A stretch of 64,000 nt of DNA from Ignavibacteria bacterium (GTDB taxonomy: Bacteria > Bacteroidota > Ignavibacteria > Tepidaquicellales > Tepidaquicellaceae): positions 124,001 through 188,000 of the forward strand of contig JAQTLX010000007.1 in assembly GCA_028714695.1 (NCBI GenBank). The letters run 5' to 3'. The position numbers were made by a program, and so were the translations under genes. Shown here one piece after another: positions 1 through 64,000 of this stretch (position 1 is its first letter; every line of letters begins with the position of its first letter). A model generated the notes under the pieces. It was not told where the DNA came from. It ran no database searches and worked only from the letters and a program-made list of their open reading frames with translations.

Positions 1-1
1 A

Positions 2-64
2 ATTTCAAAATTTGAAGATACAGCAAAAAAATATTTAAACTATGTTTACACAGGAAATATATAA
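2..64 (+). CDS. Possible 3' end of a gene entering from the left edge
   Basis: From base 2 one frame stays open for 20 codons and ends in TAA at 62-64; the translation ends in YLNYVYTGNI. It would overlap the M15 peptidase start at 42 by about 20 bases, which is common in tight operons. There is too little sequence to identify the protein, and an open run this short can arise by chance. Confidence 0.25.
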   Translation: MSKFEDTAKKYLNYVYTGNI

Positions 65-881
65 ATATAAGATTGGAATCGCTGCCCTTGCATTTGTTCT
101 GACTTTTGTTTTTTCGTCCTATAATTGCATCGAAAACGAATCAAAAGCAGGTATATCCGCTTCTAAAAATGAAACAGCCGTAAGACCCGATTCCGTAAAA
201 ATCCCGGACGGTCTTCGCAAACTCCTAAAAGCATATCCCGATTTTCTCGAAAGGGCTGACGAAAACCACCTCTACTGGAAAGACGGAACAGTCATGATTT
301 ATGACGACGGCAAAGACAAGACATTTGAAGAAAAACTCGATAACGCAGACCTCGAAGATATGATGACGCAGGAATATGTCCGCGGCGCTGATTGGGATTA
401 TCCGCCTCCCGAAAATTTCGAACCCGGCAGAATAAGAAATGAAGCGTTTTTCTTGAAAATGTACGGCGGAACTCAGTCTGAAGTAAAAGGTAATCTCGTG
501 ACGATTTCGTGGACGCCTTCAGGTGCAAGCCTTCAGGTATCTTCAGTGAATGATGCGGACAAACAACTGAAAGCCGTAGCGGATGAACTTGCAGCAATGC
601 CCGAAAAATTCCAAAAGTATTTTAAGAAGACTGCGGGTACATTCAATTACAGAAAAATTGCGGGAACAAACCGCACAAGCGCTCATTCTTACGGAATTGC
701 AATCGATATAAACACGCAGTATTCGGATTACTGGCAGTGGAACGGTACAATGAATTATAAAAATCAGATTCCGATAGAAATAGTAGAAGTATTTGAAAAA
801 TACGGTTTCATCTGGGGCGGAAAATGGTACCACTATGATACTATGCATTTTGAATACCGTCCCGAATTGATAGTCAATTAA
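42..881 (+). CDS. M15 family peptidase (D-alanyl-D-alanine carboxypeptidase-like), exported
   Basis: The 279-residue protein starts with a hydrophobic export segment (about residues 10-27, ending near SSYNC, an imperfect lipobox). The C-terminal third carries the M15 zinc-site pattern: SAHSYGIAIDIN supplies the first His and Asp ligands and TMHFEYRPEL the last His. Members of this family (the M15C / Peptidase_M15_4 type) cut peptide crosslinks or stem peptides of peptidoglycan in the periplasm. The segment between the signal and the catalytic domain (about residues 35-170) is unassigned. It is followed after 12 bases by the Memo gene, so the two may be cotranscribed, although a functional link is not obvious. 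Family assignment is firm; the exact bond cut is not known. Confidence 0.85.
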   Translation: MFTQEIYKYKIGIAALAFVLTFVFSSYNCIENESKAGISASKNETAVRPDSVKIPDGLRKLLKAYPDFLERADENHLYWKDGTVMIYDDGKDKTFEEKLDNADLEDMMTQEYVRGADWDYPPPENFEPGRIRNEAFFLKMYGGTQSEVKGNLVTISWTPSGASLQVSSVNDADKQLKAVADELAAMPEKFQKYFKKTAGTFNYRKIAGTNRTSAHSYGIAIDINTQYSDYWQWNGTMNYKNQIPIEIVEVFEKYGFIWGGKWYHYDTMHFEYRPELIVN

Positions 882-893
882 ATAACTTTCATT

Positions 894-1682
894 ATGAAAG
901 AAAAAATTCGTAAACCTGTCTGCGCGGGCACCTGGTATTCAGATGATCCCGACGAACTTTCACACGAAATTGACGGCTACCTCGAAAATGCCGCGAAAGA
1001 AAACCTTAATGTGAAAGCCGTTGTAGTTCCCCATGCAGGTTATATGTTCTCGGGGCAAACGGCGGCTATTTCTTTCAGACAAATCAGCGATAAAATCAAA
1101 ACTGTAATTATACTCGGCACTTCGCACCGCTATCCCTTAAGAGGCGCGTGCATTATCGATTACGATTTCTATTCATCGCCTCTCGGCAGAGTGAAACTTT
1201 CCGATAAGGTGAAATCGTTCCTCAAAGAAAAAGAAGTCGTTTCGATTCCTGCTGCAGATAATAACGAGCATTCAATAGAAATAGAAATTCCATTTCTGCA
1301 GAGAGCGCTTAAAGATTTCACTATAATTCCCGTTGTCGTCGGTGAAGTTGACGCTGCGGGTTTCTCTAAAATACTTGAAAAATATTACGACGAAAATACT
1401 TTGATAGTCGTTTCCGTTGACCTCTCGCATTTCAATCAGTATGACCTCGCCGTCAAACTCGATACATTTTCAATAAATTCCATTCTCGAACTGAATGCGG
1501 AAAATATAAAGTTTTCCGAAATCGATTCGCCGCATGCGGTTATGGCGCTTATCCATCTTGCGGAAAGAAAAAAATGGAAAACGAAACTGCTTGACTATAG
1601 AAATTCAGGGGACGTAGTTCATGACAGGTCTTCGGTTGTAGGTTATTCTTCTATAATCTTTTATGAGGATGATTATGAATAA
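894..1682 (+). CDS. amrB: Memo family protein (AmmeMemoRadiSam system protein B)
   Basis: This 262-residue protein matches the Memo family over its full length: VPHAGYMFSGQTAA near residue 46, GTSHRYPLRGA near residue 77, NEHSIEIEIPFL and VDLSHF. The family has a fold related to class III extradiol dioxygenases and the conserved His residues in these motifs line the metal pocket. In many prokaryotes Memo is encoded with an AMMECR1 protein and a radical SAM enzyme; the AMMECR1 partner is the next gene, overlapping by a few bases, but no radical SAM partner lies nearby. The biochemical role of the bacterial system remains poorly defined, so only the family is claimed. Confidence 0.9.
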   Translation: MKEKIRKPVCAGTWYSDDPDELSHEIDGYLENAAKENLNVKAVVVPHAGYMFSGQTAAISFRQISDKIKTVIILGTSHRYPLRGACIIDYDFYSSPLGRVKLSDKVKSFLKEKEVVSIPAADNNEHSIEIEIPFLQRALKDFTIIPVVVGEVDAAGFSKILEKYYDENTLIVVSVDLSHFNQYDLAVKLDTFSINSILELNAENIKFSEIDSPHAVMALIHLAERKKWKTKLLDYRNSGDVVHDRSSVVGYSSIIFYEDDYE

Positions 1683-2226
1683 ATATTTTTCAGACAGCGA
1701 TAAATTGCTGATGGTGAATCTTGCAAAGGATTCCGTCGAAATGTTTGTCAGACGCGGCGAACGCGCATCGCTTGAAGACGTTCCGCAGTCTTTTAAAAAG
1801 AAACTTGCCTGTTTCGTTACGCTGAACGACAAAAAGGATTTGAGAGGATGTATCGGCACAATCGAACCGTACGGCACACTGTATGAAAGCATTGTTGATA
1901 ATGCAATCGCAGCCGCGTCCCGCGACCACAGGTTTCCGCCGGTGACTTCCGATGAACTGCAAAATCTCAGTTATGAAGTATCAGTGCTCTCGAAACCTGA
2001 ACTGTACGAACCGAAATCTCTTGAAGATCTTTTGCTTAATATTAAAAATAAAGGTCTGATAATAAGAAAGGATTTCAGAAGCGCTGTTTATCTGCCGCAG
2101 GTATGGGAGCATTTTTCAGACAGCAGGGATTTCCTCTCAAGCCTCTGCCGCAAAGCGGGCTTTACGGGAAACGAATGGGCGGACTACCGCAATATGAAAT
2201 TTTTTGTTTTCTCTCTTCTTGAATAA
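1675..2226 (+). CDS. amrA: AMMECR1 domain protein (AmmeMemoRadiSam system protein A)
   Basis: The protein carries the AMMECR1 signature: LACFVTLNDKKDLRGCIGTIEP around residues 45-65, with the LRGCIG core, then AIAAASRDHRFPPVT and the SYEVSVLSKPE segment. I prefer the ATG at 1675 to the in-frame ATG at 1663 because a GAGG at 1666-1669 stands at a good ribosome-binding distance from 1675; this gives 183 residues and an 8-base overlap with the Memo stop, typical of translational coupling. The function of bacterial AMMECR1 is not established; coupling to Memo supports a shared step, perhaps redox or radical chemistry. A single-domain protein of normal family length. Confidence 0.88.
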   Translation: MNKYFSDSDKLLMVNLAKDSVEMFVRRGERASLEDVPQSFKKKLACFVTLNDKKDLRGCIGTIEPYGTLYESIVDNAIAAASRDHRFPPVTSDELQNLSYEVSVLSKPELYEPKSLEDLLLNIKNKGLIIRKDFRSAVYLPQVWEHFSDSRDFLSSLCRKAGFTGNEWADYRNMKFFVFSLLE

Positions 2227-2242
2227 TTATGTAACTTAGTAT

Positions 2243-2599
2243 ATGGCTAAACTAATTGAAAAACCGTCTGTCATTAAAGCGGCAGGCAATAAAGAAAAAA
2301 TCATAAAGGAATTTGCCGGCGCGGTAAATACAGGCGATACCGGAGTCAGCATTGCCCGCATGAACAGCCCGCAGGGCTGGGAAGAACCTGGGCAAAGACC
2401 CGGGTTCGATGAATACACACTAGTGATTAACGGCACGCTCCATGTTAAAACCGAAAACGGCGAGTTCGACGTTAAAGAGGGACAGTGCCTAATAGTCAAG
2501 AAAAATGAATGGGTGCAGTACAGTTCTCCTTCGGAGGGTGCGGATTATGTATCGGTCTGCATTCCCGCGTTTTCACCGGATACGGTTCACAGAGATTAA
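2243..2599 (+). CDS. Small cupin domain protein
   Basis: A 118-residue single-domain cupin. The second half shows the expected beta-barrel pattern: GFDEYTLVINGTLHVKTENG, then EFDVKEGQCLIVKKNEWVQY. Motif 1 is degenerate: instead of the usual G(X)5HXH the segment reads RPGFDEYTLVING, with Glu but without the His pair, so a canonical metal site is doubtful. It begins 16 bases after the AMMECR1 stop and is probably part of the same transcript. Cupins of this size can be isomerases, dioxygenases, or small-molecule sensors; no substrate can be named. Confidence 0.75.
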   Translation: MAKLIEKPSVIKAAGNKEKIIKEFAGAVNTGDTGVSIARMNSPQGWEEPGQRPGFDEYTLVINGTLHVKTENGEFDVKEGQCLIVKKNEWVQYSSPSEGADYVSVCIPAFSPDTVHRD

Positions 2600-2624
2600 T
2601 TATTAATTTAAATATATAACAACA

Positions 2625-2975
2625 ATGAAAAGAATTATTGTTCTCGTATTCCTGTTCGCGCTGCTGGTCTCGGTGTCGGCGTATTCTCAGGAGCAGGTCT
2701 CTTCAAAAGACGCAAAAGATAATATCGGAAAAACAATTCAGGTTAAAGGAAAAGTCGCGGCAATCTTTGTATCGCAAAAAGGCAATACGTTTATAAACTT
2801 CGACGAAAAATCGCCGAATAATACTTTTACTGCCGCGATATTCAGCGATACAAATATCGATATAAGCAAAATAAAAGAAGGCTCAATCCTTACTGTGTAC
2901 GGCGAAATAAAAGAATACAAAGGAAAGCCCGAAATTGTTATTACAACTCCCGAACAGATAATAAGCGTGGAATAA
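2625..2975 (+). CDS. Exported OB-fold protein
   Basis: The 116-residue product has a clear signal peptide (MKRIIVLVFLFALLVSVSAYSQ, split as charged start, hydrophobic core and AYSQ cleavage region) and a compact domain of about 90 residues. The pattern NIGKTIQVKGKVAAI...FINFDE...ILTVYGEIKEYKGKPEIVI with a final TTPEQI is typical of the OB-fold nucleic-acid-binding type domains found in exported or lipid-anchored bacterial proteins. Whether it binds nucleic acid, a metal or a protein outside the cytoplasm cannot be told. A strong hairpin terminator follows at 3015-3042, ending the M15-Memo-AMMECR1-cupin-OB run. Confidence 0.7.
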   Translation: MKRIIVLVFLFALLVSVSAYSQEQVSSKDAKDNIGKTIQVKGKVAAIFVSQKGNTFINFDEKSPNNTFTAAIFSDTNIDISKIKEGSILTVYGEIKEYKGKPEIVITTPEQIISVE

Positions 2976-3014
2976 TCGGTAAATCTTCGGAGAGTATGTA
3001 ACTGTTAAGTTGTT

Positions 3015-3042
3015 GAAAAACAGGCTGCAAAGCCTGTTTTTT
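3015..3042 (+). terminator. Intrinsic terminator after the OB-fold gene
   Basis: An A-rich stem AAAACAGGCT, loop GCAA, and the complement AGCCTG followed by six T form a textbook rho-independent terminator. It separates the first gene run from the metal-handling block. Confidence 0.8.
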
Positions 3043-3064
3043 GAAAAGGATAAATCTATCTTAT

Positions 3065-3095
3065 TTGACAATTTGATATATTTTATACATTTTTG
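3065..3095 (+). promoter_or_regulatory. Possible promoter of the first Cys-rich gene
   Basis: TTGACA at 3065-3070 is followed after 18 bases (counted from the TTG) by TACATTTTTG at 3086-3095, close to the FCB pattern TTG...TAnnTTTG. The gene would then have a very short leader, since its GTG start is at 3101. The match is imperfect and not experimentally supported. Confidence 0.35.
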
Positions 3096-3100
3096 TATCT

Positions 3101-3520
3101 GTGGCAAAAAGTATTAAAAAATATTGCAACTATAAATCCGCAGTGGTTATACTGCTGCTCGTATCTTTTAATCTCGTCTCTTTCGGCAAAGATATTAATG
3201 ACTGCTGTAAGAAACAAACCGCTGAAAAGAAATCGTGCTGCATGAAAAAAAACGGTTCATCCGAAAATACTCAGAAGAAATCGGGCTGCGGTACGAAAGA
3301 TAAAAAAGACTGTGAAAAATCTTTGATGGATAAAAAAGAATCAAAGAACGAAGGTACGGTGAATGAATCGAAAAATATCAACACGGAAACCAAAATATCA
3401 TTTAACGATTCCGTAACCGAATACAAATTAAATCAATCCGTAAAATCTTACTTTCTGAACAAATACCCGCCGGGTATTCGTTCTAAACTATTCCTCAATA
3501 TTTCAAGCCTGCTCATTTAA
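3101..3520 (+). CDS. Small exported Cys-rich protein next to the copper efflux genes
   Basis: GTG-started, 139 residues. Residues 12-30 form a hydrophobic export segment (VVILLLVSFNLVSFG). The mature part has clustered cysteines: NDCCKK, KKSCCMKK, KSGCGTKDKKDC, all before residue 75, then a charged linker and a C-terminal stretch KYPPGIRSKLFLNISSLLI. The two Cys pairs followed by a PP near the end recall the small HYC_CC_PP proteins of Bacteroidetes, but I only see partial agreement. Position just before a TRASH protein and a CusCBA-type pump suggests a periplasmic or membrane thiol metal binder. The end (SSLLI) is shared with the small protein at 4291. Confidence 0.6.
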   Translation: MAKSIKKYCNYKSAVVILLLVSFNLVSFGKDINDCCKKQTAEKKSCCMKKNGSSENTQKKSGCGTKDKKDCEKSLMDKKESKNEGTVNESKNINTETKISFNDSVTEYKLNQSVKSYFLNKYPPGIRSKLFLNISSLLI

Positions 3521-3692
3521 CTCAGGGATTATTACGCCCGTTTTTTCATTCTGATATTATTATTATGAAAAATACATCTGCCTATTCCGACTCATGTGTT
3601 TTTAAATATCGGAAAGAACAAAAAATGAATTCTGTACAAAATAAAATTTTAAAAATAAAAATAATTCTTTTAACAGAAAGGAAACAAAAGTA

Positions 3693-4181
3693 ATGAAATT
3701 AAGAATCTTAGCGTTGGCTGCATTCGTAACATTGTTCTTCGTTACCGTAAATATGGCCGGAGCACAGGAAAGTGATTGCTGTAAAAATAAGAATAAATCC
3801 GAATCCGAATGCAAAAGCAAAGAACAAACAAAAGACTGCTCAAAAACAACAACTGACTGCACATCGAAAACAGGAAATTCATCAGGTGTTGTAGACTCTG
3901 CTAAAGTATGTGTCGTAACGGGTGAACCCCTCGGCGTAGAAGGTCCCGCGCAGTATTATACATATCTCGGAAAAGAATATGCGTTCTGCTGTGCAGGCTG
4001 CGTGAAGAAATTCAAAGCAGAGCCTATGAAGTACATTAAAGAAGAAATCAAGTGCCCGGTGATGGGTGAAGCGGCTTCGAAAGACGTGTCAACGGTGGTT
4101 GACGGCGTGAAGTATTATTTCTGCTGCGAATCGTGCATTAAGAAATTCGAAAAAGATCCGCAGAAGTATCTTAATAAATAA
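3693..4181 (+). CDS. Exported protein with two TRASH/YHS-like metal-binding domains
   Basis: 162 residues. A signal peptide ends near GAQESD (residue 25). A Cys/Lys/Ser-rich linker follows (SDCCKNKNKSESEC, KDCSKTTTDC), and then two tandem repeats of about 45 residues. Repeat one has CVVTGEPLG, YLGKEYAFCCAGCVKKF and MKYI; repeat two has CPVMGEAAS, VDGVKYYFCCESCIKKF and QKYL. The C...FCCxxCxKKF...KY(I/L) layout is that of YHS/TRASH domains, which bind copper or related soft metals through Cys. The context of a CusCBA-like pump supports copper or silver handling in the periplasm. The metal itself is inferred. Confidence 0.8.
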   Translation: MKLRILALAAFVTLFFVTVNMAGAQESDCCKNKNKSESECKSKEQTKDCSKTTTDCTSKTGNSSGVVDSAKVCVVTGEPLGVEGPAQYYTYLGKEYAFCCAGCVKKFKAEPMKYIKEEIKCPVMGEAASKDVSTVVDGVKYYFCCESCIKKFEKDPQKYLNK

Positions 4182-4203
4182 AACTGATTTTTGGCTTTTC
4201 TGC

Positions 4204-4228
4204 AGTCCCCGTATATTCTGCGGGGACT
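4204..4228. terminator. Hairpin after the TRASH gene
   Basis: AGTCCCCG (4204-4211) and CGGGGACT (4221-4228) form an 8-bp stem 23 bases after the stop. No T tract follows directly, so it may be a transcript-stabilising stem rather than a true terminator. Confidence 0.45.
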
Positions 4229-4290
4229 ACGGAATGCCGATTTGTTGAACTAATATGAAAGAAAACATATTTAAGACATTATACACATAA

Positions 4291-4680
4291 TTGAAAAAAT
4301 CCGTAAAAATATTGTCTTCGTTTTTTGTGCTGCTTATTATGCTGTCAAACGTGAACTATGCGTTCAGTTCAAGCAGATGCGAAATGACTATGAAATCTAC
4401 TTGCAAGTGTGGAATGATAAAAACCGGACTGAATATAAAAGGCGATTTGAATGTTCACGCGAAGTCGTGCTGCACAACGGAAATTAAGATTATAAGCAAT
4501 TCATCCGACTTTGAAAGCAATTCCAAAGCCGGGGTTAACAAAGTCACTGAAATTATTTCTCATAATAATTTATTAAACCTGCCGTATAGCCTTCTATCCG
4601 GCAATAACCTTAAGGAAGTACTTCTCTTTTATCCCGAACCGATTGACCTCGCTGTGATGTACTCTTCACTGCTGATTTAA
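4291..4680 (+). CDS. Small exported Cys-rich protein, TTG start
   Basis: 129 residues, started by TTG. A signal peptide covers about residues 1-26 (ILSSFFVLLIMLSNVNYAFSS). The mature region has CEMTMKSTCKCGM and HAKSCCTTE, a pattern of spaced Cys plus a His and a Cys pair, and ends in LAVMYSSLLI. It resembles the 3101 protein in size, export, a CC pair and the same last five residues, and loosely recalls the HYC_CC_PP family. It lies 108 bases before the TolC-type gene. A metal-binding role is inferred from Cys content and neighbours only. Confidence 0.55.
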   Translation: MKKSVKILSSFFVLLIMLSNVNYAFSSSRCEMTMKSTCKCGMIKTGLNIKGDLNVHAKSCCTTEIKIISNSSDFESNSKAGVNKVTEIISHNNLLNLPYSLLSGNNLKEVLLFYPEPIDLAVMYSSLLI

Positions 4681-4707
4681 ATATTAAACATATCTATATG
4701 CTTTTAT

Positions 4708-4758
4708 CCGGAAAATATATTTCCGGCGAAAGAATCTCTATATCCCTCTTGCAGGGAT
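4708..4758. repeat. Two adjacent hairpins before the efflux operon
   Basis: CCGGAAA/TTTCCGG (4708-4714 and 4720-4726) and ATCCCT/AGGGAT (4742-4747 and 4753-4758) sit between the TTG-started Cys-rich gene and the TolC gene. Neither has a T tract; they may stabilise or attenuate the efflux transcript. The effect is unknown. Confidence 0.45.
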
Positions 4759-4788
4759 TGTAATCTGAAAAATTTAAAAATAAGTTTT

Positions 4789-6054
4789 ATGAAATACTTA
4801 ATTGCAATAGTGCTTGCAGTTGTTATAGCGGGAACTGCCGCCGCGCAGACGGATTCTTCTCTGAATGCCGATTACGGACTGGGCTATCTGCTGGATAATG
4901 CCGTCAGTAATAATTCGAAACTTGAAGCAATCGATATTCAGAAAAGAATTGAACTGGTAAAAAAAGAACAGGTGAATAAACAGCCGATGCCTATGTTTGA
5001 AGCGATGGTTGACAATATACCTCTGGACTTTATGGCTAAACCCGAATACGACGGGTTCATTTCCCAGAGACTGATGATAGGGAAGTTGAATGATATGGGT
5101 ATGATGTCGAAAATCAAAGCCGATAAACAGGATATCTCAAAAGAAATGCTGAAGATAGACCTCTCGAAACAGATAAAGCAGAACTACTATGAACTCTACT
5201 ATCTGGAGAGACTGCTGTCATTTAATGTCGAATATCAGAAGATTATGAAAAATATAATCAGAACTCTTGAATCGAATTATGCATCAGGTATGGGAAATCA
5301 GAGCCGCATACTTAAAGCGGGAAACGAAGTGCAGATGCTTGAACTCGAACAGATTGAAATGTCGGAAATGAAAAAACTGAAGATTAATAATATCAGAATA
5401 TTGGCGAATATTAATTTACCCGATGACTTTGCCACTAAAGATATTCCCGAAACCATTTCCGTGATTTCATCCCTTGACTCGACTAAACTGATTTCGCTTA
5501 TGCTCAAAAATAATCCTGATTTCAGAATGCTTAATAATATGCTCGAAGAAACAAGACTCGAAAAAACAATAGCCGAAAACGACAGAATCCCCGACATTAC
5601 TTTGCGCGGCGGTGTAAAATATATGGCTAACATGCCGTTGACATTTTTAACTTTCGGAATCGGCATAGACCTTCCGTTTATGCCGTGGAATACAAAACGG
5701 ATTAATGCCGTTGTGGAGGAAAAAACGCTTACCGAGAAACAGGTCGGCTCCGCGCAGAATTCAATGGCCGCGTACATGAAGAATGAACTGAACTCAATGC
5801 TTATTATGCTTAATACAACAAAGAAAAAATATGACTATATCAGCGGCGTGCTTGTGCCGCAGACACAGCAGACCTTCAATTCAACTCTCGTGTCTTATTC
5901 TTCAAGCGCCGATGAATTTATGAATCTGCTCGACTCATACAGAAAATTAAGAGAAACAGACCAGATGCTCGTGAAAGAAGAAATTGATTACCTGAAACTA
6001 ACAGCGGAACTTGAATCTTTAACCGGAAAAAATATAACAAATATCAAAAAATAG
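4789..6054 (+). CDS. TolC family outer membrane efflux protein
   Basis: 421 residues with a signal peptide (IAIVLAVVIAGTAAAQ, residues 4-19). The sequence is made of long amphipathic helices rich in Lys, Glu and Met with two halves of similar layout: YYELYYLERLL...KIMKNIIRTLESNYASGMGNQSRILKAGNEV, then MLKNNPDFRMLNNMLEE...DRIPDITLRGG, as in OEP/TolC proteins. Met is frequent in the first half (KQPMPMFEAMVDN, GMGMMSK-like stretch), which fits a soft-metal pump but is not proof. It is followed 3 bases later by the CusB-type adaptor and then the CusA pump, so it is the outer membrane channel of that tripartite system. Confidence 0.85.
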   Translation: MKYLIAIVLAVVIAGTAAAQTDSSLNADYGLGYLLDNAVSNNSKLEAIDIQKRIELVKKEQVNKQPMPMFEAMVDNIPLDFMAKPEYDGFISQRLMIGKLNDMGMMSKIKADKQDISKEMLKIDLSKQIKQNYYELYYLERLLSFNVEYQKIMKNIIRTLESNYASGMGNQSRILKAGNEVQMLELEQIEMSEMKKLKINNIRILANINLPDDFATKDIPETISVISSLDSTKLISLMLKNNPDFRMLNNMLEETRLEKTIAENDRIPDITLRGGVKYMANMPLTFLTFGIGIDLPFMPWNTKRINAVVEEKTLTEKQVGSAQNSMAAYMKNELNSMLIMLNTTKKKYDYISGVLVPQTQQTFNSTLVSYSSSADEFMNLLDSYRKLRETDQMLVKEEIDYLKLTAELESLTGKNITNIKK

Positions 6055-6057
6055 TTT

Positions 6058-7725
6058 ATGAACAAGAAAATCATTTTATCAATTGTTGTAATTGCAGTCG
6101 TGATTGCCTCAGGTTATGCCGTTTATCGCTTTTTTATAAAAAAGGATACGGGTAAAGAGGTTGTAAAAAAGACTGAACTCTACGTATGCCCCATGCATCC
6201 GCAGATACATTCCGACCATCCCGGTACTTGTCCGATTTGCAATATGGACCTGGTACTTAAAGTCGAGGGAGATAATCTTGATACGGGCAAGACGAACTCA
6301 AATGGTATCGGCGAACTAACGCTGTCACCGTCGCAGCAGGTGCTCGCCAATGTTAAAACCGAGATAGTGCGGAAGGAGAACTTCGATTTTTCAATAACAG
6401 CAAACGGTGTTGTAAAATCGAGAGACGACGCGGCAAGACAGATATCGTCTCCCGTTAAAGGAAAAATCACAAAACTCTATGTCAATTTCGAAGGGCAGAA
6501 AATCGGCAAGGGACAGAAAGCGTTTGAAGTTTATTCTCCCGAACTGATTGCAACTCAACGGGAATATCTTCTCGCCTATGAGAATTATACAAAAATGCAG
6601 GGGAGTAACTACACCGCTGTTACCGAAAGCGCAAACTCTGTGCTCGAGGCCGCTAAGCAGAGACTCAAACTCTGGTTCGTGAACGATAAACAAATAGAAG
6701 AACTCACGGAAACAAAGAAGATTAAAAATTCTTTAACCTATTACTCGGATTATTCGGGCGTCGTTACAAAGAAATATATCAACGAAGGCAGTTGGGTGAT
6801 GGAAGGCGCTACTCTTGCCGATGTCGTTAATCTGTCCTCTGTCTGGGTGATGGCGAATATTTACGAAAATGAATTGAACAGCATCAAAATCGGACAGCAG
6901 GCTGAAATTCAGATTACGGGTTACGGTAATAAAACAATAACCGGCAGGATTGATTATATAAATCCTTTTGTGAATCCCGATACGAGGACAGTTGAAGTGA
7001 GAATTACGGTATCGAATCCCGGCTTTATCCTGAAACCCGAAATGTATGTCAAAGTTAAAATTGAAACAGGAAACTCGAGCAATGCGATTGCTGTCAATAA
7101 AACAGCAGTGCTTCGTACGGGAAAAATGGATATGGTCTATGTGAAGAAATCTGCAAATGTATTCGTTCCGAGAAGCGTTGAAATAGCCGCGGAAAAGGAC
7201 GGTAAGTATTTAATAAAATCGGGCATTGAAGAAGGCGATGAAATAGTTGTGAGCGCGGGATTCCTGCTCGACAGCGAAAGCCAGATTAGAATGGGCGCGG
7301 GAAGCGATATGAACAATATGCCGGGAATGGATAAGAACGAAAAGAAAAACGATTTGGAAATAAAAGACGGCGATGCGATGAAAGATATGAAAAATAAAAA
7401 TCCGGATAACGGAAATCAGGAAACCGCGAAAGACACCAAAGCGGCAATCGAACATAAGATTGTCAGAATCCCAACGGCACAATGCGATATATGCAAAGAG
7501 AATATTACTAAAGCATTAAAAAGAGTGAACGGCATTAAATCGTTCGATGTGGATGTTGATTCGAAAATCGTGAATGTGAATTTCGATAATTCGCTTACTG
7601 ACATGAAGAAAATTGAAAAAGCAATCTCGCTTGCGGGATATGATGCGAATAACAGAAAAGCGGACCCCGTTGCGTATTCTAAACTCGATAATTGCTGTAA
7701 AAAACCTGAAGACAGAAAAAAATAA
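6058..7725 (+). CDS. cusB: CusB-type RND adaptor with N-terminal metal-binding motif and C-terminal HMA domain
   Basis: 555 residues, longer than a plain CusB (about 400). Order: N-terminal membrane anchor (residues 4-25); a heavy-metal-binding domain YVCPMHPQIHSDHPG with CPICNMDLVL (about 41-67); the barrel-sandwich and beta-barrel parts (ISSPVKGKITKLYVNFEGQ; VNLSSVWVMANIYENE; NPFVNPDTRTVEVRI); a Met/Asp/Lys-rich linker (GSDMNNMPGMDKN, DAMKDMKNK; about 415-450); then an HMA-like ferredoxin fold starting at IVRIPTAQCDICKEN (about 466-535) with CDIC as the metal site, and a terminal NCCKKPE. The adaptor passes Cu(I)/Ag(I) to the pump. The HMA fusion at the C terminus is unusual for this family. 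Co-transcribed with the TolC and CusA genes. Confidence 0.88.
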   Translation: MNKKIILSIVVIAVVIASGYAVYRFFIKKDTGKEVVKKTELYVCPMHPQIHSDHPGTCPICNMDLVLKVEGDNLDTGKTNSNGIGELTLSPSQQVLANVKTEIVRKENFDFSITANGVVKSRDDAARQISSPVKGKITKLYVNFEGQKIGKGQKAFEVYSPELIATQREYLLAYENYTKMQGSNYTAVTESANSVLEAAKQRLKLWFVNDKQIEELTETKKIKNSLTYYSDYSGVVTKKYINEGSWVMEGATLADVVNLSSVWVMANIYENELNSIKIGQQAEIQITGYGNKTITGRIDYINPFVNPDTRTVEVRITVSNPGFILKPEMYVKVKIETGNSSNAIAVNKTAVLRTGKMDMVYVKKSANVFVPRSVEIAAEKDGKYLIKSGIEEGDEIVVSAGFLLDSESQIRMGAGSDMNNMPGMDKNEKKNDLEIKDGDAMKDMKNKNPDNGNQETAKDTKAAIEHKIVRIPTAQCDICKENITKALKRVNGIKSFDVDVDSKIVNVNFDNSLTDMKKIEKAISLAGYDANNRKADPVAYSKLDNCCKKPEDRKK

Positions 7726-7736
7726 TTGACTCAATT

Positions 7737-10700
7737 ATGATAGAAAAAATAATAGATTTTTCGGTTAACAATAGATTTGTGGTGCTGCTGCTGTATGTAG
7801 GAATTATTGCATACGGTATCTATTCGATGGTGCATACTCCCGTCGATGCAATCCCCGACCTATCGGAAAACCAGGTGATTATCTGGACGGAATGGATGGG
7901 AAGAAGCCCGCAGATAATAGAAGACCAGATAACGTATCCGCTTACAACGAATCTGCAGGGAATGCCGAAAGTGAAAGCGGTTCGAAGCCAATCAATGTTC
8001 GGTATGAGTTTCATATACGTTATATTCGATGATAATACCGATATCTACTGGGCAAGAAGCCGCGTGCTCGAAAAACTGTCTCAGGTTCAGGGCACCTTGC
8101 CCGAAGGCGTGAAGCCTATTCTCGGTCCCGACGGAACAGGCGTTGGACACGTTTACTGGTATCACCTCAACAGCAGCAAGTATGATCTCGGCGAACTGAG
8201 AGCAATTCAGGATTATTACCTTAAACTCGGTCTTCAGTCTGTCGAAGGAGTTGCCGAAGTTGCGTCCATCGGCGGATTTATAAAACAATATCAAATTGAC
8301 GTTGACCCGAACAAACTTAATGCTTTCGGTGTCGGTGTTTCTGATGTAGTCTCCGCTGTTCAAAGAAGCAACAAAGATGTCGGCGGCAGAAATATTGAAT
8401 CATCAGATATAGAATATTTTGTCAGAGGAAAAGGTTACATTACAAATACAAAGGATATTGAAGAAATAACTCTTTCAACCGGGAAAAGCGGAATACCCGT
8501 GAGGATTAAAGACGTTGGAACTGTTCAGATAGGAGCGGATATCAGACGCGGAATGCTGGATATGAACGGGGAAGGAGAAGTTGTCGGAGGCATAATCGTT
8601 ATGAGATACGGCGAAAATGCGCAGACGGTTATCGACAGAGTGAAAGAGAAAATTAAAGAACTGGAAAAAGGTCTGCCGGAAGGAATAACCATTCAACCGT
8701 CTTACGACAGAAGCGATTTGATTTCTTCCTCAATCGACACGCTGAAAAGAGCAATCATTGAAGAATGCCTTATAGTGTCTTTAATTGTTCTCGTATTCTT
8801 ATTCCACTTCAGAAGCGCTATAAGAATTTTAATTGAAATTCCTGTTGCATTGCTGATATCGTTTATACTTATGAGACAATTCAATATAACCTCGAATATC
8901 ATGAGTCTCGGAGGTCTCATAATATCAATCGGTATTCTTGTCGATGCTTCTATTGTAATGGTGGAGAATGCTTACAGGAATGTTGCGAAAATGCAGGAAC
9001 TCGGGTTGGAAATAAATTACAAGGAAATCGCGGCGAAATCCGCCAAGCAGGTCGGACGCGCGATATTCTTCTCCGAAGCGATTATTGTAATTTCGTTTCT
9101 TCCCGTATTCCTTCTTGAAGGGCAGGAAGGCAAAATGTTCCATCCGCTCGCGTTTACGAAAACATTTGCTATTGCGGGCTCCGCATTCATTACTATCACA
9201 CTTGTGCCTATGCTCATGACGCTTTTTATGAAGGGAAAAATGTATGCGGAGAAAAAGAATCCCGTGATGCGCTTGTTTAATTATATTTATGATCCTCTTC
9301 TGAGACTCGCGCTGAAATACAGAAAAACAACGCTTGCAATAAATATTATCGCGCTTCTTGCAACAATTCCGCTGATAATGAATACAGGCAGCGAGTTTAT
9401 GCCGCCCCTGGATGAAGGCAGCCTGCTCTTTATGCCGACTATGCTTCCCAATATATCGATGAATGAAGCAAAAAGAATTCTTCAGGTTCAGGATGCAATT
9501 ATTAAAAGCGTTCCTGAGGTCGACCATGTTCTCGGAAAAGTAGGCAGAGCGGAAACACCGACCGACCCGGCGCCAACAAGCATGATAGAAACAATTATTA
9601 TTCTTAAAGATAAATCCGAATGGAGAAAGGGAATTAAAAAAGCCGATATAATTGCTGAATTGAATTCCAAACTTCAGATTCCCGGAGTAAGCAACGGATG
9701 GACTCAACCGATTATAAATCGAATCAATATGCTCTCTACGGGCGTAAGGACTGACCTTGCGGTAAAAGTATTCGGAGAAAATCTCGATACGCTTGAACAA
9801 CTTGCAATCAGGGCTGAAACAATTCTCAAGAAAATTCCAGGCTCCGCGGATGTATTTGCCGAAAGAACACAGGGCGGTTCATATATCGATATCGATATAA
9901 AGCGCGATGCAATTTCAAGGTACGGACTTAACGTAGGCGACGTTCAGGATGTTATTGAAACCGCTATAGGCGGCGAGAATATTTCAAGAACTGTAGAAGG
10001 AAGAAGAAGATTTCCAATCAGAGTCAGATATATGAAAGATTATCGCATGGATATAGAAGCGCTCAAAAAAGTTTATGTAACTGTGTCAGGCGGCTCTATG
10101 AATACCGCTCCGGTCTCTACCGGTATGGGCGGTACAATGCAGAACACTGTTCCCGTTATATCTGGCGGAAAATTGCAGATACCGCTCGGTGAAATTGTGG
10201 ATATAAATATCACATCGGGTCCGCCGATGATTGGTTCCGAAAATGCTTTGCTCCGCTCAATTGTGTTCCTTAATGTACGCGGAAGAGATATGGGCGGCTT
10301 TGTGGATGAAGCAAAAGGTATTCTCGATAAGGAATTCGCTCCGTCTTTGCCGAAAGGATATTTTTATTCATGGAGCGGTCAATGGGAAAATCAGATTCGC
10401 GCAAAAAGAACTCTCGAAATCATTATGCCGATTGTGTTTCTTGTGATTTTCGTAATGCTGTATTTTGTTTATAAGAATTTTCTTGAAGCGGCTTTGGTAA
10501 TGCTTTCGGTTCCGTTTGCTCTTATTGGCGGTGTCTATTATATGTCAATTCTCGGATTAAACTTTTCTGTTGCAATCTGGGTCGGCTTTATTGCTCTTTA
10601 CGGCGTAGCGGTAGAGACCGGCGTAATTATGGTTATCTATCTGCATGAAGCGCTCGATAAGAAACTGACTGAGAAAAACGGAGTCCTCTCGAAACAGGAT

Positions 10701-10976
10701 TTAATTGATGCTACAGAAGAAGGAGCCATATTAAGACTGCGTCCGAAACTTATGACAGTCGCGGTCGCGATGCTCGGACTAATCCCGGTTATGTGGTCAA
10801 CCGGCACCGGTTCTGACCTCGCAAAACCGCTTGCAGTGCCTCTTATCGGCGGTATTCTTACTTCCGCCGTTCACGTTCTCTTTGTTACTCCCGTTATCTT
10901 TGTAATGATAAAAGAACAATACAGAAAAAGAGGCAAACTGAAAAAATCGGAAATGGCAAAATTCATGATGCATTAA
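7737..10976 (+). CDS. cusA: CusA/CzcA family heavy-metal RND efflux pump
   Basis: 1079 residues, full length for the heavy-metal-efflux branch of RND pumps. Seen features: N-terminal TM1 (FVVLLLYVGIIAYGIYSM), the HME signatures VDAIPDLSENQVI and RIDMLSTG-like INRINMLSTGVRTDLAVKV, TM4 with the proton-relay Asp in SIGILVDASIVMVENA, and DEGSLLFMPTMLP. The MLSTG motif and DxxPT region match CusA-like monovalent-metal pumps more than CzcA. An insertion at about residues 782-808 contains three Met (GGSMN, TGMGG, TMQN), absent from E. coli CusA as I recall it. With the preceding adaptor and TolC it forms a tripartite exporter across both membranes. The metal is inferred as Cu(I)/Ag(I). Confidence 0.92.
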   Translation: MIEKIIDFSVNNRFVVLLLYVGIIAYGIYSMVHTPVDAIPDLSENQVIIWTEWMGRSPQIIEDQITYPLTTNLQGMPKVKAVRSQSMFGMSFIYVIFDDNTDIYWARSRVLEKLSQVQGTLPEGVKPILGPDGTGVGHVYWYHLNSSKYDLGELRAIQDYYLKLGLQSVEGVAEVASIGGFIKQYQIDVDPNKLNAFGVGVSDVVSAVQRSNKDVGGRNIESSDIEYFVRGKGYITNTKDIEEITLSTGKSGIPVRIKDVGTVQIGADIRRGMLDMNGEGEVVGGIIVMRYGENAQTVIDRVKEKIKELEKGLPEGITIQPSYDRSDLISSSIDTLKRAIIEECLIVSLIVLVFLFHFRSAIRILIEIPVALLISFILMRQFNITSNIMSLGGLIISIGILVDASIVMVENAYRNVAKMQELGLEINYKEIAAKSAKQVGRAIFFSEAIIVISFLPVFLLEGQEGKMFHPLAFTKTFAIAGSAFITITLVPMLMTLFMKGKMYAEKKNPVMRLFNYIYDPLLRLALKYRKTTLAINIIALLATIPLIMNTGSEFMPPLDEGSLLFMPTMLPNISMNEAKRILQVQDAIIKSVPEVDHVLGKVGRAETPTDPAPTSMIETIIILKDKSEWRKGIKKADIIAELNSKLQIPGVSNGWTQPIINRINMLSTGVRTDLAVKVFGENLDTLEQLAIRAETILKKIPGSADVFAERTQGGSYIDIDIKRDAISRYGLNVGDVQDVIETAIGGENISRTVEGRRRFPIRVRYMKDYRMDIEALKKVYVTVSGGSMNTAPVSTGMGGTMQNTVPVISGGKLQIPLGEIVDINITSGPPMIGSENALLRSIVFLNVRGRDMGGFVDEAKGILDKEFAPSLPKGYFYSWSGQWENQIRAKRTLEIIMPIVFLVIFVMLYFVYKNFLEAALVMLSVPFALIGGVYYMSILGLNFSVAIWVGFIALYGVAVETGVIMVIYLHEALDKKLTEKNGVLSKQDLIDATEEGAILRLRPKLMTVAVAMLGLIPVMWSTGTGSDLAKPLAVPLIGGILTSAVHVLFVTPVIFVMIKEQYRKRGKLKKSEMAKFMMH

Positions 10977-11004
10977 ACCGTATATTAATAACTCTTTAAA
11001 TCTT

Positions 11005-11036
11005 GTCACTACGCATCTGCGTAGTGACATTTTTTT
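11005..11036 (+). terminator. Terminator of the efflux operon; hairpin copy 1
   Basis: GTCACTACGC, loop ATCT, GCGTAGTGAC (11005-11028), followed after two bases by six T. It closes the TolC-cusB-cusA operon. The same 10-bp stem recurs at 11646-11669 on the other side of the RDD gene. Confidence 0.8.
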
Positions 11037-11181
11037 ATCAGGCGGCCAAGATACTGATTTGTTTTGTTTCTACGCTCCTGCGTCTGAAATTTTTTACTTA
11101 CTGAAAATTCTCTTCTTTTGAGAAATATATTCGAAACGTTTTGCCGGAGCCGCCGTATAATAATTAACCAAACGATTTATT

Positions 11182-11607
11182 ATGGATACGGAAATTATTA
11201 AAGTAAACGGCACGGATAAACCCGCAGCAGTCTTAACAGAGGCAGATGGTCTGAAAAGATTCCTTAATCTTATTATTGATATAGGTATAATTATTTCACT
11301 TATAATTATTTTCAACAAGTTCTATTTCTTTCTTAGAATTCTGCATATCCACGTTGCTTTTAAGTTGTTCGATCTTGCTCTTGTCTTTTCCTATTTTTAC
11401 GGTCTCGAAAGTTCAATCGGTCAGACTGTCGGGAAAATGCTGACTAAAACAAAGGTCATCAGCGATAACGGAGATAAGCCTACTTCGCAGCAAATGCTTG
11501 TTAGGACTATCGCCAGATTTATTCCGTTCGAACCTGTACTTTTTATAGGCGGAAACTGGCTGCATGATTCGCTCTCGCATACAAAAGTTGTATGTATCAA
11601 AAACTGA
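11182..11607 (+). CDS. RDD family membrane protein
   Basis: 141 residues. The RDD signature is visible as KRFLNLIIDIGIIISLIII with Arg and Asp in the first membrane helix (about residues 27-48), a second helix around LFDLALVFSYFYG, and GQTVGKMLTKTKVIS followed by QQMLVRTIARFIPFEP, the conserved G(Q/K)TxGK..(T/V) and R...RxIPF parts. RDD proteins are small inner-membrane proteins, some proposed to act in ion exchange; no specific role is known here. It stands alone between two copies of the same hairpin and has no operon partner. Confidence 0.8.
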   Translation: MDTEIIKVNGTDKPAAVLTEADGLKRFLNLIIDIGIIISLIIIFNKFYFFLRILHIHVAFKLFDLALVFSYFYGLESSIGQTVGKMLTKTKVISDNGDKPTSQQMLVRTIARFIPFEPVLFIGGNWLHDSLSHTKVVCIKN

Positions 11608-11645
11608 TTTTATTCATAATTCATAATTAATAACTGCTAACACCG

Positions 11646-11669
11646 GTCACTACGCTTTTGCGTAGTGAC
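11646..11669 (+). terminator. Hairpin copy 2 after the RDD gene
   Basis: GTCACTACGC, loop TTTT, GCGTAGTGAC, with a TTATT tail. It has the same two stem arms as the hairpin at 11005-11028 and lies 38 bases after the RDD stop. It probably ends the RDD transcript, with a weaker T tract than copy 1. Confidence 0.6.
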
Positions 11670-11870
11670 TTATTAAAATCACTTTAAGTTATAAAATCTG
11701 TTTTTTTAAGGCATTATTTTGATAATTTTCCTGTTATGTTTGTATGCTGGCACAAAATCTGAAATTTTCTTCCTTCATGCTTACAGTATCGGCGGTTGAA
11801 ATATTTCATTTCTTTCTGTCATGTAAAGTTTTACTTTCAAAAAATTAATTTAAAATTATTAAGTTATAAC

Positions 11871-13295
11871 ATGGAGAATCAAAATTTTTTTGATGATGTA
11901 TGCACTTATTTTGATAAGGCAGCAATACACTTGAACTATCCTGCAGGATTGCTGCAGCAGATAAAAATGTGCAACAGTATTTATCACTTTCAGTTTCCGC
12001 TCAGACTCAATGATGAAAACTATGTAACAATAGATGCCTATCGTGTCGAGCACTCGCATCATATGCTGCCGGTTAAAGGCGGTATCAGATACAGCGAAAT
12101 GGTTAATGAAGACGAAGTAAAAGCCCTCGCTGCTCTTATGACGTACAAATGCGCTGTCGTAAATGTCCCGTTCGGAGGCGCAAAAGGCGGCATTAAAATT
12201 GAACCGTCAAAATTTAAAACATCCGAACTTGAAAGAATTACAAGAAGATATACATCCGAACTTATTAAAAAGAATTTTATCGGTCCCGGTATCGATGTCC
12301 CGGCTCCCGATTACGGCACCGGTCCCAGAGAAATGGCGTGGATAGCGGATACGTATGCCACTTTCAATTCGTCGAATACAAGCCAGACCGATTCTATGGC
12401 ATGCGTAACAGGCAAACCTCTCAGCCAGTCCGGAATCCTCGGTAGAAAAGAAGCAACCGGCAGGGGTGTGTTCTATGCTGCAAGGGAAGCATGCCGTATA
12501 GGCGATGATATGAAAAAACTCGGTCTCACACAGGGTATCGAAGGAAAAAAAATTATTGTACAGGGTCTCGGTAACGTCGGCTACTGGGCTGCCTACCTTA
12601 TGCAGAATGAAGGAAGCGCCGTTATCGTCGGGCTCGCTGAAAGAGAAGGCGGAATTTATGATGAAAAAGGACTGAACGTTGAGGATGTATTCAAACACAG
12701 AAAAGAAACAGGCTCTATACTGAACTTCAAGAATGCAAAAAATTATAAAACGCCGGGTGAAGTTCTTGAACTGGACTGCGATATACTCGTTCCCGCCGCG
12801 CTGGAAAATCAGATTACTGTGAATAATGCTCCGAATATAAAAGCGAAAATGGTCGTTGAAGGCGCAAACGGTCCTGTTACTGCCGAAGCAGAAGAAATTC
12901 TCATTAAGAAAGGTATTCTCGTAATTGCCGATATGTATGCAAACGCGGGCGGCGTTACCGTATCATATTTTGAATGGCTGAAAAATCTTCAGCACGTTTC
13001 CTTCGGAAGAATGGACAGAAGATACGATGAAGCCACACACTCGAATATGGTAAATGTAGTCGAAAACCTTACAGGAAAAAAACTAACTCAGAATCAAAGG
13101 AATGTAGTAATAACAGGACCGAATGAACTTGATCTCGTCAATTCCGGACTAGAAGATACTATGATTCTGGCTTATCACCAGATTCACGATATCAAAGCGC
13201 GTAATCCTAAAATCGATAGTTTCAGAACTGCCGCATTCGTCCTTGCAATTGATAAGATTGCTGTCTCCTATATGGACCTCGGTATCTTCCCGTAA
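11871..13295 (+). CDS. gdhA: Glutamate dehydrogenase (Glu/Leu/Phe/Val family)
   Basis: The ATG at 11871 gives 474 residues; an upstream in-frame start at 11796 would add 25 hydrophobic, unconserved residues and is less likely. Catalytic features: [29 protein letters not shown] with the two catalytic Lys, the [17 protein letters not shown] stretch, and the Rossmann loop [12 protein letters not shown] for NAD(P). C-terminal [13 protein letters not shown] matches the family. It interconverts glutamate and 2-oxoglutarate plus ammonia in the cytoplasm. The segment [20 protein letters not shown] matches the usual GKP substrate-side loop. Monocistronic, with its own terminator at 13325. Coenzyme preference cannot be fixed by eye. 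Confidence 0.93.
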
Positions 13296-13324
13296 ACTTA
13301 AATATAAATATTCTTCGATATTGA

Positions 13325-13356
13325 ATCCCCGCCGGATTATTCTGCCGGGGATTTTT
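13325..13356 (+). terminator. Terminator after gdhA
   Basis: ATCCCCG ... CGGGGAT flanks a GC-rich inner part and is followed by a T run ending at 13356, 30 bases after the gdhA stop. Downstream, 13361-13376 holds a second small stem GTCAGG/CCTGAC, which recurs at 40736-40750. Confidence 0.75.
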
Positions 13357-13488
13357 CGTGGTGTCAGGTCTTGCCTGACGCGCATGCGCAGCCTGCGCAA
13401 ATTATTTCAAGAGACTCCGAAAATTCACTGTTTACATTTTAATAAAAATTACGCATTTTGCGTTATACAAACTGCATAATGTAATAAT

Positions 13489-14601
13489 ATGAACCCATTC
13501 ATCGTTAGCGGCTTTGCGGGACCCGAATATTTCTGCAACAGGAAAGCCGAATTGTCTGATTTAAAAGAGGCTTTCCGAAACCAGAGAAATGTTACACTGT
13601 ATTCACTCAGACGCATGGGCAAATCATCCCTCGTCAAAAATCTTTTCGGCACTCTGAAAAAAGAAGCCGACTGCATCTACGTCGATATTTTCTCCGCAAT
13701 GTCCCTTCATGATATGGTGCAATTGTTTGCCAATGCCGTTACAGTTCATTTCGGACATACATTGAAAAGTATTCTCGGCAATATCCCGAATCTGATAAAA
13801 TCAATCAATGCGTCCGTATCGTACGACCCGATTACAGGCAAACCCGAAATCAAAATAGCGCTCGGAAATTTCGAGAAACAAAAAAACGATCTCGTCAAAA
13901 TTATTAAATTCCTCGAAAAGAATAAAAAACGCGTGTTGATTGCTTTCGATGAATTCCAGTCTATACTTCGCTTTCCCGAAAAAAATGTTGAATCGCTTCT
14001 TAGAACAGTATTTCAGGATCGCAAGAATATAAATTTCATTTACTGCGGCAGCAGTAAAGGCATGATGACAGCGCTCTTCAACGACAGTTCAAGACCCTTC
14101 TACCAGAGTACGCAGCATCTTTATCTCGAGGAAATTAAAAAAGATGATTACAGCGCTTTCATAATTGATAAGTTCAGAAAAGGAAATCAGAAAATCGATA
14201 AACCGCAAGTCGATTTCATTCTCGATAACTGCAGATGCCATACATATTACGTCCAGTTTTTCTGCAACAGGCTCTTCTCGAAAAATTTTAAAGGAAGTGA
14301 TGACGTACTCCATAATACACTCGAAGAAATTCTGCACGAAAACCAGTCAGTCTATTTCAATTACAGGAATTTACTTACGGATACGCAATGGAAACTCGTA
14401 AGAGCGGTTGCAAAAGAGGGAAATGTGGAAAAACCTCTTTCTTCTGATTTCATAGGCAAACATAATCTTAAATCGTCAAGCAGTGTTCAACGCTCCCTTG
14501 CTTCTTTGCTTGAAAAGGAAATATTGATAAATTACCGAGGTATGTATATGGTCTATGATGTGTATTTCTCTCTCTGGCTTAAGAGAAGTTCCGTTAATTG
14601 A
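13489..14601 (+). CDS. P-loop ATPase of the archaeal-type ATPase_2 (STAND-like) family
   Basis: 370 residues. After FCNRKAELSDLKEAF, an N-terminal lead-in common in this family, a Walker A variant YSLRRMGKSSLVK (Lys45) and a Walker B VLIAFDEFQSIL (Asp near 156) are clear, followed by a sensor-like FIYCGSSKGMM and a C-terminal winged-helix-type region (LVRAVAKEGNVEKP...SSSVQRSLASLLEKE). These ATPases are widespread in archaea and FCB bacteria, often as isolated genes of unknown role; some are proposed to act in DNA-linked or defence functions. It ends 4 bases before the convergent stop of the DUF4175-like gene, so there is no terminator between them. No partner gene suggests a target. Confidence 0.8.
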   Translation: MNPFIVSGFAGPEYFCNRKAELSDLKEAFRNQRNVTLYSLRRMGKSSLVKNLFGTLKKEADCIYVDIFSAMSLHDMVQLFANAVTVHFGHTLKSILGNIPNLIKSINASVSYDPITGKPEIKIALGNFEKQKNDLVKIIKFLEKNKKRVLIAFDEFQSILRFPEKNVESLLRTVFQDRKNINFIYCGSSKGMMTALFNDSSRPFYQSTQHLYLEEIKKDDYSAFIIDKFRKGNQKIDKPQVDFILDNCRCHTYYVQFFCNRLFSKNFKGSDDVLHNTLEEILHENQSVYFNYRNLLTDTQWKLVRAVAKEGNVEKPLSSDFIGKHNLKSSSSVQRSLASLLEKEILINYRGMYMVYDVYFSLWLKRSSVN

Positions 14602-14605
14602 AAGT

Positions 14606-17600
14606 TTATTTGTTCTTTATGATTTTGTTGTACTCGATTATAAGCGCTTCGTAATCGGGCGAGTAACTGTTCTTCTCAAGTCTCAGCAAATCTTCTTTTA
14701 ACGCATTCTCCGTTCGGGGTCCGCTTATCACTGTTTCCTGCGGCGACTTTCTTATAACGTTCTCTCCGGGTTTCGATTCTCGTTTCTGTTCGTAGTCTTT
14801 TTCCCTCTGCGATAACTGTGCATCGAGCATTCTCGAGAGTATCCTGTTCTGCCTTTCAAATAATTTCGTATCAACATTGTATTCGCTCATCTGTCTTATC
14901 GACTCCTGCATTTCTTTCTCGACTTCTTTTAAATCGCCCAACATTTTTTCACCTGTCTTCTGTTTCTCTTTCTCAAATTCTGAATTCAACTCCTCAAGAG
15001 ATTTCTGTATCTGGTACTGGTCGAGTCTTAATTTATCAAGTTGCTGCTTCTGCATCTGTGAAAGTTCTTCCTGCCCGCCTTTTCCGTCTTTTCCGGTTTG
15101 TCCGTTTTGTCCCATCTTATTCATCTGTCCGTTAACTCCCTGCTGCATCGATATCATCTGCGCGAGTCTCTGCATCAATTCTCCCATCCTGCCGTCGCCC
15201 TTATTTCCTTTGCCCGGCGTCTTGCCCATCCGGTCGAGCATATCACCAAGCATCTTTGCCGCCCTGTCAAGCGATTCGATTGCCTTGCCCTGATTGCTCA
15301 TAGCGGGATTCTTTTCGCCTCCTTGCAGGCTGCCTTCGGATTTGTTCATATTGTTAAATGCGCCGCCAAGTTCTTTTCCTAAATCGGGCGTTATCTGCAT
15401 TCCTTCTTTCGAAAGGTTCATTAAATCTTCTATGTTGTTGCTGAGGTCTTTCTTAATGCTGCTTTGTTTTTTCGAAAGATTATTAAAATCTCCCTTATCT
15501 TCTTTGTCCAGTTTTCCGGTTTCGTTTTTTAAATCCTGCTCGTCTTCGCTTAGTTTCTCAATATTCTTCTTTATGCTTTTCATCTTTTCTTTCATCTTGC
15601 CGTTCATATCCATGTTGTCCATCGCGTTCTCAAGCGAGTTCTGCATGTCTTCGTTGAATTCGTTCATGTCTTCCGATATTTCTTTCTGGCTCTCTTCAGA
15701 TTGTTCCTTCTGTCCCTTGAATAAATCCGAAGACGATTTCTGCATCTTGTCTTCGGTCTTCCTGTCCTTCATCTTCTTCAGGAGTTTCTCAAGGTCCTTC
15801 GTATCCATTTCGTTCTTTGTGTTCTTCATGTTGTCAATTAAATTCTTCATGTCTTCTTTGAATTTTGCAAATTCTTCTTTGTTATCTTTCTGCTTGTCCG
15901 CAAGCGAGTTCATCTTGCTTTCGCTGTTCTTCTGTGTTTGTTCCGTTTCTTTCTTAATTTCATCCTGTTTCTTTGTCATTTCGTCAAGCCTTTGAGTGAG
16001 TTCGCCCATCTTCTGCATATTCTCTATCTTTTTCATTAACTCCATCACCTGCTCTAATTGTTTTCTGAATGCTTCCTCGTCGAATTTCATATTGTTCAAA
16101 TCCTGTTTGAACTGCTCCGCGTTCTTTTTCATCGATTCCTGTAATTTCTTCAGCATCTCCCTGAATTCAGGAGTGTTTATGTTCTTAAACAGTTCCTGTA
16201 GTTTCATGAACTGCTCCAGAGTCTTTTCGCTTAGTACGGGATTCTGTTTTAAATCGTTCAGCGTTTGGTCAATCTTGTTCTGAACGGCATCCATGTTTTT
16301 CTGTATGTTCTCAATCTTGCTCTGTAATTCTTTTTTCCTCTGCTCGTTAACCGCATGTTCGTCGGGATTGTTTCTTATGTCTCTTATTTCCTGCTGCAGA
16401 TTTTTCACATCTTCCGATAATGAATTTAAATCCGATTTGATATCTTTGGTAGTGCTCTCAGTTTTCTTTAAATATTCCGCCGGAGTATTATATATAATGT
16501 ATCTTGTATCGGAACGTGTTGACTTGCCCGAATTATCCGTTACTTCCATGAAGTATTCGATCCTTGCGCCCTGCGAGAGTCCCGCTGACTGCAGCGCCCA
16601 GTCATATGCCACTTCAAGCGATGTTGCTTTTAAGTTGACAAGCGGTATATTGATTGTCGTATATCCGTTTGATGCCGAAGTTATTGCTCCGTCTTTCCTG
16701 AAGGAAAGCGATAATTTCGAAAATCCGAAATCGTCGGTTATTATTGCTTTAAGATGCACATCTTTCTCTCCGAATATATTGTAAACGTTATCGCCCGGAT
16801 TGATGATTGTTATCTTCGGCGGCTCGTCTTTAAGCAATCTAACCGGATATGTTTTTCTGTTTATGTTCTCTTTACCTTCTTTGTTCTTAATGATAAATTT
16901 ATAGAATCCTTCTTTGTCGGCTTTTATTGTTCCCTGAGCGGTGCTTCCCTGAATATTCATTTTGCTTATCGAACCGTTGAAATCAATATCCGCTTCGGAT
17001 ATTTCTTCAGTCGAAATAACGGTGAAATTAATCGTGCTTCCTTCTATGCATACGATATCCCCGTTGTTCTCCTCCATATCCTTTGGCGGAAGATTTGTGT
17101 ACCCGGGATATATAATTGTAACTTTAAATGATTTTACAAATGCGTCGTCAGATGTATTCCCGGAATTCATCGGCAGGTTGTTTCCGTATTGCCTGTTGAA
17201 ATGAATGAGCCTGCCGAATGCATTAGAAAGCGGCGTAAGGAATATTAGAAATGAAATTACAGTGATTGCAGACAGCAGTATGTATATGCGGTTCCGTGTT
17301 TTTGCAAAACTTATGAATGATGTCAGGTCAATCTCTTCCGTGTCTTTGCCGACCTTATGAAGATTCGCCGTTACTAATGCTCTCGAAGAATATAATTTGT
17401 TGCTGTCGTTTCTGTATAATGAAATTGCATTTGATATCTTGTCCTTAACTGCCGGGAAAAATCTTCCGACTTTTTCCGAATAACTTATTGGATTGAACCT
17501 GTTTCTCGAAAGTCCTGCAAATAAAAGTGCCGTGAAATATAAAACTGCCGAAGCAAACGAAATTATGTACGTATAAAAAATGCCCGTTCTTATCTTAATC

Positions 17601-17776
17601 GTGAATCCGAATATTTGCTCCGATATAGTTAATACAAATAACAGCACAGCGAAGAAAATTAAAGTTATCAGTATCCTGTTTATGAATATCTGAAAGATTT
17701 CTTTCTTGTAGACTCCGAATATTCTGTCTTCAATCCGGTTAAGTACTATGTCGGTATTTGCAGTATTTACGTTCAC
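14606..17776 (-). CDS. Giant membrane-anchored coiled-coil protein, DUF4175-like
   Basis: 1056 residues, GTG start. Three membrane segments at about 31-51, 65-89 and 164-183 are followed by a beta-rich periplasmic-like domain (about 200-430: KVTIIYPGYTNLPP, GSTINFTVIST, VYDWALQSAGLSQG-like region) and then over 500 residues of Lys/Glu/Gln/Met-rich coiled coil (LQQEIRDIRNNPDE; FEEAFRKQLEQVMELMKK-type heptads), with a GGQEELSQMQKQQLDKLR low-complexity part. This matches the layout of DUF4175 proteins, which in FCB bacteria often sit near MoxR/DUF58/BatA genes; here a DUF58 gene lies 44 kb away. A scaffold or cell-envelope tension role is possible, but the function is unknown. Confidence 0.7.
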   Translation of the reverse strand: MNVNTANTDIVLNRIEDRIFGVYKKEIFQIFINRILITLIFFAVLLFVLTISEQIFGFTIKIRTGIFYTYIISFASAVLYFTALLFAGLSRNRFNPISYSEKVGRFFPAVKDKISNAISLYRNDSNKLYSSRALVTANLHKVGKDTEEIDLTSFISFAKTRNRIYILLSAITVISFLIFLTPLSNAFGRLIHFNRQYGNNLPMNSGNTSDDAFVKSFKVTIIYPGYTNLPPKDMEENNGDIVCIEGSTINFTVISTEEISEADIDFNGSISKMNIQGSTAQGTIKADKEGFYKFIIKNKEGKENINRKTYPVRLLKDEPPKITIINPGDNVYNIFGEKDVHLKAIITDDFGFSKLSLSFRKDGAITSASNGYTTINIPLVNLKATSLEVAYDWALQSAGLSQGARIEYFMEVTDNSGKSTRSDTRYIIYNTPAEYLKKTESTTKDIKSDLNSLSEDVKNLQQEIRDIRNNPDEHAVNEQRKKELQSKIENIQKNMDAVQNKIDQTLNDLKQNPVLSEKTLEQFMKLQELFKNINTPEFREMLKKLQESMKKNAEQFKQDLNNMKFDEEAFRKQLEQVMELMKKIENMQKMGELTQRLDEMTKKQDEIKKETEQTQKNSESKMNSLADKQKDNKEEFAKFKEDMKNLIDNMKNTKNEMDTKDLEKLLKKMKDRKTEDKMQKSSSDLFKGQKEQSEESQKEISEDMNEFNEDMQNSLENAMDNMDMNGKMKEKMKSIKKNIEKLSEDEQDLKNETGKLDKEDKGDFNNLSKKQSSIKKDLSNNIEDLMNLSKEGMQITPDLGKELGGAFNNMNKSEGSLQGGEKNPAMSNQGKAIESLDRAAKMLGDMLDRMGKTPGKGNKGDGRMGELMQRLAQMISMQQGVNGQMNKMGQNGQTGKDGKGGQEELSQMQKQQLDKLRLDQYQIQKSLEELNSEFEKEKQKTGEKMLGDLKEVEKEMQESIRQMSEYNVDTKLFERQNRILSRMLDAQLSQREKDYEQKRESKPGENVIRKSPQETVISGPRTENALKEDLLRLEKNSYSPDYEALIIEYNKIIKNK

Positions 17777-18053
17777 TTAGTATTTATACATTTGATAATA
17801 CCTTTAAGTTTCAAATTAAAATTCACAGCCGTACAAAGCAATACAAAGGCGAGTATTGAAATATTATTGTATCTTACTGAAAAAACAACGATTCCCGGAT
17901 GCACCGTTATGCCGTTGAGTATTCGTTATGTTATGGAATAAATTAAATGTTACGGTTATCTTTATTTGAAGGAAATATATTGTACGCGGCTTGATATTTC
18001 TTTGACCCGCCGTGAATATATTCAGTTTTTTTAAAAGGAGAAAACAACTATCT

Positions 18054-19013
18054 ATGGAACAAAACACACAACAGGTAAAAGGTTTTAAACTTTTTATGAT
18101 GACGATACGCGCATATGCGTTTCCTGCTTCAATAATCCCTATCATTTACGGCTCGATAATGTCCGTTCTTTTCAATAAAGAACTTCAGTTCAATTTCATT
18201 TTGTTCGCGCTTACACTGATTGGGGCAATGGCAGTTCACGTCGGCTCAAATATTGTCAACGATATCTATGACTTTAAAAAAGGTATAGATAAAGAGGACC
18301 CCGAAATCGGAATTCCACACGGAGGTTCGCTCGTACTTTCAAAAGGTCTGGTATCAATGAACGGCATGAAGATAATTGCTTTTTCGTCACTCGTTCTTGC
18401 GTCACTGATTGCAGTGTATCTTTGGCTCACTTGCGGAATATGGGTGCTGTATCTTGCAGTCTTCGGACTTTTGTCCGCAATCTATTATACCGCAAACCCG
18501 TTTGCGCTGAAATATAAAGCGTTAGGAGACTTGCAGGTATTTCTGTCATTCGGAGTCGGAATGACGCTCGGCGCTTATTATGTTCAGGTCGGCACTTTTT
18601 CATGGCTGCCTGTAATACTTTCAACACCGGTCGGTCTGCTTATAATCGCAATTCTTCATTCGAACAATATACGCGATATGAAATTCGACAGGGTATTCGG
18701 AGTTAAAACAATTCCGATTCTTATCGGCGAAAAATTATCGAAGTATATGTACTACCTGCTAATCTTCGGGGCTTATGCGTCAATTATAATTTTCGTTATG
18801 CTGAGACTTCTGCCGTGGCTGGCTTTGCTTAATATTATAACACTGCCATCGGCGCTGAAACTCGTAAAAATTATTAAGAATATACCTGAAGAGGGAATGC
18901 CCAGATGGGAACTCGGTACAAAACATCTTATGCTGACGGCACAATTCAATATGCAGTTCGGTCTGATGCTTAATATCGGACTTCTGCTGGCATTGCTGTT
19001 CTTCGGAAGATAG
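18054..19013 (+). CDS. menA: UbiA-family prenyltransferase, probably 1,4-dihydroxy-2-naphthoate polyprenyltransferase
   Basis: From the ATG at 18054 (319 residues), preceded by AGGAG at 18036-18040; a GTG at 18012 would add 14 residues without better support. Eight or nine hydrophobic helices. Two Asp-rich prenyl-diphosphate motifs are present: NDIYDFKKGID (after HVGSNIV) and NNIRDMKFDRVFGVKTIPI. The IPHGGSLVLSKG segment fits MenA better than UbiA or ChlG. The enzyme attaches a polyprenyl chain to a naphthoate head group in menaquinone synthesis at the inner membrane. No other men genes are nearby. A polyprenyl diphosphate synthase that could supply its substrate is encoded at 36064. UbiA-family membership is certain, menA is probable. 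Confidence 0.8.
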   Translation: MEQNTQQVKGFKLFMMTIRAYAFPASIIPIIYGSIMSVLFNKELQFNFILFALTLIGAMAVHVGSNIVNDIYDFKKGIDKEDPEIGIPHGGSLVLSKGLVSMNGMKIIAFSSLVLASLIAVYLWLTCGIWVLYLAVFGLLSAIYYTANPFALKYKALGDLQVFLSFGVGMTLGAYYVQVGTFSWLPVILSTPVGLLIIAILHSNNIRDMKFDRVFGVKTIPILIGEKLSKYMYYLLIFGAYASIIIFVMLRLLPWLALLNIITLPSALKLVKIIKNIPEEGMPRWELGTKHLMLTAQFNMQFGLMLNIGLLLALLFFGR

Positions 19014-19056
19014 TTCTTTTCAATTAGTAATTAGTAATTAATAATTAGTAATTATA

Positions 19057-19294
19057 CGATTAGCAATTAACGGTTAGCAATTAACGATTAGCAATTAACG
19101 GTTAGCAATTAACGATTAGCAATTAACGATTAGCAATTAACGATTAGCAATTAACGGTTAGCAATTAACGATTAGCAATTAACGGTTAGCAATTAACGGT
19201 TAGTGATTAACGATTAGCAATTAACGGTTAGTGATTAACGATTAGCAATTAACGGTTAGCAATTAACGATTAGCAATTAACGGTTAGTGATTTA
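19057..19294. repeat. 17-unit tandem repeat, 14-bp unit
   Basis: Seventeen consecutive 14-bp units, CGATTAGCAATTAA or CGGTTAGCAATTAA, with TTAGTGATTAA variants in units 11, 13 and 17; 17 x 14 = 238 bases. Degenerate versions (AATTAGTAATTAATAATTAG) fill 19023-19056 up to the menA stop. Units carry no spacer, so this is not a CRISPR. Related words recur at 19500-19530, 34363-34440 and 34583-34618. Confidence 0.95.
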
Positions 19295-19314
19295 TATTTT
19301 ATACTTTTAATATG

Positions 19315-19354
19315 AAAAACTCCTTCTCAATCTGAATCCTGAGAAGGAGTTTTT
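19315..19354. terminator. Bidirectional terminator
   Basis: A perfect 15-bp inverted repeat, AAAAACTCCTTCTCA and TGAGAAGGAGTTTTT, with a 10-base loop and T/A runs at both ends. It can serve the menA side and the convergent RING-like gene. Confidence 0.85.
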
Positions 19355-19404
19355 TTATAAAACAAACAACTTTTAATTTTTAATTGTAATTATTTGGTTT
19401 GCTG

Positions 19405-19428
19405 ATTCCCAAGTTCCGGCTTGGGAAT
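19405..19428. terminator. Hairpin downstream of the RING-like gene
   Basis: ATTCCCAAG, loop TTCCGG, CTTGGGAAT: a 9-bp perfect stem about 100 bases beyond the stop of the minus-strand gene at 19532. T-tract is poor; a structural or partial terminator role is likely. Confidence 0.5.
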
Positions 19429-19531
19429 TTGTATATATGCGTGTTATATTGAAGTAATTTAATGCAATCTGAAATATCAAAATAACATTGCGAGTCATAA
19501 TTACTAATTACTAATTATTAATTACTAATCG

Positions 19532-20356
19532 TTACTCAAACACCTCTCGAAAAATCTTCCACTTCGCCGAACCATTCTCCCTGAACAACCGTAAAGTTTT
19601 TTTTCCTTTCTCTTCTTTCTTATCAAGCGAAATTGTCTGATTGAATGTTACATTTGCATAATTCACAGATGAAGTATCCATTGTGATTTTCATGTCGTCC
19701 GCTTTCACGCTTATTCTCTTGTATGTGTCGAACATCTTCTCGATTCGCTTGGATCTTTCATCGAAATTTATCGGCTTGCCCGATTTCTCCGTGTACTGAT
19801 AGTCCTTGTCAAGCAGGTCCTTGTATTTGAATATGTCCTTCATTTCAAGCGCGTACTTCCAGTCCTTGATAAAAAGTTTTACCCTGTATTCCTCGGATTT
19901 ATAATATTCGTTCAACTTTTCGTAAGTGAAGAAAAGCGATGAAATAATAAGTACGGCTACAAGCCCTATGCTCGTATATAATGCAATCCTTATCCTTATC
20001 CTGAAATCAAGTTTGTCTTTGTATCTCTTTTTAAATTCCTGCTCGAATTCCGTATTCGGATTTTCCGCTACGTTATTTTCTTCTGCTCCTGCTTCTTCGC
20101 CTGCACCTGTTTCTGCTGTCGTTTCTGCCTCTACTGCTGCTTTTTTCGGCTCTTTAAGTTCAGTAACAATTTCATCCAGCGTCATATTCCCGACGTTTTC
20201 CGCAATCTGCTTAACGTCCGGATTTCCGTAACATTCGGGCATACTGCACCCGTTGTGTTCTTCCCAGCATGACTTATGATGCGGAGTTTCACATCGAGGA
20301 CAGTCGAATATCTCTTCGCCGTTCTTTATATTTTTCTTACAATAAGGACAGATCAA
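19532..20356 (-). CDS. Prokaryotic RING-like zinc protein with one membrane helix
   Basis: 274 residues with TTG start (no ATG or GTG lies between it and the upstream stop). Residues 1-42 hold a treble-clef zinc site: CPYC (3,6), CPRC (19,22), H27, C30 in HHKSCW, C37 and C42, the pattern of prokaryotic RING finger family 1. An acidic Ala/Glu-rich linker (AEAETTAETGAGEEAGAEE-like, about 70-100) leads to one membrane helix (about 124-145) and a C-terminal domain of about 120 residues (YYKSEEYRVKLFIKDWKYALEMKD..., KADDMKITMDTSS..., NVTFNQTIS) that resembles an NTF2-like fold. The zinc domain is probably cytoplasmic and the NTF2-like part outside. No ubiquitin-like partner is seen, so an E3 role is not claimed. 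Confidence 0.75.
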   Translation of the reverse strand: MICPYCKKNIKNGEEIFDCPRCETPHHKSCWEEHNGCSMPECYGNPDVKQIAENVGNMTLDEIVTELKEPKKAAVEAETTAETGAGEEAGAEENNVAENPNTEFEQEFKKRYKDKLDFRIRIRIALYTSIGLVAVLIISSLFFTYEKLNEYYKSEEYRVKLFIKDWKYALEMKDIFKYKDLLDKDYQYTEKSGKPINFDERSKRIEKMFDTYKRISVKADDMKITMDTSSVNYANVTFNQTISLDKKEEKGKKTLRLFRENGSAKWKIFREVFE

Positions 20357-20439
20357 ATTATGTGATTTGTGTTAAATTAATCACTTGGCAAGACTTTATA
20401 AATGATATAATAATAGGTGTAATCAACTGAGGATATCAG

Positions 20440-20512
20440 TCGGGATGACTGGACTCGAACCAGCGGCCCCCTCGTCCCAAGCGAGGTGCGCTACCAACTG
20501 CGCCACATCCCG
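20440..20512 (-). tRNA. tRNA-Pro (anticodon UGG)
   Basis: On the minus strand the acceptor stem CGGGATG pairs with CATCCCG; the D arm GCGC AGTTGGTA GCGC, anticodon arm CCTCG CTTGGGA CGAGG (anticodon TGG, at 20477-20479), 5-base variable loop and T arm GCTGG TTCGAGT CCAGT are all present. The discriminator base is A and the CCA end is not encoded. It lies between the RING-like gene and the VOC gene. Confidence 0.97.
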
Positions 20513-20607
20513 ATATATTTTAACCGGAACAATAAAAATACAAAAATTTTGTGTTTTAGTTAGTACCAAAATTTGTCTATTTTATAATAACAAAACTCAT
20601 AAAAATT

Positions 20608-21024
20608 ATGAAAAAAGTAACGGGAATTGGCGGAATCTTCTTTAAATGCAAGGATTCTAAGAAAACTATGGAGTGGTACTCCAAAAACCTCGGCTTTAAA
20701 ACCGATGAATACGGCAGCAGCTTTATGTGGAATAAATTAGGCGAACCCGATAAAAAAGGATTTACTCTCTGGGCGCCATTTAAAGAATCAACCGATTATT
20801 TCAAACCTTCCGAAAAAGATTTTATGGTTAATTTCAGAGTTGAAAACCTTGATGAACTTGTCAAAACTCTTAAATCAGAAGGCGTGAAGTTTCTCGATGA
20901 AATCGAAACGTTCGAATACGGTAAATTCGTTCATCTTCTGGACCCCGACGGAGTTAAACTTGAACTCTGGGAACCCGATGACGTGAAATATGAAAAACTC
21001 GTCGGCGAAAATAAAATGTCCTAA
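20608..21024 (+). CDS. VOC (glyoxalase/bleomycin-resistance) family protein
   Basis: 138 residues with two beta-alpha-beta-beta-beta units: VTGIGGIFFKCKDSKKTMEWYSKNLGFKT at the start and MVNFRVENLDELVKTLKSEGVKF in the second half, ending LLDPDGVKLELWEPD. The final Glu in KLELWE is the usual metal ligand; the first-half position where a His is common (GIGGIFFKC) has none, so the metal site may be incomplete. VOC enzymes include glyoxalases, dioxygenases and drug-binding proteins, so the substrate cannot be assigned. Its stop overlaps that of the convergent SDR gene by 4 bases. Confidence 0.85.
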   Translation: MKKVTGIGGIFFKCKDSKKTMEWYSKNLGFKTDEYGSSFMWNKLGEPDKKGFTLWAPFKESTDYFKPSEKDFMVNFRVENLDELVKTLKSEGVKFLDEIETFEYGKFVHLLDPDGVKLELWEPDDVKYEKLVGENKMS

Positions 21025-22445
21025 TATTTTATTATGTTCCTTGCCATTCCGGAGAAAACAAAATAATGGAATGGTAAAACCGAATACCAGTATAGTCTTC
21101 CGAATAACCCAAGCGGTCTGTACGTTGCTGTCTGCTCAAGATAATCTGTATTGTCTTTGCTTATTATTCTGAATTCCAGCCAGGCTTCTCCCTGTAATTT
21201 CATTTCCGCGTATAAAAGCAGCCTCCTGTTTTTTTTGTCCGCAAGCAGCACTCGCCAGAAATCAAGCGCGTCGCCGTCGTGTATCTCCGTCTGACTTCTC
21301 CTGCCGCGTCTTAATCCTACACCCCCGGCAAGTTTATCCAGAAAACCTCTAATTGCCCAGAGAAAGTTTCCGTAATACCATCCTCTCTCGCCGCCTATCG
21401 ACCAGATGTTATCCAGTACTCTTTCTGTTTTACCCTCAGGAATTTTTTCGGTTTTTATGTCCTTTAAACATCCGTACACCGGCACCTCAATGTGACGGGA
21501 TAAATCATCGGCTCCGGAACTGCTGAGAGAATCACTCCAACTGGAAAGCACACGGTTCTGCTCGATTTTCTCAAATGCAAGCCTTACCGCGTCTTTATAC
21601 GAGACCTTTTCAATTTTCATAATGTCATCGATGCCGGTTAATTTACAGATAGTCTCGATTTTCATGCTGTCAACCAGATTAACTGCAAGCCTGTATGATA
21701 CAGCCGTTACAAAATACAACCAGTATGAGGATAATCTTGGCGTCAGTACGGGCAGCGTCATAATAAATCTTTTTAAGCCTCTGACTTCGGCAAATTGAAG
21801 CAATAACTGCTTAAATGTCAGCACTTCATTGCCGCCGATATCGTAGATTTTATTGTATGTTTCCGGATTTAATTTTATTCCCGTAAGATATTTTATTACA
21901 TCGCGTATTGCTATCGGCTGACATCTTGTGTTTAACCATTTCGGAGTCACCATCACGGGAAGTTTCTCGACAAGGTCGCGGATTATTTCAAAAGAAGCGC
22001 TTCCGGAACCGACAATTATCGAGGCTCTTAATACAGTGAGCGGTATTCCCGAACTTCTTAAAATATTCTCCACATTTTTTCTGGAACCTAAATGTTTCGA
22101 AAGTTTTTTCTCGTTTGAAATTCCGCCTAAATAAATTATCTGCCTGCATGCCGTCTTCTTTATCAGTTCGACAAAATTATTTGCCGCCCTTGTTTCTAAT
22201 GTCGTAAAATCCTCTGTTGTCGAATCCATGGAATGTACAAGGTAATACGCGGCATCAATATTTGAAGGCAATTCCGCGTTACCGCTGTTCAGCAAGTCAA
22301 CTTCAATCACTTTCACGTTCTTTTCCTGATTGTCGAATCGCGTTTTGTTACGGACCAGGCAATAAATTATATTGCCTTCATCAATTAAAGCGGAAAGGAG
22401 TCTTTTACCGATATAACCGTTTGCTCCGGTTAGAAGTATGTTCAT
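21021..22445 (-). CDS. SDR-type NAD(P)-binding protein with DUF2867 domain
   Basis: 474 residues. The N-terminal half is an extended-SDR/NmrA-like Rossmann fold: MNILLTGANGYIGKRLL (TGxxGYIG, residues 7-14), VRNKTRFDNQ as a cofactor-selecting loop, AAYYLVHSM and IIYLGGIS. The C-terminal part (about 330-474: VFGCLKDIKTEK-like start, RVLDNIWSIGGERGWYYGNF, LAGGVGLRRGRR, GDALDFWRVL, YRPLGLFGRLYWYSVLPFH) is the DUF2867 domain usually joined to this dehydrogenase domain. Such proteins are membrane- or lipid-associated oxidoreductases of unknown substrate. It ends 4 bases into the VOC gene. It is followed upstream by the nuclease-helicase gene with a short gap, so cotranscription is likely. Confidence 0.85.
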   Translation of the reverse strand: MNILLTGANGYIGKRLLSALIDEGNIIYCLVRNKTRFDNQEKNVKVIEVDLLNSGNAELPSNIDAAYYLVHSMDSTTEDFTTLETRAANNFVELIKKTACRQIIYLGGISNEKKLSKHLGSRKNVENILRSSGIPLTVLRASIIVGSGSASFEIIRDLVEKLPVMVTPKWLNTRCQPIAIRDVIKYLTGIKLNPETYNKIYDIGGNEVLTFKQLLLQFAEVRGLKRFIMTLPVLTPRLSSYWLYFVTAVSYRLAVNLVDSMKIETICKLTGIDDIMKIEKVSYKDAVRLAFEKIEQNRVLSSWSDSLSSSGADDLSRHIEVPVYGCLKDIKTEKIPEGKTERVLDNIWSIGGERGWYYGNFLWAIRGFLDKLAGGVGLRRGRRSQTEIHDGDALDFWRVLLADKKNRRLLLYAEMKLQGEAWLEFRIISKDNTDYLEQTATYRPLGLFGRLYWYSVLPFHYFVFSGMARNIIKY

Positions 22446-22451
22446 TTGGTT

Positions 22452-25400
22452 TTATAAGGATTGCTTGAATAGCCTTTTGCTCTCGGCGTAAGTTACGAAT
22501 TTACCGTTCGTCTTAACGAACTCGATTAATTCACTGTAATGATTTGCTTGCTTTAATACAAGTTCGTAACCAAGTAGTATTATCTGCTCCGATGCCCGGG
22601 ATAATGTTACAAGCAGTTTCCTGTCAACATTGTCCGAGTTTAATGACTGTAGATTTTTTAACTGATATGTGTTGTAAACCGCAAACGATACTATGATTAT
22701 ATCCCTTTCAGAACCCTGAAATCTTTCTACCGTGTCAACTGTAACTTTTTCTCTTAACTCTTCATCGTCTATCAGGCTCTTTATAAGCGCAATCTGTGCC
22801 CTGTATGGAGTCACAACTCCTACTGTCTTTTCGGTGAACTTTTCTCCCAGGGCTCTTTTTATTGTCTTAAGTATTTCCACCGTCTTCACCGCTTCGTCCC
22901 TGTTTGTTTTCGATGTTCTTTCATACGCGCTTTCAATGAAAATCGTCCGGGAATTTGACAGCATAGTTTCTATCTTATCTTTCGGATTCTTTTTGAAAAT
23001 ATCAAATTTCTCCGTCTGACTCTCCCTGCCTTCTTTTAACTTGTTTCCGTAATGCCGGTTTATCAGTTTCGAAATATCTTTGTGCATCCTGTAATGCGTT
23101 TCCAGCATTCCCGCTGCATGATACCACTTCCTCTTAATGCAGTTCTTATACAGCCTCTCAAATAGCGAACGGTTGAAGTTAGTTATTCCGAGCCGCCTTA
23201 ACGTCTCGTCTTTTACTTCCGACTTAGAATCTTCCTGCGTTACCACAGAAGGAAGTTGATTCTGGTCTCCGATTAATATGAACTTCCTGAATTTCGGCAG
23301 TATTCCCGCTATGTCCGCCTCTGTTAACTGCGACGCTTCGTCTATTATCAAAGTATCGAATTCAATTATTCTTTCAAGTTCATAAATTTTCGAAACGAAC
23401 GACGTAACAGTCGAGACAAATATATTGCTGACAGGTATCAGTTCTTCACCCGCCCCTTCTTCGCTCAATCCGAGTTTCCCCGATCTTACATAATCAATTT
23501 CGTTCTTTTTCAGATTCGCGCATATTTCTTCCACAGCCCTGTTAGTGTATGCAAGCAAAACAATCTTTGTGTTTTCTTCAAGCAGTTTCTTTATAATATT
23601 TATAAGTGCTGTCGAAGTTTTCCCCGTTCCCGGAGGTCCCTGCAGAAGAAAATAATCCTCCGCCTTAATTGCTTTTTCGATGTTTTCGTTCTGGTCTTTG
23701 CTCAGATTCTTAATCGGCACATAATCTTTCTTCTCTTTCTTCGGTTCCTTTAATCCTAGAATTAAATCCCTCTTTAATTTCGGCGCTTTCACAAATTCAA
23801 ACAACAGTCTCACGGTATTCCAGAAATTCGATTCGATAACGTCATGTTCCATTATCCATTCGGTACCTTTTGCAAAATAACTGCTGTCAACCTGCCTGTT
23901 TCGCAGCACAACCGTAATGCTTTCGTTCGTTATTGTCTGCAATGTTCCTCTTATTATCTCCGAGTTTAAAGGACCTTCCGCGTCAGTAATCTTCTTATAA
24001 AGTACGGCTATATCTCCATCGCGGAAATTATGGCTTGCAGATTTGCCGATATTGAAAATAAATTTATCGTCCTCGAAATTTTCAAGTATGAGATTCGAAA
24101 TTATCTTGAAATCTTTTTCTTTTTCCCCGATTGTCTCCGTCCATAAGGAAGCAAAACCGCTGTTCTCTCCGTTGTTTCCGGTCTTCGCGCTTCTGTGCTC
24201 CCTTAAAACGAATGAAAGCATGTACCTGTAATATCTCGTATCGGCGTCGCCGGCGTTTTTCATCTGGTCCGAAAAATCAAGCACGGTGTTCTCCATAAAC
24301 CTCGGCACAATTCCGGCTTTCCCGTTAACGATTGAACTCAGTATGTCGAAACTGTTGTCCGCGAGATTGAATAGACCCGAAACTATGCTGTTCCTTACTG
24401 ACAAAACTTTCTTCTCGTCCGTTGTTCCGCAGAGCACATTCCTGAACGGCAAATCGTCAGTCGCTGAATATAAAATCGATGAAGTCCCTTTCCTTTCTTT
24501 GCCGTAAGCCGATTTCAGAAGCATGTTATAACATGTAACCTGCATCTTATGATTTTCCCATACATCGGGCTTGTTCTTCGGATGACCGCTCTTCAATTCG
24601 AAGATGTTCTTCTTCGAGGCGTCATCTTCCGATTCAATCAATGCGTCAAGCCTTCCGTGTATTCCGTATAAAGGCGAAATAAATGTCGGCTCGATTCTGA
24701 TTTTGTTCGTCTTCCTCGCCTTGAACAAATCCGCAATATTTTTGTAATGAGTGCTTTGTATTTCCCTTATCGTTGTATCGATTGCATCCTTTCCGAAATA
24801 CAAAACCTTCAGCAGATTCATTCCCACAAGCCCTTCCAGCACTTCCTCCGGATTGCATTGCGGGTCTGCTATAAGCGCGTCCATTAATCCGTTCACAAGA
24901 TTTCCCTTGAATGCCGCTAATCCCGGCATCGACGGAATTAATTTCCTTATAAAGAAAATATTAGGATTGAATATATTGCTTGCAAAACATTCCGCAATGT
25001 CAGACGCCTCAACTATGAAATCAGGCTCCAGTATTATCTGCGTGTCGTAATTGGTTGAATAAAAATACTTTTCCTTTACGGCAATGTTTATGTTTAAAAT
25101 ATTTAATGCTGAATACCTGCTTATGTTTTCATGCAGCCTGTCAAGATCTTCGAAATGATTTCTGTAAATTCTCAGCGAATATCTTCCCAGAACTCCGGTG
25201 TCCTCGCAGTATAATGAAAAATTTTCCGTTCCGGCAGAACCTCTCTTTATATCGGTCTTGTTTAGTACTATGCAGTTTGAAAAATCAATTTTTTCGTATA
25301 TCCTTGTCTCTTCTTCCTTGAAAGCATCCTTCGCATTCCCGGTTATCTTTGCCAGTTCCTTCGGGATTTCGGTATCAGAAAAATCCTCAATTATCCTGCA

Positions 25401-25724
25401 TATCATCTTAAGGAAAATCAGATAAAGAGGCGTGTTTATTTCTTTAGTCCTGCCCTTCGCAGCGTGTACGGCGTGTTTTCTGAATTGATGCACTCTGTCC
25501 GAAATCTCCTGCGGCACATTGCATGTCTGTATCACATACTCGATTCGAGCGTATGTTCCTGTAAATGCCGTATTTTCGTTTCTCGTTATCTCCCTGAAAA
25601 GTTCGTCAAAACTTCTTTTCAAAGAAATAATCTTCAGTCTCGGCTCCTCTTTTTCAAGATGGATCTCGAGTATAATATCGAAAAACGATTCTGCGGATTC
25701 TTTTGATATCAGTTTCATAAACAC
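22452..25724 (-). CDS. Dna2-like PD-(D/E)XK nuclease fused to superfamily 1B helicase
   Basis: 1090 residues from a GTG at 25724 (AAGGA lies 8 bases before it; an ATG at 25718 is an alternative). About residues 340-420 hold a Cas4/RecB-type nuclease: GRLDAL, FELKSG with the E-x-K pair, and HKMQVTCYNMLL with the QxxxY helix. From about 690 there is a UPF1/Dna2-type helicase: Walker A QGPPGTGKTS, DEASQLTEAD, GDQNQLPSVV, THYRMHKDIS, VDTVERFQGSERD and LVTLSRASEQ. No four-Cys iron-sulphur cluster of Dna2/AddB type is obvious. The first 340 residues are unassigned. Likely role: DNA end or flap processing. It ends 6 bases before the SDR gene start, so cotranscription is probable. Not seen next to restriction or CRISPR genes. 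Confidence 0.88.
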   Translation of the reverse strand: MFMKLISKESAESFFDIILEIHLEKEEPRLKIISLKRSFDELFREITRNENTAFTGTYARIEYVIQTCNVPQEISDRVHQFRKHAVHAAKGRTKEINTPLYLIFLKMICRIIEDFSDTEIPKELAKITGNAKDAFKEEETRIYEKIDFSNCIVLNKTDIKRGSAGTENFSLYCEDTGVLGRYSLRIYRNHFEDLDRLHENISRYSALNILNINIAVKEKYFYSTNYDTQIILEPDFIVEASDIAECFASNIFNPNIFFIRKLIPSMPGLAAFKGNLVNGLMDALIADPQCNPEEVLEGLVGMNLLKVLYFGKDAIDTTIREIQSTHYKNIADLFKARKTNKIRIEPTFISPLYGIHGRLDALIESEDDASKKNIFELKSGHPKNKPDVWENHKMQVTCYNMLLKSAYGKERKGTSSILYSATDDLPFRNVLCGTTDEKKVLSVRNSIVSGLFNLADNSFDILSSIVNGKAGIVPRFMENTVLDFSDQMKNAGDADTRYYRYMLSFVLREHRSAKTGNNGENSGFASLWTETIGEKEKDFKIISNLILENFEDDKFIFNIGKSASHNFRDGDIAVLYKKITDAEGPLNSEIIRGTLQTITNESITVVLRNRQVDSSYFAKGTEWIMEHDVIESNFWNTVRLLFEFVKAPKLKRDLILGLKEPKKEKKDYVPIKNLSKDQNENIEKAIKAEDYFLLQGPPGTGKTSTALINIIKKLLEENTKIVLLAYTNRAVEEICANLKKNEIDYVRSGKLGLSEEGAGEELIPVSNIFVSTVTSFVSKIYELERIIEFDTLIIDEASQLTEADIAGILPKFRKFILIGDQNQLPSVVTQEDSKSEVKDETLRRLGITNFNRSLFERLYKNCIKRKWYHAAGMLETHYRMHKDISKLINRHYGNKLKEGRESQTEKFDIFKKNPKDKIETMLSNSRTIFIESAYERTSKTNRDEAVKTVEILKTIKRALGEKFTEKTVGVVTPYRAQIALIKSLIDDEELREKVTVDTVERFQGSERDIIIVSFAVYNTYQLKNLQSLNSDNVDRKLLVTLSRASEQIILLGYELVLKQANHYSELIEFVKTNGKFVTYAESKRLFKQSL

Positions 25725-25756
25725 TTTAATTCCTTATATCTGTTCGGATAATTTTG

Positions 25757-26344
25757 TCACTGGTTTTTGTAATATTCAAAAACTTTCGGCAATACTTTTC
25801 CGAACTTGCTGAACTCATGTCCCGCTTCGTTTTCAAGGATTAGTAATCCGTAATGCCCGCCGAAGTACGCCAGTGTCTTTCTGTAATCAAGAATCCTGTC
25901 GTCTTTCGCCAAAAGCAATACCGTGTCCTGCCCCTTGATTTCGGAAATATAAATTTCATTGTACATCTTTTCAAGTTGAAGAAGGTATTCTTCCGTAAAC
26001 TCGAATTCTTCGTTAGTCTTGTAATTCTTGTTTACTCCAAGTACACTCTCCATCGATACATGCGGAATTATCGCAGGATTTATGAGAACACAGGGCAGAT
26101 TGAATTTCTGCGAAGCGTATAGTGCATAAAAACCGCCTAAACTGCTTCCGAAAATCAGTGTCTTCTCTCTGCTCTCTTTAAGCAATTTGGAAATGTCTTC
26201 CATCGCCTTTGCAGGCTCAGCAGGTAAATCGGGTGATATTACTATCTTATTCTTTATTGTGTTCTCTTTAATTACATGCTCCCTCAGTATTAATGCTTTT
26301 GCCGCCATACCCGAACTGGCAAACCCGTGCAAATATAAGATCAT
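25757..26344 (-). CDS. YqiA/YcfP-type alpha/beta-hydrolase (small esterase)
   Basis: 195 residues. MILYLHGFASSGMAAKA contains the HGF(A/S)S oxyanion motif; GSSLGGFYALY carries the nucleophile Ser; the acid is probably within LLLAKDDRILDY and the His in AGHEFSKF. This fits the UPF0227/YqiA group of small cytoplasmic esterases. It ends 32 bases before the nuclease-helicase gene start on the same strand, so it may head that operon. The physiological ester is unknown. Confidence 0.85.
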   Translation of the reverse strand: MILYLHGFASSGMAAKALILREHVIKENTIKNKIVISPDLPAEPAKAMEDISKLLKESREKTLIFGSSLGGFYALYASQKFNLPCVLINPAIIPHVSMESVLGVNKNYKTNEEFEFTEEYLLQLEKMYNEIYISEIKGQDTVLLLAKDDRILDYRKTLAYFGGHYGLLILENEAGHEFSKFGKVLPKVFEYYKNQ

Positions 26345-26436
26345 AATTCTCTGAAAATAAAATTTAGTATTTTGTATCTTGAGAGAAGATAGTAAATTTA
26401 AATTATTGATTTAAGAAATATCGTGGTATCATTTTT

Positions 26437-27126
26437 ATGGCGGAAAATGACTTTATAGCGGTAATCGGCGATTTGCACGGATGCTTTCACACACTCGAAA
26501 CTGTTTATGACCGTTTGATAAAAAGCACCCGGCAAATTTATACTGTCGGCGACCTCGTCGACAGAGGCAATTATACAAAAGAAACCGTCCGCTTCTGCTC
26601 GGATAATAATATTAAATGCGTGCGCGGCAACCATGAGGATATATTACTCTCCGCGCTCGAACATCCCGAAGGCCGCACGAATTCTTCCTCGGGATATACT
26701 AACTTCACCGCTTCTATGAGCCTCGGAGGCAAAGCAACTATGAGAAGTTATACAGGCTCCTCGGATGAAAATGACTACCCGTATTTCAAACAGGAATTAA
26801 TCCGCCTCGGACATCTCGATTTCCTCAAATCCTTTCCGCTCAAATATGAATTCCATTCCGTCGTCATAACTCATGCCGGAATAGTAAAAGGCGAAGATAA
26901 AAAGAACTGGATGTGGAACCGCAGCATTCCTTCCGATATCGGCAAATTCCAGATATTCGGGCACACCCCGCTGCAGGAACCCTCCCATTCTCCGAAACGG
27001 TTTATTGCAATCGATACCGGCTGCGTTTATGGAAATAAACTTACCGCCGTTATTGTGAATCGTAAAACCGGCGAACTAATCGAAATTATATCGATACCTA
27101 TAAATCCAAAAGATAACTTAATATAA
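26437..27126 (+). CDS. PPP-family metallophosphatase (serine/threonine phosphatase-like)
   Basis: 229 residues with the full PPP signature set: AVIGDLHGC (GDxHG), TVGDLVDRGNYT (GDxxDRG), VRGNHED (GNHE), ITHAGI and IFGHTPLQEP. Two-metal catalytic centre of bacterial PrpA/ApaH-like protein or dinucleotide phosphatases. A regulatory domain is absent. The gene is divergent from the esterase gene with a short shared promoter region (26345-26436). No kinase or other signalling partner is adjacent, so the natural substrate is unknown. Confidence 0.9.
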   Translation: MAENDFIAVIGDLHGCFHTLETVYDRLIKSTRQIYTVGDLVDRGNYTKETVRFCSDNNIKCVRGNHEDILLSALEHPEGRTNSSSGYTNFTASMSLGGKATMRSYTGSSDENDYPYFKQELIRLGHLDFLKSFPLKYEFHSVVITHAGIVKGEDKKNWMWNRSIPSDIGKFQIFGHTPLQEPSHSPKRFIAIDTGCVYGNKLTAVIVNRKTGELIEIISIPINPKDNLI

Positions 27127-27320
27127 TTTCGTCTCTCCTCTGTTTATATTCGTGTTTTCGTGCCTGTCCGCTTATTCGCCGCGGATGTATCCCTGTGCCT
27201 ACTCTGTGTTTAACTGCGAGCCGCCCCCCGATAACTTTTATGATACTTTCTGAATACGCTCTATCTGTCATTTCTTTTTTCCCGCTGCCGAAGGCTCATC
27301 ATGCTGAAGATATAATAATA

Positions 27321-27862
27321 TGTTTTTCTTTGCGTTCTTTGCACTCTTTGCGGTATTCTTTTCTTCGTGAAATTCGTGGTAAGGAGCCTGTCCGCCGTCT
27401 TTCTGGGCGGAGGCGAATTTTTGTAATCATTCCGCGTCCCCCCTTCTTTCCCGCGGGATATAATAAAATGTTTTTCTTTGCGTTCTTTTCGCTCTTTGCG
27501 GTATTCTTTTCTTCGTGAAATTCGTGGTAAGGAGCCTGTCCGCCATCTTTCTGAGCGGGTGGCGAATTTTTGTAATCATTCCGCGTCCCCCTTCTTTCCC
27601 GCGGGATATAATAAAATGTTTTTCTTTGCGTTCTTTTCGCTCTTAGCGGTATTCTTTTCTTCGTGAAATTCGTGGTAAGGAGCCTGTCCGCCATCTTTCT
27701 GGGCGGAGGTGAATTTTTGTAATCATTCCGTGTCCTCCGTTCTTTCCCGCGGGATATATTGATATGTTTTTCTTTGCGTTCTTTGCGCTCTTTGCGGTAT
27801 TCTTTTCTTCGTGAAATTCGTGGTAAGGAGCCTGTCCGCCATCTTTCTGGGCGGGTGGCGAA
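27321..27862. repeat. Tandem array of four 148-bp units
   Basis: Copies begin at 27321, 27469, 27617 and 27765, so the period is exactly 148 bp each time; the fourth is cut off near 27862. Each unit begins TGTTTTTCTTTGCGTTCTT, continues with GCGGTATTCTTTTCTTCGTG and AAATTCGTGGTAAGGAGCC, then TGTCCGCCATCTTTCTGGGC and TGTAATCATTCCGCGTCC, and ends with TCCCGCGGGATATAATAAAA. It is the main content of the 920-base gene-free stretch 27127-28049. The same words occur singly at 35020-35180 and 35820-35895. No coding capacity is supported. Confidence 0.92.
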
Positions 27863-27898
27863 GTTTCTTGTTCTTAATTTATTGCTTGACGTTTGCCC

Positions 27899-27975
27899 AA
27901 AAGCCATTTTTCCCTGAACTTTTCACCCCGTTTAACGGTTTTCAATATTGACCACGGAAAAAGTGGCTTTTTTTT
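27899..27975 (+). terminator. Long terminator-like hairpin before suf
   Basis: AAAAGCCATTTTTCC (27899-27913) pairs, with one bulge, with GGAAAAAGTGGCTTTT (27956-27971), and the run of T continues to 27975. It lies directly before the IscR-like box and sufB, so it could block read-through into the suf operon, or act as a leader structure if a promoter lies further upstream. Confidence 0.55.
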
Positions 27976-27987
27976 GAAAGTAAATAC

Positions 27988-28000
27988 GACTAATTTAGTC
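27988..28000 (+). promoter_or_regulatory. IscR type 1-like operator upstream of sufB
   Basis: GACTAATTTAGTC is a perfect 13-bp palindrome around a central T and matches the core of the E. coli IscR type 1 consensus GACTRWWWYAGTC at every position. It ends 50 bases before the sufB ATG, where a promoter is expected. An Rrf2-family repressor that binds this box is expected, but no iscR-like gene lies in the window. Outer positions of the consensus match only partly. Confidence 0.65.
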
Positions 28001-28049
28001 CTATTTAGTTATATACTGATTATTAACGCTTTAACGTTTTAAAACAAAA

Positions 28050-29486
28050 ATGAGTGAAGATATAATATTAGATAAAATTGCAGGCGATTACGAGTGGGGA
28101 TTCTCAACCGATATCGATATGGATACCCTTCCTAAAGGGCTCAATGAAGATGTCGTTAAGTTTATTTCCAAAAAGAAAAATGATCCGACGTTTATGCTCG
28201 AATGGAGACTCAAAGCCTACAAGCACTGGCTCACACTCGAAGAACCGCAATGGGCGAACATTCACCATCCGCCGATAGATTATCAGGACGCGATTTACTA
28301 TGCAGCGCCAAGAAAAGAAAATAAACTTAACTCGCTCGAAGACCTCGACCCGAAGATTAAAGAAACTTACGAGAAACTCGGCATTCCTCTCGTCGAACAA
28401 CAGTTCCTCGCAGGCGTCGCAGTTGATGCCGTAATGGACAGCGTCTCGGTAGTTACTACGTACCGCGAAAAACTTTCCGATCTCGGAATAATTTTCTGTT
28501 CAATCAGCGAAGCGATTAAAGAACATCCGGAACTCGTGAAAAAATATCTCGGCTCGGTAGTACCTTACTCCGATAATTTCTTTGCGGCGCTTAACTCAGC
28601 AGTATTCAGCGACGGCTCTTTCGTTTATATTCCGAAAGGCGTTCGCTGCCCGATGGAATTGTCCACGTACTTCCGCATCAATGCCGCGAACACAGGACAG
28701 TTCGAAAGAACACTTATCATTGCAGATGAAGGCGCTTATGTTTCCTATCTCGAAGGTTGTACTGCCCCGATGCGGGATGAAAATCAACTGCACGCTGCGG
28801 TTGTCGAACTCATCGCTCTCGATAATGCGGAAATAAAATATTCAACAGTTCAGAACTGGTATCCGGGCGATAAAAACGGCAAAGGCGGTATCTATAATTT
28901 TGTTACAAAACGCGGTATCTGCGGCGAGAATGCAAAAATTTCATGGACTCAGGTTGAAACCGGCTCGTCTATCACATGGAAATATCCAAGTGTTATTTTA
29001 AAAGGCGATAACTCAATCGGCGAATTTTATTCCGTCGCTCTCACAAATAATTACCAGCAGGCTGATACAGGCACAAAAATGATTCACCTCGGAAAAAATA
29101 CAAAGAGCCGCATAGTCTCGAAAGGTATCTCCGCAGGTCACAGCCAGAACAGTTACCGCGGTCTTGTCCGAGTAGGCAAAAGCGCCGACAATGCAAGAAA
29201 TTATTCGCAGTGCGATTCGCTCCTTATGGGCGACAGATGCGGCGCGCATACTTTCCCGTATTTCGATATTAAAAATAAAAATGCAACCGTCGAACACGAA
29301 GCGACAACTTCAAAGATCGGCGAAGATATAATTTTCTACTGCGGACAGCGCGGCATTTCCGAAGAAGACGCCGTAGCCCTTATCGTCAACGGCTATGCAA
29401 AGGAAGTCCTCAACCAGTTACCTATGGAATTCGCTGTAGAAGCGCAGAAACTCCTCGCTATTTCCCTCGAAGGAAGCGTGGGCTAA
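28050..29486 (+). CDS. sufB: Fe-S cluster assembly scaffold SufB
   Basis: 478 residues, full length. Family blocks are present: [104 protein letters not shown] and the C-terminal [16 protein letters not shown]. SufB is the scaffold of the SufBC2D complex on which clusters form in the cytoplasm. First gene of a suf cluster in order B, C, D, S, E, then SufT-like; it starts 50 bases after the IscR-like box and so probably is controlled by Fe-S status or iron. Confidence 0.97.
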
Positions 29487-29513
29487 AATAAAAACAAAAA
29501 TTATTATTACAAT

Positions 29514-30269
29514 ATGCTATCAATTAAGAATCTAAAAGCAAAGATTGACAATAAAGAAATCCTGAAAGGAATTAACCTGGAAGTAAAACCCGGCGAAGTC
29601 CACGCAATCATGGGACCTAACGGCTCGGGAAAATCAACACTGGCTTCCGTTCTCACAGGACGCGAAGGATATGAAGTTACCGGAGGCGAAATTACTTACG
29701 ACGGCAAAAATCTGCTCGAACTTTCGGCAGAAGACCGCGCTCGCGCAGGTATTTTTCTTGCCTTCCAGTATCCGGTAGAAATTCCCGGCGTCTCGACAAC
29801 AAATTTTATGAAGACCGCCATAAACGAAATCCGTAAATCAAAAGGCATCGCGCCTATGTCGGCAGGGGAGTTTCTTAAACGCCTCAAAGATAAAGCCGCC
29901 CTCGTTGAACTTGATGTGGAAATGACAAAGCGCTACGTCAACGTCGGATTCTCAGGCGGTGAAAAGAAACGAAATGAAATTTTTCAGATGGCTATGCTCG
30001 AACCCAGACTCGGAATCCTCGATGAAACCGACTCCGGTCTCGACATAGATGCGCTCAGAATCGTTGCTAACGGCGTGAATAAACTTAGAAACGAAAATAA
30101 TGCATTCGTGGTGATTACTCACTACCAGCGCCTTCTCGATTATATCGTCCCCGATTTCGTCCACGTTCTCTATAAAGGCAAAATCGTGAAATCAGGCGGC
30201 AAAGAACTGGCATACCAACTCGAAGAAGAAGGCTATGACTGGATTAAAGAAGAACAAACAGTAAAATAA
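29514..30269 (+). CDS. sufC: Fe-S assembly ATPase SufC
   Basis: 251 residues, ABC ATPase of SufC type: Walker A GPNGSGKST (about 35-43), FLAFQYPVEIPGVS (Q loop, SufC-typical), signature VGFSGGEKKRNEI, Walker B GILDETDSGLDIDAL and switch His in VITHYQRLL. SufC drives conformational change of the SufBD dimer during cluster assembly. The stop TAA runs into a seven-fold 7-bp repeat (30269-30317). Confidence 0.97.
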   Translation: MLSIKNLKAKIDNKEILKGINLEVKPGEVHAIMGPNGSGKSTLASVLTGREGYEVTGGEITYDGKNLLELSAEDRARAGIFLAFQYPVEIPGVSTTNFMKTAINEIRKSKGIAPMSAGEFLKRLKDKAALVELDVEMTKRYVNVGFSGGEKKRNEIFQMAMLEPRLGILDETDSGLDIDALRIVANGVNKLRNENNAFVVITHYQRLLDYIVPDFVHVLYKGKIVKSGGKELAYQLEEEGYDWIKEEQTVK

Positions 30270-30317
30270 GAATCAAGAATCAAGAATCAAGAATCAAGAA
30301 TCAAGAATCAAGAATCA
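30269..30317. repeat. Seven tandem AGAATCA units
   Basis: Seven perfect copies of the 7-bp unit AGAATCA (49 bases) start at the last base of the sufC stop codon. Related 7-mers (CTAGAAT, AGAATCT) recur at 33680-33700, 34975-35015, 35210-35250, 35780-35820, 40431-40470 and 40980-41040. Confidence 0.95.
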
Positions 30318-30324
30318 AGAAGCT

Positions 30325-30478
30325 AAAAGCAAAACACTATTAGTTTGTCATCCTCGAACGTTCTTATCGGGGATCTTAAAAAAGCGATAAATAGAAACAA
30401 CTTAGTTCTTTATGAGCAAAACACTTTTTGTTTGACATTCCCGCGAAAGTCGCAGAACTGCTGCGGCAGTCGGGAATC
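30325..30478. repeat. Two copies of the dispersed GCAAAACACT/TGTCAT element
   Basis: Copy at 30325-30376 (AAAGCAAAACACTATTAG, TTTGTCATCCTC, GGGGATC) and copy at 30414-30478 (GAGCAAAACACT, TTTGACATTCCCGCG, GTCGGGAATC). The GATCCCC/GGGGATC-type ends can pair with each other. They fill the 268-base gap between sufC and sufD; see the findings for the other copies. Confidence 0.85.
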
Positions 30479-30537
30479 AAAACCCAAACAATATATAGTA
30501 ACAAAATGAACGGCAGGAACAGATAATAAAACAAAGC

Positions 30538-31800
30538 ATGGACTTAAAAACACAAATAATATCCGAATACAACGAATCGTCGAAAGCCCTTAAAAACGGC
30601 TTCGTACAGCGCACCGAAGCCATTACCGACTTCGAACGCACCGGCTTCCCGACGAAGAAAAACGAAGACTGGCGTTTCACGAATATAAACGCAATCGTAA
30701 ACGGAAATTTTACATCGAAAGCAAAATCCGTTCTCGATGCGAAATATCTCGATAGCATTCCCGAATATAATTTCGACGCGAACATCGTTCTTATTCACAA
30801 TGGAAACTACTCGAAAGAATTTTCGAAAATCAAAAACCCGGATAAAAATATTACAATCGCCAATCTTTTCGATACGAAGGATGAAATAATTAGGCAGTAC
30901 TTCGGCAAATATGCACTCTCGTCCGAAGGCGGATTCACTGCGCTCAACACATCCATGGCAAATGCCGGAACACTCGTGCACATAAAGAAAAACGCGTCCC
31001 TCGAAAAACCTTTAATTATTCTAAACATCACAGACGCGCCCGATTGCATCGCTAACATCCGCAATCTTATTGTGCTTGAATCATCCGCAAAAGCCGAAGT
31101 CAGCGAAATATATTATTCGAAAGGAAAGAATTTTTCGAATACCGTAACCGAAATTATTCTTAACGAAAATTCGGAACTGCATTATAATAAAATTCAGAAC
31201 AGCGGTTCCGACGCTTACCACGTAGGCACAACACGCGTCATGCAGGAAAAACACAGCCGCCTTTTCTCTAATACTATCACTCTTGGCGGTTCTTTCACGA
31301 GAAATAATCTCGACTCGCTCATAAACGGCGAAGGCATCGACTGCTATTTCCGCGGTCTCTATCTCGTAAAAGATGATCAGTTTATCGACAACCATACTCT
31401 TGCCGACCACGCGAAACCCGGAAGCCACAGCAACGAACTCTATCGCGGAATTCTCGATGAAAGCGGCTCGGCTGTCTTTAACGGAAAAATTATGGTGCGG
31501 CAGGATGCGCAGAAAACAAATGCTTACCAGACGAACAATAATATCCTTCTCTCGAACGACTGCTCCGTGAATTCAAAACCGCAGTTGGAAATTTTTGCAG
31601 ACGACGTGAAATGCAGCCACGGCGCTACTACAGGACAGATTGACGAAGAGGAAATTTTCTATCTTAAATCGCGCGGCATAGGCGAACAGCGCGCACGCAA
31701 AATGCTGCTCTCCGCATTCGCGCATTCCGTTATTGACGAAATTAAAAACGAAGAAATTAAAGCGCTGGTTTCAAAAACTCTCGATGAAAAATTAGGCTGA
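30538..31800 (+). CDS. sufD: Fe-S cluster assembly protein SufD
   Basis: 420 residues. The N-terminal NEDWRFTNINAIV motif and the beta-helix core with FRGLYLVKDDQFIDNHTLADHAKPGSHSNELYRGIL, GSAVFNGKIMVRQDAQKTNAYQTN and the C-terminal DDVKCSHGATTGQIDEEEIFYLKSRGI are diagnostic for SufD. It forms the SufB partner in SufBC2D. It is separated from sufC by a 268-base repeat-rich gap but only 43 bases from sufS, so the suf genes may be one transcript with inserted repeats. Confidence 0.95.
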   Translation: MDLKTQIISEYNESSKALKNGFVQRTEAITDFERTGFPTKKNEDWRFTNINAIVNGNFTSKAKSVLDAKYLDSIPEYNFDANIVLIHNGNYSKEFSKIKNPDKNITIANLFDTKDEIIRQYFGKYALSSEGGFTALNTSMANAGTLVHIKKNASLEKPLIILNITDAPDCIANIRNLIVLESSAKAEVSEIYYSKGKNFSNTVTEIILNENSELHYNKIQNSGSDAYHVGTTRVMQEKHSRLFSNTITLGGSFTRNNLDSLINGEGIDCYFRGLYLVKDDQFIDNHTLADHAKPGSHSNELYRGILDESGSAVFNGKIMVRQDAQKTNAYQTNNNILLSNDCSVNSKPQLEIFADDVKCSHGATTGQIDEEEIFYLKSRGIGEQRARKMLLSAFAHSVIDEIKNEEIKALVSKTLDEKLG

Positions 31801-31843
31801 AATTTGACTTATAAATAATTTTAAAAGAAATGATTTTTGTATT

Positions 31844-33061
31844 ATGTTTGATGTTGAAAAAATAAGAAACGATTTTCCTATACTGGCTTCTAAGGTGAAC
31901 GGCAAAAATCTTGTGTACTTTGATAATGCCGCCACTACTCAGAAACCGCGCCGGGTTATAGATGCTCTCGTGAAGTACTATTCAGAACAGAACAGCAACG
32001 TCCACCGCGGCGTGCACTTTCTCAGCGATAAAGCAACAACACTCTACGAGAACTCGCGCAAAACTATCGCGGAATTCATAAACGCGGGCAAACCCGAAGA
32101 ACTTATTTTCGTGCGCGGCACAACCGAAGCAATTAACCTCGTCGCGTATTCATACGGCATGGAAAATATAAATTCAGGCGATGAAATCATGGTCTCCACG
32201 CTCGAACATCATTCAAACATTGTCCCATGGCAGATTTTATGTCAGAAGAAAAACGCTGTGCTGAAAGTAATACCAATCAACGATGACGGCGAACTCGATA
32301 TGGACGCGTTTAAAAAACTTCTTAACTCAAAGACCAAAATCGTTTCCGTAAATCATATTTCAAACTCACTCGGCACTGTAAATCCCGCCGCTGAAATCAT
32401 AAAATTATCGCACGATGCGGGCGCGGTCGTATTCATAGACGGCGCGCAATCCGTTCAGCATCTGAAAGTTGACGTTCGCGAACTCGACGCCGACTTCTAT
32501 GCTTTCTCGGGACATAAAATGTACGGTCCTACAGGCATAGGCATTCTCTATGGAAAAGAAAAACTTCTCGATTCAATGCGGCCGTATCAGAGCGGAGGCG
32601 ATATGATTAAGAACGTATCGTTTGAACTCACAACATACAACGAACTTCCTTATAAGTTCGAAGCGGGCACGCCCGACATCTCGGGCGCCATCGTACTTTC
32701 GGAGGCAGTGCGTTATATTAATTCGATAGGGCTCGACAACATAAGCAGACACGAACACGAACTCCTTGAATACGGCACGGCGAAACTCCGTGAAATCGAA
32801 GGGTTCAGACTTTATGGAAATGCAAAGAACAAGGCAAGCGTTATCTCGTTCCTCCTCGAAGGAATACATCCTTACGACACGGGAACAATACTCGATAAAA
32901 TGGGAATCGCAGTCAGGACAGGCCTCCACTGTACCGAACCCCTTATGAAGAGGTTCGGAATACCGGGCACCGTCCGGGCATCGATAGCAATGTATAACAC
33001 AAAATCAGAACTCGACTCCCTTTTCGAAGGAGTTAAAAAAGCAAAACGAATGTTAACTTAG
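31844..33061 (+). CDS. sufS: Cysteine desulfurase SufS
   Basis: 405 residues, class V aminotransferase fold. PLP Lys in FYAFSGHKMYGPTGIGILYG, catalytic Cys363 in RTGLHCTEPLM, plus the start NDFPILASKVNGK and HRGVHFLSDKAT. It removes sulphur from cysteine and passes it, via SufE, to SufB. Full length and intact. Confidence 0.96.
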   Translation: MFDVEKIRNDFPILASKVNGKNLVYFDNAATTQKPRRVIDALVKYYSEQNSNVHRGVHFLSDKATTLYENSRKTIAEFINAGKPEELIFVRGTTEAINLVAYSYGMENINSGDEIMVSTLEHHSNIVPWQILCQKKNAVLKVIPINDDGELDMDAFKKLLNSKTKIVSVNHISNSLGTVNPAAEIIKLSHDAGAVVFIDGAQSVQHLKVDVRELDADFYAFSGHKMYGPTGIGILYGKEKLLDSMRPYQSGGDMIKNVSFELTTYNELPYKFEAGTPDISGAIVLSEAVRYINSIGLDNISRHEHELLEYGTAKLREIEGFRLYGNAKNKASVISFLLEGIHPYDTGTILDKMGIAVRTGLHCTEPLMKRFGIPGTVRASIAMYNTKSELDSLFEGVKKAKRMLT

Positions 33062-33069
33062 TATATCAA

Positions 33070-33198
33070 CCACTAAGAACACTTAGTACACTTAGAAAGA
33101 TATTCTATATATTAACCACTAAGTACACTAAGCACACGCAGTGCACTTAGAGAAGAAAAATAGTTCTTTATATATTAACAACTTAGTGTTCTTAGTGG
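33070..33198. repeat. Inverted repeat of CACTAAGAACACTTAG words between sufS and sufE
   Basis: CCACTAAGAACACTTAGT (33070-33087) is matched in reverse complement at 33181-33198 (17 of 18 bases). Between them are more CTTAGT/ACTAAG words (33107-33150), and 33221-33236 adds another CTTAGTGAACTAAG. The transcript could fold into one long hairpin in the gap between sufS and sufE. Confidence 0.8.
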
Positions 33199-33246
33199 TA
33201 AATAAATAAGCTTTGTTCTTAGTGAACTAAGTGGTGAGTAAAGAAA

Positions 33247-33675
33247 ATGGAACATAAACCAATATCCGAAATAGAAGACGAAATCGTGAACGAATTCTCG
33301 TTCTTCGATAACTGGGAAGACAAGTACGAATATATAATCGAACTCGGCAAGGCATTGACAAAACTCGATGATGCGTACAAAACCGACGCCAACAAGGTCG
33401 CCGGCTGCGTATCGCAGGTATGGCTTCACACCGCCTTTAAAGACGGCAGACTGGAATTTGAAGCGGATAGCGATGCTATCATAACCAAAGGACTCGTCGG
33501 ACTCCTTGTGAAAGTCCTCTCGGGACAAAAGCCCGAAGACGTGGTCGCCGCCAAACTTGAGTTCATTGACAAAATAGGAATGAAAGAACATCTGTCGCCC
33601 ACGCGTTCAAACGGACTCGTGAACATGATAAAGCACATGAAGCGCAGCGCAAACTCATACATGAGCAGCAATTGA
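33247..33675 (+). CDS. sufE: Sulphur-acceptor protein SufE
   Basis: 142 residues. KVAGCVSQVWL carries the acceptor Cys54; DDAYKTDANKVAGC and the C-terminal LSPTRSNGLVNMIKHMK fit SufE/CsdE. It receives persulphide from SufS. Preceded by a 185-base repeat-rich gap. Confidence 0.95.
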   Translation: MEHKPISEIEDEIVNEFSFFDNWEDKYEYIIELGKALTKLDDAYKTDANKVAGCVSQVWLHTAFKDGRLEFEADSDAIITKGLVGLLVKVLSGQKPEDVVAAKLEFIDKIGMKEHLSPTRSNGLVNMIKHMKRSANSYMSSN

Positions 33676-33715
33676 TAATAACAGAATCAAGAATTAAGAA
33701 TCAAGGAGTTAGAAG

Positions 33716-33844
33716 TCGAAGATTCGCAGGAGCGAATCGAAGACCCGTCGCGGCGGGTTAGTTCTTTAAAAGCAAAACACTCTCAGTCTGCTATTCCCGA
33801 AAGTGCGTTATTAGCATCCGCCATGGCGGATTCTTATCGGGAAA
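33716..33844. repeat. Dispersed repeats between sufE and the SufT-like gene
   Basis: GAAGATTCGCAGGAGCGAAT with CGAAGACCCG and GCGGCGGG (33718-33757) recurs in reverse complement at 34921-34962. It is followed by another AGCAAAACACTCTCAG element (33769-33844) with a CCGCCATGGCGG palindrome. The rest of the 343-base gap has 7-mer words and a GTTAATCCGTGGC word near 33970 that recurs near 37485. Confidence 0.8.
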
Positions 33845-34018
33845 CTTAAAAGGAATAATCCTTAAAGAGAACAGATAGTATAGAGAAAGACAGCATAGGC
33901 AAGAATACATTCGGTGCTAATCAGTTGCGAATGCTCTTGCTCTTATAACTGAAAAAAGTTTTTAATCAGTGTTAATCCGTGGCGGCAAGCTCTTTTAAGT
34001 AAAATAAAGTAAAACGAA

Positions 34019-34357
34019 ATGGAAAGCGAAAAAAACGACGGAAAAGTGAATACGGAAGAAATCCGGGACGAAGTCATAAAAGTTCTCAAGAACTGTTATG
34101 ACCCTGAAATCCCTGTGAACATATACGACCTCGGTCTCATATACGATGTAACGGTAGCCGAAAACGGAGACGTCCTTGTCGTAATGACTCTCACGTCACC
34201 CGCATGCCCCGTCGCAGGCTCGCTCCCGACAGAAGTGCAGGACAAACTCAAAGAACATCCAATGATACACGACGCCCGAGTTGAAGTCACATTTGACCCT
34301 CCGTGGTCATTCGACAACATGAGCGAAGAAGCCAAATACGAACTGGGATTCATCTGA
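34019..34357 (+). CDS. MIP18/DUF59 family Fe-S protein (SufT-like)
   Basis: 112 residues. DPEIPVNIYDLGLIYDV, LTSPACPVAGSLP (the conserved Cys in the TSPACP motif) and VTFDPPWSFDNMSEEAK are typical of MIP18/PaaD-like proteins, which help in Fe-S maturation. It is the last gene of the suf cluster. The N-terminal 15 residues are charged and unassigned, so it is a single-domain protein rather than an Mrp fusion. Confidence 0.9.
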   Translation: MESEKNDGKVNTEEIRDEVIKVLKNCYDPEIPVNIYDLGLIYDVTVAENGDVLVVMTLTSPACPVAGSLPTEVQDKLKEHPMIHDARVEVTFDPPWSFDNMSEEAKYELGFI

Positions 34358-34603
34358 TCAATCAGTAATTGGTAATTAATAATCGTTAATTACAAACTTC
34401 AATTGCTCAATTTGTAATTAAAAATTAGTAATCGCTTATCTTATCACATTCTATACAATCAGAACGACATTCACGGATCACGATTAATAAGAATTATAGA
34501 AATGAATAAATGAAGAGTAACTACTCCAGAATTTGTACACAGCACATAATCTAATGAAACCTCAACTGCAAGTTAAACTAATCCAATTATTAATTACTAA
34601 TTA
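34358..34603. repeat. AT-rich repeats between the SufT-like and CopZ-like genes
   Basis: No gene is visible. TAATTGGTAATTAATAATCG and TTACTAATTATTAATTGCTA words at 34363-34440 and 34583-34618 belong to the family of the 14-bp array at 19057. The second block ends within the last codons of the minus-strand CopZ-like gene. Confidence 0.7.
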
Positions 34604-34819
34604 TTAATTGCTAATTGTCTCTCCAACGTATCCCGCTTTTGCCAGCGCGTCTTTCACCATCTGTTCATCAACCTCATCACCCTTAACAGTCATCACCTTG
34701 TCGGCGCTCGCAGTATCAACGCTCCACTCAACAATTCTTTTCTCCTCATTCATAAAAGGAGTTATCTTTGCAATGCAGTGATTGCAATTCACATTCGTCT
34801 TAAATTTAATCTCTTTCAT
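34604..34819 (-). CDS. CopZ-like small heavy-metal-associated (HMA) protein
   Basis: 71 residues. A CNHC site (Cys12, Cys15) in KFKTNVNCNHCIAKITP takes the place of the usual GMxCxxC, and the ferredoxin-like pattern continues to VDEQMVKDALAKAGYV. The conserved Gly-Met before the first Cys is absent, so metal selectivity is uncertain. It could be a cytoplasmic copper chaperone paired with the Cu export system at 4.8-11 kb. Its last codons (Ile-Ser-Asn-stop) are identical to the 12 bases ATTAGCAATTAA of the 14-bp repeat unit. Confidence 0.85.
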   Translation of the reverse strand: MKEIKFKTNVNCNHCIAKITPFMNEEKRIVEWSVDTASADKVMTVKGDEVDEQMVKDALAKAGYVGETISN

Positions 34820-35255
34820 TATTCTTAAAATTATTTTTTCTTTTAAAAAACTTTGCCGTGGTCCCCGTTCAAGAACGTCCGGGGATGACAGACTGAGAGT
34901 GTTTTCTTTTAAAGAACTAACCCGCCGCGGCGGGTCTTCGATTCGCTCCTGCTAATCTTCGACTTCTAACTCCTAACTCCTAACTCCTAACTCCTAGATT
35001 CGAGATTCTGTTCTTATCAGTGTTTTCCTTCTTTCCCGCGGGCTATATCAATAATATTTTTCTCTTCTTTGTGAATCTCTGTGACTACTCAGTGTCTCTC
35101 TCTGAACCCGCTCTTGTTCTTATCAGTTCTTTCGTTTTTTCCTGCGGGCTAAATAAAACGTTCTTCTTTGCGTTCTTTCCGTTTTTTGCTGTTTGAAATC
35201 ATTGTTCTTATTATAGATTCTAGATTCTAACTTCTAGATTCTAAATTCTGTTCTT
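34820..35255. repeat. Mosaic intergenic repeats, 436 bases
   Basis: No gene is supported. It carries a reverse-complement copy of the GCAAAACACT/TGTCAT element (34860-34910), the GATTCGCTCC/CCCGCCGCGG block (34921-34962), AACTCCTAACTCC 7-mers, and TTCTTTCCCGCGGGC with TTCTTTGCGTTCTTTCC words (35031-35190) related to the 148-bp unit. Confidence 0.8.
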
Positions 35256-35522
35256 TCACATCTCATCGAATCCTCTTTTAAAGAACGCTGTAATCTCATC
35301 GCACAGTTCTTTCTCATCAGGCCCATCGAACTTTCCTTCCAGTTTCGAGCCTTGCTCTGCTGCAAGAGTCATAACGCCTATTATGGATTTCCCGTTCACC
35401 TCGAATCCGTCCTTCGAAATGAAAAACTCCGCCTTATACTTCGCCGCAATTTTTACAATCGAAGAAGCAGGACGCGTATGCATCCCCGCCTTATTTATTA
35501 TCTCCAGTTCTTTTGTTATCAT
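35256..35522 (-). CDS. ptsH: HPr family phosphocarrier protein
   Basis: 88 residues, one HPr domain. The phosphorylated His15 is in NKAGMHTRPAS and Ser46 in NGKSIIGVM, both at the classic positions. The PTS enzyme I and HPr kinase genes are not nearby, so it may act in a regulatory PTS rather than in sugar uptake. Surrounded by repeat-rich gaps. Confidence 0.92.
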   Translation of the reverse strand: MITKELEIINKAGMHTRPASSIVKIAAKYKAEFFISKDGFEVNGKSIIGVMTLAAEQGSKLEGKFDGPDEKELCDEITAFFKRGFDEM

Positions 35523-36063
35523 TTTATTCTCTCAAGCATTTAAAATCGGCACACAAAAAAAACAGACTAAACAGATCTGCACCGATCAAAATATCTAATA
35601 TAGATTAAAAACTTTTTTAACATTTGAAAACCCGTCTTCGCTTATCTCACTCTTCAGCCGCTAATTCCCGCGAATTTCACTAACCCACCCAGGCATGCTG
35701 GAATGACAGCCTTGAAGCGTTTTGCTCTTATTCTAGATTCTAACCCGCCTAGGCGGATATTCGATTCGCTTCGTAAATCTTCGGCTCCTAAATCCTAGAT
35801 TCTAGATTCTAAATTCTGCTCTTATCAGTTCTTTCCCTCTTTCACGCGAGTTATATAAAACGTTCTTCTTTGCGTTCTTTCCGTCCTTTGCGGTTAAAAA
35901 ATATTTTGTTCTTAAATTCAATTTAATCCGCGAAATTTAGCGGCTTAAGTCCTTGCTCTAAATATTCGTGTAATTCGTGCATAAGTTCTTTGTCATCCCG
36001 GACGATCTTGAACGGGGATCGCGGCTGAATCTCTTGCTCTGCATTGAACATTGAAGATTGAAC
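35523..36063. repeat. Mosaic intergenic repeats, 541 bases
   Basis: No gene is supported. It carries reverse element copies at 35689-35729 and an element of TGTCATCCCGGACG...GGGGATC type at 35991-36020, 7-mer words (TTCTAGA, 35730-35820), CGATTCGCTTCGTAAATCTT (35760-35779), and TTCTTTGCGTTCTTTCC words (35865-35890). Confidence 0.8.
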
Positions 36064-37059
36064 TCACGTTTTTCGAGTCAGAAGCATCTCCGAAAACCAC
36101 CTCAGCATATCTCTCGCCTTTGAATCCTTCACCGCGTTCAGACACTCATTCGCCTTCATCGTATACATCTCAACCGTTTTCGCCGCATGCTCAAGCACGC
36201 CGTACTTCACGTACACATCTTTTATTCTCAGCACATCCGCTTCGCTTTTCACGCCTTTATTTCTTATAACGCTTTTAAGCAGTTCCGCGTCATCCTTATC
36301 CGCAGCCGATTCCAGCGCCTTCAGAAGCAGGAACGTTTTCTTTCCCTCTCTCAGGTCGCCGCCGATTTTCTTTCCGAACTTTTTTTCATCCGCCGTAATA
36401 TCCAGCAGGTCATCCTGAATCTGGAACGCCAGACCCGTATTCAGCGCGTAATTTTTCAGTGCGTTAATTTCATTATCCGTTCCGTTGCCTATAAGCGCGC
36501 CTATTTCAGCGCAGCACTTCAGCAGTTCGGAAGTTTTCTTGTCAATCATCAGAATATACTCGTCAAGGCTCACTTCCTTTCGTGTCTCGAATTCCTTATC
36601 GTAACTCTGTCCCTCGCAGACCTCGATAATCGCCTCCGTAAAAGCCATTGCCGCCTCCTGAATCCGCGCCGACTTTGTTTTCAGCAGCGACCTGTACGCG
36701 AACCCCAAAAGCCCGTCGCCTGCAAGAATCGCCGTATCGCGGTCCCATTTTTTATGAATCGTCTCGCGTCCTCTGCGCGTATCGGCATTATCCATAATAT
36801 CGTCATGCACAAGCGTGAAATTATGGAGAATCTCTATAGCCGCTGCCGCGTCCAGCGCGTCATCCGCCTTGCCGCCGACCGCCTCGCAGCAGAGAATCAG
36901 CAGCATCGGACGAATTCTTTTGCCGCTCCCGTCCAGAATATACCTCATCGGCTCATAGAGGCTCTCCGGCGAAACCTTCCCGGTAATCGTCACAAGTTTA
37001 TCCTCGATAATATCCTTGTACACCCCGTACTTCTCTTTAAAACTCTCTTTGCTGTCCAC
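36064..37059 (-). CDS. Polyprenyl diphosphate synthase
   Basis: 331 residues. First Asp-rich motif DDIMDNADTRRGRET, second IQDDLLDIT, GSGKRIRP near residue 50 and LVHDDIMD are diagnostic of trans-prenyltransferases such as IspA/IspB. Residues before the first Asp motif (IEILHNFTL) have small side chains, allowing a long chain, which would suit quinone side chains and the MenA encoded at 18054. Product length is not assigned. Its neighbours are repeat-rich gaps on both sides. Confidence 0.9.
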   Translation of the reverse strand: MDSKESFKEKYGVYKDIIEDKLVTITGKVSPESLYEPMRYILDGSGKRIRPMLLILCCEAVGGKADDALDAAAAIEILHNFTLVHDDIMDNADTRRGRETIHKKWDRDTAILAGDGLLGFAYRSLLKTKSARIQEAAMAFTEAIIEVCEGQSYDKEFETRKEVSLDEYILMIDKKTSELLKCCAEIGALIGNGTDNEINALKNYALNTGLAFQIQDDLLDITADEKKFGKKIGGDLREGKKTFLLLKALESAADKDDAELLKSVIRNKGVKSEADVLRIKDVYVKYGVLEHAAKTVEMYTMKANECLNAVKDSKARDMLRWFSEMLLTRKT

Positions 37060-37635
37060 TTTGTTGTTTACTTTGCTGTCAATAATTATTTCTAAAAAAT
37101 ACAGATTTTAAAAACTTACATAAAGTGTAATATTTTGATTGACAAAATTGTAACTTTATTATTGATTCACAATTTCATATAAACCGTCCTCCACAGCGGA
37201 TTTTCAATTGAAACGGTTAATAGTTTGTTTCTATCTTTTCGCACGGTTATCCGCCGTGGCAGACTTTTGTCGGGTACCCTCAGGGTCATCCACATTACGG
37301 AATAGTATCCAATTGAATATAATGTCAAAGATGTGACACAGAATTACTAATTTAAAAATGGCACATAATGGCTCAAGAATTTTCCGCCTGTACGCTCACT
37401 GGAAAAAAAGTTCATACACTTTAACAGTCTCTTTCCGTTCTTTCACGCGGGCAATAAAAAATATAATTACTATTAAAATTCGTGTCAATCCGCGGCAAAA
37501 GGCTTTTGCTTTTTATGTGCAGTTTTTTAACATTTTTTTAATATCAAGAGCCTTTTTTTGACTACAAACTCATTAATAAAATAGGTATTTTTATTGTTGA
37601 ACTTTTCATAATCAAATTAAATAGGATTTATTTAT
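37060..37635. repeat. Gap before ppdK with one arm of a 27-bp inverted repeat
   Basis: Divergent promoter region of 576 bases without a gene. GGGTACCCTCAGGGTCATCC and CACATTAC (37272-37298) is repeated in reverse complement at 40798-40824, 26 of 27 bases equal. TTTGTTTCTATCTTTTCGC (37225-37243) is a word also found near 40891. CTTTCACGCGGGCAATAAA (37440-37458) belongs to the 148-bp-unit words. ppdK promoter sequences must lie in the last 150 bases but none is convincing. Confidence 0.75.
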
Positions 37636-40428
37636 ATGGCTACAAAGTATGTCTATTATTTCGGCGGCAAGAAAGCCGATGGTAAAGCCAACATGAAGAC
37701 TTTACTTGGAGGAAAAGGTGCTAATCTTGCGGAAATGGTTAATATCGGTCTGCCCGTTCCAGCAGGTTTTACTATCACCACAGAAGTTTGCACTGCTTAT
37801 TATAAAAATAAGAAAAAATATCCAAAGGAATTAAAAGGCCAGGTTCTAAAAGCCCTCGAAAAAACCGAAAAGCAAATGGGCATGAAGTTCGGCGATAAGA
37901 ATAATCCGCTTCTGCTTTCAGTCCGCTCGGGCGCAAGAAGTTCCATGCCGGGCATGATGGAAACCGTTCTTAACGTTGGTCTCAACGACGTTACACGCGA
38001 AGGTCTTATTAAGAAAACAGGCAATGCGAGATTCGTCTATGATTCGCAAAGACGTTTGATTCAAATGTATTCCGACGTTGTTATGGAAAAAGCCGCCGGT
38101 ATCGAACCGGAAGAAGGAAAAGGCGTCCGCGTTCAGTTGGAAAAAGAACTGCATAAGATGAAAGAAGCAAAGGGCGTGAAACTCGATACAGAACTTACCG
38201 CTGAAGACCTGAAAGAACTCGTTGATATTTATAAAGCAAAGGTTTTAGAAGTTCTCGGCAAACCTTTCCCGGAAGACGCTATGGACCAGATGTGGGGCGC
38301 AGTCGGCGCGGTGTTCCAGTCATGGAACGGCAAGAGAGCAATTTCGTACAGAAGAATCGAAGGTATTCCCGATGAGTGGGGAACAGCGGTCAGCGTGCAG
38401 TCGATGGTGTTCGGCAACATGGGCGATTCATCGGCGACAGGCGTTGCTTTCACAAGAAATCCGGCAACAGGCGAAAATTATTTCTACGGTGAATGGCTCG
38501 TAAACGCACAGGGTGAAGATGTTGTAGCGGGTATAAGAACTCCGAATCCTATTAACGAAGTCGGAAAGTCGGATCACAACGCGCATCTCGCGTCGCTTGA
38601 AACGGCAATGCCGGAAGTTTATAAAAAACTTCATAAGATTGAACTCAGTCTCGAAAAACATTATCACGATATGCTCGATCTCGAATTCACGATTCAGGAA
38701 GGCACGCTCTATATGCTTCAGTGCAGAGTCGGAAAGAGAAACGGCGCGGCCGCTGTAAGAATGGCAGTCGATATGCATAAGGAAAAACTCATTTCGGCGG
38801 AAGAAGCGGTAATGAGAGTAAGACCCGACCAGTTGGACGAACTTCTGCACCCGGTTTTATTACCTTCAGCGGAAAAAGCCGCAACGCTTATGACAAAAGG
38901 TCTGCCGGCAGGTCCGGGAGGCGCGACAGGTCAGGCAGTTTTCACAGCCGCCGACGCGGTCGAATGGAAAAAGCAGGGCAAGAGAGTCATTCTCGTAAGA
39001 GAAGAAACCAATCCCGAAGATATAGAAGGCATGAGAGCGGCTGAAGCGGTTCTTACGGCACGCGGCGGAATGACCTCGCACGCGGCGCTCGTAGCGCGCG
39101 GCTGGGGCAAATGCTGTATAGTAGGCGCAGGCGAAATAGAAGTTAACCTCGAAGAAAAATCGTTTAAAGTCGGCGATAACACTATCCGCGAAGGCGAATG
39201 GATTTCGCTCAACGGTACAAAGGGTAACGTTTATGTAGGCAATCTTGAAATGATGGACGTCGATACCGATAATGAAGATTTCAAGAACTTCATGAAGATT
39301 TGCGATAAGGTGAGAGTTATGAAAGTAAGAACGAATGCGGATACACCGGAAGACGCAGCGAAGGCAAGAACATTCGGCGCCGAAGGTATCGGTCTTTTCA
39401 GAACAGAGCACATGTTCTACGGCAAACATTCCGAAGAGCCTTTGTTCCTTCTGAGAAAAATGATTATGTCAGGTACGGAAGAAGAAAGAAAGAACGCGCT
39501 GAACGATTTGTTCCCGTTCATCAAGAGCGATATGAAGGGCACGATTGAAGCAATGGACGGATTCCCTGTAACAATCAGGACTCTCGACCCGCCGCTTCAT
39601 GAATTCGTTCCGAACAATCCCGACGAAAGAATGAAACTCGCTGAAAGTCTCGGTATCTCGATTGACGAATTCAACACAAGAGCGGATTCACTTCATGAAA
39701 ATAACCCGATGCTCGGACACAGAGGCGTAAGGCTCGGCATCACATATCCCGAAATTACAGAAGTGCAGGTAAGAGCAATATTCGAAGCGACAGCGGAACT
39801 CATAAAGGAAGGCAAGAACCCGCTTCCGGAAATCATGATTCCCGTTACATGTTCTTCGAATGAACTGAAACATCAATATGAAATTATTGCAAGAATATAT
39901 AAAGAAGTGTGCGAGAAATTCGGAATGAAGAAATTCTTCCATATGATCGGAACCATGATTGAAATACCGAGAGCGGCGCTCACGGCTGACAAGATTGCGG
40001 AATACGCGGAGTTCTTCTCATTCGGTACAAACGACCTTACACAGATGGGATTCGGATTCTCGAGAGATGATATCGGTTCGTTCCTGCCGGATTATCTGAA
40101 GCAGAACATTCTGCCTGTTGACCCGTTCCAGGTTATCGACAGAAGCGGTATCGGCGAACTTATGAAAATCGCGGTTGCAAAAGGAAAAGCAACACGTCCG
40201 AATATAAAACTCGGAATATGCGGCGAACACGGCGGCGAACCGAATTCAGTTGAATTCTGTCACCTCCTCGGTCTTGCATACGTGTCATGCTCGCCTTTCA
40301 GAGTCCCGATAGCAAGACTCGCAGCGGCAAGAGCATCAGTCGAATATAAACACGGCATGATATTCGACGGCGCGAAATCGGTTAAGAAGGCAGCGAAGAA
40401 AACGGCGAAGAAGAAATCGAAGAAATAA
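37636..40428 (+). CDS. ppdK: Pyruvate, phosphate dikinase
   Basis: 930 residues. Three domains: N-terminal nucleotide-binding part (YYFGGKKADGKANMKTLLGGKGANLAEM, RSGARSSMPGMMETVLNVG), central phospho-His domain with TARGGMTSHAALVARGWGK, and C-terminal PEP/pyruvate domain with GLFRTEHMF, SFGTNDLTQM and the catalytic Cys in GICGEHGGEP. It interconverts pyruvate and PEP using ATP/AMP and phosphate, in glycolysis or gluconeogenesis. The last 18 residues (KSVKKAAKKTAKKKSKK region) form a Lys/Ala tail absent from most family members. The gene is flanked by a 27-bp inverted repeat (37272, 40798) and ends before a strong hairpin at 40573. Confidence 0.96.
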   Translation: MATKYVYYFGGKKADGKANMKTLLGGKGANLAEMVNIGLPVPAGFTITTEVCTAYYKNKKKYPKELKGQVLKALEKTEKQMGMKFGDKNNPLLLSVRSGARSSMPGMMETVLNVGLNDVTREGLIKKTGNARFVYDSQRRLIQMYSDVVMEKAAGIEPEEGKGVRVQLEKELHKMKEAKGVKLDTELTAEDLKELVDIYKAKVLEVLGKPFPEDAMDQMWGAVGAVFQSWNGKRAISYRRIEGIPDEWGTAVSVQSMVFGNMGDSSATGVAFTRNPATGENYFYGEWLVNAQGEDVVAGIRTPNPINEVGKSDHNAHLASLETAMPEVYKKLHKIELSLEKHYHDMLDLEFTIQEGTLYMLQCRVGKRNGAAAVRMAVDMHKEKLISAEEAVMRVRPDQLDELLHPVLLPSAEKAATLMTKGLPAGPGGATGQAVFTAADAVEWKKQGKRVILVREETNPEDIEGMRAAEAVLTARGGMTSHAALVARGWGKCCIVGAGEIEVNLEEKSFKVGDNTIREGEWISLNGTKGNVYVGNLEMMDVDTDNEDFKNFMKICDKVRVMKVRTNADTPEDAAKARTFGAEGIGLFRTEHMFYGKHSEEPLFLLRKMIMSGTEEERKNALNDLFPFIKSDMKGTIEAMDGFPVTIRTLDPPLHEFVPNNPDERMKLAESLGISIDEFNTRADSLHENNPMLGHRGVRLGITYPEITEVQVRAIFEATAELIKEGKNPLPEIMIPVTCSSNELKHQYEIIARIYKEVCEKFGMKKFFHMIGTMIEIPRAALTADKIAEYAEFFSFGTNDLTQMGFGFSRDDIGSFLPDYLKQNILPVDPFQVIDRSGIGELMKIAVAKGKATRPNIKLGICGEHGGEPNSVEFCHLLGLAYVSCSPFRVPIARLAAARASVEYKHGMIFDGAKSVKKAAKKTAKKKSKK

Positions 40429-41053
40429 TTTCTGAGAATCTAGAATCTAGAAGTTAGAATCTAGAATAAGAACAAAACACTCTCAATTTGTCATTCCAGC
40501 ATGTTCTTAGTTGGAATCCAGGAGTAAGTGTTGCAATTGTAAGAATGAAAATACTGTATAAATTTTATAAACAACTCGTTCCCAAAGTTTTTTTTGGGAA
40601 CGAGTTTTGTTTTTGAGCGAGTTTTGTTTAGAGCAAAACACTTTCAGGCTTGTCATCCCGAGTGATTTTGCCGGGGATCCATTTTACGGTGGAGTAAGCG
40701 AATGCTCGAATGAATATTCTATTAGTGCCCGTCAGGTGTTACCACCTGACAGTCAACGATAAAAGAGTTTTGCTCTGATTGTTCCTTATACATGCTTGTA
40801 ATGTGGATGACCCTGAGGATACCCACATCTTAAATCTCGCCGCGACAGGCTGAAATGACAGACTAAAATTGTTTTGCTTACAAAGGATTATTTGTTTCTA
40901 TCTTTCGCTTTTTAAGATTCCCGCTGGAAGCCCGCCGCGGCGGGCGGGAATGACAAATCAAAAGTATTTTGGTTTTAAAACTAGATTCTTAATTATAGAT
41001 TCTTAATTTTAGATACTTAATTTTAGATTCTAAATTCTTGGTTCTGTTCTTCT
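40429..41053. repeat. Repeat-filled gap between ppdK and the PAP2 gene, 625 bases
   Basis: No gene is supported. AGAATCTAGAA words (40431-40470, 40980-41040), GCAAAACACT/TGTCAT elements on the plus strand at 40468-40524 and 40631-40680 and on the minus strand at 40851-40880 and 40916-40975, a GTCAGGTG/CACCTGAC hairpin (40735-40752), and the second arm of the ppdK-flanking inverted repeat (40798-40824). Confidence 0.85.
40573..40606. terminator. Terminator after ppdK
   Basis: AACTCGTTCCCAAA (40573-40586) and TTTGGGAACGAGTT (40593-40606) form a 14-bp perfect stem around a short loop, followed by TTGTTTTTG. It is 145 bases past the ppdK stop. Confidence 0.75.
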
Positions 41054-42019
41054 TCAGAAAGAGACCAGCATTCCGGCGCCTTTGGAATCTTCTGTCACTT
41101 TCGGATAGAATGAAATATCGATGCCGCGTTTTCCGGTGCCGCCGCTTTTTCTGAATTCCGACGTTTGTTTGTGGTTGAAGCGCACTGTGCTTTGTCCGCA
41201 CAGATAGCCGATGACTGCGCCGACGAACACGTCGGATGCCCAGTGAGTGTGTTCTATCATCCTTGTTACTCCGACAAGCGATGCAAATGAATATGATATG
41301 ATTGGTACAATTAAGTTGTCTTTGTATTGTTCGGCAAAAACCGTTGCGATTGAAAATATAGTTGCAGTATGACCCGAGGGAAAAGCATCGAACGATGATA
41401 CGGACTGATTATTCGGATTCTTTAACTGCTTTATCGGTCCTGACCAGTGCCCGCTCCCTGTCCCTCGCCTGTTGTAAGTTGCGCTCGGACGTTCGCGCCC
41501 GGTTATGAGTTTTCCGACTCTTGTCCATAAACCCGAACTTATAAGCGATTCGAAAAGCATTACGGATGTTTCGATTCCTTTACCGCTTCCCAATATAATG
41601 CTTCCTCCTGTGAATGCACCTGCAAGTAAAATCCCGTACTCGCCGCCGAATTCGGTAACAACCGGGCTTGTATTGTTTATCCAGTTATGGTTTGTTTTAA
41701 GATTCCTGACTCTGTTGTCCATGTAGTGATCGGAGGCAAGCAAACCTGTTGTAATCATAACGCCTCCCGCAACATACGGCACGTCGCTTCCATTCATCCT
41801 GAAGAGCGCGGTTAATTGATGAAGCATCAGTCCCGGAAAATTTGAAACTAATTCCGATGCTTTAAGATGAGTTTCGCTTTCTGTTTTGCGCGAGATTTTT
41901 TGCCCCGCTAAAACCAAAGAGGTATCACGCGTCTGAATAACAGGCTGTGCAATCGATTCGTGCACAATCAGCAGTATAATACAGAATATTAGTAAACGAA
42001 TTACAGGGAAAAATATCAT
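41054..42019 (-). CDS. PAP2-family phosphatase, exported
   Basis: 321 residues from the ATG at 42019, which begins the signal-like MIFFPVIRLLIFCIILLIV; an upstream in-frame start at 42241 would add 74 residues without conserved character and is unlikely. PAP2 motifs: KLITGRERPSAT (KxxxxxxRP), FPSGHTATIF (PSGH) and TRMIEHTHWASDV (RxxxxxHxxxD). Phosphatases of this group act on lipid phosphates such as undecaprenyl or phosphatidylglycerol phosphate at the outer face of the inner membrane. The C-terminal 60 residues are unassigned. It lies between repeat-filled gaps, so its own promoter is expected. Confidence 0.85.
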   Translation of the reverse strand: MIFFPVIRLLIFCIILLIVHESIAQPVIQTRDTSLVLAGQKISRKTESETHLKASELVSNFPGLMLHQLTALFRMNGSDVPYVAGGVMITTGLLASDHYMDNRVRNLKTNHNWINNTSPVVTEFGGEYGILLAGAFTGGSIILGSGKGIETSVMLFESLISSGLWTRVGKLITGRERPSATYNRRGTGSGHWSGPIKQLKNPNNQSVSSFDAFPSGHTATIFSIATVFAEQYKDNLIVPIISYSFASLVGVTRMIEHTHWASDVFVGAVIGYLCGQSTVRFNHKQTSEFRKSGGTGKRGIDISFYPKVTEDSKGAGMLVSF

Positions 42020-42601
42020 CAACCGAAAATGAGTTTGAAATTTTGTAAAAATAATGTTAAATGCTGATATAAACAATATGTTTGAGCATTTGTTTTGTTT
42101 ATTTGAAGATTGCACATTTTGGATTCCGGTGTAGTTACTCAACGGCATTCCGTTTGTGGTTGAGTGCCGCCGTGGAAGAGATATAAAATTTACGATCTGT
42201 TTTGAAATACTGCTAAAGAAATCGGAAAAAAATATTTTCATTTAATGAAACCTCTGTTTTTACTTGATATGTCCAATACATATCAAGATATATGCCAAAA
42301 ATTAAGCGCGAAAATTGAATAAAATTAAAGATTATTCGTATTTATCGTTAAATTAATACGAATTTGTTTCATTTTGAGAAAAAGAAATAAAAGGTGGAAA
42401 TATTGACTATTATTAAAGGTTTTTTGGATATTGAGAGTAAAATTTGACGGCGAATTAAATATTTATATAGGGAATATAAAATTTGTGCTTAAAATATTCA
42501 TTAAAATGAACATTTTAAGCACTAGTCAGCAATATAAAAATCTCAAATTGAGACTGTTTTGTCAGCAATCCTTTATAAAAACGGCAGACTTCTTATATAT
42601 G

Positions 42602-42693
42602 ACTTTATTGTTCATCAGTCCGCCCTAAACGATTGGCGGATTACTTATAAAATAACTTTATTGTTCATCTATCCGCCCTAAAAGACTGGCGGA
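42602..42693. repeat. Two direct copies of a CCGCC/GGCGG hairpin after the T9SS gene
   Basis: ACTTTATTGTTCATC followed by (A/T)(G/A)TCCGCCCTAAA and (T/C)TGGCGGA, at 42602-42640 and 42655-42693, period 53. The stems TCCGCC/GGCGGA may end the T9SS gene on the minus strand. The rest of the gap 42020-42601 is AT-rich without gene or clear motif. Confidence 0.7.
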
Positions 42694-42713
42694 CTTCCGA
42701 TTAAATAATGACC

Positions 42714-44657
42714 TTATTTAATCAGAAGCATTTTCTTGACTTCAGTGAAATCGTTTACGGTCAGTTTATAGAAATAGATTCCGCTTGCAATGTCATTCGC
42801 GTGCAGATCTACGACATAACTTCCCGCGTGTTTGAATTCGTTAACGGCTGTTTTAATTTCTTTGCCGAGCAAATCGTAAACAACGAGTTTAACGTATCCC
42901 GATTTCGGTATTGCAAATTCAATTGTCGTTGACGGATTGAACGGGTTCGGGTAATTCTGTTTCAGTAAATAATTATCGGGAACGGAATTATTAATTTCCC
43001 TGATGCCGTTTAAGAATCTGCTGAGATAGAAATTAATTGAATCTATATTGCTTGTAGGCGTAACAGTAACATAAGTACTGTCCCTCATGTAGCCGAATCT
43101 GTCGACTCTGATTTTCAGATTTCCCGCAGGCAGCGACTGGAGATGATAGACTCCGTTATTGTCAGTGATTGCGCAGCCGACGTATGTACTGCCGTTCGAA
43201 GCATACAGCACGGCGTCTTTTAGATTGCCGGGAGTTTTGTCGATATTCATGACTTTGCCGCTGACGGAATTGCTGCTGGTCAACTTAACGGCGTTAGTAT
43301 TTACCAATCTCTGCACTTTAATATTAACATCCCGCATTCTGCCCGCCGGTCTCACAAGTGCGGCTTGCGTCCAGTAAGTAGTTTCAGAATAATAGGATAC
43401 AACGTAGTCTCTAATCGGCGTAGAGTTAGGGTATACGCCTATGTACAAAGAATCTGTCCGGATGTTTCTGAGAATATAACTTCCGTCGTTGTTGATTTCT
43501 GCAGAATCGACAAATGTTACTGCACCGGTTGGATTGGTAAACTTGAATGCTTTGACCATGCCGGAAGTGACAAATTGGTTATTATCGGAATATCTGACGA
43601 TACCGGTGATAACGTATGTGGGTGAAGGAACATTAACATATGACCAGTTCAAACCGTAGTTTGCGGATTTTATCAGTTTTTTATTGTCATCCGGATCGGA
43701 ATTTATCGCAAACATCATATTGCTTTTCACATCCAATTTAAAGGGGTCAGTAACGGGAATGTCGAAATTCTTTTCAGTCCAGTTTAAACCAAATGTGCCT
43801 GATTTCATTAACTTATTATTTCCCGATAATATCTTGAGGCAGTATATAGAGTCCGAAGAAGTTACTACACTTCTGAGTTGATAGTTGTCATAATCTATTT
43901 TTGTCCAGTTGTTACCGTTGTTCATTGTTATCGCTAAAGATGTTCCTGAGGAAGGAGATGCATACGGACATAATACCACTCCTGTATTGGCATTCATAAA
44001 GCAAATGCTGTTCATAGGGCTGTAATCAAAAGCGCTTAACCCAATGACTCCCGACCATTCCGGAGTTCCGTTGATGTATTTTAGTATTCCAGGATAAGCA
44101 GGTAATGCAAAAAATGTGTTATTGTCGGAATTCCGTATTGCCGAAATATCATAATCAAAATAAGCGGAATATTGTGTTTGAAACCAGTTTAAACCTCCGT
44201 TGTTAGTCTGATAGATTATATCGCGTTCAGGGTGCAAATAATTCTTATATGTTCCTACGAGACCGACATTTTCATTGATGAACCAAATTGCCGATTTATC
44301 ATTTTCGTTTGGGTTTACAACGGATTCCCAGGTTATGCCGCCGTTTATTGTTTTTGCAATCCATCCTGTACCGTTATATAAACCGCATATATAACCCGTG
44401 TTTACATCCGGGAAGCAAAAATCCGAAATGGTTTTGTGTGTTGAACTTGTATCACCCACAATGTCTGCAAATAGAATCCAGGTCAAACCGGAATTTGTTG
44501 TCTTTAGTAATGCGGTTTTGGAATTATAACTGCCTAAAGCATACCATACATTTGTGTTTACGATTTGTATTTTGGAAAAGTTAATGCTTGCGTCAAGCAT
44601 ATTGACAGATGAGAAGAATATGCAAAAGGCAATAAAGAATTTTATGAATGTTTTCAT
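42714..44657 (-). CDS. Secreted T9SS protein with BNR/YCF48-like repeats
   Basis: 647 residues. N-terminal signal peptide (FIKFFIAFCIFFSSVNMLDAS). Repeats with the TNSGLTWI, INGGITWES, NNGGLNWFQ, MNNGNNWTKI and ANYGLNWSYV pattern (about residues 45-345) are Asp-box/YCF48-like beta-propeller blades. A carboxypeptidase-regulatory-like beta sandwich follows (NDGSYILRNIRTDSLYIG, NNGVYHLQSLPAGNLKIRV). The last about 75 residues are a type A T9SS sorting domain (YLLKQNYPNPFNPSTT, LGKEIKTAV, GIYFYKLTVNDFTEVKKM). It is exported across the outer membrane and may be anchored. The ligand is unknown. Its promoter is at 44692. Confidence 0.85.
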   Translation of the reverse strand: MKTFIKFFIAFCIFFSSVNMLDASINFSKIQIVNTNVWYALGSYNSKTALLKTTNSGLTWILFADIVGDTSSTHKTISDFCFPDVNTGYICGLYNGTGWIAKTINGGITWESVVNPNENDKSAIWFINENVGLVGTYKNYLHPERDIIYQTNNGGLNWFQTQYSAYFDYDISAIRNSDNNTFFALPAYPGILKYINGTPEWSGVIGLSAFDYSPMNSICFMNANTGVVLCPYASPSSGTSLAITMNNGNNWTKIDYDNYQLRSVVTSSDSIYCLKILSGNNKLMKSGTFGLNWTEKNFDIPVTDPFKLDVKSNMMFAINSDPDDNKKLIKSANYGLNWSYVNVPSPTYVITGIVRYSDNNQFVTSGMVKAFKFTNPTGAVTFVDSAEINNDGSYILRNIRTDSLYIGVYPNSTPIRDYVVSYYSETTYWTQAALVRPAGRMRDVNIKVQRLVNTNAVKLTSSNSVSGKVMNIDKTPGNLKDAVLYASNGSTYVGCAITDNNGVYHLQSLPAGNLKIRVDRFGYMRDSTYVTVTPTSNIDSINFYLSRFLNGIREINNSVPDNYLLKQNYPNPFNPSTTIEFAIPKSGYVKLVVYDLLGKEIKTAVNEFKHAGSYVVDLHANDIASGIYFYKLTVNDFTEVKKMLLIK

Positions 44658-44691
44658 ATTATTCCGATTTAAGTTATAACTACGCCTCTTT

Positions 44692-44722
44692 CAAAAGTAG
44701 AAGATAATTTTTAATTAATCAA
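44692..44722 (-). promoter_or_regulatory. FCB-type promoter of the T9SS gene
   Basis: On the minus strand TTG (44720-44722), a 20-base spacer and TACTTTTG (44692-44699) match TTG-N17-23-TAnnTTTG, the Bacteroidetes primary sigma pattern, at every fixed base. The ATG follows 35 bases later. Confidence 0.65.
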
Positions 44723-44788
44723 GAACTTAATTAAAAAGATTGTTAATAATATTTTGGTAATTGCAAATAAAAGCGGTTTTTACGGATT

Positions 44789-45700
44789 TTATTTTGTGAT
44801 GTGTCGTAGATTTCTTTTCCATCCCGAATACTTAGTCCGCTTAACCGGAGTGCCGGAAAATATGCTGTTGAATTCTTCTTCGGTGAATGAATTCAATTTG
44901 TCCGCCGGCAGATTGAAATGCGCGGGATTCGGAAAGAAAGATTCGTCGGATGTGAAAAATTTCTTTTTGTTGAACGGGCATACATCCTGGCAGATATCGC
45001 AGCCGAATATCCAGCCGTCTGTGTCGATGTGCGAAGGAATTTCATTTCTGTTTTCTATTGTCTGATAAGAGATGCACAGGTTTGAATCGAGTTTGTATTC
45101 GTCATAGATTGCGCCTGTCGGACATGCATTCATGCAGATATTGCATGAGCCGCACAGGTCTTCGGCGGGTTTGTCATATTCGAGTTCTTTGTTTATTAGT
45201 ATTTCGGATATGAAGAAAAAACTGCCGTAATCGGGTTCGATAACATTGGTGTGTTTTCCCATCCATCCGATTCCCGATTTTACTGCCCATGTTTTTTCGA
45301 GAACAGGTCCGTCGTCAACATAAAATTTTGTCTTAATAGAAGAATCAACCGCCTCGATTTTTGAGCAGATTGATTTTAGTTTTTTCTTCAGAACTTTGTG
45401 ATAATCTTTTCCCCAAGCGTATCTTGATATTTTCGGTTTTGTTTCGTCATGGTTGAAATCAGAATTGTAGAGATAAGCGAGTGAAATCATGCAAACGGCT
45501 CCTTCCATAATCAACGCGGGGTTTTCGCGTTTATCGAGCGAGTTGGAAATCCAGTTCATATCAGCATTTCTTCCTTCTTCTATCCATGATTTCAGATATG
45601 CGGTTTCGGCTTTCATCGGCTCGATATTCGAAAAACCGGTTTTAAAGAAACCCTCTTCGAGGCAAATACGGCGAATTAGATTTGAGAGTTCCTTATCCAT
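44789..45700 (-). CDS. queG: Epoxyqueuosine reductase QueG
   Basis: 303 residues. Two [4Fe-4S] ligand sets are visible: LCGSCNICMNACPTGAI and FGCDICQDVCPFNKK, with the preceding DDGPVLEKTWAVKSGIGWMGKHTNVI typical of QueG. It is a cobalamin-dependent enzyme that completes queuosine in tRNA. The start ATG overlaps the stop of the Rieske gene by one base, so translation is probably coupled. Shorter than the about 380-residue E. coli enzyme, lacking the C-terminal HEAT-like part. Confidence 0.92.
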   Translation of the reverse strand: MDKELSNLIRRICLEEGFFKTGFSNIEPMKAETAYLKSWIEEGRNADMNWISNSLDKRENPALIMEGAVCMISLAYLYNSDFNHDETKPKISRYAWGKDYHKVLKKKLKSICSKIEAVDSSIKTKFYVDDGPVLEKTWAVKSGIGWMGKHTNVIEPDYGSFFFISEILINKELEYDKPAEDLCGSCNICMNACPTGAIYDEYKLDSNLCISYQTIENRNEIPSHIDTDGWIFGCDICQDVCPFNKKKFFTSDESFFPNPAHFNLPADKLNSFTEEEFNSIFSGTPVKRTKYSGWKRNLRHITK

Positions 45701-46050
45701 CAGAAAGTGAAATTGAAGTCAGCCGGTTTCGGTTCTTCTATATAAACATCGTTATCTATTATTTTAACTTCGTAAGTTTTCAGGCCGCTCGTCTGATTGT
45801 TGAGATTTTTGCCCGTTCTAAGGCTGAACTTATACAAATGGACAGGGCACAGGATATCGTTATCTTTGATTTTCCCGAGATGCATTTTAGGAGTATGATT
45901 ATGCGGGCATACGTTATCGACAGCGAATATTTTCCCTTTCACTTTAAACACGGCTGCTTCGCCGCCGTTATCGGAAATTACACGTAGACCTTTTTTCTCT
46001 TCAAGTTCGGATACACTGCATGCCCTTATGTATTTAATATCATTTATCAT
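45700..46050 (-). CDS. Small Rieske [2Fe-2S] protein
   Basis: 116 residues, one Rieske domain with CPH (Cys48, His50) and CPVH (Cys68, His71) ligands. The YKFSLRTGKNLN segment fits the ferredoxin type of the NirD/dioxygenase group. It has no membrane helix. It overlaps the ispH stop by 11 bases and the queG start by 1. In this setting it may donate electrons to the Fe-S enzymes IspH and QueG; this is inference from gene order, not shown. Confidence 0.9.
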   Translation of the reverse strand: MINDIKYIRACSVSELEEKKGLRVISDNGGEAAVFKVKGKIFAVDNVCPHNHTPKMHLGKIKDNDILCPVHLYKFSLRTGKNLNNQTSGLKTYEVKIIDNDVYIEEPKPADFNFTF

Positions 46051-47263
46051 ATTCCGCCGCCACTTCTTCTATCGATTTAGAGCCCGGAAAATAAGAAATG
46101 ATTTTTTTCATAACATCTTCCACAATAGCATCGGGACAGGAGGCGCCGCTTGTAAGAATAATTCTCACCTTATCTTTTTCCGGAAGAAAATTCAGAGTTT
46201 CAATTTCGCTGTTCTTGTGAATGTTATAATGTTTTATGCGGTTATTTCCGATAATTTTATTTTGTCCCGAGACAAAAAATGTAGGCAGTTCGTTTTCGCA
46301 GAGTTCGACGATATGAGATGTATTCGAACTGTTATATCCTCCGACGACGACGGCAAGGTCGGCACGCTGTTCAAGCAGAGACAGCGTTGCACGCTGATTA
46401 TCGTGTGTTGCATAGCAAAGCGTGTCGCGTGTATCGGCGAAATGATCTTTGATGTTTTCCGCGCCGAATTTTTTAATCATAACATCGCGGAGCAAACCGG
46501 CAATTGCTTCTGTTTCGGATGCAAGCATTGTAGTTTGATTAACGACTCCGATGTTATTCAGATTTTTGCATGGGTCAAAGTTCGGGGAAATTTTATCCTT
46601 AAAAAATCCGAGGAAGTCCGGCTTTGATATTTCGCCGAGAATGCATTTGCCGAGGATTTCGGCTTCTTCCAGATTTCTGACAATCACTGTCGGCGCATTC
46701 TCTTTGCTGTGCGAAAATGTCGCCCGCGTTTCTTCGTGTTTGTGTTTGCCGTGAACTATAACAGTGAAACCGCTTTTACCGAGCGAGGATGCACGGTTCC
46801 AGACTTTTTCTACGAACGGGCAAGTGGTATCGTATTTCAGAGTTTTAATTCCGAGTGCATCGAGTTTTTTCTGAATTTCAACCGTTGTTCCGAAAGCGGG
46901 TATAATCACAATGTCATCGTTTTTCAGTTCGTCCCAGCCGATAATCTGCGTGCCTTTTGTGTCGCAGATGAATCTTACTCCTCGGTCAAGCAGGTCGCCG
47001 TTGACTTCCGGGTTATGAATCATTTCGCTGAGCAGAAAAATTCTATTGCCGGGGTTTTCTTCGATTGCTTTATATGAAATCTCGATTGCATTTTCCACAC
47101 CGTAGCAGAAGCCGAAATGCCGGGCGATTAAAAAAGTAACAGGACCGAAATCAAGAACGGTCGGAGAATAATCTCTTTTTCTCGGGTCCGATGATTCTCT
47201 GAATTTTTTAATTTTTGTTATCAGAGCGCTTCTGTAAATAACCGGTATCTCAAATTTTTTCAT
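46040..47263 (-). CDS. ispH: 4-hydroxy-3-methylbut-2-enyl diphosphate reductase IspH (long form)
   Basis: 407 residues from the ATG at 47263; a longer frame to 47293 has a weaker start and would overlap gcdH. Three cluster Cys are in FGFCYGVENAIE, TTCPFVEKVWN and TSGASCPDAIVEDV. About 100 residues longer than E. coli IspH and closer in layout to the cyanobacterial/plant type of about 400 residues. It makes IPP and DMAPP in the MEP pathway, so isoprenoids for the polyprenyl synthase and MenA in this window come from the MEP route. It has a central part in the putative hflX-gcdH-ispH-Rieske-queG operon. Confidence 0.94.
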   Translation of the reverse strand: MKKFEIPVIYRSALITKIKKFRESSDPRKRDYSPTVLDFGPVTFLIARHFGFCYGVENAIEISYKAIEENPGNRIFLLSEMIHNPEVNGDLLDRGVRFICDTKGTQIIGWDELKNDDIVIIPAFGTTVEIQKKLDALGIKTLKYDTTCPFVEKVWNRASSLGKSGFTVIVHGKHKHEETRATFSHSKENAPTVIVRNLEEAEILGKCILGEISKPDFLGFFKDKISPNFDPCKNLNNIGVVNQTTMLASETEAIAGLLRDVMIKKFGAENIKDHFADTRDTLCYATHDNQRATLSLLEQRADLAVVVGGYNSSNTSHIVELCENELPTFFVSGQNKIIGNNRIKHYNIHKNSEIETLNFLPEKDKVRIILTSGASCPDAIVEDVMKKIISYFPGSKSIEEVAAEYDK

Positions 47264-47276
47264 TTTGCAAAAATTA

Positions 47277-48452
47277 TTATTTGAATGCCGCAATTCCCGT
47301 TACGTCTTCGCCGAGAATGAGCGTGTGCATTTCGTGCGTGCCTTCGTAGGTTTTAACCGACTCAATATTATTAAGGTGTCTCATAATCGGGTATTCGTCG
47401 AGAATGCCGTTAGCGCCGAGCATTTCTCTTGCCGTCGAGGCGATGTTCTTCGCGATTTCGCAGTTATTTCTTTTTGCCATCGAAACGTGCTGAGGTTTCA
47501 TGATGCCTTTGTCTTTCAATTGCGCCAGCCTGAAGCAAAGCAATTGTCCTTTTGTAATTTCGGTAAGCATGTAAGCAAGTTTTTCCTGCGTAATCTGGTA
47601 TGATGCAATCGGTTTGCCGAACTGAACTCTCGAGAGAGAATATTCAAGAGCGGTATAATAGCACTGCATTGCAAGTCCTATAACGCCCCAGGCGATTCCG
47701 TATCGCGCCTGAGTGAGGCACATCAGGGGTGATTTAAGTCCGCCGCTTTTCGGAAGAATATTTTCTTCGGGAATAAGGCAGTCTTCGAATACGAGTTCGG
47801 ATGTAATTGAAGCGCGAAGCGAAAGTTTGCCTTTCGTTTCAGGTGCTGAAAAACCTTTCGTGCCTTTTTCAACGAGGAAACCTCTGACTTTGCCGTCAAG
47901 TTTTGCCCAAACTACTGCTATATCGGCAATAGTTCCGTTTGTAATCCACATCTTAGCGCCGTTGATAATGTAGCCGCCGTCGACTTTTTCCGCTTTTGTA
48001 ATCATATCGCCCGGATTGCTGCCGAAGTCGGGTTCGGTGAGTCCGAAGCAGCCGATTTTTTCCGCCGATGCAAGTTTTGGCAGCCAGAATTTTTTCTGGT
48101 CTTCGCTGCCGAAAGTATAAATCGGATACATTACGAGTCCGGACTGAACCGAGGCGAAACTTCTGATGCCGCTGTCGCCGCGTTCGAGTTCCTGCATAAT
48201 AAGACCGTATGCCATGTTATTAATTCCCATACCCCCGTATTCGGGAGGAAGCGTCGGACCGAAAATACCGAGTTCCGCCATTTTCGGGATAAGTTCTTTC
48301 GGGAACTTCATTTCCTGATTGTGTTTTTCTATTACCGGGATAACTTCGTTTGAAACGAAGTCTCTTACGGTATCGCGTATCGCTTTTTCCTCGTCCGTGA
48401 AAAGTTCGTCGAGCAGATAATAGTCAACGCCTTTGTATTCTGAGTTGCTCAT
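47277..48452 (-). CDS. gcdH: Glutaryl-CoA dehydrogenase-like acyl-CoA dehydrogenase
   Basis: 391 residues, three-domain acyl-CoA dehydrogenase fold. GCFGLTEPDFGSNPGDM in the FAD-binding part and the catalytic Glu in VKTYEGTHEMHTLILG match glutaryl-CoA dehydrogenase closely (TYEGTHDIHAL in the classic enzyme). It oxidises and decarboxylates glutaryl-CoA in lysine/tryptophan breakdown, with electrons going to ETF. No ETF genes are near. It lies 6 bases after hflX and 13 bases before ispH. The acyl-CoA dehydrogenase family is certain, glutaryl specificity is likely. Confidence 0.82.
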   Translation of the reverse strand: MSNSEYKGVDYYLLDELFTDEEKAIRDTVRDFVSNEVIPVIEKHNQEMKFPKELIPKMAELGIFGPTLPPEYGGMGINNMAYGLIMQELERGDSGIRSFASVQSGLVMYPIYTFGSEDQKKFWLPKLASAEKIGCFGLTEPDFGSNPGDMITKAEKVDGGYIINGAKMWITNGTIADIAVVWAKLDGKVRGFLVEKGTKGFSAPETKGKLSLRASITSELVFEDCLIPEENILPKSGGLKSPLMCLTQARYGIAWGVIGLAMQCYYTALEYSLSRVQFGKPIASYQITQEKLAYMLTEITKGQLLCFRLAQLKDKGIMKPQHVSMAKRNNCEIAKNIASTAREMLGANGILDEYPIMRHLNNIESVKTYEGTHEMHTLILGEDVTGIAAFK

Positions 48453-48458
48453 AAAATT

Positions 48459-49745
48459 TTATTTTATCCTTTCGAGATATTCGAGATTATTATTATTTGT
48501 TCTGATTTTTATTCTGATAAATGTTTTAAAATATTTCACTTCTTTGACTTCAGTTTTCTTATATATTTCGTTCAGCCCTTTATAGTCGTCCGGTTTAAGT
48601 TTTATAACCGTTTCGGTATCTTCAACCGTAAGAACTTCTTTAATCTTAGTCATCAGTCCCGAAACATTCATTCCTTTAGCCGCCGAGATAAAAACTGCCT
48701 GAGGATGTTTCTTCTTAAGACCCTGAAGCATTTCCTTGTTTTTAAGGTTATCAACTTTATTGAAAACCTCAATGATATTATTATGCTTCACTCCGATTTC
48801 GTGCAGAGTTTCCTTAACAACCGAAATCTGTTCTTCAAAATTGGGATTCGATACATCGATGACATGAATAAGAACATCGGATTCGATTACTTCCGATAGA
48901 GTCGATTTAAACGATTCAATAAGATTGTGAGGAAGATTTTTTATAAATCCGACAGTATCAGAGATAAGGACTTTTTTCGGAAATCTTGAAATCACTTCTT
49001 TATCTTCGAAGCGTTTAATGTTAAGAACCCGCGTGGAAGTGTCGAGCGTTGCGAACAATTTATTCTCGACATATACATCGGAGCCCGTGAGAAGGTTTAG
49101 CAGTGTCGATTTCCCGACGTTTGTATATCCCACAAGCGACAGGCGGAAGAAATTTTTTCTTTCAAAAGCCTGTGTTGCCCGCTGGACAATAATTTTTTCG
49201 AGTTTCTCCTTAAGTACAGAAATTCTTTTTTTAATAAGACGCCTGTCCGTCTCAATCTGAGTTTCGCCCGGACCTTTCGTTCCTATGCCGCCGTATTGTT
49301 TTGACAGGTGAGTCCACTGTCTTGTAAGCCGCGGCAGTGAGTATTCGAGTTGTGCCAGTTCCACCTGAAGTTTTGCCTGAGCGCTTCTTGCATTACGGGC
49401 GAATATATCAAGAATAAGGTTTGATTTATCGAGTATCTTGCACTTAATTTCGTTTTCCAGATTCCTTAACTGAGTAAAAGATAATTCATTTTCAAAAATA
49501 ACAAGTGAGACGGAATTTTCTTCAACGTATTCCGAAATTTCCTTAACTTTTCCTTTCCCAATCATAAACTTCGAGCCGAAATTATCGCTGAACTGGTAGT
49601 AAGTTTTTACAACCTTAGCGCCTGCTGTTTCTGCAAGTGATTTCAGTTCATCGAGAGATTGAACATGGTCGAAAGTGTTTTTATCTTCTTTTACTGCAAA
49701 ATATACAAGAACTGTTTTTTCAAGTTCTTTCCGGGTTTCTATCAA
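48459..49745 (-). CDS. hflX: GTPase HflX
   Basis: 428 residues. It starts at TTG preceded by a strong AAAAGGAG, which decides this start. N-terminal HflX domain (FENELSFTQLRNLENEI; GGIGTKGPGETQIETDRR), coiled coil, then the GTPase: LVGYTNVGKSTLL, DTVGFIKNLPHNL and FNKVDNLKN. HflX splits stalled or 100S ribosomes. First gene of the likely operon with gcdH, ispH, the Rieske gene and queG. Confidence 0.95.
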   Translation of the reverse strand: MIETRKELEKTVLVYFAVKEDKNTFDHVQSLDELKSLAETAGAKVVKTYYQFSDNFGSKFMIGKGKVKEISEYVEENSVSLVIFENELSFTQLRNLENEIKCKILDKSNLILDIFARNARSAQAKLQVELAQLEYSLPRLTRQWTHLSKQYGGIGTKGPGETQIETDRRLIKKRISVLKEKLEKIIVQRATQAFERKNFFRLSLVGYTNVGKSTLLNLLTGSDVYVENKLFATLDTSTRVLNIKRFEDKEVISRFPKKVLISDTVGFIKNLPHNLIESFKSTLSEVIESDVLIHVIDVSNPNFEEQISVVKETLHEIGVKHNNIIEVFNKVDNLKNKEMLQGLKKKHPQAVFISAAKGMNVSGLMTKIKEVLTVEDTETVIKLKPDDYKGLNEIYKKTEVKEVKYFKTFIRIKIRTNNNNLEYLERIK

Positions 49746-49882
49746 TAAATACTCCTTTTATAAAATTATCAAATCCATTCGTCAGTTGAAATCCAATTCA
49801 GTAGGCGATTATCATTTATCATTAAACAAATAGCAATTGGAAATAGTTTTTACGTTTACACCCGAAATTGCCATGCCGGAAA

Positions 49883-50503
49883 TTACGGTACAAATGCGGA
49901 GTCTTTTTTTAACGCGGTTTTAAGCATTTTGCGGTATTCTTCCGCGGCAATTTCCTCAGCGCCGAAAGATTTGAAAAGCGGAGTTGTCATTTGTATATCA
50001 AAAAGATTGAAATTATTTCTCAAGAGAAGGTTATAAAGAAATGCAACACAGACTTTTGACGCGTTTGGCTGAGTAAAGAACATTGATTCGCCGAAGAAAG
50101 CGGATTTAAGTGCGACTCCGTAGAGTCCACCTGCAAGTTTGCCGTTGAGATATGCTTCAACGCTGTGAGCGAAGCCTTTATTGAACAATTCCACATAAAG
50201 GCTGATAATTTCGCCTGTAATCCACGTATCGCCGTGCGAGTCGGCGCAGGAATGAATCACAGAATAAAAATCGTTATCAATTTTAATCTCATATTTATTG
50301 CTTTTAATGATTTGTTTAAGCGAACGGGAAATCCTTAAACCGTCATTATTCAGCGGAATTATGCTTCTTGGCTCATGGTCATACCAACTTATAATACCGT
50401 CGTCATCGCCCATAGGAAAGTATCCTTTCGAATAAGCGAGCAGGACGTCCTTAAAAGTCAGGGAGTCCGGATTAAAAGTCGAACCTAAGTAAATATATGA
50501 CAT
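49883..50503 (-). CDS. aat: Leucyl/phenylalanyl-tRNA-protein transferase Aat
   Basis: 206 residues from the ATG at 50503; an upstream in-frame start at 50554 would add 17 hydrophobic residues and is less likely. YSKGYFPMGDDDGIISWYDHEPRSIIPL is the family signature region, followed by SCADSHGDTWITGEI and SVEAYLNGKLAGGLYGVALKSAFFGESMFF. It adds Leu or Phe to N-terminal Arg/Lys proteins to target them for ClpS/ClpAP. No clp gene lies near. Confidence 0.92.
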   Translation of the reverse strand: MSYIYLGSTFNPDSLTFKDVLLAYSKGYFPMGDDDGIISWYDHEPRSIIPLNNDGLRISRSLKQIIKSNKYEIKIDNDFYSVIHSCADSHGDTWITGEIISLYVELFNKGFAHSVEAYLNGKLAGGLYGVALKSAFFGESMFFTQPNASKVCVAFLYNLLLRNNFNLFDIQMTTPLFKSFGAEEIAAEEYRKMLKTALKKDSAFVP

Positions 50504-50654
50504 AGAATTAATTATTGATGAAATTAGGCAAAAAACAGGAAATGAGAAGTTCAAATTTTCATTTACTTTACTATTTACAATAACGATTTATATATATATT
50601 TTTATGAAAGTTTGCTAGTATTTTTTAATTAATTTAAATTTTTGGAGATTAGAG

Positions 50655-52004
50655 ATGAAGAAAATTTTAACAATTCTATTATTGCTCATTGCCGGAATAA
50701 CTTATGGACAGACTTGGACGAATGTCAGTTCTTTACCTGCGCCGAATCCTCCTGTGAATTCGATGTCTGTAGTAGATGCAAATACAATATGGGTTTGCTG
50801 CGACGCCTCAGGCGGCGCTGCCAGAGTTTATTTGTCAACAAACGGCGGTACATCCTGGAACTTAAGAGCCGGCGGTTTAGCCGCAGTAAATTCTTACGGT
50901 ATGTTTGCGTTTGATGCAGTTACAGCATTTGTAGGAAATACAAACGGAACTTTGTACAAAACAACAAACGGCGGTAATAACTGGACGCAAGTATTTGCAG
51001 TATCCGGTTCATTCACAAACGGTGTTCACATGTTCAACACAAATTACGGTATCTATTATGGCGACCCGACAGGCAGTGGTGTTCCGTATCAATTCAGGGT
51101 TACAACAGACGGCGGAAATACATGGGTAGTATCACCAACAGCACCGATAGCATCAAGTGAATTCGGTGTCATCAATGCATGGGACTGGACAGATTCCAGC
51201 CATGTCTGGATTGGCTCTGCTAATACAACACCAAACGCTACAACAGCAAAGGTATTTAAGACCTCAACGGGATTTTATGGAACATGGTCGAATGTTCTTC
51301 TAACCGGAACCGGAAGTTCAACTGCAGGTCCTTATTTCCAGGCAGTTGCATTTAATGATAACATGAATGGTATGGTAGGTTCAAGCGCGGGAGAAATTTA
51401 TAAAACAGTAAACGGCGGTACATCATATACAGCGGTTACACCTCCGGCAGGATTAACAACGGGATCATTTGCCGTAATTAATATGCATTCGGTCAAAGCG
51501 GATGGAACTATCAGAATGTGCATAGTCGGCGATACAACACGCGTATTCAAAACAACAAATCTGGGAACAACATGGATTAGAGAATGGCTTCCGTTACAGG
51601 CAACGTTAGGTCAGGTTCAGCACATGCAGTTCCTGAATGCAGGTCTCGGTTACGCGGCATTAGGCGGCACGGGAATGACAGGCGGTTTAATAAAATATAC
51701 AGGTCCGAGCGGTATTAATAATAATACAGGCGAAATTCCTGCAGCATTCTCATTGAGTCAGAATTATCCGAATCCGTTCAACCCGTCAACAATGATTAGT
51801 TTCGCATTACCGAAATCGGGTATGGTAACATTGAAAATTTACAATTCACTCGGTAAAGAAGTGGAAACACTTGTAAACGAAAACATGGCAGCGGGAAATC
51901 ATGAAATTACATTCAACGCGTCAGGATTGACAAGCGGAATTTATTTCTACAGGATTAACGCTAACGGTTTCACAGATACTAAGAAAATGATGCTTGTAAA
52001 GTAA
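50655..52004 (+). CDS. Secreted T9SS protein with BNR/YCF48-like repeats
   Basis: 449 residues. Good ribosome-binding site (TTGGAGATTAGAG) before the ATG. Signal peptide MKKILTILLLLIAGITYGQ. Blades with TNGGTSWNL, TNGGNNWTQ, DGGNTWVVS, VNGGTSYTA and NLGTTWIRE make a propeller-like region to about residue 350. C-terminal sorting domain FSLSQNYPNPFNPSTM, LGKEVETLV and GIYFYRINANGFTDTKKM. It resembles the 42714 protein in layout but lacks its middle regulatory-like domain. Function outside the cell is unknown. Confidence 0.85.
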   Translation: MKKILTILLLLIAGITYGQTWTNVSSLPAPNPPVNSMSVVDANTIWVCCDASGGAARVYLSTNGGTSWNLRAGGLAAVNSYGMFAFDAVTAFVGNTNGTLYKTTNGGNNWTQVFAVSGSFTNGVHMFNTNYGIYYGDPTGSGVPYQFRVTTDGGNTWVVSPTAPIASSEFGVINAWDWTDSSHVWIGSANTTPNATTAKVFKTSTGFYGTWSNVLLTGTGSSTAGPYFQAVAFNDNMNGMVGSSAGEIYKTVNGGTSYTAVTPPAGLTTGSFAVINMHSVKADGTIRMCIVGDTTRVFKTTNLGTTWIREWLPLQATLGQVQHMQFLNAGLGYAALGGTGMTGGLIKYTGPSGINNNTGEIPAAFSLSQNYPNPFNPSTMISFALPKSGMVTLKIYNSLGKEVETLVNENMAAGNHEITFNASGLTSGIYFYRINANGFTDTKKMMLVK

Positions 52005-52029
52005 TATCAGTACAAATAATTTGATTTTT

Positions 52030-52076
52030 AAACGAGACCGGCTTGTGGATAACATCGAGACGGTCTCGTTTTTTTT
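52030..52076. terminator. Terminator between the T9SS gene and the subtilase gene
   Basis: AAACGAGACCG (52030-52040) pairs with CGGTCTCGTTT (52061-52071), then T to 52076. The subtilase start follows 15 bases later, so it likely needs its own promoter or some read-through. Confidence 0.8.
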
Positions 52077-52090
52077 AACATAAAAGGAAA

Positions 52091-53788
52091 ATGAAATATT
52101 CCAAATTATTACTTCTTGCAGCCGTAATGGTTGCAATATCAATATCCGGCTTCAAAGATGTTTATTCCCCGAAATATAAAATGGCAAATGACATTGTAAT
52201 CCGGAGAAACGATGGAGCGCTATATTTAAAAGGCATTATGAATTTTAAATTCAAGAATGACGTAACAAATGTTTCATCAAAGTCATTCAATATTGCAAAA
52301 CTGGATAATTTATTATCCAAATATACAGTTAACAAACTGGAACAAAGGCATCCTTTAAAACAAAATATTTCCAAAAGGATGAAAGGCGATGACCAGTTGG
52401 CAAGAATCTATTCGGTATATTATTCTGCCGACAGAGACCCGTCGGAATTAGCGGAAGAAATATTCAATCAAAACAAAGAACTGCTCGACTGGGCGGAACC
52501 TGATTACGTATATACTGCCGACTATATGCCGAATGATCCTCAGGTTGGAAGTCAATATCACATTTCGAAAATTGCGGCTTATACTGCATGGGACGTAACG
52601 CAGGGCGATACAAACGTTGTAATCGGAATGGTTGATACGGGAAGCGACCTTGACCATCCCGACCTTGCGGCAAACATAAAATTTAATTATGCCGAGAATC
52701 CTACTAACGGCATCGATGACGACAACAACGGATATGTTGATGACTATAGAGGCTGGGATTTTGCGGGAGCGGATTATCATGCATTATCGGAGGACAACAA
52801 TCCGAACATTACGACTTCTTACTGTGATCACGGTTCGCATACTTCTGGATGCGCTTCCGAGGTAACGAACAACGGTGTAGCAGGTTCAGGAATCGGATTT
52901 AAATGCAAACTTCTTATATCAAAACACGGGGCTGACAACGATAATACAGGCAGCGGTTCATCGTATTTATACAGAACAGACGCGGGCATAGTTTATTTAT
53001 ACCAGAACGGCGTAAAAGTTATAAATTGCAGTTTCGGAGGCACTACATCATCGGGGTATACTCAATTAGCAATAGCGAATGCGTGGGATGCCGGTGTTGT
53101 AATATGCGCGTCTGCAGGAAATGACGGTTCGAATGTTCCGCGGTATCCCGCATCATATTCGAATGTAGTTTCCGTAGCATCCACAGATAATTCTGATCAT
53201 AAATCGTGGTTCTCGAATTATCATTCGACGGTCGACGTTTGCGCTCCGGGTTCAAGCATATACAGTACTTTATGGAACAATACATATGCCACCTGGGACG
53301 GAACTTCCATGTCGTCTCCGATTTGCGCGGGTACGGTTGCTTTGATATTTTCGAAGTATCCGGCATATACGCCTGCTCAGGTCACGACAAGGCTGTTTAA
53401 CGGATGCGATGATATATCTGCGCTCAATCCCGGATATGCAGGCTTGCTCGGCCATGGAAGAATTAACGCCTATAAATCCGTGCAGGTTTTATCATCAATT
53501 AATCCGAACGGAAATGACGTTCCAAAGAGTTTCGCACTCGGTCAGAACTATCCGAATCCTTTCAATCCGGTGACAAAAATTAATTTCTCCGTACCGAAAG
53601 CATCAAACGTAAAATTAACGGTTTATGACATGACGGGAAAAGAAGTTGAAACAATCGTGAATGAATCAAAGGCAGCGGGAAATTACACTGCTAATTTCAA
53701 CGCGATGGTTTTATCGAGCGGCGCGTATTTCTATAAACTCACCGCAGGCAGTTATTCGGATGTAAAGAAAATGTTATTAATAAAATAA
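52091..53788 (+). CDS. Secreted subtilisin-like (S8) serine peptidase with T9SS sorting domain
   Basis: 565 residues. Signal/anchor region at 1-20 (LLLLAAVMVAISISGF), an inhibitor-type propeptide (about 40-160), then the catalytic triad: Asp182 in GMVDTGSDLDHPD, His247 in CDHGSHTSG and Ser406 in GTSMSSPICAG; the oxyanion Asn is in CASAGNDGSN. The C-terminal about 80 residues are a T9SS sorting domain (LGQNYPNPFNPVTK, GKEVETIVN, GAYFYKLTAGSYSDVKKM). Extracellular protein breakdown is likely. Intact, with normal length. Confidence 0.93.
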   Translation: MKYSKLLLLAAVMVAISISGFKDVYSPKYKMANDIVIRRNDGALYLKGIMNFKFKNDVTNVSSKSFNIAKLDNLLSKYTVNKLEQRHPLKQNISKRMKGDDQLARIYSVYYSADRDPSELAEEIFNQNKELLDWAEPDYVYTADYMPNDPQVGSQYHISKIAAYTAWDVTQGDTNVVIGMVDTGSDLDHPDLAANIKFNYAENPTNGIDDDNNGYVDDYRGWDFAGADYHALSEDNNPNITTSYCDHGSHTSGCASEVTNNGVAGSGIGFKCKLLISKHGADNDNTGSGSSYLYRTDAGIVYLYQNGVKVINCSFGGTTSSGYTQLAIANAWDAGVVICASAGNDGSNVPRYPASYSNVVSVASTDNSDHKSWFSNYHSTVDVCAPGSSIYSTLWNNTYATWDGTSMSSPICAGTVALIFSKYPAYTPAQVTTRLFNGCDDISALNPGYAGLLGHGRINAYKSVQVLSSINPNGNDVPKSFALGQNYPNPFNPVTKINFSVPKASNVKLTVYDMTGKEVETIVNESKAAGNYTANFNAMVLSSGAYFYKLTAGSYSDVKKMLLIK

Positions 53789-53808
53789 GGATATTGTTTT
53801 ATTAGTAA

Positions 53809-53902
53809 CCCGCCTATCTTTTTGGCGGGATGGTATTAAAATAATTTTAAAAATATAATTGGTTTATAATCCCCGTTTGAAAAATCAGACGGGGATTTTT
53901 TA
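53809..53902. terminator. Two hairpins between the convergent subtilase and pentapeptide genes
   Basis: CCCGCC/GGCGGG at 53809-53829 and a terminator AATCCCCGT / ACGGGGATT with T tract at 53868-53902. The second can work in both directions and separates the convergent genes. Confidence 0.75.
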
Positions 53903-53918
53903 TTTCCGATACTCTTCC

Positions 53919-54785
53919 TTATATAACCGTGACTTTGGATAAATCGGCATCCATGCTTTTGAGCGCGGCAAAGGTCAGTTTATCCATCATCGCGCCGTCA
54001 AAGCAGATAGTTTTGATTGCACGGTAGTATTTATTGGTAAGGGCAAACGCCGGTATGAACGACACATTCTTAAGAGTCGCTTCTTTAAATGTTACATCGT
54101 TCAGCGCTGCTTTGTCAAATCTAACACCAATGAAGGTCAGTTCGTCCAGACAGATGCCCCGCATGTCGCAGTATTTGAAATCGACTCCGGCGAAAGTACA
54201 CTTCTCAAAGACAGTCCTTCTAAGGTCTGTCATGTTCATCTTTACGTCGATAAGTTTCACATCGGTGAATTTTGTTTCGGTTAAATCAAGTTTGCTGAAT
54301 TCGGTACGTACAAGAATCGTTTTATTAAAACTCGCACCCGCGAGGTCAAGGGTGGAGAAACTGCAGTCTGTCAGATTCGTTCCGTCAAAATTGGCTTCAT
54401 GCATATCGCTGCTTTTGAATGAACTGCCTGTCAGGTCAGCACGGCTGAAATCGGAGTTACGAAGCGCGCTTGCTGAAAATTTTCTGTTATGAGCGGTAAC
54501 GCCTGCAAAGTCGCTGCCCGGCAGGCTGCTTGCGGTAAAGTTTGTAAGTATCTGCCTCTCCAGCGAGCGTGAGAGATTCGCGACCTCCTGTATTGTCAGT
54601 TCAATGTTGCCGATACTATCGATTGTCATCTCAAATGCTGTTTCGTCATCCTTTCCTTCGGCTTTGAGTTCATTATACCTTTCCTGCAAATCGGAAAGCA
54701 AATCTTCCTTTAGTTCCGCCACACTTTTTACCCCGTCGTAAAGTGCGAATACGCCGTTTAAATAATTTATTAATTTCTCATTCAT
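53919..54785 (-). CDS. Permease-prefix-like domain fused to a pentapeptide-repeat beta-helix
   Basis: 288 residues. Residues 1-60 (NEKLINYLNGVFALYDGVKS, DLLSDLQERYNELKAEGKDD, AFEMTIDSIGNI) resemble the HAAS/permease-prefix domain usually found with PadR regulators. From about 95 to 265 the chain is a right-handed quadrilateral beta-helix of A(D/N)LxF-type steps: ALRNSDFSRADLTGSSF, MHEANFDGTNLTDCSF, LAGASF, MRGICL, EATLKNVSF. No membrane helix is seen, unlike the usual HAAS partners. The gene follows padR after 3 bases, so the pair is one operon. The PadR protein may control it, and the protein may sense or protect something; no function can be stated. Confidence 0.8.
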   Translation of the reverse strand: MNEKLINYLNGVFALYDGVKSVAELKEDLLSDLQERYNELKAEGKDDETAFEMTIDSIGNIELTIQEVANLSRSLERQILTNFTASSLPGSDFAGVTAHNRKFSASALRNSDFSRADLTGSSFKSSDMHEANFDGTNLTDCSFSTLDLAGASFNKTILVRTEFSKLDLTETKFTDVKLIDVKMNMTDLRRTVFEKCTFAGVDFKYCDMRGICLDELTFIGVRFDKAALNDVTFKEATLKNVSFIPAFALTNKYYRAIKTICFDGAMMDKLTFAALKSMDADLSKVTVI

Positions 54786-54788
54786 AAT

Positions 54789-55133
54789 TTATGGGTTTAT
54801 AATTAATTTATCCAGAATTTGCTTTGTAAAATCCCAGTTTTGTTCGTTTTCTTTGTACAACTTGCGGCCCCCGGCAGTAATGCGGTAATATTTCCGCCTG
54901 CCGCCAAATGTCTCGTCGCCCCAATAAGATGTAATATGACCGTCACTTTCGAGACGCTTTAGGCTTGAATACATTGTTGCCTCTTTCAATTCATAAAGTT
55001 GCTGTGTGCGCTCGTACACCAGTTTAGTAATTTCATAACCGTACTTATCGCCATTTATTAAAAGGTTAAGGATGATAGTATCGGTGTGTCCCCTCAGTAA
55101 ATCTGACGATAGTTTTTTATTAATATTTTTCAT
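54789..55133 (-). CDS. PadR family transcriptional regulator
   Basis: 114 residues, a winged helix typical of short PadR proteins: LLRGHTDTIILNLLINGDKYGYEI at the start, LKEATMYSSLKRLESDGHI as recognition helix with wing GDETFGGRRKYYRIT, and GGRKLYKENEQNWDF as dimer helix. PadR proteins usually repress the next genes and are released by a ligand. The promoter/operator in front is well defined (55150-55193). The downstream gene is the HAAS-pentapeptide fusion. Confidence 0.93.
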   Translation of the reverse strand: MKNINKKLSSDLLRGHTDTIILNLLINGDKYGYEITKLVYERTQQLYELKEATMYSSLKRLESDGHITSYWGDETFGGRRKYYRITAGGRKLYKENEQNWDFTKQILDKLIINP

Positions 55134-55149
55134 AATTATTTATTTATAA

Positions 55150-55193
55150 TGACAATCATAGTACAACATATACCATATTACTATGACTGTCAA
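55150..55193 (-). promoter_or_regulatory. padR promoter overlapped by a 14-bp inverted repeat operator
   Basis: Read on the minus strand, TTGACA (55188-55193) and TATGTT (55165-55170) are 17 bases apart, a sigma70-like promoter. The inverted repeat TGACAATCATAGTA (55150-55163) / TACTATGACTGTCA (55179-55192) agrees in 13 of 14 positions with 15 bases between. It covers the -35 box and part of the spacer and leader. Its place suggests autorepression by PadR. Confidence 0.7.
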
Positions 55194-55597
55194 GGTAATT
55201 TTTATTTGATTATTTTCAGCCGGGTAAGATGAAAAAACCCGCGATGCGAATATCGAAGAAAGACTATTAATATGCGGAGTGTGTGTTATGGCGGGCAGAT
55301 CGGAAGAAATTGAAAAATTAAGATGACGCCTGCCTAAACGGGTTCAAAGGATAAAGTTACTCTTATTCTACAAAGATCCCGCCGCTATGCGGCTAAAAAG
55401 ATTCTGTTATTCTTATTCTACAAAGATTCTATTATATCGCTCCTCCGGAACTTCGCTTAGGGGCGGGCTTCATTTGCCACAGATATGCTTCGACTCCCCG
55501 CAGTTATTCTTCATTCATCGCAGATATGCTTCGACTCGCCGCCGCAGCCTTTCGGCTTATGCGTCAGTTTGAACACTTGACGCCGTTGAGGAAATGC
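55194..55597. other. Gene-free stretch with short repeats
   Basis: No gene seen. TTATTCTACAAAGAT occurs twice (about 55363-55377 and 55413-55427) and CAGATATGCTTCGACTC twice (about 55481 and 55521). GTCAGTTTGAACACTTGACG near 55563 is a weak hairpin. Confidence 0.5.
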
Positions 55598-55620
55598 AAA
55601 AGGGGCTAAGCGCCCCTTTT
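55598..55620. terminator. Terminator of the sigma-mutS-scpB operon
   Basis: AAAAGGGGC (55598-55606), loop TAAGC, GCCCCTTTT (55612-55620). Read on the minus strand it ends in T4 about 33 bases after the scpB stop. It works in both directions. Confidence 0.75.
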
Positions 55621-55652
55621 TATATCGAATTTAATCTTCCTTATGTCCGGAT

Positions 55653-56444
55653 TTATTTTCCTTTGTAGTCGGGTTTGCGTTTCTCTTTGAATGAGTTAAT
55701 GCCTTCTTTATAATCTTCGCTGCAATAGACTTTCCGCCTTAGTGATTCGATATGTTCGAACGCGTTCGGCGTTATTGGGTGAGCGTTCGTGAGTATTCTG
55801 AATTGTTCTTTTATTACTTCAATCGAGAGAGGTGAATTCTTCGAAATTTTTGACGCGAGGTCATAGGTGAATGTTTCAACATCAGTGCTGTCAACTATAT
55901 GATTAATGATTCCGAAGTGAAGCGCCGTTTCGGCATCTACAGGAGTGCCGGTAAAAAACATTTCCTTAGCATGGCTTAGACCCAGTCTGTTTATGAAATG
56001 CAGTATTCCGCTTGCGTTATACGGCACGCCGATTTTTGCAGGTGTAATTGCAAAAGAACATTCAGGTGTACCTATCGCAAGGTCGCAGGTAATCGTTAGG
56101 TCGCATGCGCCTCCCCATACGCTTCCTTCAATCATCGCGATAACGGGAGCGGGATATGTCTGAATTGCGGACAGGGCTTTTTCGAGCGGCTTTTCCTGCC
56201 CGAGCGGGTCGATGCCGTCCAACGGAAGTTCGTTAATATCGTGTCCGGAAGACCAGACCTTCGACCATTTTGCCGAGCGAATGATTACGACCCTTGCTTT
56301 TTCTTCTTTGAATTCCAACAGCGCTTCTATTATTTCGAGAAGCATAGCGGAAGTGAGCGCATTTAGTTTTGAAGGATTGTTGAAAATTATTGTTCCGATT
56401 TTATCGCGAAGTTCAGCAATAATGAAATCATATTTGTTTGCCAT
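55653..56444 (-). CDS. scpB: Methylmalonyl-CoA decarboxylase (enoyl-CoA hydratase family)
   Basis: 263 residues, crotonase fold. SKVWSSGHDINELPLDG, MIEGSVWGGACDL, FAITPAKIGVPYNASGILHF and the C-terminal SEDYKEGINSFKEKRKPDYKGK match the E. coli YgfG/ScpB protein closely along its whole length. The reaction is methylmalonyl-CoA to propionyl-CoA plus CO2. No other Sbm-pathway genes are seen here. The start overlaps the mutS end by 17 bases, so the two are coupled. The family is certain and the subfamily probable. Confidence 0.85.
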   Translation of the reverse strand: MANKYDFIIAELRDKIGTIIFNNPSKLNALTSAMLLEIIEALLEFKEEKARVVIIRSAKWSKVWSSGHDINELPLDGIDPLGQEKPLEKALSAIQTYPAPVIAMIEGSVWGGACDLTITCDLAIGTPECSFAITPAKIGVPYNASGILHFINRLGLSHAKEMFFTGTPVDAETALHFGIINHIVDSTDVETFTYDLASKISKNSPLSIEVIKEQFRILTNAHPITPNAFEHIESLRRKVYCSEDYKEGINSFKEKRKPDYKGK

Positions 56445-59055
56445 TGGAAAGGTCCTTAAGTTTTGTTAGTATATTAAGCGCTTCAAGGGGTGTGGTGTTT
56501 TCCAGATTAGTATTTTCGAGCACTCTCTTGATTTCATCTTTATAAAGAATTCCGTTGTCGACTTCAAATAAACTTATCTGAATGTCGTTGAGATGTTTTT
56601 TCCTGAATTCCTTGTCTTCAAAATTCTTAAGAATATCCTTTGCTCTTGTTGTAACGGAGTCGGGAAGTCCTGCCATTTGCGCGACCTGTATGCCGTAACT
56701 ATGGTCGGCTGTGCCTTCCGTTATTTTTCTGAGAAAAATAACTTTGTCGCCGTATTCTTTCACTTCGACGCGGTAGTTCTTAATCCTGTCGTACATGTCG
56801 GCAAGAGAATTAAGTTCGTGATAGTGAGTGGCAAATAAAGTTTTCGCTCTCACATTCGGATTCTCATGAAGATATTCTGTAATAGCCCATGCAATAGAAA
56901 TGCCGTCGTATGTACTTGTTCCTCTTCCGATTTCATCGAGAAGGAGAAGACTTCTTGAAGTAGCGTTATTCAGTATATTCGCGGCTTCGTGCATTTCGAC
57001 AAGGAATGTGCTTTCGCCTTTTGCGATATTATCGGATGCGCCGACTCTTGTGAATATTTTATCTACTATACCGATTTTCGCGCTCTTAGCGGGAACGAAA
57101 CATCCGATTTGTGCTAGGAGAACGATAAGTCCTGTTTGTCTCAGGAAACTTGATTTACCGCTCATGTTCGGTCCTGTAAGAATCAAAATCTGATTGTCAT
57201 TTGTGTCTATGAACGTGTCGTTTGGAATATATTTTTCTCCCGCGGGAAGAAGGCGTTCTATTACCGGATGACGTCCTTCTGATATTTCAATTTTATCTTC
57301 TTCGTTTATTTCGGGACGAATGTAACGGTATTTATCCGAGACTTCAGCGAAACTTACGAGAGTATCTATCGCTGCAATTGTGCCTGCTGTTTTTTGTATA
57401 AGGTCTGTGAATTGAAGTATAAAAACTCTTAGTTCGTTGAATATTCTGTTCTCGATTGTAGTAATCTTTTCTTCGGCATTAAATATTTTATCTTCATATA
57501 CTTTCAGTTCTTCGGTAATAAAACGTTCATTGTTTACGAGAGTCTGCTTGCGGATATAATCCGGCGGTACTTTATCGAGATTGGCTTTAGTGACATCTAT
57601 ATAATATCCGAAAACTTTATTGAAGTCAACTTTAAGAGAACTGATGCCAGTCCTTTTTCTTTCTTTGGACTGGAAGTTCTCAATCCATGTTTTGCCGTTA
57701 ATGTGGATTTCTTTTATTTCATCCAGTTCCGCCTCGAATCCCTTATTGATAATTCCGTATTTGTCGGTACCCGACAGGAAATTTTCGTTTATGATTTTTT
57801 CTATTTCCGAAGTCAGTTCTTTCGCTTCGGTTAAATTATCATGCAGAGTTTTTACCGCGCTGCTGTCGAAAATCTCAAGAAGTTTTTTAACGTCGATTGA
57901 TTTTCGCATGGAAATTTTCAACTGAACAATGTCGCGCGGAACGGCTTTGCCCGTTGCTATTTTGGAAAGAAGACGTTCAAGGTCCGCAATTGAATTTAAA
58001 TCCTCGATAAGTGTCGTTCTCGAATTTTTGTCTTCAAAGAAGCACGTGACTGCTTCAAGCCTTCTGTTTATTTGTTCGAGTCTTTTCAGCGGTCTTGATA
58101 CCCATTTCTTAAGAAGCCGTCCTCCCATCGGAGTCTGAGTTTTATCGAGAATTGAAATCAATGTTCCTTCTCTGCCCCCTTCTGTAATTGAAGATGTTAT
58201 TTCAAGGTTGCGTTTAGTGGAAGGGTCGAGAATAATATAGTCGGTAAAATCGTAGTGATAAATCTTTTTAATATGCTCGAGTTTGTTCTTCTGAGTCTCA
58301 TTCAGGTAGTTCATTATGCAGCCCGCGGCTACAATTCCTTCTCTCATGTCATCTATACCGAACCCTTTAAGCGATTGCGTGCCGAACTGGTTTGTAAGCA
58401 GTTCCTTCGCGTAATCGAGATTAAACACCCAGTCATCGACTTTAGTAATTGTGAACGGAGGTTTATCCTCTTCAAAGACCGGCGTTTCCGGGAAATTCAG
58501 TGCCTTATAAATTTTCTCTTTTCCTCTTTTTTGAATTAGAAGTTCGGCGGGATTTATTGTCCCGATTTGTTCGGGCAGATTTTTTACTAGAATTTCCGAT
58601 GTTGCAAATTCTCCCGTCGAAGCATCACAGAATGAAAATCCGCAGATGTCGTCCTTAATATAGACGGCGGCAAGAAAATTATTAGACTTATGGCTGAGGA
58701 GTTTATCCGAAAAAGTTGCGCCCGGTGTTACTACTTCGACCACATCCCGTTTCACAATTCCTTTCGCGAATTTGGGGTCTTCCAATTGTTCGCATACTGC
58801 GACTCTGTGACCCGCTTTAACGAGTTTCGGAAGATAGTTATCGAGAGCATGGTGCGGGAATCCCGCAAGGGGTGTATCGGCGGCAGCGCCGATTGAACGT
58901 TTAGTAAGAGTAATGCCGAGAACTTTTGAAGCGGTAACCGCGTCATCATCGAAAGTTTCGTAGAAATCACCCATTCTGAAGAGAAGAATCATTTCAGGAT
59001 ATTTTTCCTTGACCTTCCTGTACTGCTTCATCAAAGGTGTTTCCCGGTCTTTCAT
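56428..59055 (-). CDS. mutS: DNA mismatch repair protein MutS
   Basis: 875 residues, full-length MutS. Mismatch-binding FRMGDFYETFDDD (Phe-x-Glu), connector and lever regions, Walker A TGPNMSGKSSFLRQ and LLLDEIGRGTSTYDG, and ATHYHELNSLAD. It starts one base after the sigma factor stop and overlaps scpB. It recognises base mismatches. mutL is not in the window. Confidence 0.98.
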   Translation of the reverse strand: MKDRETPLMKQYRKVKEKYPEMILLFRMGDFYETFDDDAVTASKVLGITLTKRSIGAAADTPLAGFPHHALDNYLPKLVKAGHRVAVCEQLEDPKFAKGIVKRDVVEVVTPGATFSDKLLSHKSNNFLAAVYIKDDICGFSFCDASTGEFATSEILVKNLPEQIGTINPAELLIQKRGKEKIYKALNFPETPVFEEDKPPFTITKVDDWVFNLDYAKELLTNQFGTQSLKGFGIDDMREGIVAAGCIMNYLNETQKNKLEHIKKIYHYDFTDYIILDPSTKRNLEITSSITEGGREGTLISILDKTQTPMGGRLLKKWVSRPLKRLEQINRRLEAVTCFFEDKNSRTTLIEDLNSIADLERLLSKIATGKAVPRDIVQLKISMRKSIDVKKLLEIFDSSAVKTLHDNLTEAKELTSEIEKIINENFLSGTDKYGIINKGFEAELDEIKEIHINGKTWIENFQSKERKRTGISSLKVDFNKVFGYYIDVTKANLDKVPPDYIRKQTLVNNERFITEELKVYEDKIFNAEEKITTIENRIFNELRVFILQFTDLIQKTAGTIAAIDTLVSFAEVSDKYRYIRPEINEEDKIEISEGRHPVIERLLPAGEKYIPNDTFIDTNDNQILILTGPNMSGKSSFLRQTGLIVLLAQIGCFVPAKSAKIGIVDKIFTRVGASDNIAKGESTFLVEMHEAANILNNATSRSLLLLDEIGRGTSTYDGISIAWAITEYLHENPNVRAKTLFATHYHELNSLADMYDRIKNYRVEVKEYGDKVIFLRKITEGTADHSYGIQVAQMAGLPDSVTTRAKDILKNFEDKEFRKKHLNDIQISLFEVDNGILYKDEIKRVLENTNLENTTPLEALNILTKLKDLSNGKQI

Positions 59056-59056
59056 C

Positions 59057-59668
59057 CTAATAATGTATTATTTTATCTTTAAGATACTTATTTAATAATT
59101 CTCTTCCTCTGAAAATGTGCGCTTTGACGGTGCCGAGCGGAAGTTTAAGCACTTTCGATATTTCTTCATATTCCTTCTCGTCCCGATGTCTCATAAGAAT
59201 AACCATCCTGTATTTCTCCGGCAGGCTGGCGATTGCCTCCTCGAGGAGGACTTTTCGTTCATCTTCCATTATAGCCCTGTCGGGTTTATATTCATCGTCG
59301 GGAATCTCAAACCTGAGGTCATCATCTTCGTTGTCGATTTCCTTGTCTATTGAGATAGTGTTTAACTTTTTCTTTCTAAGATAGTCTATGCAGTTATTGG
59401 AAGCGATTTTATAAAGCCAGGTTGAAAATGCAAACTGTCTGTCGAATTTCTCAAGCGAGTTGAAAGCCTTTATGAAAGCTTCCTGCGCAAGGTCTTCGAC
59501 ATCCTCCTTATTGTAAATCATTCTGTAAATCAGATTATGAACCAGGTTATAATATTTTTTCATTAACTTATCATAAGCGGACTGGTCGCCTTTGACAGCA
59601 TTATCAATCAATTCATAATCTTCGAATTTAGAGTTGTTCTTATTTTCCTGATTCTTTTCTTCTGCCAT
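59057..59668 (-). CDS. ECF-type RNA polymerase sigma factor
   Basis: 203 residues with sigma2 (YYNLVHNLIYRMIYNKEDVE, DLAQEAFIKAFNSLEKFD, FSTWLYKIASNNCIDYLRK) and sigma4 (LPEKYRMVILMRHRDEKEYE, LPLGTVKAHIFRGRELLNKY). An acidic linker (NEDDDLRFEIPDDEYKPD) joins them. No anti-sigma gene is adjacent: mutS and scpB follow directly on the same strand. It could act without an anti-sigma partner, controlled by its own expression. Targets are unknown. Confidence 0.9.
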   Translation of the reverse strand: MAEEKNQENKNNSKFEDYELIDNAVKGDQSAYDKLMKKYYNLVHNLIYRMIYNKEDVEDLAQEAFIKAFNSLEKFDRQFAFSTWLYKIASNNCIDYLRKKKLNTISIDKEIDNEDDDLRFEIPDDEYKPDRAIMEDERKVLLEEAIASLPEKYRMVILMRHRDEKEYEEISKVLKLPLGTVKAHIFRGRELLNKYLKDKIIHY

Positions 59669-59794
59669 TTAAACCATTGATATCATTTATCTTGAACAAG
59701 TAAAATAAATAAATACACTCAAATACTAAATGTAAATCATCAGGAAACGTCTTTATTCGTTTTTTGTTATAATTATTAAAGGTAAATTTCGCAA

Positions 59795-61102
59795 ATGAAG
59801 GTAAAAAAAGACAAAGTTCAGATAATTACACTCGGATGTTCGAAAAATCTTGTTGATTCGGAGCATTTGATGGCTCACATGAAGGCGGGTGATATTGAAA
59901 TAGTGGAAGAGGGCAAGAAAGCAGATGTTGTTATTATCAATACTTGCGGCTTCATACAATCCGCAAAGGAAGAATCCATTAATACAATATTAGCCGCAGT
60001 TGAAAACAAAAAAAGGGGCAAGATTGACAGTGTTTTCGTTGCAGGGTGTCTTTCGGAGAGATATATGGATGATCTCAGAAAAGAAATTCCCGAAGTTGAC
60101 GAATATTTCGGAAATACATACGAGAAAAAGACCGTTTTTGGGATACTGAATTCACTCGGAATAGACTACAGAAAAAATCTCATCGGGGAAAGGCTTGTAA
60201 CTACTCCGAAGCATTACGCGTATTTGAAAATAAGCGAGGGCTGCGATAATCCATGTTCTTTTTGTGCTATACCCATAATGAGGGGCGGTCATGTATCGAC
60301 GCCGTTGAAGGAAATAATAAATGAAGCGGAAAAACTTTCCGATAAAGGTGTAAAAGAACTGATAATAATAGGTCAGGATACAACATACTGGGGTAAGGAT
60401 ATAAACGGGAACAGAGAGATTTCAAAAGTACTTAACGGGATATCGAATGTCGCGGGCATCGAGTGGATAAGGTTAATGTATGCTTATCCATCCGGATTTC
60501 CTGACGATTTAATTCAGACTATTGTAGACAATCCGAAGATTTGCAATTATATAGATATTCCCATTCAACATGTATCGGACAACGTTCTTAAGGTAATGAG
60601 AAGGGGAACTACAAAAAGCCGTCAGATAAAATTATTAGAGAAGATAAGAAAGGAAATACCCGGCGTTGCGATAAGAACGACGGTATTAACGGGTCACCCA
60701 GGCGAGACTGAAAAGGATTTCGAAGAACTTCTGGATTTCATTAAAGAATTCAGATTCGACAGACTGGGTGTGTTTACTTACTCGGAAGAAGAGGGAACTC
60801 ATGCTGCGGATTTAAAGGATTCGATTACGCAAAAAGAAAAGAATTTAAGGCAGAAGAAAATACTCGATGCACAGAAGATTATATCGCTTGAGAACAACAG
60901 TGCGATGGTTAATTCAAGCATTGAAGTCTTAATTGAAAGAAAAGAAAATGATTATTACATTGGAAGAACATATAAAGACGCGCCTGAGATCGACCAGGAA
61001 GTCTATATTGAAAGCGGCAAGAAATTAAAAGCGGGAAATTTTTACAATGTCAGAGTTACTGACTTTGAAGACTTTGACCTATTCGGTGTATTGAACAAAT
61101 AA
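59795..61102 (+). CDS. rimO: Ribosomal protein S12 methylthiotransferase RimO
   Basis: 435 residues: N-terminal UPF0004 domain (VQIITLGCSKNLVDSEHLMA, INTCGFIQSAKEES, FVAGCLSERY with three cluster Cys), radical SAM core with CxxxCxxC in EGCDNPCSFCAIP, and a C-terminal TRAM domain. LGCSKN and the GFIQSAKEES segment favour RimO over MiaB. It methylthiolates an Asp of ribosomal protein S12. It is 11 bases before the GWxTD gene. Confidence 0.95.
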   Translation: MKVKKDKVQIITLGCSKNLVDSEHLMAHMKAGDIEIVEEGKKADVVIINTCGFIQSAKEESINTILAAVENKKRGKIDSVFVAGCLSERYMDDLRKEIPEVDEYFGNTYEKKTVFGILNSLGIDYRKNLIGERLVTTPKHYAYLKISEGCDNPCSFCAIPIMRGGHVSTPLKEIINEAEKLSDKGVKELIIIGQDTTYWGKDINGNREISKVLNGISNVAGIEWIRLMYAYPSGFPDDLIQTIVDNPKICNYIDIPIQHVSDNVLKVMRRGTTKSRQIKLLEKIRKEIPGVAIRTTVLTGHPGETEKDFEELLDFIKEFRFDRLGVFTYSEEEGTHAADLKDSITQKEKNLRQKKILDAQKIISLENNSAMVNSSIEVLIERKENDYYIGRTYKDAPEIDQEVYIESGKKLKAGNFYNVRVTDFEDFDLFGVLNK

Positions 61103-61113
61103 AAATCAGAAAA

Positions 61114-62403
61114 ATGAAACCTAATTCATTTAAAGCAGTCAGTATAGCGGTTATGATATTACTTGCGGGGCTTTCTTTCTCGCAGGACGCGGAACTTAAG
61201 AATGCAGATATTAACAGCAGCAGAGATTTGTTTTATGCAGATCCGCTTGTATTTTATCCTCAGGATTCGGCTAAAGGAAGACTGGATTTATATATCGAAA
61301 TACCGCTTGAAAATCTTATGTATAAAAAGAACAATGCCACAGACCATTTTGACGCTTCAGTTGAATACAACATTACTATAAAAAACTCTTCGGATGAAAT
61401 AAAATTAAACCAAACATACAACGAAACAATATCGACTACAAAGACCGAGCAGAAAATACTGAACGAAAGGTCTGCATCCAATCTAAAGAATTTTTTTCTG
61501 TCTTCGGGAAAATATAAAATCATTTTTACGTTCAAGGACAAAAATAACAACAACGAAAAGACAAAAGAATACGGCATTACGGTAAAAAACCCTCTTATCG
61601 AAAACACACTTATAAGCGATATATTGTTCCTATCCGAATACAAAGAAGACGCAAGCGGTGAAAAGGAAATAGTCCCGCTCATTTCAGGCAATGTCGGAAT
61701 GCTGAACAACTTTTATCTGTTTTATGAAGTCAGAAATAACGGAACCGACATTGTAACAAAAACATACAAAGTTAAATTTACTGATGATAAAGATAAATTT
61801 GTTTTCGATACTACATTTTTTCTGACTTTGCAGCCCGGGAAAAACAGCATTGTAAATAAAATATTGAACGACAAGTATTATATCGGCAGTTATAAATTGG
61901 AGATTTCCGACGGAAGCGAACTTATCGGCAGCAAACCTTTCTTTTATAAATGGCTGGATATGCCGGTGAATTTAAAAGATCTGGATAAGGCTGTCGAGCA
62001 GATGAGATATATTGCAAGCGAAGATATACTGGATTATATTAAGAAGGCAAAGACAAGAGACGAGAAACTTAAAAGATTTCTTAAATTCTGGAAAGATAAT
62101 GACCCCACACCCAATACTCCGAAGAACGAATTAATGAATGTATATTATACGAGAGTTAAAATAGCAACGGAAAAATATACACATTATGTTGAAGGCTGGA
62201 AAACGGATATGGGAATGGTATATATCATGTTCGGAACTCCCGGCAATATTGAGAGACATCCGTTTGAAAGCGATTCCAAGCCGTATGAAATCTGGACCTA
62301 TTACGATATAAACAGAGAGTTTGTATTTGTTGATGATACGGGTTTCGGAGATTACAGGCTGCTTACGCCTATTTATGATGACAGGACAAGGATAAGATAT
62401 TAA
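61114..62403 (+). CDS. GWxTD domain protein, exported
   Basis: 429 residues. Signal peptide KAVSIAVMILLAGLSFSQD. An N-terminal beta-rich part (about 30-270) is followed by the GWxTD domain (about 330-429): YVEGWKTDMGMVYIMFGTPG, PYEIWTYY and FGDYRLLTP. The domain is typical of FCB and Acidobacteria-like exported proteins of unknown function. Expressed after rimO. The stop overlaps the convergent DUF58 stop by 4 bases. Confidence 0.88.
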   Translation: MKPNSFKAVSIAVMILLAGLSFSQDAELKNADINSSRDLFYADPLVFYPQDSAKGRLDLYIEIPLENLMYKKNNATDHFDASVEYNITIKNSSDEIKLNQTYNETISTTKTEQKILNERSASNLKNFFLSSGKYKIIFTFKDKNNNNEKTKEYGITVKNPLIENTLISDILFLSEYKEDASGEKEIVPLISGNVGMLNNFYLFYEVRNNGTDIVTKTYKVKFTDDKDKFVFDTTFFLTLQPGKNSIVNKILNDKYYIGSYKLEISDGSELIGSKPFFYKWLDMPVNLKDLDKAVEQMRYIASEDILDYIKKAKTRDEKLKRFLKFWKDNDPTPNTPKNELMNVYYTRVKIATEKYTHYVEGWKTDMGMVYIMFGTPGNIERHPFESDSKPYEIWTYYDINREFVFVDDTGFGDYRLLTPIYDDRTRIRY

Positions 62404-63362
62404 TAATTCCTTGCGCGTTTATTGAGATATTTTAACAATGCAATATCAAAAGGCGTGTCGGTTGTAAGTTGAACGTAATCTATGTTGTTCGCTATGCATT
62501 CATCTTTGTATTTTCTTATAAATTCTTTCATCGCCCTGCTGTAATCATCTTTTACGTCGAAAGGTCTGGAATAAATTTCTTCTTTTGTTTCCGCATCCAC
62601 CAGTCGGACAGGATTCCCGTCAAGAAAAGACAGTTCAACAGGGTCCAGTATATGAAATACAATCACTTCATTTTTGTCATATCTGAAATGTCTCAGTGAT
62701 TTCAGTACTTCATCCTGTTTGTCGAGCAGATCGCTTATAATAATAATTATTCCTCTTCGTTTTATTTTATCGGCAATTTCGTGCAGGCATGCTGCGGTTC
62801 CGGTAGCGTCCGTCGCTTTCGTTTCCGATAATTCCTTTAATATGTATTTCAGGTTCACGTTGGACGAACGAGGCGGAATGAATTTTCTTATTTTTGTGTC
62901 ATAAGTAGTAAGTGATACAGCGTCTCTCTGGAGCAGCATGAGGCGGGCAAGCGAAGCCGAGATATAAGAGCCGTATTCCAGTTTTGTAATATTATTTGAA
63001 CCGCTTTTTTTATTGCCGAATAACTTATTGAGCCCTGTCCGGCTCTTTATCTTCGCATAAGAAAAATCCATTGATTTGCTGATATCGAGCAGTATATATG
63101 CTTTGAGGTTGGTTTCTTCCTCGTATTGCTTAATGAAATATTTCTCCGTTCTGGCAAAGACCCTCCAGTCGAGGAATCTTAAATCATCGCCCGGCATATA
63201 CTGCCTGTGTTCCGCAAACTCAATACTGAATCCGTGGTAAGGTGATTTATGAAGTCCCGCCATAAATCCCTCAACGACAAACTTAGCCTTCAGTTCAAGA
63301 TTTGAAATCTTGGCAAGCGCGGAAGGGTCGAGATATTTTCTGTATTCGTTTTCTTTATCCAC
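62400..63362 (-). CDS. DUF58 domain protein (vWA-like)
   Basis: 320 residues. FSIEFAEHRQYMPGDDLRFLDWRVFARTEKYFIKQYEEE is split over the DUF58 core, followed by LLDISKSMDFSYAK with a DxSxS MIDAS-like motif and IIIISDLLDKQDEVL. Such proteins often stand next to a MoxR ATPase and a BatA/DUF4175 membrane set. None of these is adjacent here; the only DUF4175-like gene is far upstream at 14606. Role in envelope or chaperone-like assembly is unproven. Confidence 0.9.
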   Translation of the reverse strand: MDKENEYRKYLDPSALAKISNLELKAKFVVEGFMAGLHKSPYHGFSIEFAEHRQYMPGDDLRFLDWRVFARTEKYFIKQYEEETNLKAYILLDISKSMDFSYAKIKSRTGLNKLFGNKKSGSNNITKLEYGSYISASLARLMLLQRDAVSLTTYDTKIRKFIPPRSSNVNLKYILKELSETKATDATGTAACLHEIADKIKRRGIIIIISDLLDKQDEVLKSLRHFRYDKNEVIVFHILDPVELSFLDGNPVRLVDAETKEEIYSRPFDVKDDYSRAMKEFIRKYKDECIANNIDYVQLTTDTPFDIALLKYLNKRARNY

Positions 63363-63375
63363 GGATATAATTTAA

Positions 63376-63407
63376 AAAGCCGTTTTACCCAAAGGTAAAA
63401 CGGCTTT
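63376..63407 (-). terminator. Terminator of the TPR gene
   Basis: AAAGCCGTTTTACC / GGTAAAACGGCTTT, a perfect 14-bp stem with loop CAAA, and read on the minus strand followed by a T run. It lies after the TPR gene end and before the DUF58 start. Confidence 0.85.
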
Positions 63408-63424
63408 GCTAAAAATAAAATCTA

Positions 63425-64000
63425 TTATTTTTTCTTTTCTTCTTTAGGCTTGTCCGATGTATTATCTGGTGTTACCTTTGTGTCTGTTTTAGTCTTTACT
63501 TCCTGTTTATCTTTTTTGCCGTCCTGTACCTGTTCGTTTTTCTTTTCTCCGTCCGAACCTGCATTTTGAAGAATCAATTCTTCGATTGATTTGCCTGTCT
63601 CAAGAACTTCAAGCATTCTGCGCGCTGATTCGCTCATCTTATCATTTGCGTCAGTGTCCTGCGGATATTTTTCAAGGAATTTCTTGTAGAAAGCCTTTGC
63701 GTTTTCTTTATCCTTAAGTGTTTCGTCATAAATGAACGCTACCATAAAGAGAGATTGTTTGGCTTCTTTCTTATCCGGGTATTTTTCGTAAACCGTTTTA
63801 TATGTATTTATTGCTTCGGGATAATTCTGAAGATTATCGAAATAAATCCCGCCGATTTGAGTATATGCTGCCATGACCTTATCGGAATTCGGGTACTTCG
63901 CAATGAACTCTTTATACTTATTAATCGATTCCGTGAAGAGGGCATTATCTTTTTTTATTACTGCACTGTCATACAAAGTCTTTGCGGCATTCAGATATTC
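63425..64000 (-). CDS. TPR protein, partial (start beyond the window)
   Basis: The frame is open to the window edge; a TTG at 63974-63976 is not a credible start because codons EYLNAAKTLYDSAV continue to 64000. Three tetratricopeptide units are seen (FTESINKYKEFIAKYPNSDK, YPEAINTYKTVYEKYPDK, ENAKAFYKKFLEKYPQ) of the kind found in outer membrane lipoproteins such as BamD or YbgF, followed by a Lys/Glu/Asp-rich C-terminal tail. Upstream part is not in view, so export signals and full function cannot be judged. Confidence 0.75.
   Translation of the reverse strand, partial: EYLNAAKTLYDSAVIKKDNALFTESINKYKEFIAKYPNSDKVMAAYTQIGGIYFDNLQNYPEAINTYKTVYEKYPDKKEAKQSLFMVAFIYDETLKDKENAKAFYKKFLEKYPQDTDANDKMSESARRMLEVLETGKSIEELILQNAGSDGEKKNEQVQDGKKDKQEVKTKTDTKVTPDNTSDKPKEEKKK

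Follow-up and report, generated by a model that had tools for sequence, protein, structure and literature searches.

What would a PadR-family repressor respond to when the protein encoded directly behind it is built from pentapeptide repeats? We addressed this question at a gene pair on the minus strand of a 64,000-nucleotide stretch of Ignavibacteria bacterium DNA (contig JAQTLX010000007.1; this whole stretch is called the window below). In this pair, padR (54789..55133; 114 amino acids; winged-helix repressor; Pfam PadR, PF03551, 71.3 bits, cut-off 27) comes first and is separated by a gap of three bases from a gene (53919..54785) for a pentapeptide-repeat protein (PRP) of 288 amino acids, which joins a HAAS-like head to a pentapeptide-repeat beta-helix (the rod). 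Where a role is known for pentapeptide-repeat proteins, it is mainly the protection of a target, others having no assigned role, and the original prediction had raised the possibility that this one protects DNA gyrase from inhibitors as part of a drug-responsive unit. In the window's genome, PadR and the window PRP were each matched once (E ≤ 0.001). At window 52091-53788, the pair is adjoined by a gene for a subtilase with a secretion-system C-terminal sorting domain.

Palindromic sites in the padR promoter

The predicted padR promoter (TTGACA-N17-TATGTT, 55165..55193, minus strand) has its -35 element TTGACA at 55188-55193 and TATGTT at 55165-55170. A 14-bp inverted repeat that had been proposed as a single operator over this promoter is genuine, in that its arms pair at 13 of 14 positions and a pattern derived from them (up to three mismatches) found one site in the window and none in 100 shuffles. 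Its arms are, however, parts of two separate 19-bp palindromes whose centres lie 34 bp apart. A repeat finder run around the promoter reported no repeat, because the longest exact stretch is shorter than its 9-base seed. The first palindrome, putative operator 1 (55179..55197; TACCTTGACAGTCATAGTA in minus-strand letters), overlaps the -35 element and is kept in relatives; an interval of 53919-55193 clips this conserved site by four bases. The second and weaker palindrome, putative operator 2 (55145..55163), is centred 34 bp downstream of operator 1, around the expected transcription start.

A palindrome with the consensus TACCTTGACAGTCATAGTA lay over the -35 box in all 67 padR promoters that were aligned (the window and 66 homologous loci, counting the broken copy L032). 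These promoters, which are not independent because the sample is rich in Paenibacillus, contain 31 distinct 19-mers, and 66 of the 67 depart from the consensus at no more than three of the 19 positions. The predicted operator is thus borne out at the level of sequence, as would be expected of autoregulation by PadR. The downstream site of the window scored 15.6 bits, against 14.6 bits at the 99.9th percentile of shuffled promoters, and the window was alone among the 67 promoters in having its best second site at +34. The best second site was found at exactly -34 in 25 of the 67, and nine of these 25 exceeded the 95% level of shuffled promoters (3.8 bits), which is suggestive only of an upstream partial site in the promoters of relatives.

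On the minus strand, operator 1 of the window reads TACC-N11-AGTA, and the general type at padR-PRP loci is TACY-N11-RGTA. When the strict pattern TACNTTGACNGTCANNGTA was scanned in 23 genomes behind homologous loci, sites were found in 16 and none in seven (at least one of these seven, L010, gave none because its own site departs from the pattern), and the backwards control gave zero. Coordinate comparison placed 18 of the 19 distinct strict sites at padR-PRP loci, and this near confinement suggests that PadR is a regulator dedicated to its own operon. The nineteenth, in genome G513, falls within a gene that we take to be response-regulator-like and was judged to be a chance occurrence. The window's genome has two exact matches to a 14-letter pattern, its own site and one in another coding sequence; the latter lies inside a small membrane-protein frame, presumably fluoride-channel-like, and was likewise attributed to chance.

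Among described PadR-family operators, that of cdPadR1, TACT(N11-12)AGTA, has the half-site letters and spacing seen at padR-PRP loci, and cdPadR1 also has two sites in its own promoter (PMC5050560, in the part considered here). For that regulator, some 200 sites are predicted genome-wide, in contrast to the near confinement of the strict padR-PRP sites to their own operon. The LmrR operator is described in the same source as of the ATGT/ACAT type, unlike TACY-N11-RGTA.

The PadR protein

The tryptophan in the last helix of the window PadR aligns with the tryptophan of LmrR-like PDB chains, which we take to be LmrR itself, and a tryptophan is present among the last 18 residues of all 66 intact PadRs, that of the window included and the broken L032 left out. 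In LmrR, this last-helix tryptophan stacks drugs (PMC4534193). The LmrR-LmrCD system of Lactococcus is alike in its PadR-family autorepressor, its drug-stacking tryptophan and its ABC multidrug exporter, and LmrR operator DNA can bind more than one dimer, as the two palindromes of the window might; the part of that paper considered here mentions no pentapeptide partner.

The head and rod of the PRP

The head of the PRP (residues 1-77; 54555..54785, minus strand) has four predicted helices. Residues 21-67 matched the NCBIfam model perm_prefix_1, which we take to belong to HAAS, at 34.1 bits (cut-off 30), and this model matched all 30 sequences (E ≤ 0.001) of an alignment of the window with 29 chosen homologous loci (alignment A1). 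This result supports the predicted permease-prefix-like head joined to pentapeptide repeats in place of a membrane part. Among the Pfam hits of the window proteins at E ≤ 1 there was no HAAS or DUF1700 family, and all 30 sequences have G59-D/N60-I61 where HAAS has GxP, the GxP motif of the third helix being absent; we call the head HAAS-like, and not a strict member of HAAS.

The fusion is not new, as it is noted in one sentence in print: Ravi et al. 2024 name pentapeptide repeats among the possible fusion partners of HAAS, chiefly in Firmicutes (PMC11237479), and give AOH56696.1 as an example. The HAAS-PadR systems of that paper are alike in that a stand-alone PadR gene stands beside one whose product joins a helical head to a sensory or effector domain. 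They differ in having GxP where the present family has GxI, and the part of the paper considered here describes no exporter operon, XRE exchange or operators for this fusion. A search of the open-licence literature by titles and abstract openings, covering few subscription papers, did not find the exporter operon or XRE form of the PRP described below.

The rest of the protein (residues 78-288; 53922..54554, minus strand) ends in two C-terminal helices and matched the Pfam Pentapeptide family PF00805 at 84.5 bits (cut-off 20.2). A further Pfam match, to LD_SV2, was put down to a beta-helix look-alike. In an AlphaFold2 model (mean pLDDT 84.7), for which 30 sequences were aligned, residues 2-77 form four helices, the last of low confidence, followed by a beta-helix and two short C-terminal helices. 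The best Foldseek matches among solved structures were designed solenoids, HetL, MfpA, QnrB1 and AlbG (E 1.8e-10 and weaker), and since the query TM-scores were at most 0.50 among the 50 matches listed, this result backs the fold class only. The model thus supports a right-handed beta-helix of the pentapeptide type, a fold class that the PRP has in common with Qnr, MfpA and AlbG.

The PRP differs from those proteins by its extra head and in its scores, which are far under the cut-offs of the Qnr and MfpA models (Qnr, 46.5 bits against 240; MfpA, 32.3 against 360), and among the 30 plasmid records listed (of 1684), those for Qnr share 24-27% identity with it. The pI of the pentapeptide domain is 6.9 in the window and 8.3 at the family median, compared with 5.0 for QnrB19. 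Its net charge, a sequence measure and not a surface potential, for which QnrB19 (-6) is the single yardstick, has a mean of +2.3 and a range of -3 to +9 over 86 domains and is 0 in the window. These comparisons argue against the gyrase protection that had been envisaged.

The pair and a downstream exporter in other genomes

A scan with one genome per species yielded 93 relatives, of which 80 loci were kept (60-80% identity in the best segment); these are mostly from Bacillota, with some from Chloroflexota and Bacteroidota, one from Spirochaetes and one Ignavibacteriae record. The pair proved to be widely conserved, as predicted, with padR directly upstream of the PRP gene in 66 of the 80 loci (counting the broken L032). 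The 14 loci that had no PadR match comprise 13 in Bacteroidota and L079 (Paenibacillus), a damaged HAAS-type copy. Two distant versions of the PRP also follow a padR gene, at 35% identity in L085, from the same class, and at 32% on a Peribacillus plasmid. Several genomes carry two or three padR-PRP copies (L017, L018 and L039 in one Paenibacillus; L016 and L029; L019 and L034).

Besides an exporter, no conserved neighbour of the pair was conspicuous. A gene for a DrrA-like ABC ATPase (frame over 600 bases, same strand) directly follows the PRP gene in 44 of the 80 loci and lies within 2.6 kb in four more, for a total of 48; it is succeeded by an ABC-2 permease gene (over 600 bases) in 42 of the 44 direct cases and in all four of the near ones. 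Among the other 32 loci, four have an ATPase fragment only, one reaches the contig end and 27 have no ATPase. We name the exporter DrrA-like by likeness only, because the example from L005 scores below the cut-offs (drrA, 297.7 bits against 312.45; the Mtu_efflux model for its DrrB-like part, 72.9 against 146.9). The ATPases of ten loci that were compared, six of them XRE-type, are 82-89% identical to that of L005. The window has no exporter genes, and the best match to the DrrA-like ATPase in its genome reaches 37% identity. The presence of the exporter ATPase in 48 of 80 relatives supports the link of the PRP family to drugs that had been suggested.

ATPase fragments stand behind the PRP gene in L017, L027, L077 and L078, suggesting repeated loss of the exporter. 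A second PadR match occurs between the PRP gene and the exporter in L003 (6182-6864) and also in L033, L039 and L043. L003, L033 and L039 have, between the same two genes, members of a common small gene family that is possibly, by our assumption, a stand-alone DUF1048/HAAS-type protein.

The XRE-headed form

The 13 Bacteroidota loci in which no PadR match was found carry an XRE helix-turn-helix in place of the HAAS-like head; the same head was later found on the PRPs of L083, L084, L114 and L131. In the example L068, the XRE head matched Pfam HTH_3 at 56.7 bits, and a structural model (mean pLDDT 82.8) has helices at residues 3-57, a stretch at 64-101 with pLDDT below 50, and a beta-helix. Within other Bacteroidota or Ignavibacteriae records, the PadR/HAAS form is represented by the window, L013 and L063. 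Directly downstream, the 13 XRE loci have the exporter ATPase in six cases, a fragment in two and none in five; the complete exporter is present in six of the 13.

The linker behind the XRE head resembles the end of the HAAS-like head: among 16 XRE proteins (L114 left out), five or fewer of 500 shuffles reached the observed score in 14, and the remnant was indistinct in the two others, L083 (19 of 500) and L084 (425 of 500). This remnant makes the HAAS form the most likely ancestor of the XRE form. In a tree of the rods, a single clade of XRE forms was rejected at p-AU 2.5e-4 (16 of 86 rows; four changes with L114), in a test that was post hoc and on a tree whose bootstrap support had not settled; in a second tree, with the long rows removed, an equally post hoc test gave 6.3e-5 (13 of 80 rows; three changes). 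The second tree was without L083, L084, L085, L086, L114 and L131, and both were without L032, which has a broken frame. Between L068 and L075, the rods are 67% identical and the heads 76%, and each rod is nearer to a PadR-linked rod (79% and 75%, respectively). As the XRE forms do not make up one clade, heads and rods seem to have been recombined more than once.

The XRE form also has a putative operator of its own. Upstream of 14 aligned XRE-PRP genes (without L074, whose head was seen separately), there is a common imperfect element with the consensus GTTGTTAATAACAAC and with ACAACTATAAGT as a repeat, before a TAnCTTTG-type box that we take to be a Bacteroidota promoter. Exact ACAACNNNAANTAGNNNNNNNACAAC sites numbered 11, in 10 of the 12 genomes scanned, and all were upstream of XRE-PRP genes, ten at known loci and one at a new divergent paralogue, L114. 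With one mismatch allowed, the pattern gave 26 sites and its backwards control 38, and since it is then not specific, the evidence for this operator is limited to the 11 exact sites. Of the one-mismatch sites, at least two, that of L074 itself and that of the paralogue L131, are located at XRE-PRP genes, and the L067 genome had no site at all. L114, in the L081 genome (Taibaiella), is a very divergent XRE-pentapeptide paralogue in which the operator pattern is present and little rod sequence is left.

Proposed function and alternatives

The XRE-fused form and the exporter are the most informative on function, and neither is visible from the window alone. The reading that we favor, with a probability of about 0.5, is that the pair came by horizontal transfer from an exporter operon and makes up a self-contained transcription switch, in which the rod would signal through the head to PadR. 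By binding the two palindromes that cover the promoter, PadR dimers would shut off their own operon, as the positions of the sites and the analogy to LmrR and cdPadR1 suggest, and the HAAS-like head would couple the rod to PadR. A signal received by the rod, in the simplest case a toxic compound or the target of one, would make the head loosen PadR, and the operon would be turned on. The output of the switch in many relatives would include the DrrA/DrrB-like ABC exporter, and in some Bacteroidota this rod, fused to an XRE head, would act alone. As the switch in the window is without an exporter, its output there would be the PRP itself.

The downstream exporter ATPase and the exchange for an XRE head indicate that the PRP probably serves as the signalling arm in a switch that regulates itself and an exporter. 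Because the rod is joined to DNA binding in two ways, in trans through HAAS/PadR and in cis through XRE, we infer that it feeds a signal to transcription, and the exporter downstream suggests that this signal is a toxic compound. We propose tentatively, at somewhat short of even odds, that pentapeptide rods serve as receiving domains of transcription factors, in trans via a HAAS-like head to PadR or in cis on XRE, with several exchanges and the same exporter. Points that stand against a switch are the missing exporter in the window, GxI for GxP in 30 of 30 sequences, the lack of a HAAS-type family among the Pfam hits, the loss of specificity of the XRE-operator pattern at one mismatch and the two unclear XRE linkers. 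Since 27 of the 80 loci (5 of the 13 XRE loci) have no nearby exporter, the PRP may also have a protective role of its own.

The LmrR-type tryptophan kept in PadR means that PadR itself could be the sensor, and rod and PadR may both sense. If sensing were left to PadR, which would bind flat aromatic drugs on its paired tryptophans as LmrR does, the PRP would be a target-protection effector beside an exporter. This less probable account is favored by the tryptophan, which aligns with that of the LmrR-like chains and has a counterpart in every intact PadR, and by the 22 of the 67 HAAS-type loci (counting the damaged L032 and L079) that have the two genes with no exporter nearby. It also has a counterpart in microcin B17 immunity, where the pentapeptide protein McbG, which protects gyrase, is combined with the ABC exporter McbEF (PMC10926693), although PadR, HAAS and XRE parts are unmentioned in the portion of that source considered here; the window differs from such a module in that the ABC exporter genes are absent, whereas 48 of 80 relatives have the ATPase. 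The account leaves unexplained why, in Bacteroidota loci that lack PadR, the same PRP is joined to a DNA-binding head, and the Qnr and MfpA scores far under their cut-offs and the near-neutral to basic charge of the domain also speak against a protector of that kind. The same scores and charges (a mean of +2.3 over 86 domains and 0 in the window, against -6) make it very improbable that the PRP is a DNA-mimic regulator of gyrase, like Qnr or MfpA, whose dose PadR merely adjusts, which the MfpA, QnrB1 and AlbG structures among the 50 Foldseek matches listed would favor as to fold class only.

It is also doubtful that the pair in the window is a non-functional remnant of an exporter operon, carried as a passenger since its transfer. 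In favor of this are the missing exporter, the imperfect repeats in the inserted segment, and the damaged copies (L032 and L079) and exporter fragments (L017, L027, L077 and L078) elsewhere; against it, both frames of the pair are intact, its PRP is gap-free in conserved columns, and it has an intact promoter and operator 1 together with a second full operator. The family, with its swapped head (PadR/HAAS or XRE), its kept rod and its often kept drug-pump-like exporter, is a ready natural experiment on the signal that the rod receives and on the communication between HAAS-like heads and PadR, and the conserved operators make both the PadR and the XRE versions directly testable.

Origin of the window copy

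Alignment of the flanks showed that a segment of the window (53789..55648, no strand) is missing in G494, a genome of the same genus, in which the flanking peptidase and enoyl-CoA hydratase genes are 153 bp apart, compared with 1860 bp in the window. The other genome of the genus, G465, has a different neighbour at that place. At E ≤ 1e-30, matches among 197 genomes of the class were limited to the window's genome and one relative at 35% identity, and four of 395 genomes of the phylum matched, two of them by the XRE form. Given the empty site in G494 and this sparse distribution, gain of the window pair by horizontal transfer is the simpler reading, the rival being a deletion in G494.

No particular vehicle of transfer is supported by the matches to mobile elements, which were one plasmid relative at 32% identity (E ≤ 1e-20) and, in a phage record that lacks annotation, a partial match, also at 32% (E ≤ 1e-10). 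At E ≤ 1e-3, plasmid records numbered 1684; in none did the best place reach 60% identity, and Qnr accounts for most of the 30 listed. The segment missing from G494 contains, in its non-coding part at window 55341-55542, two imperfect direct-repeat pairs, one of 37 nt (81%) and one of 34 nt (85%).
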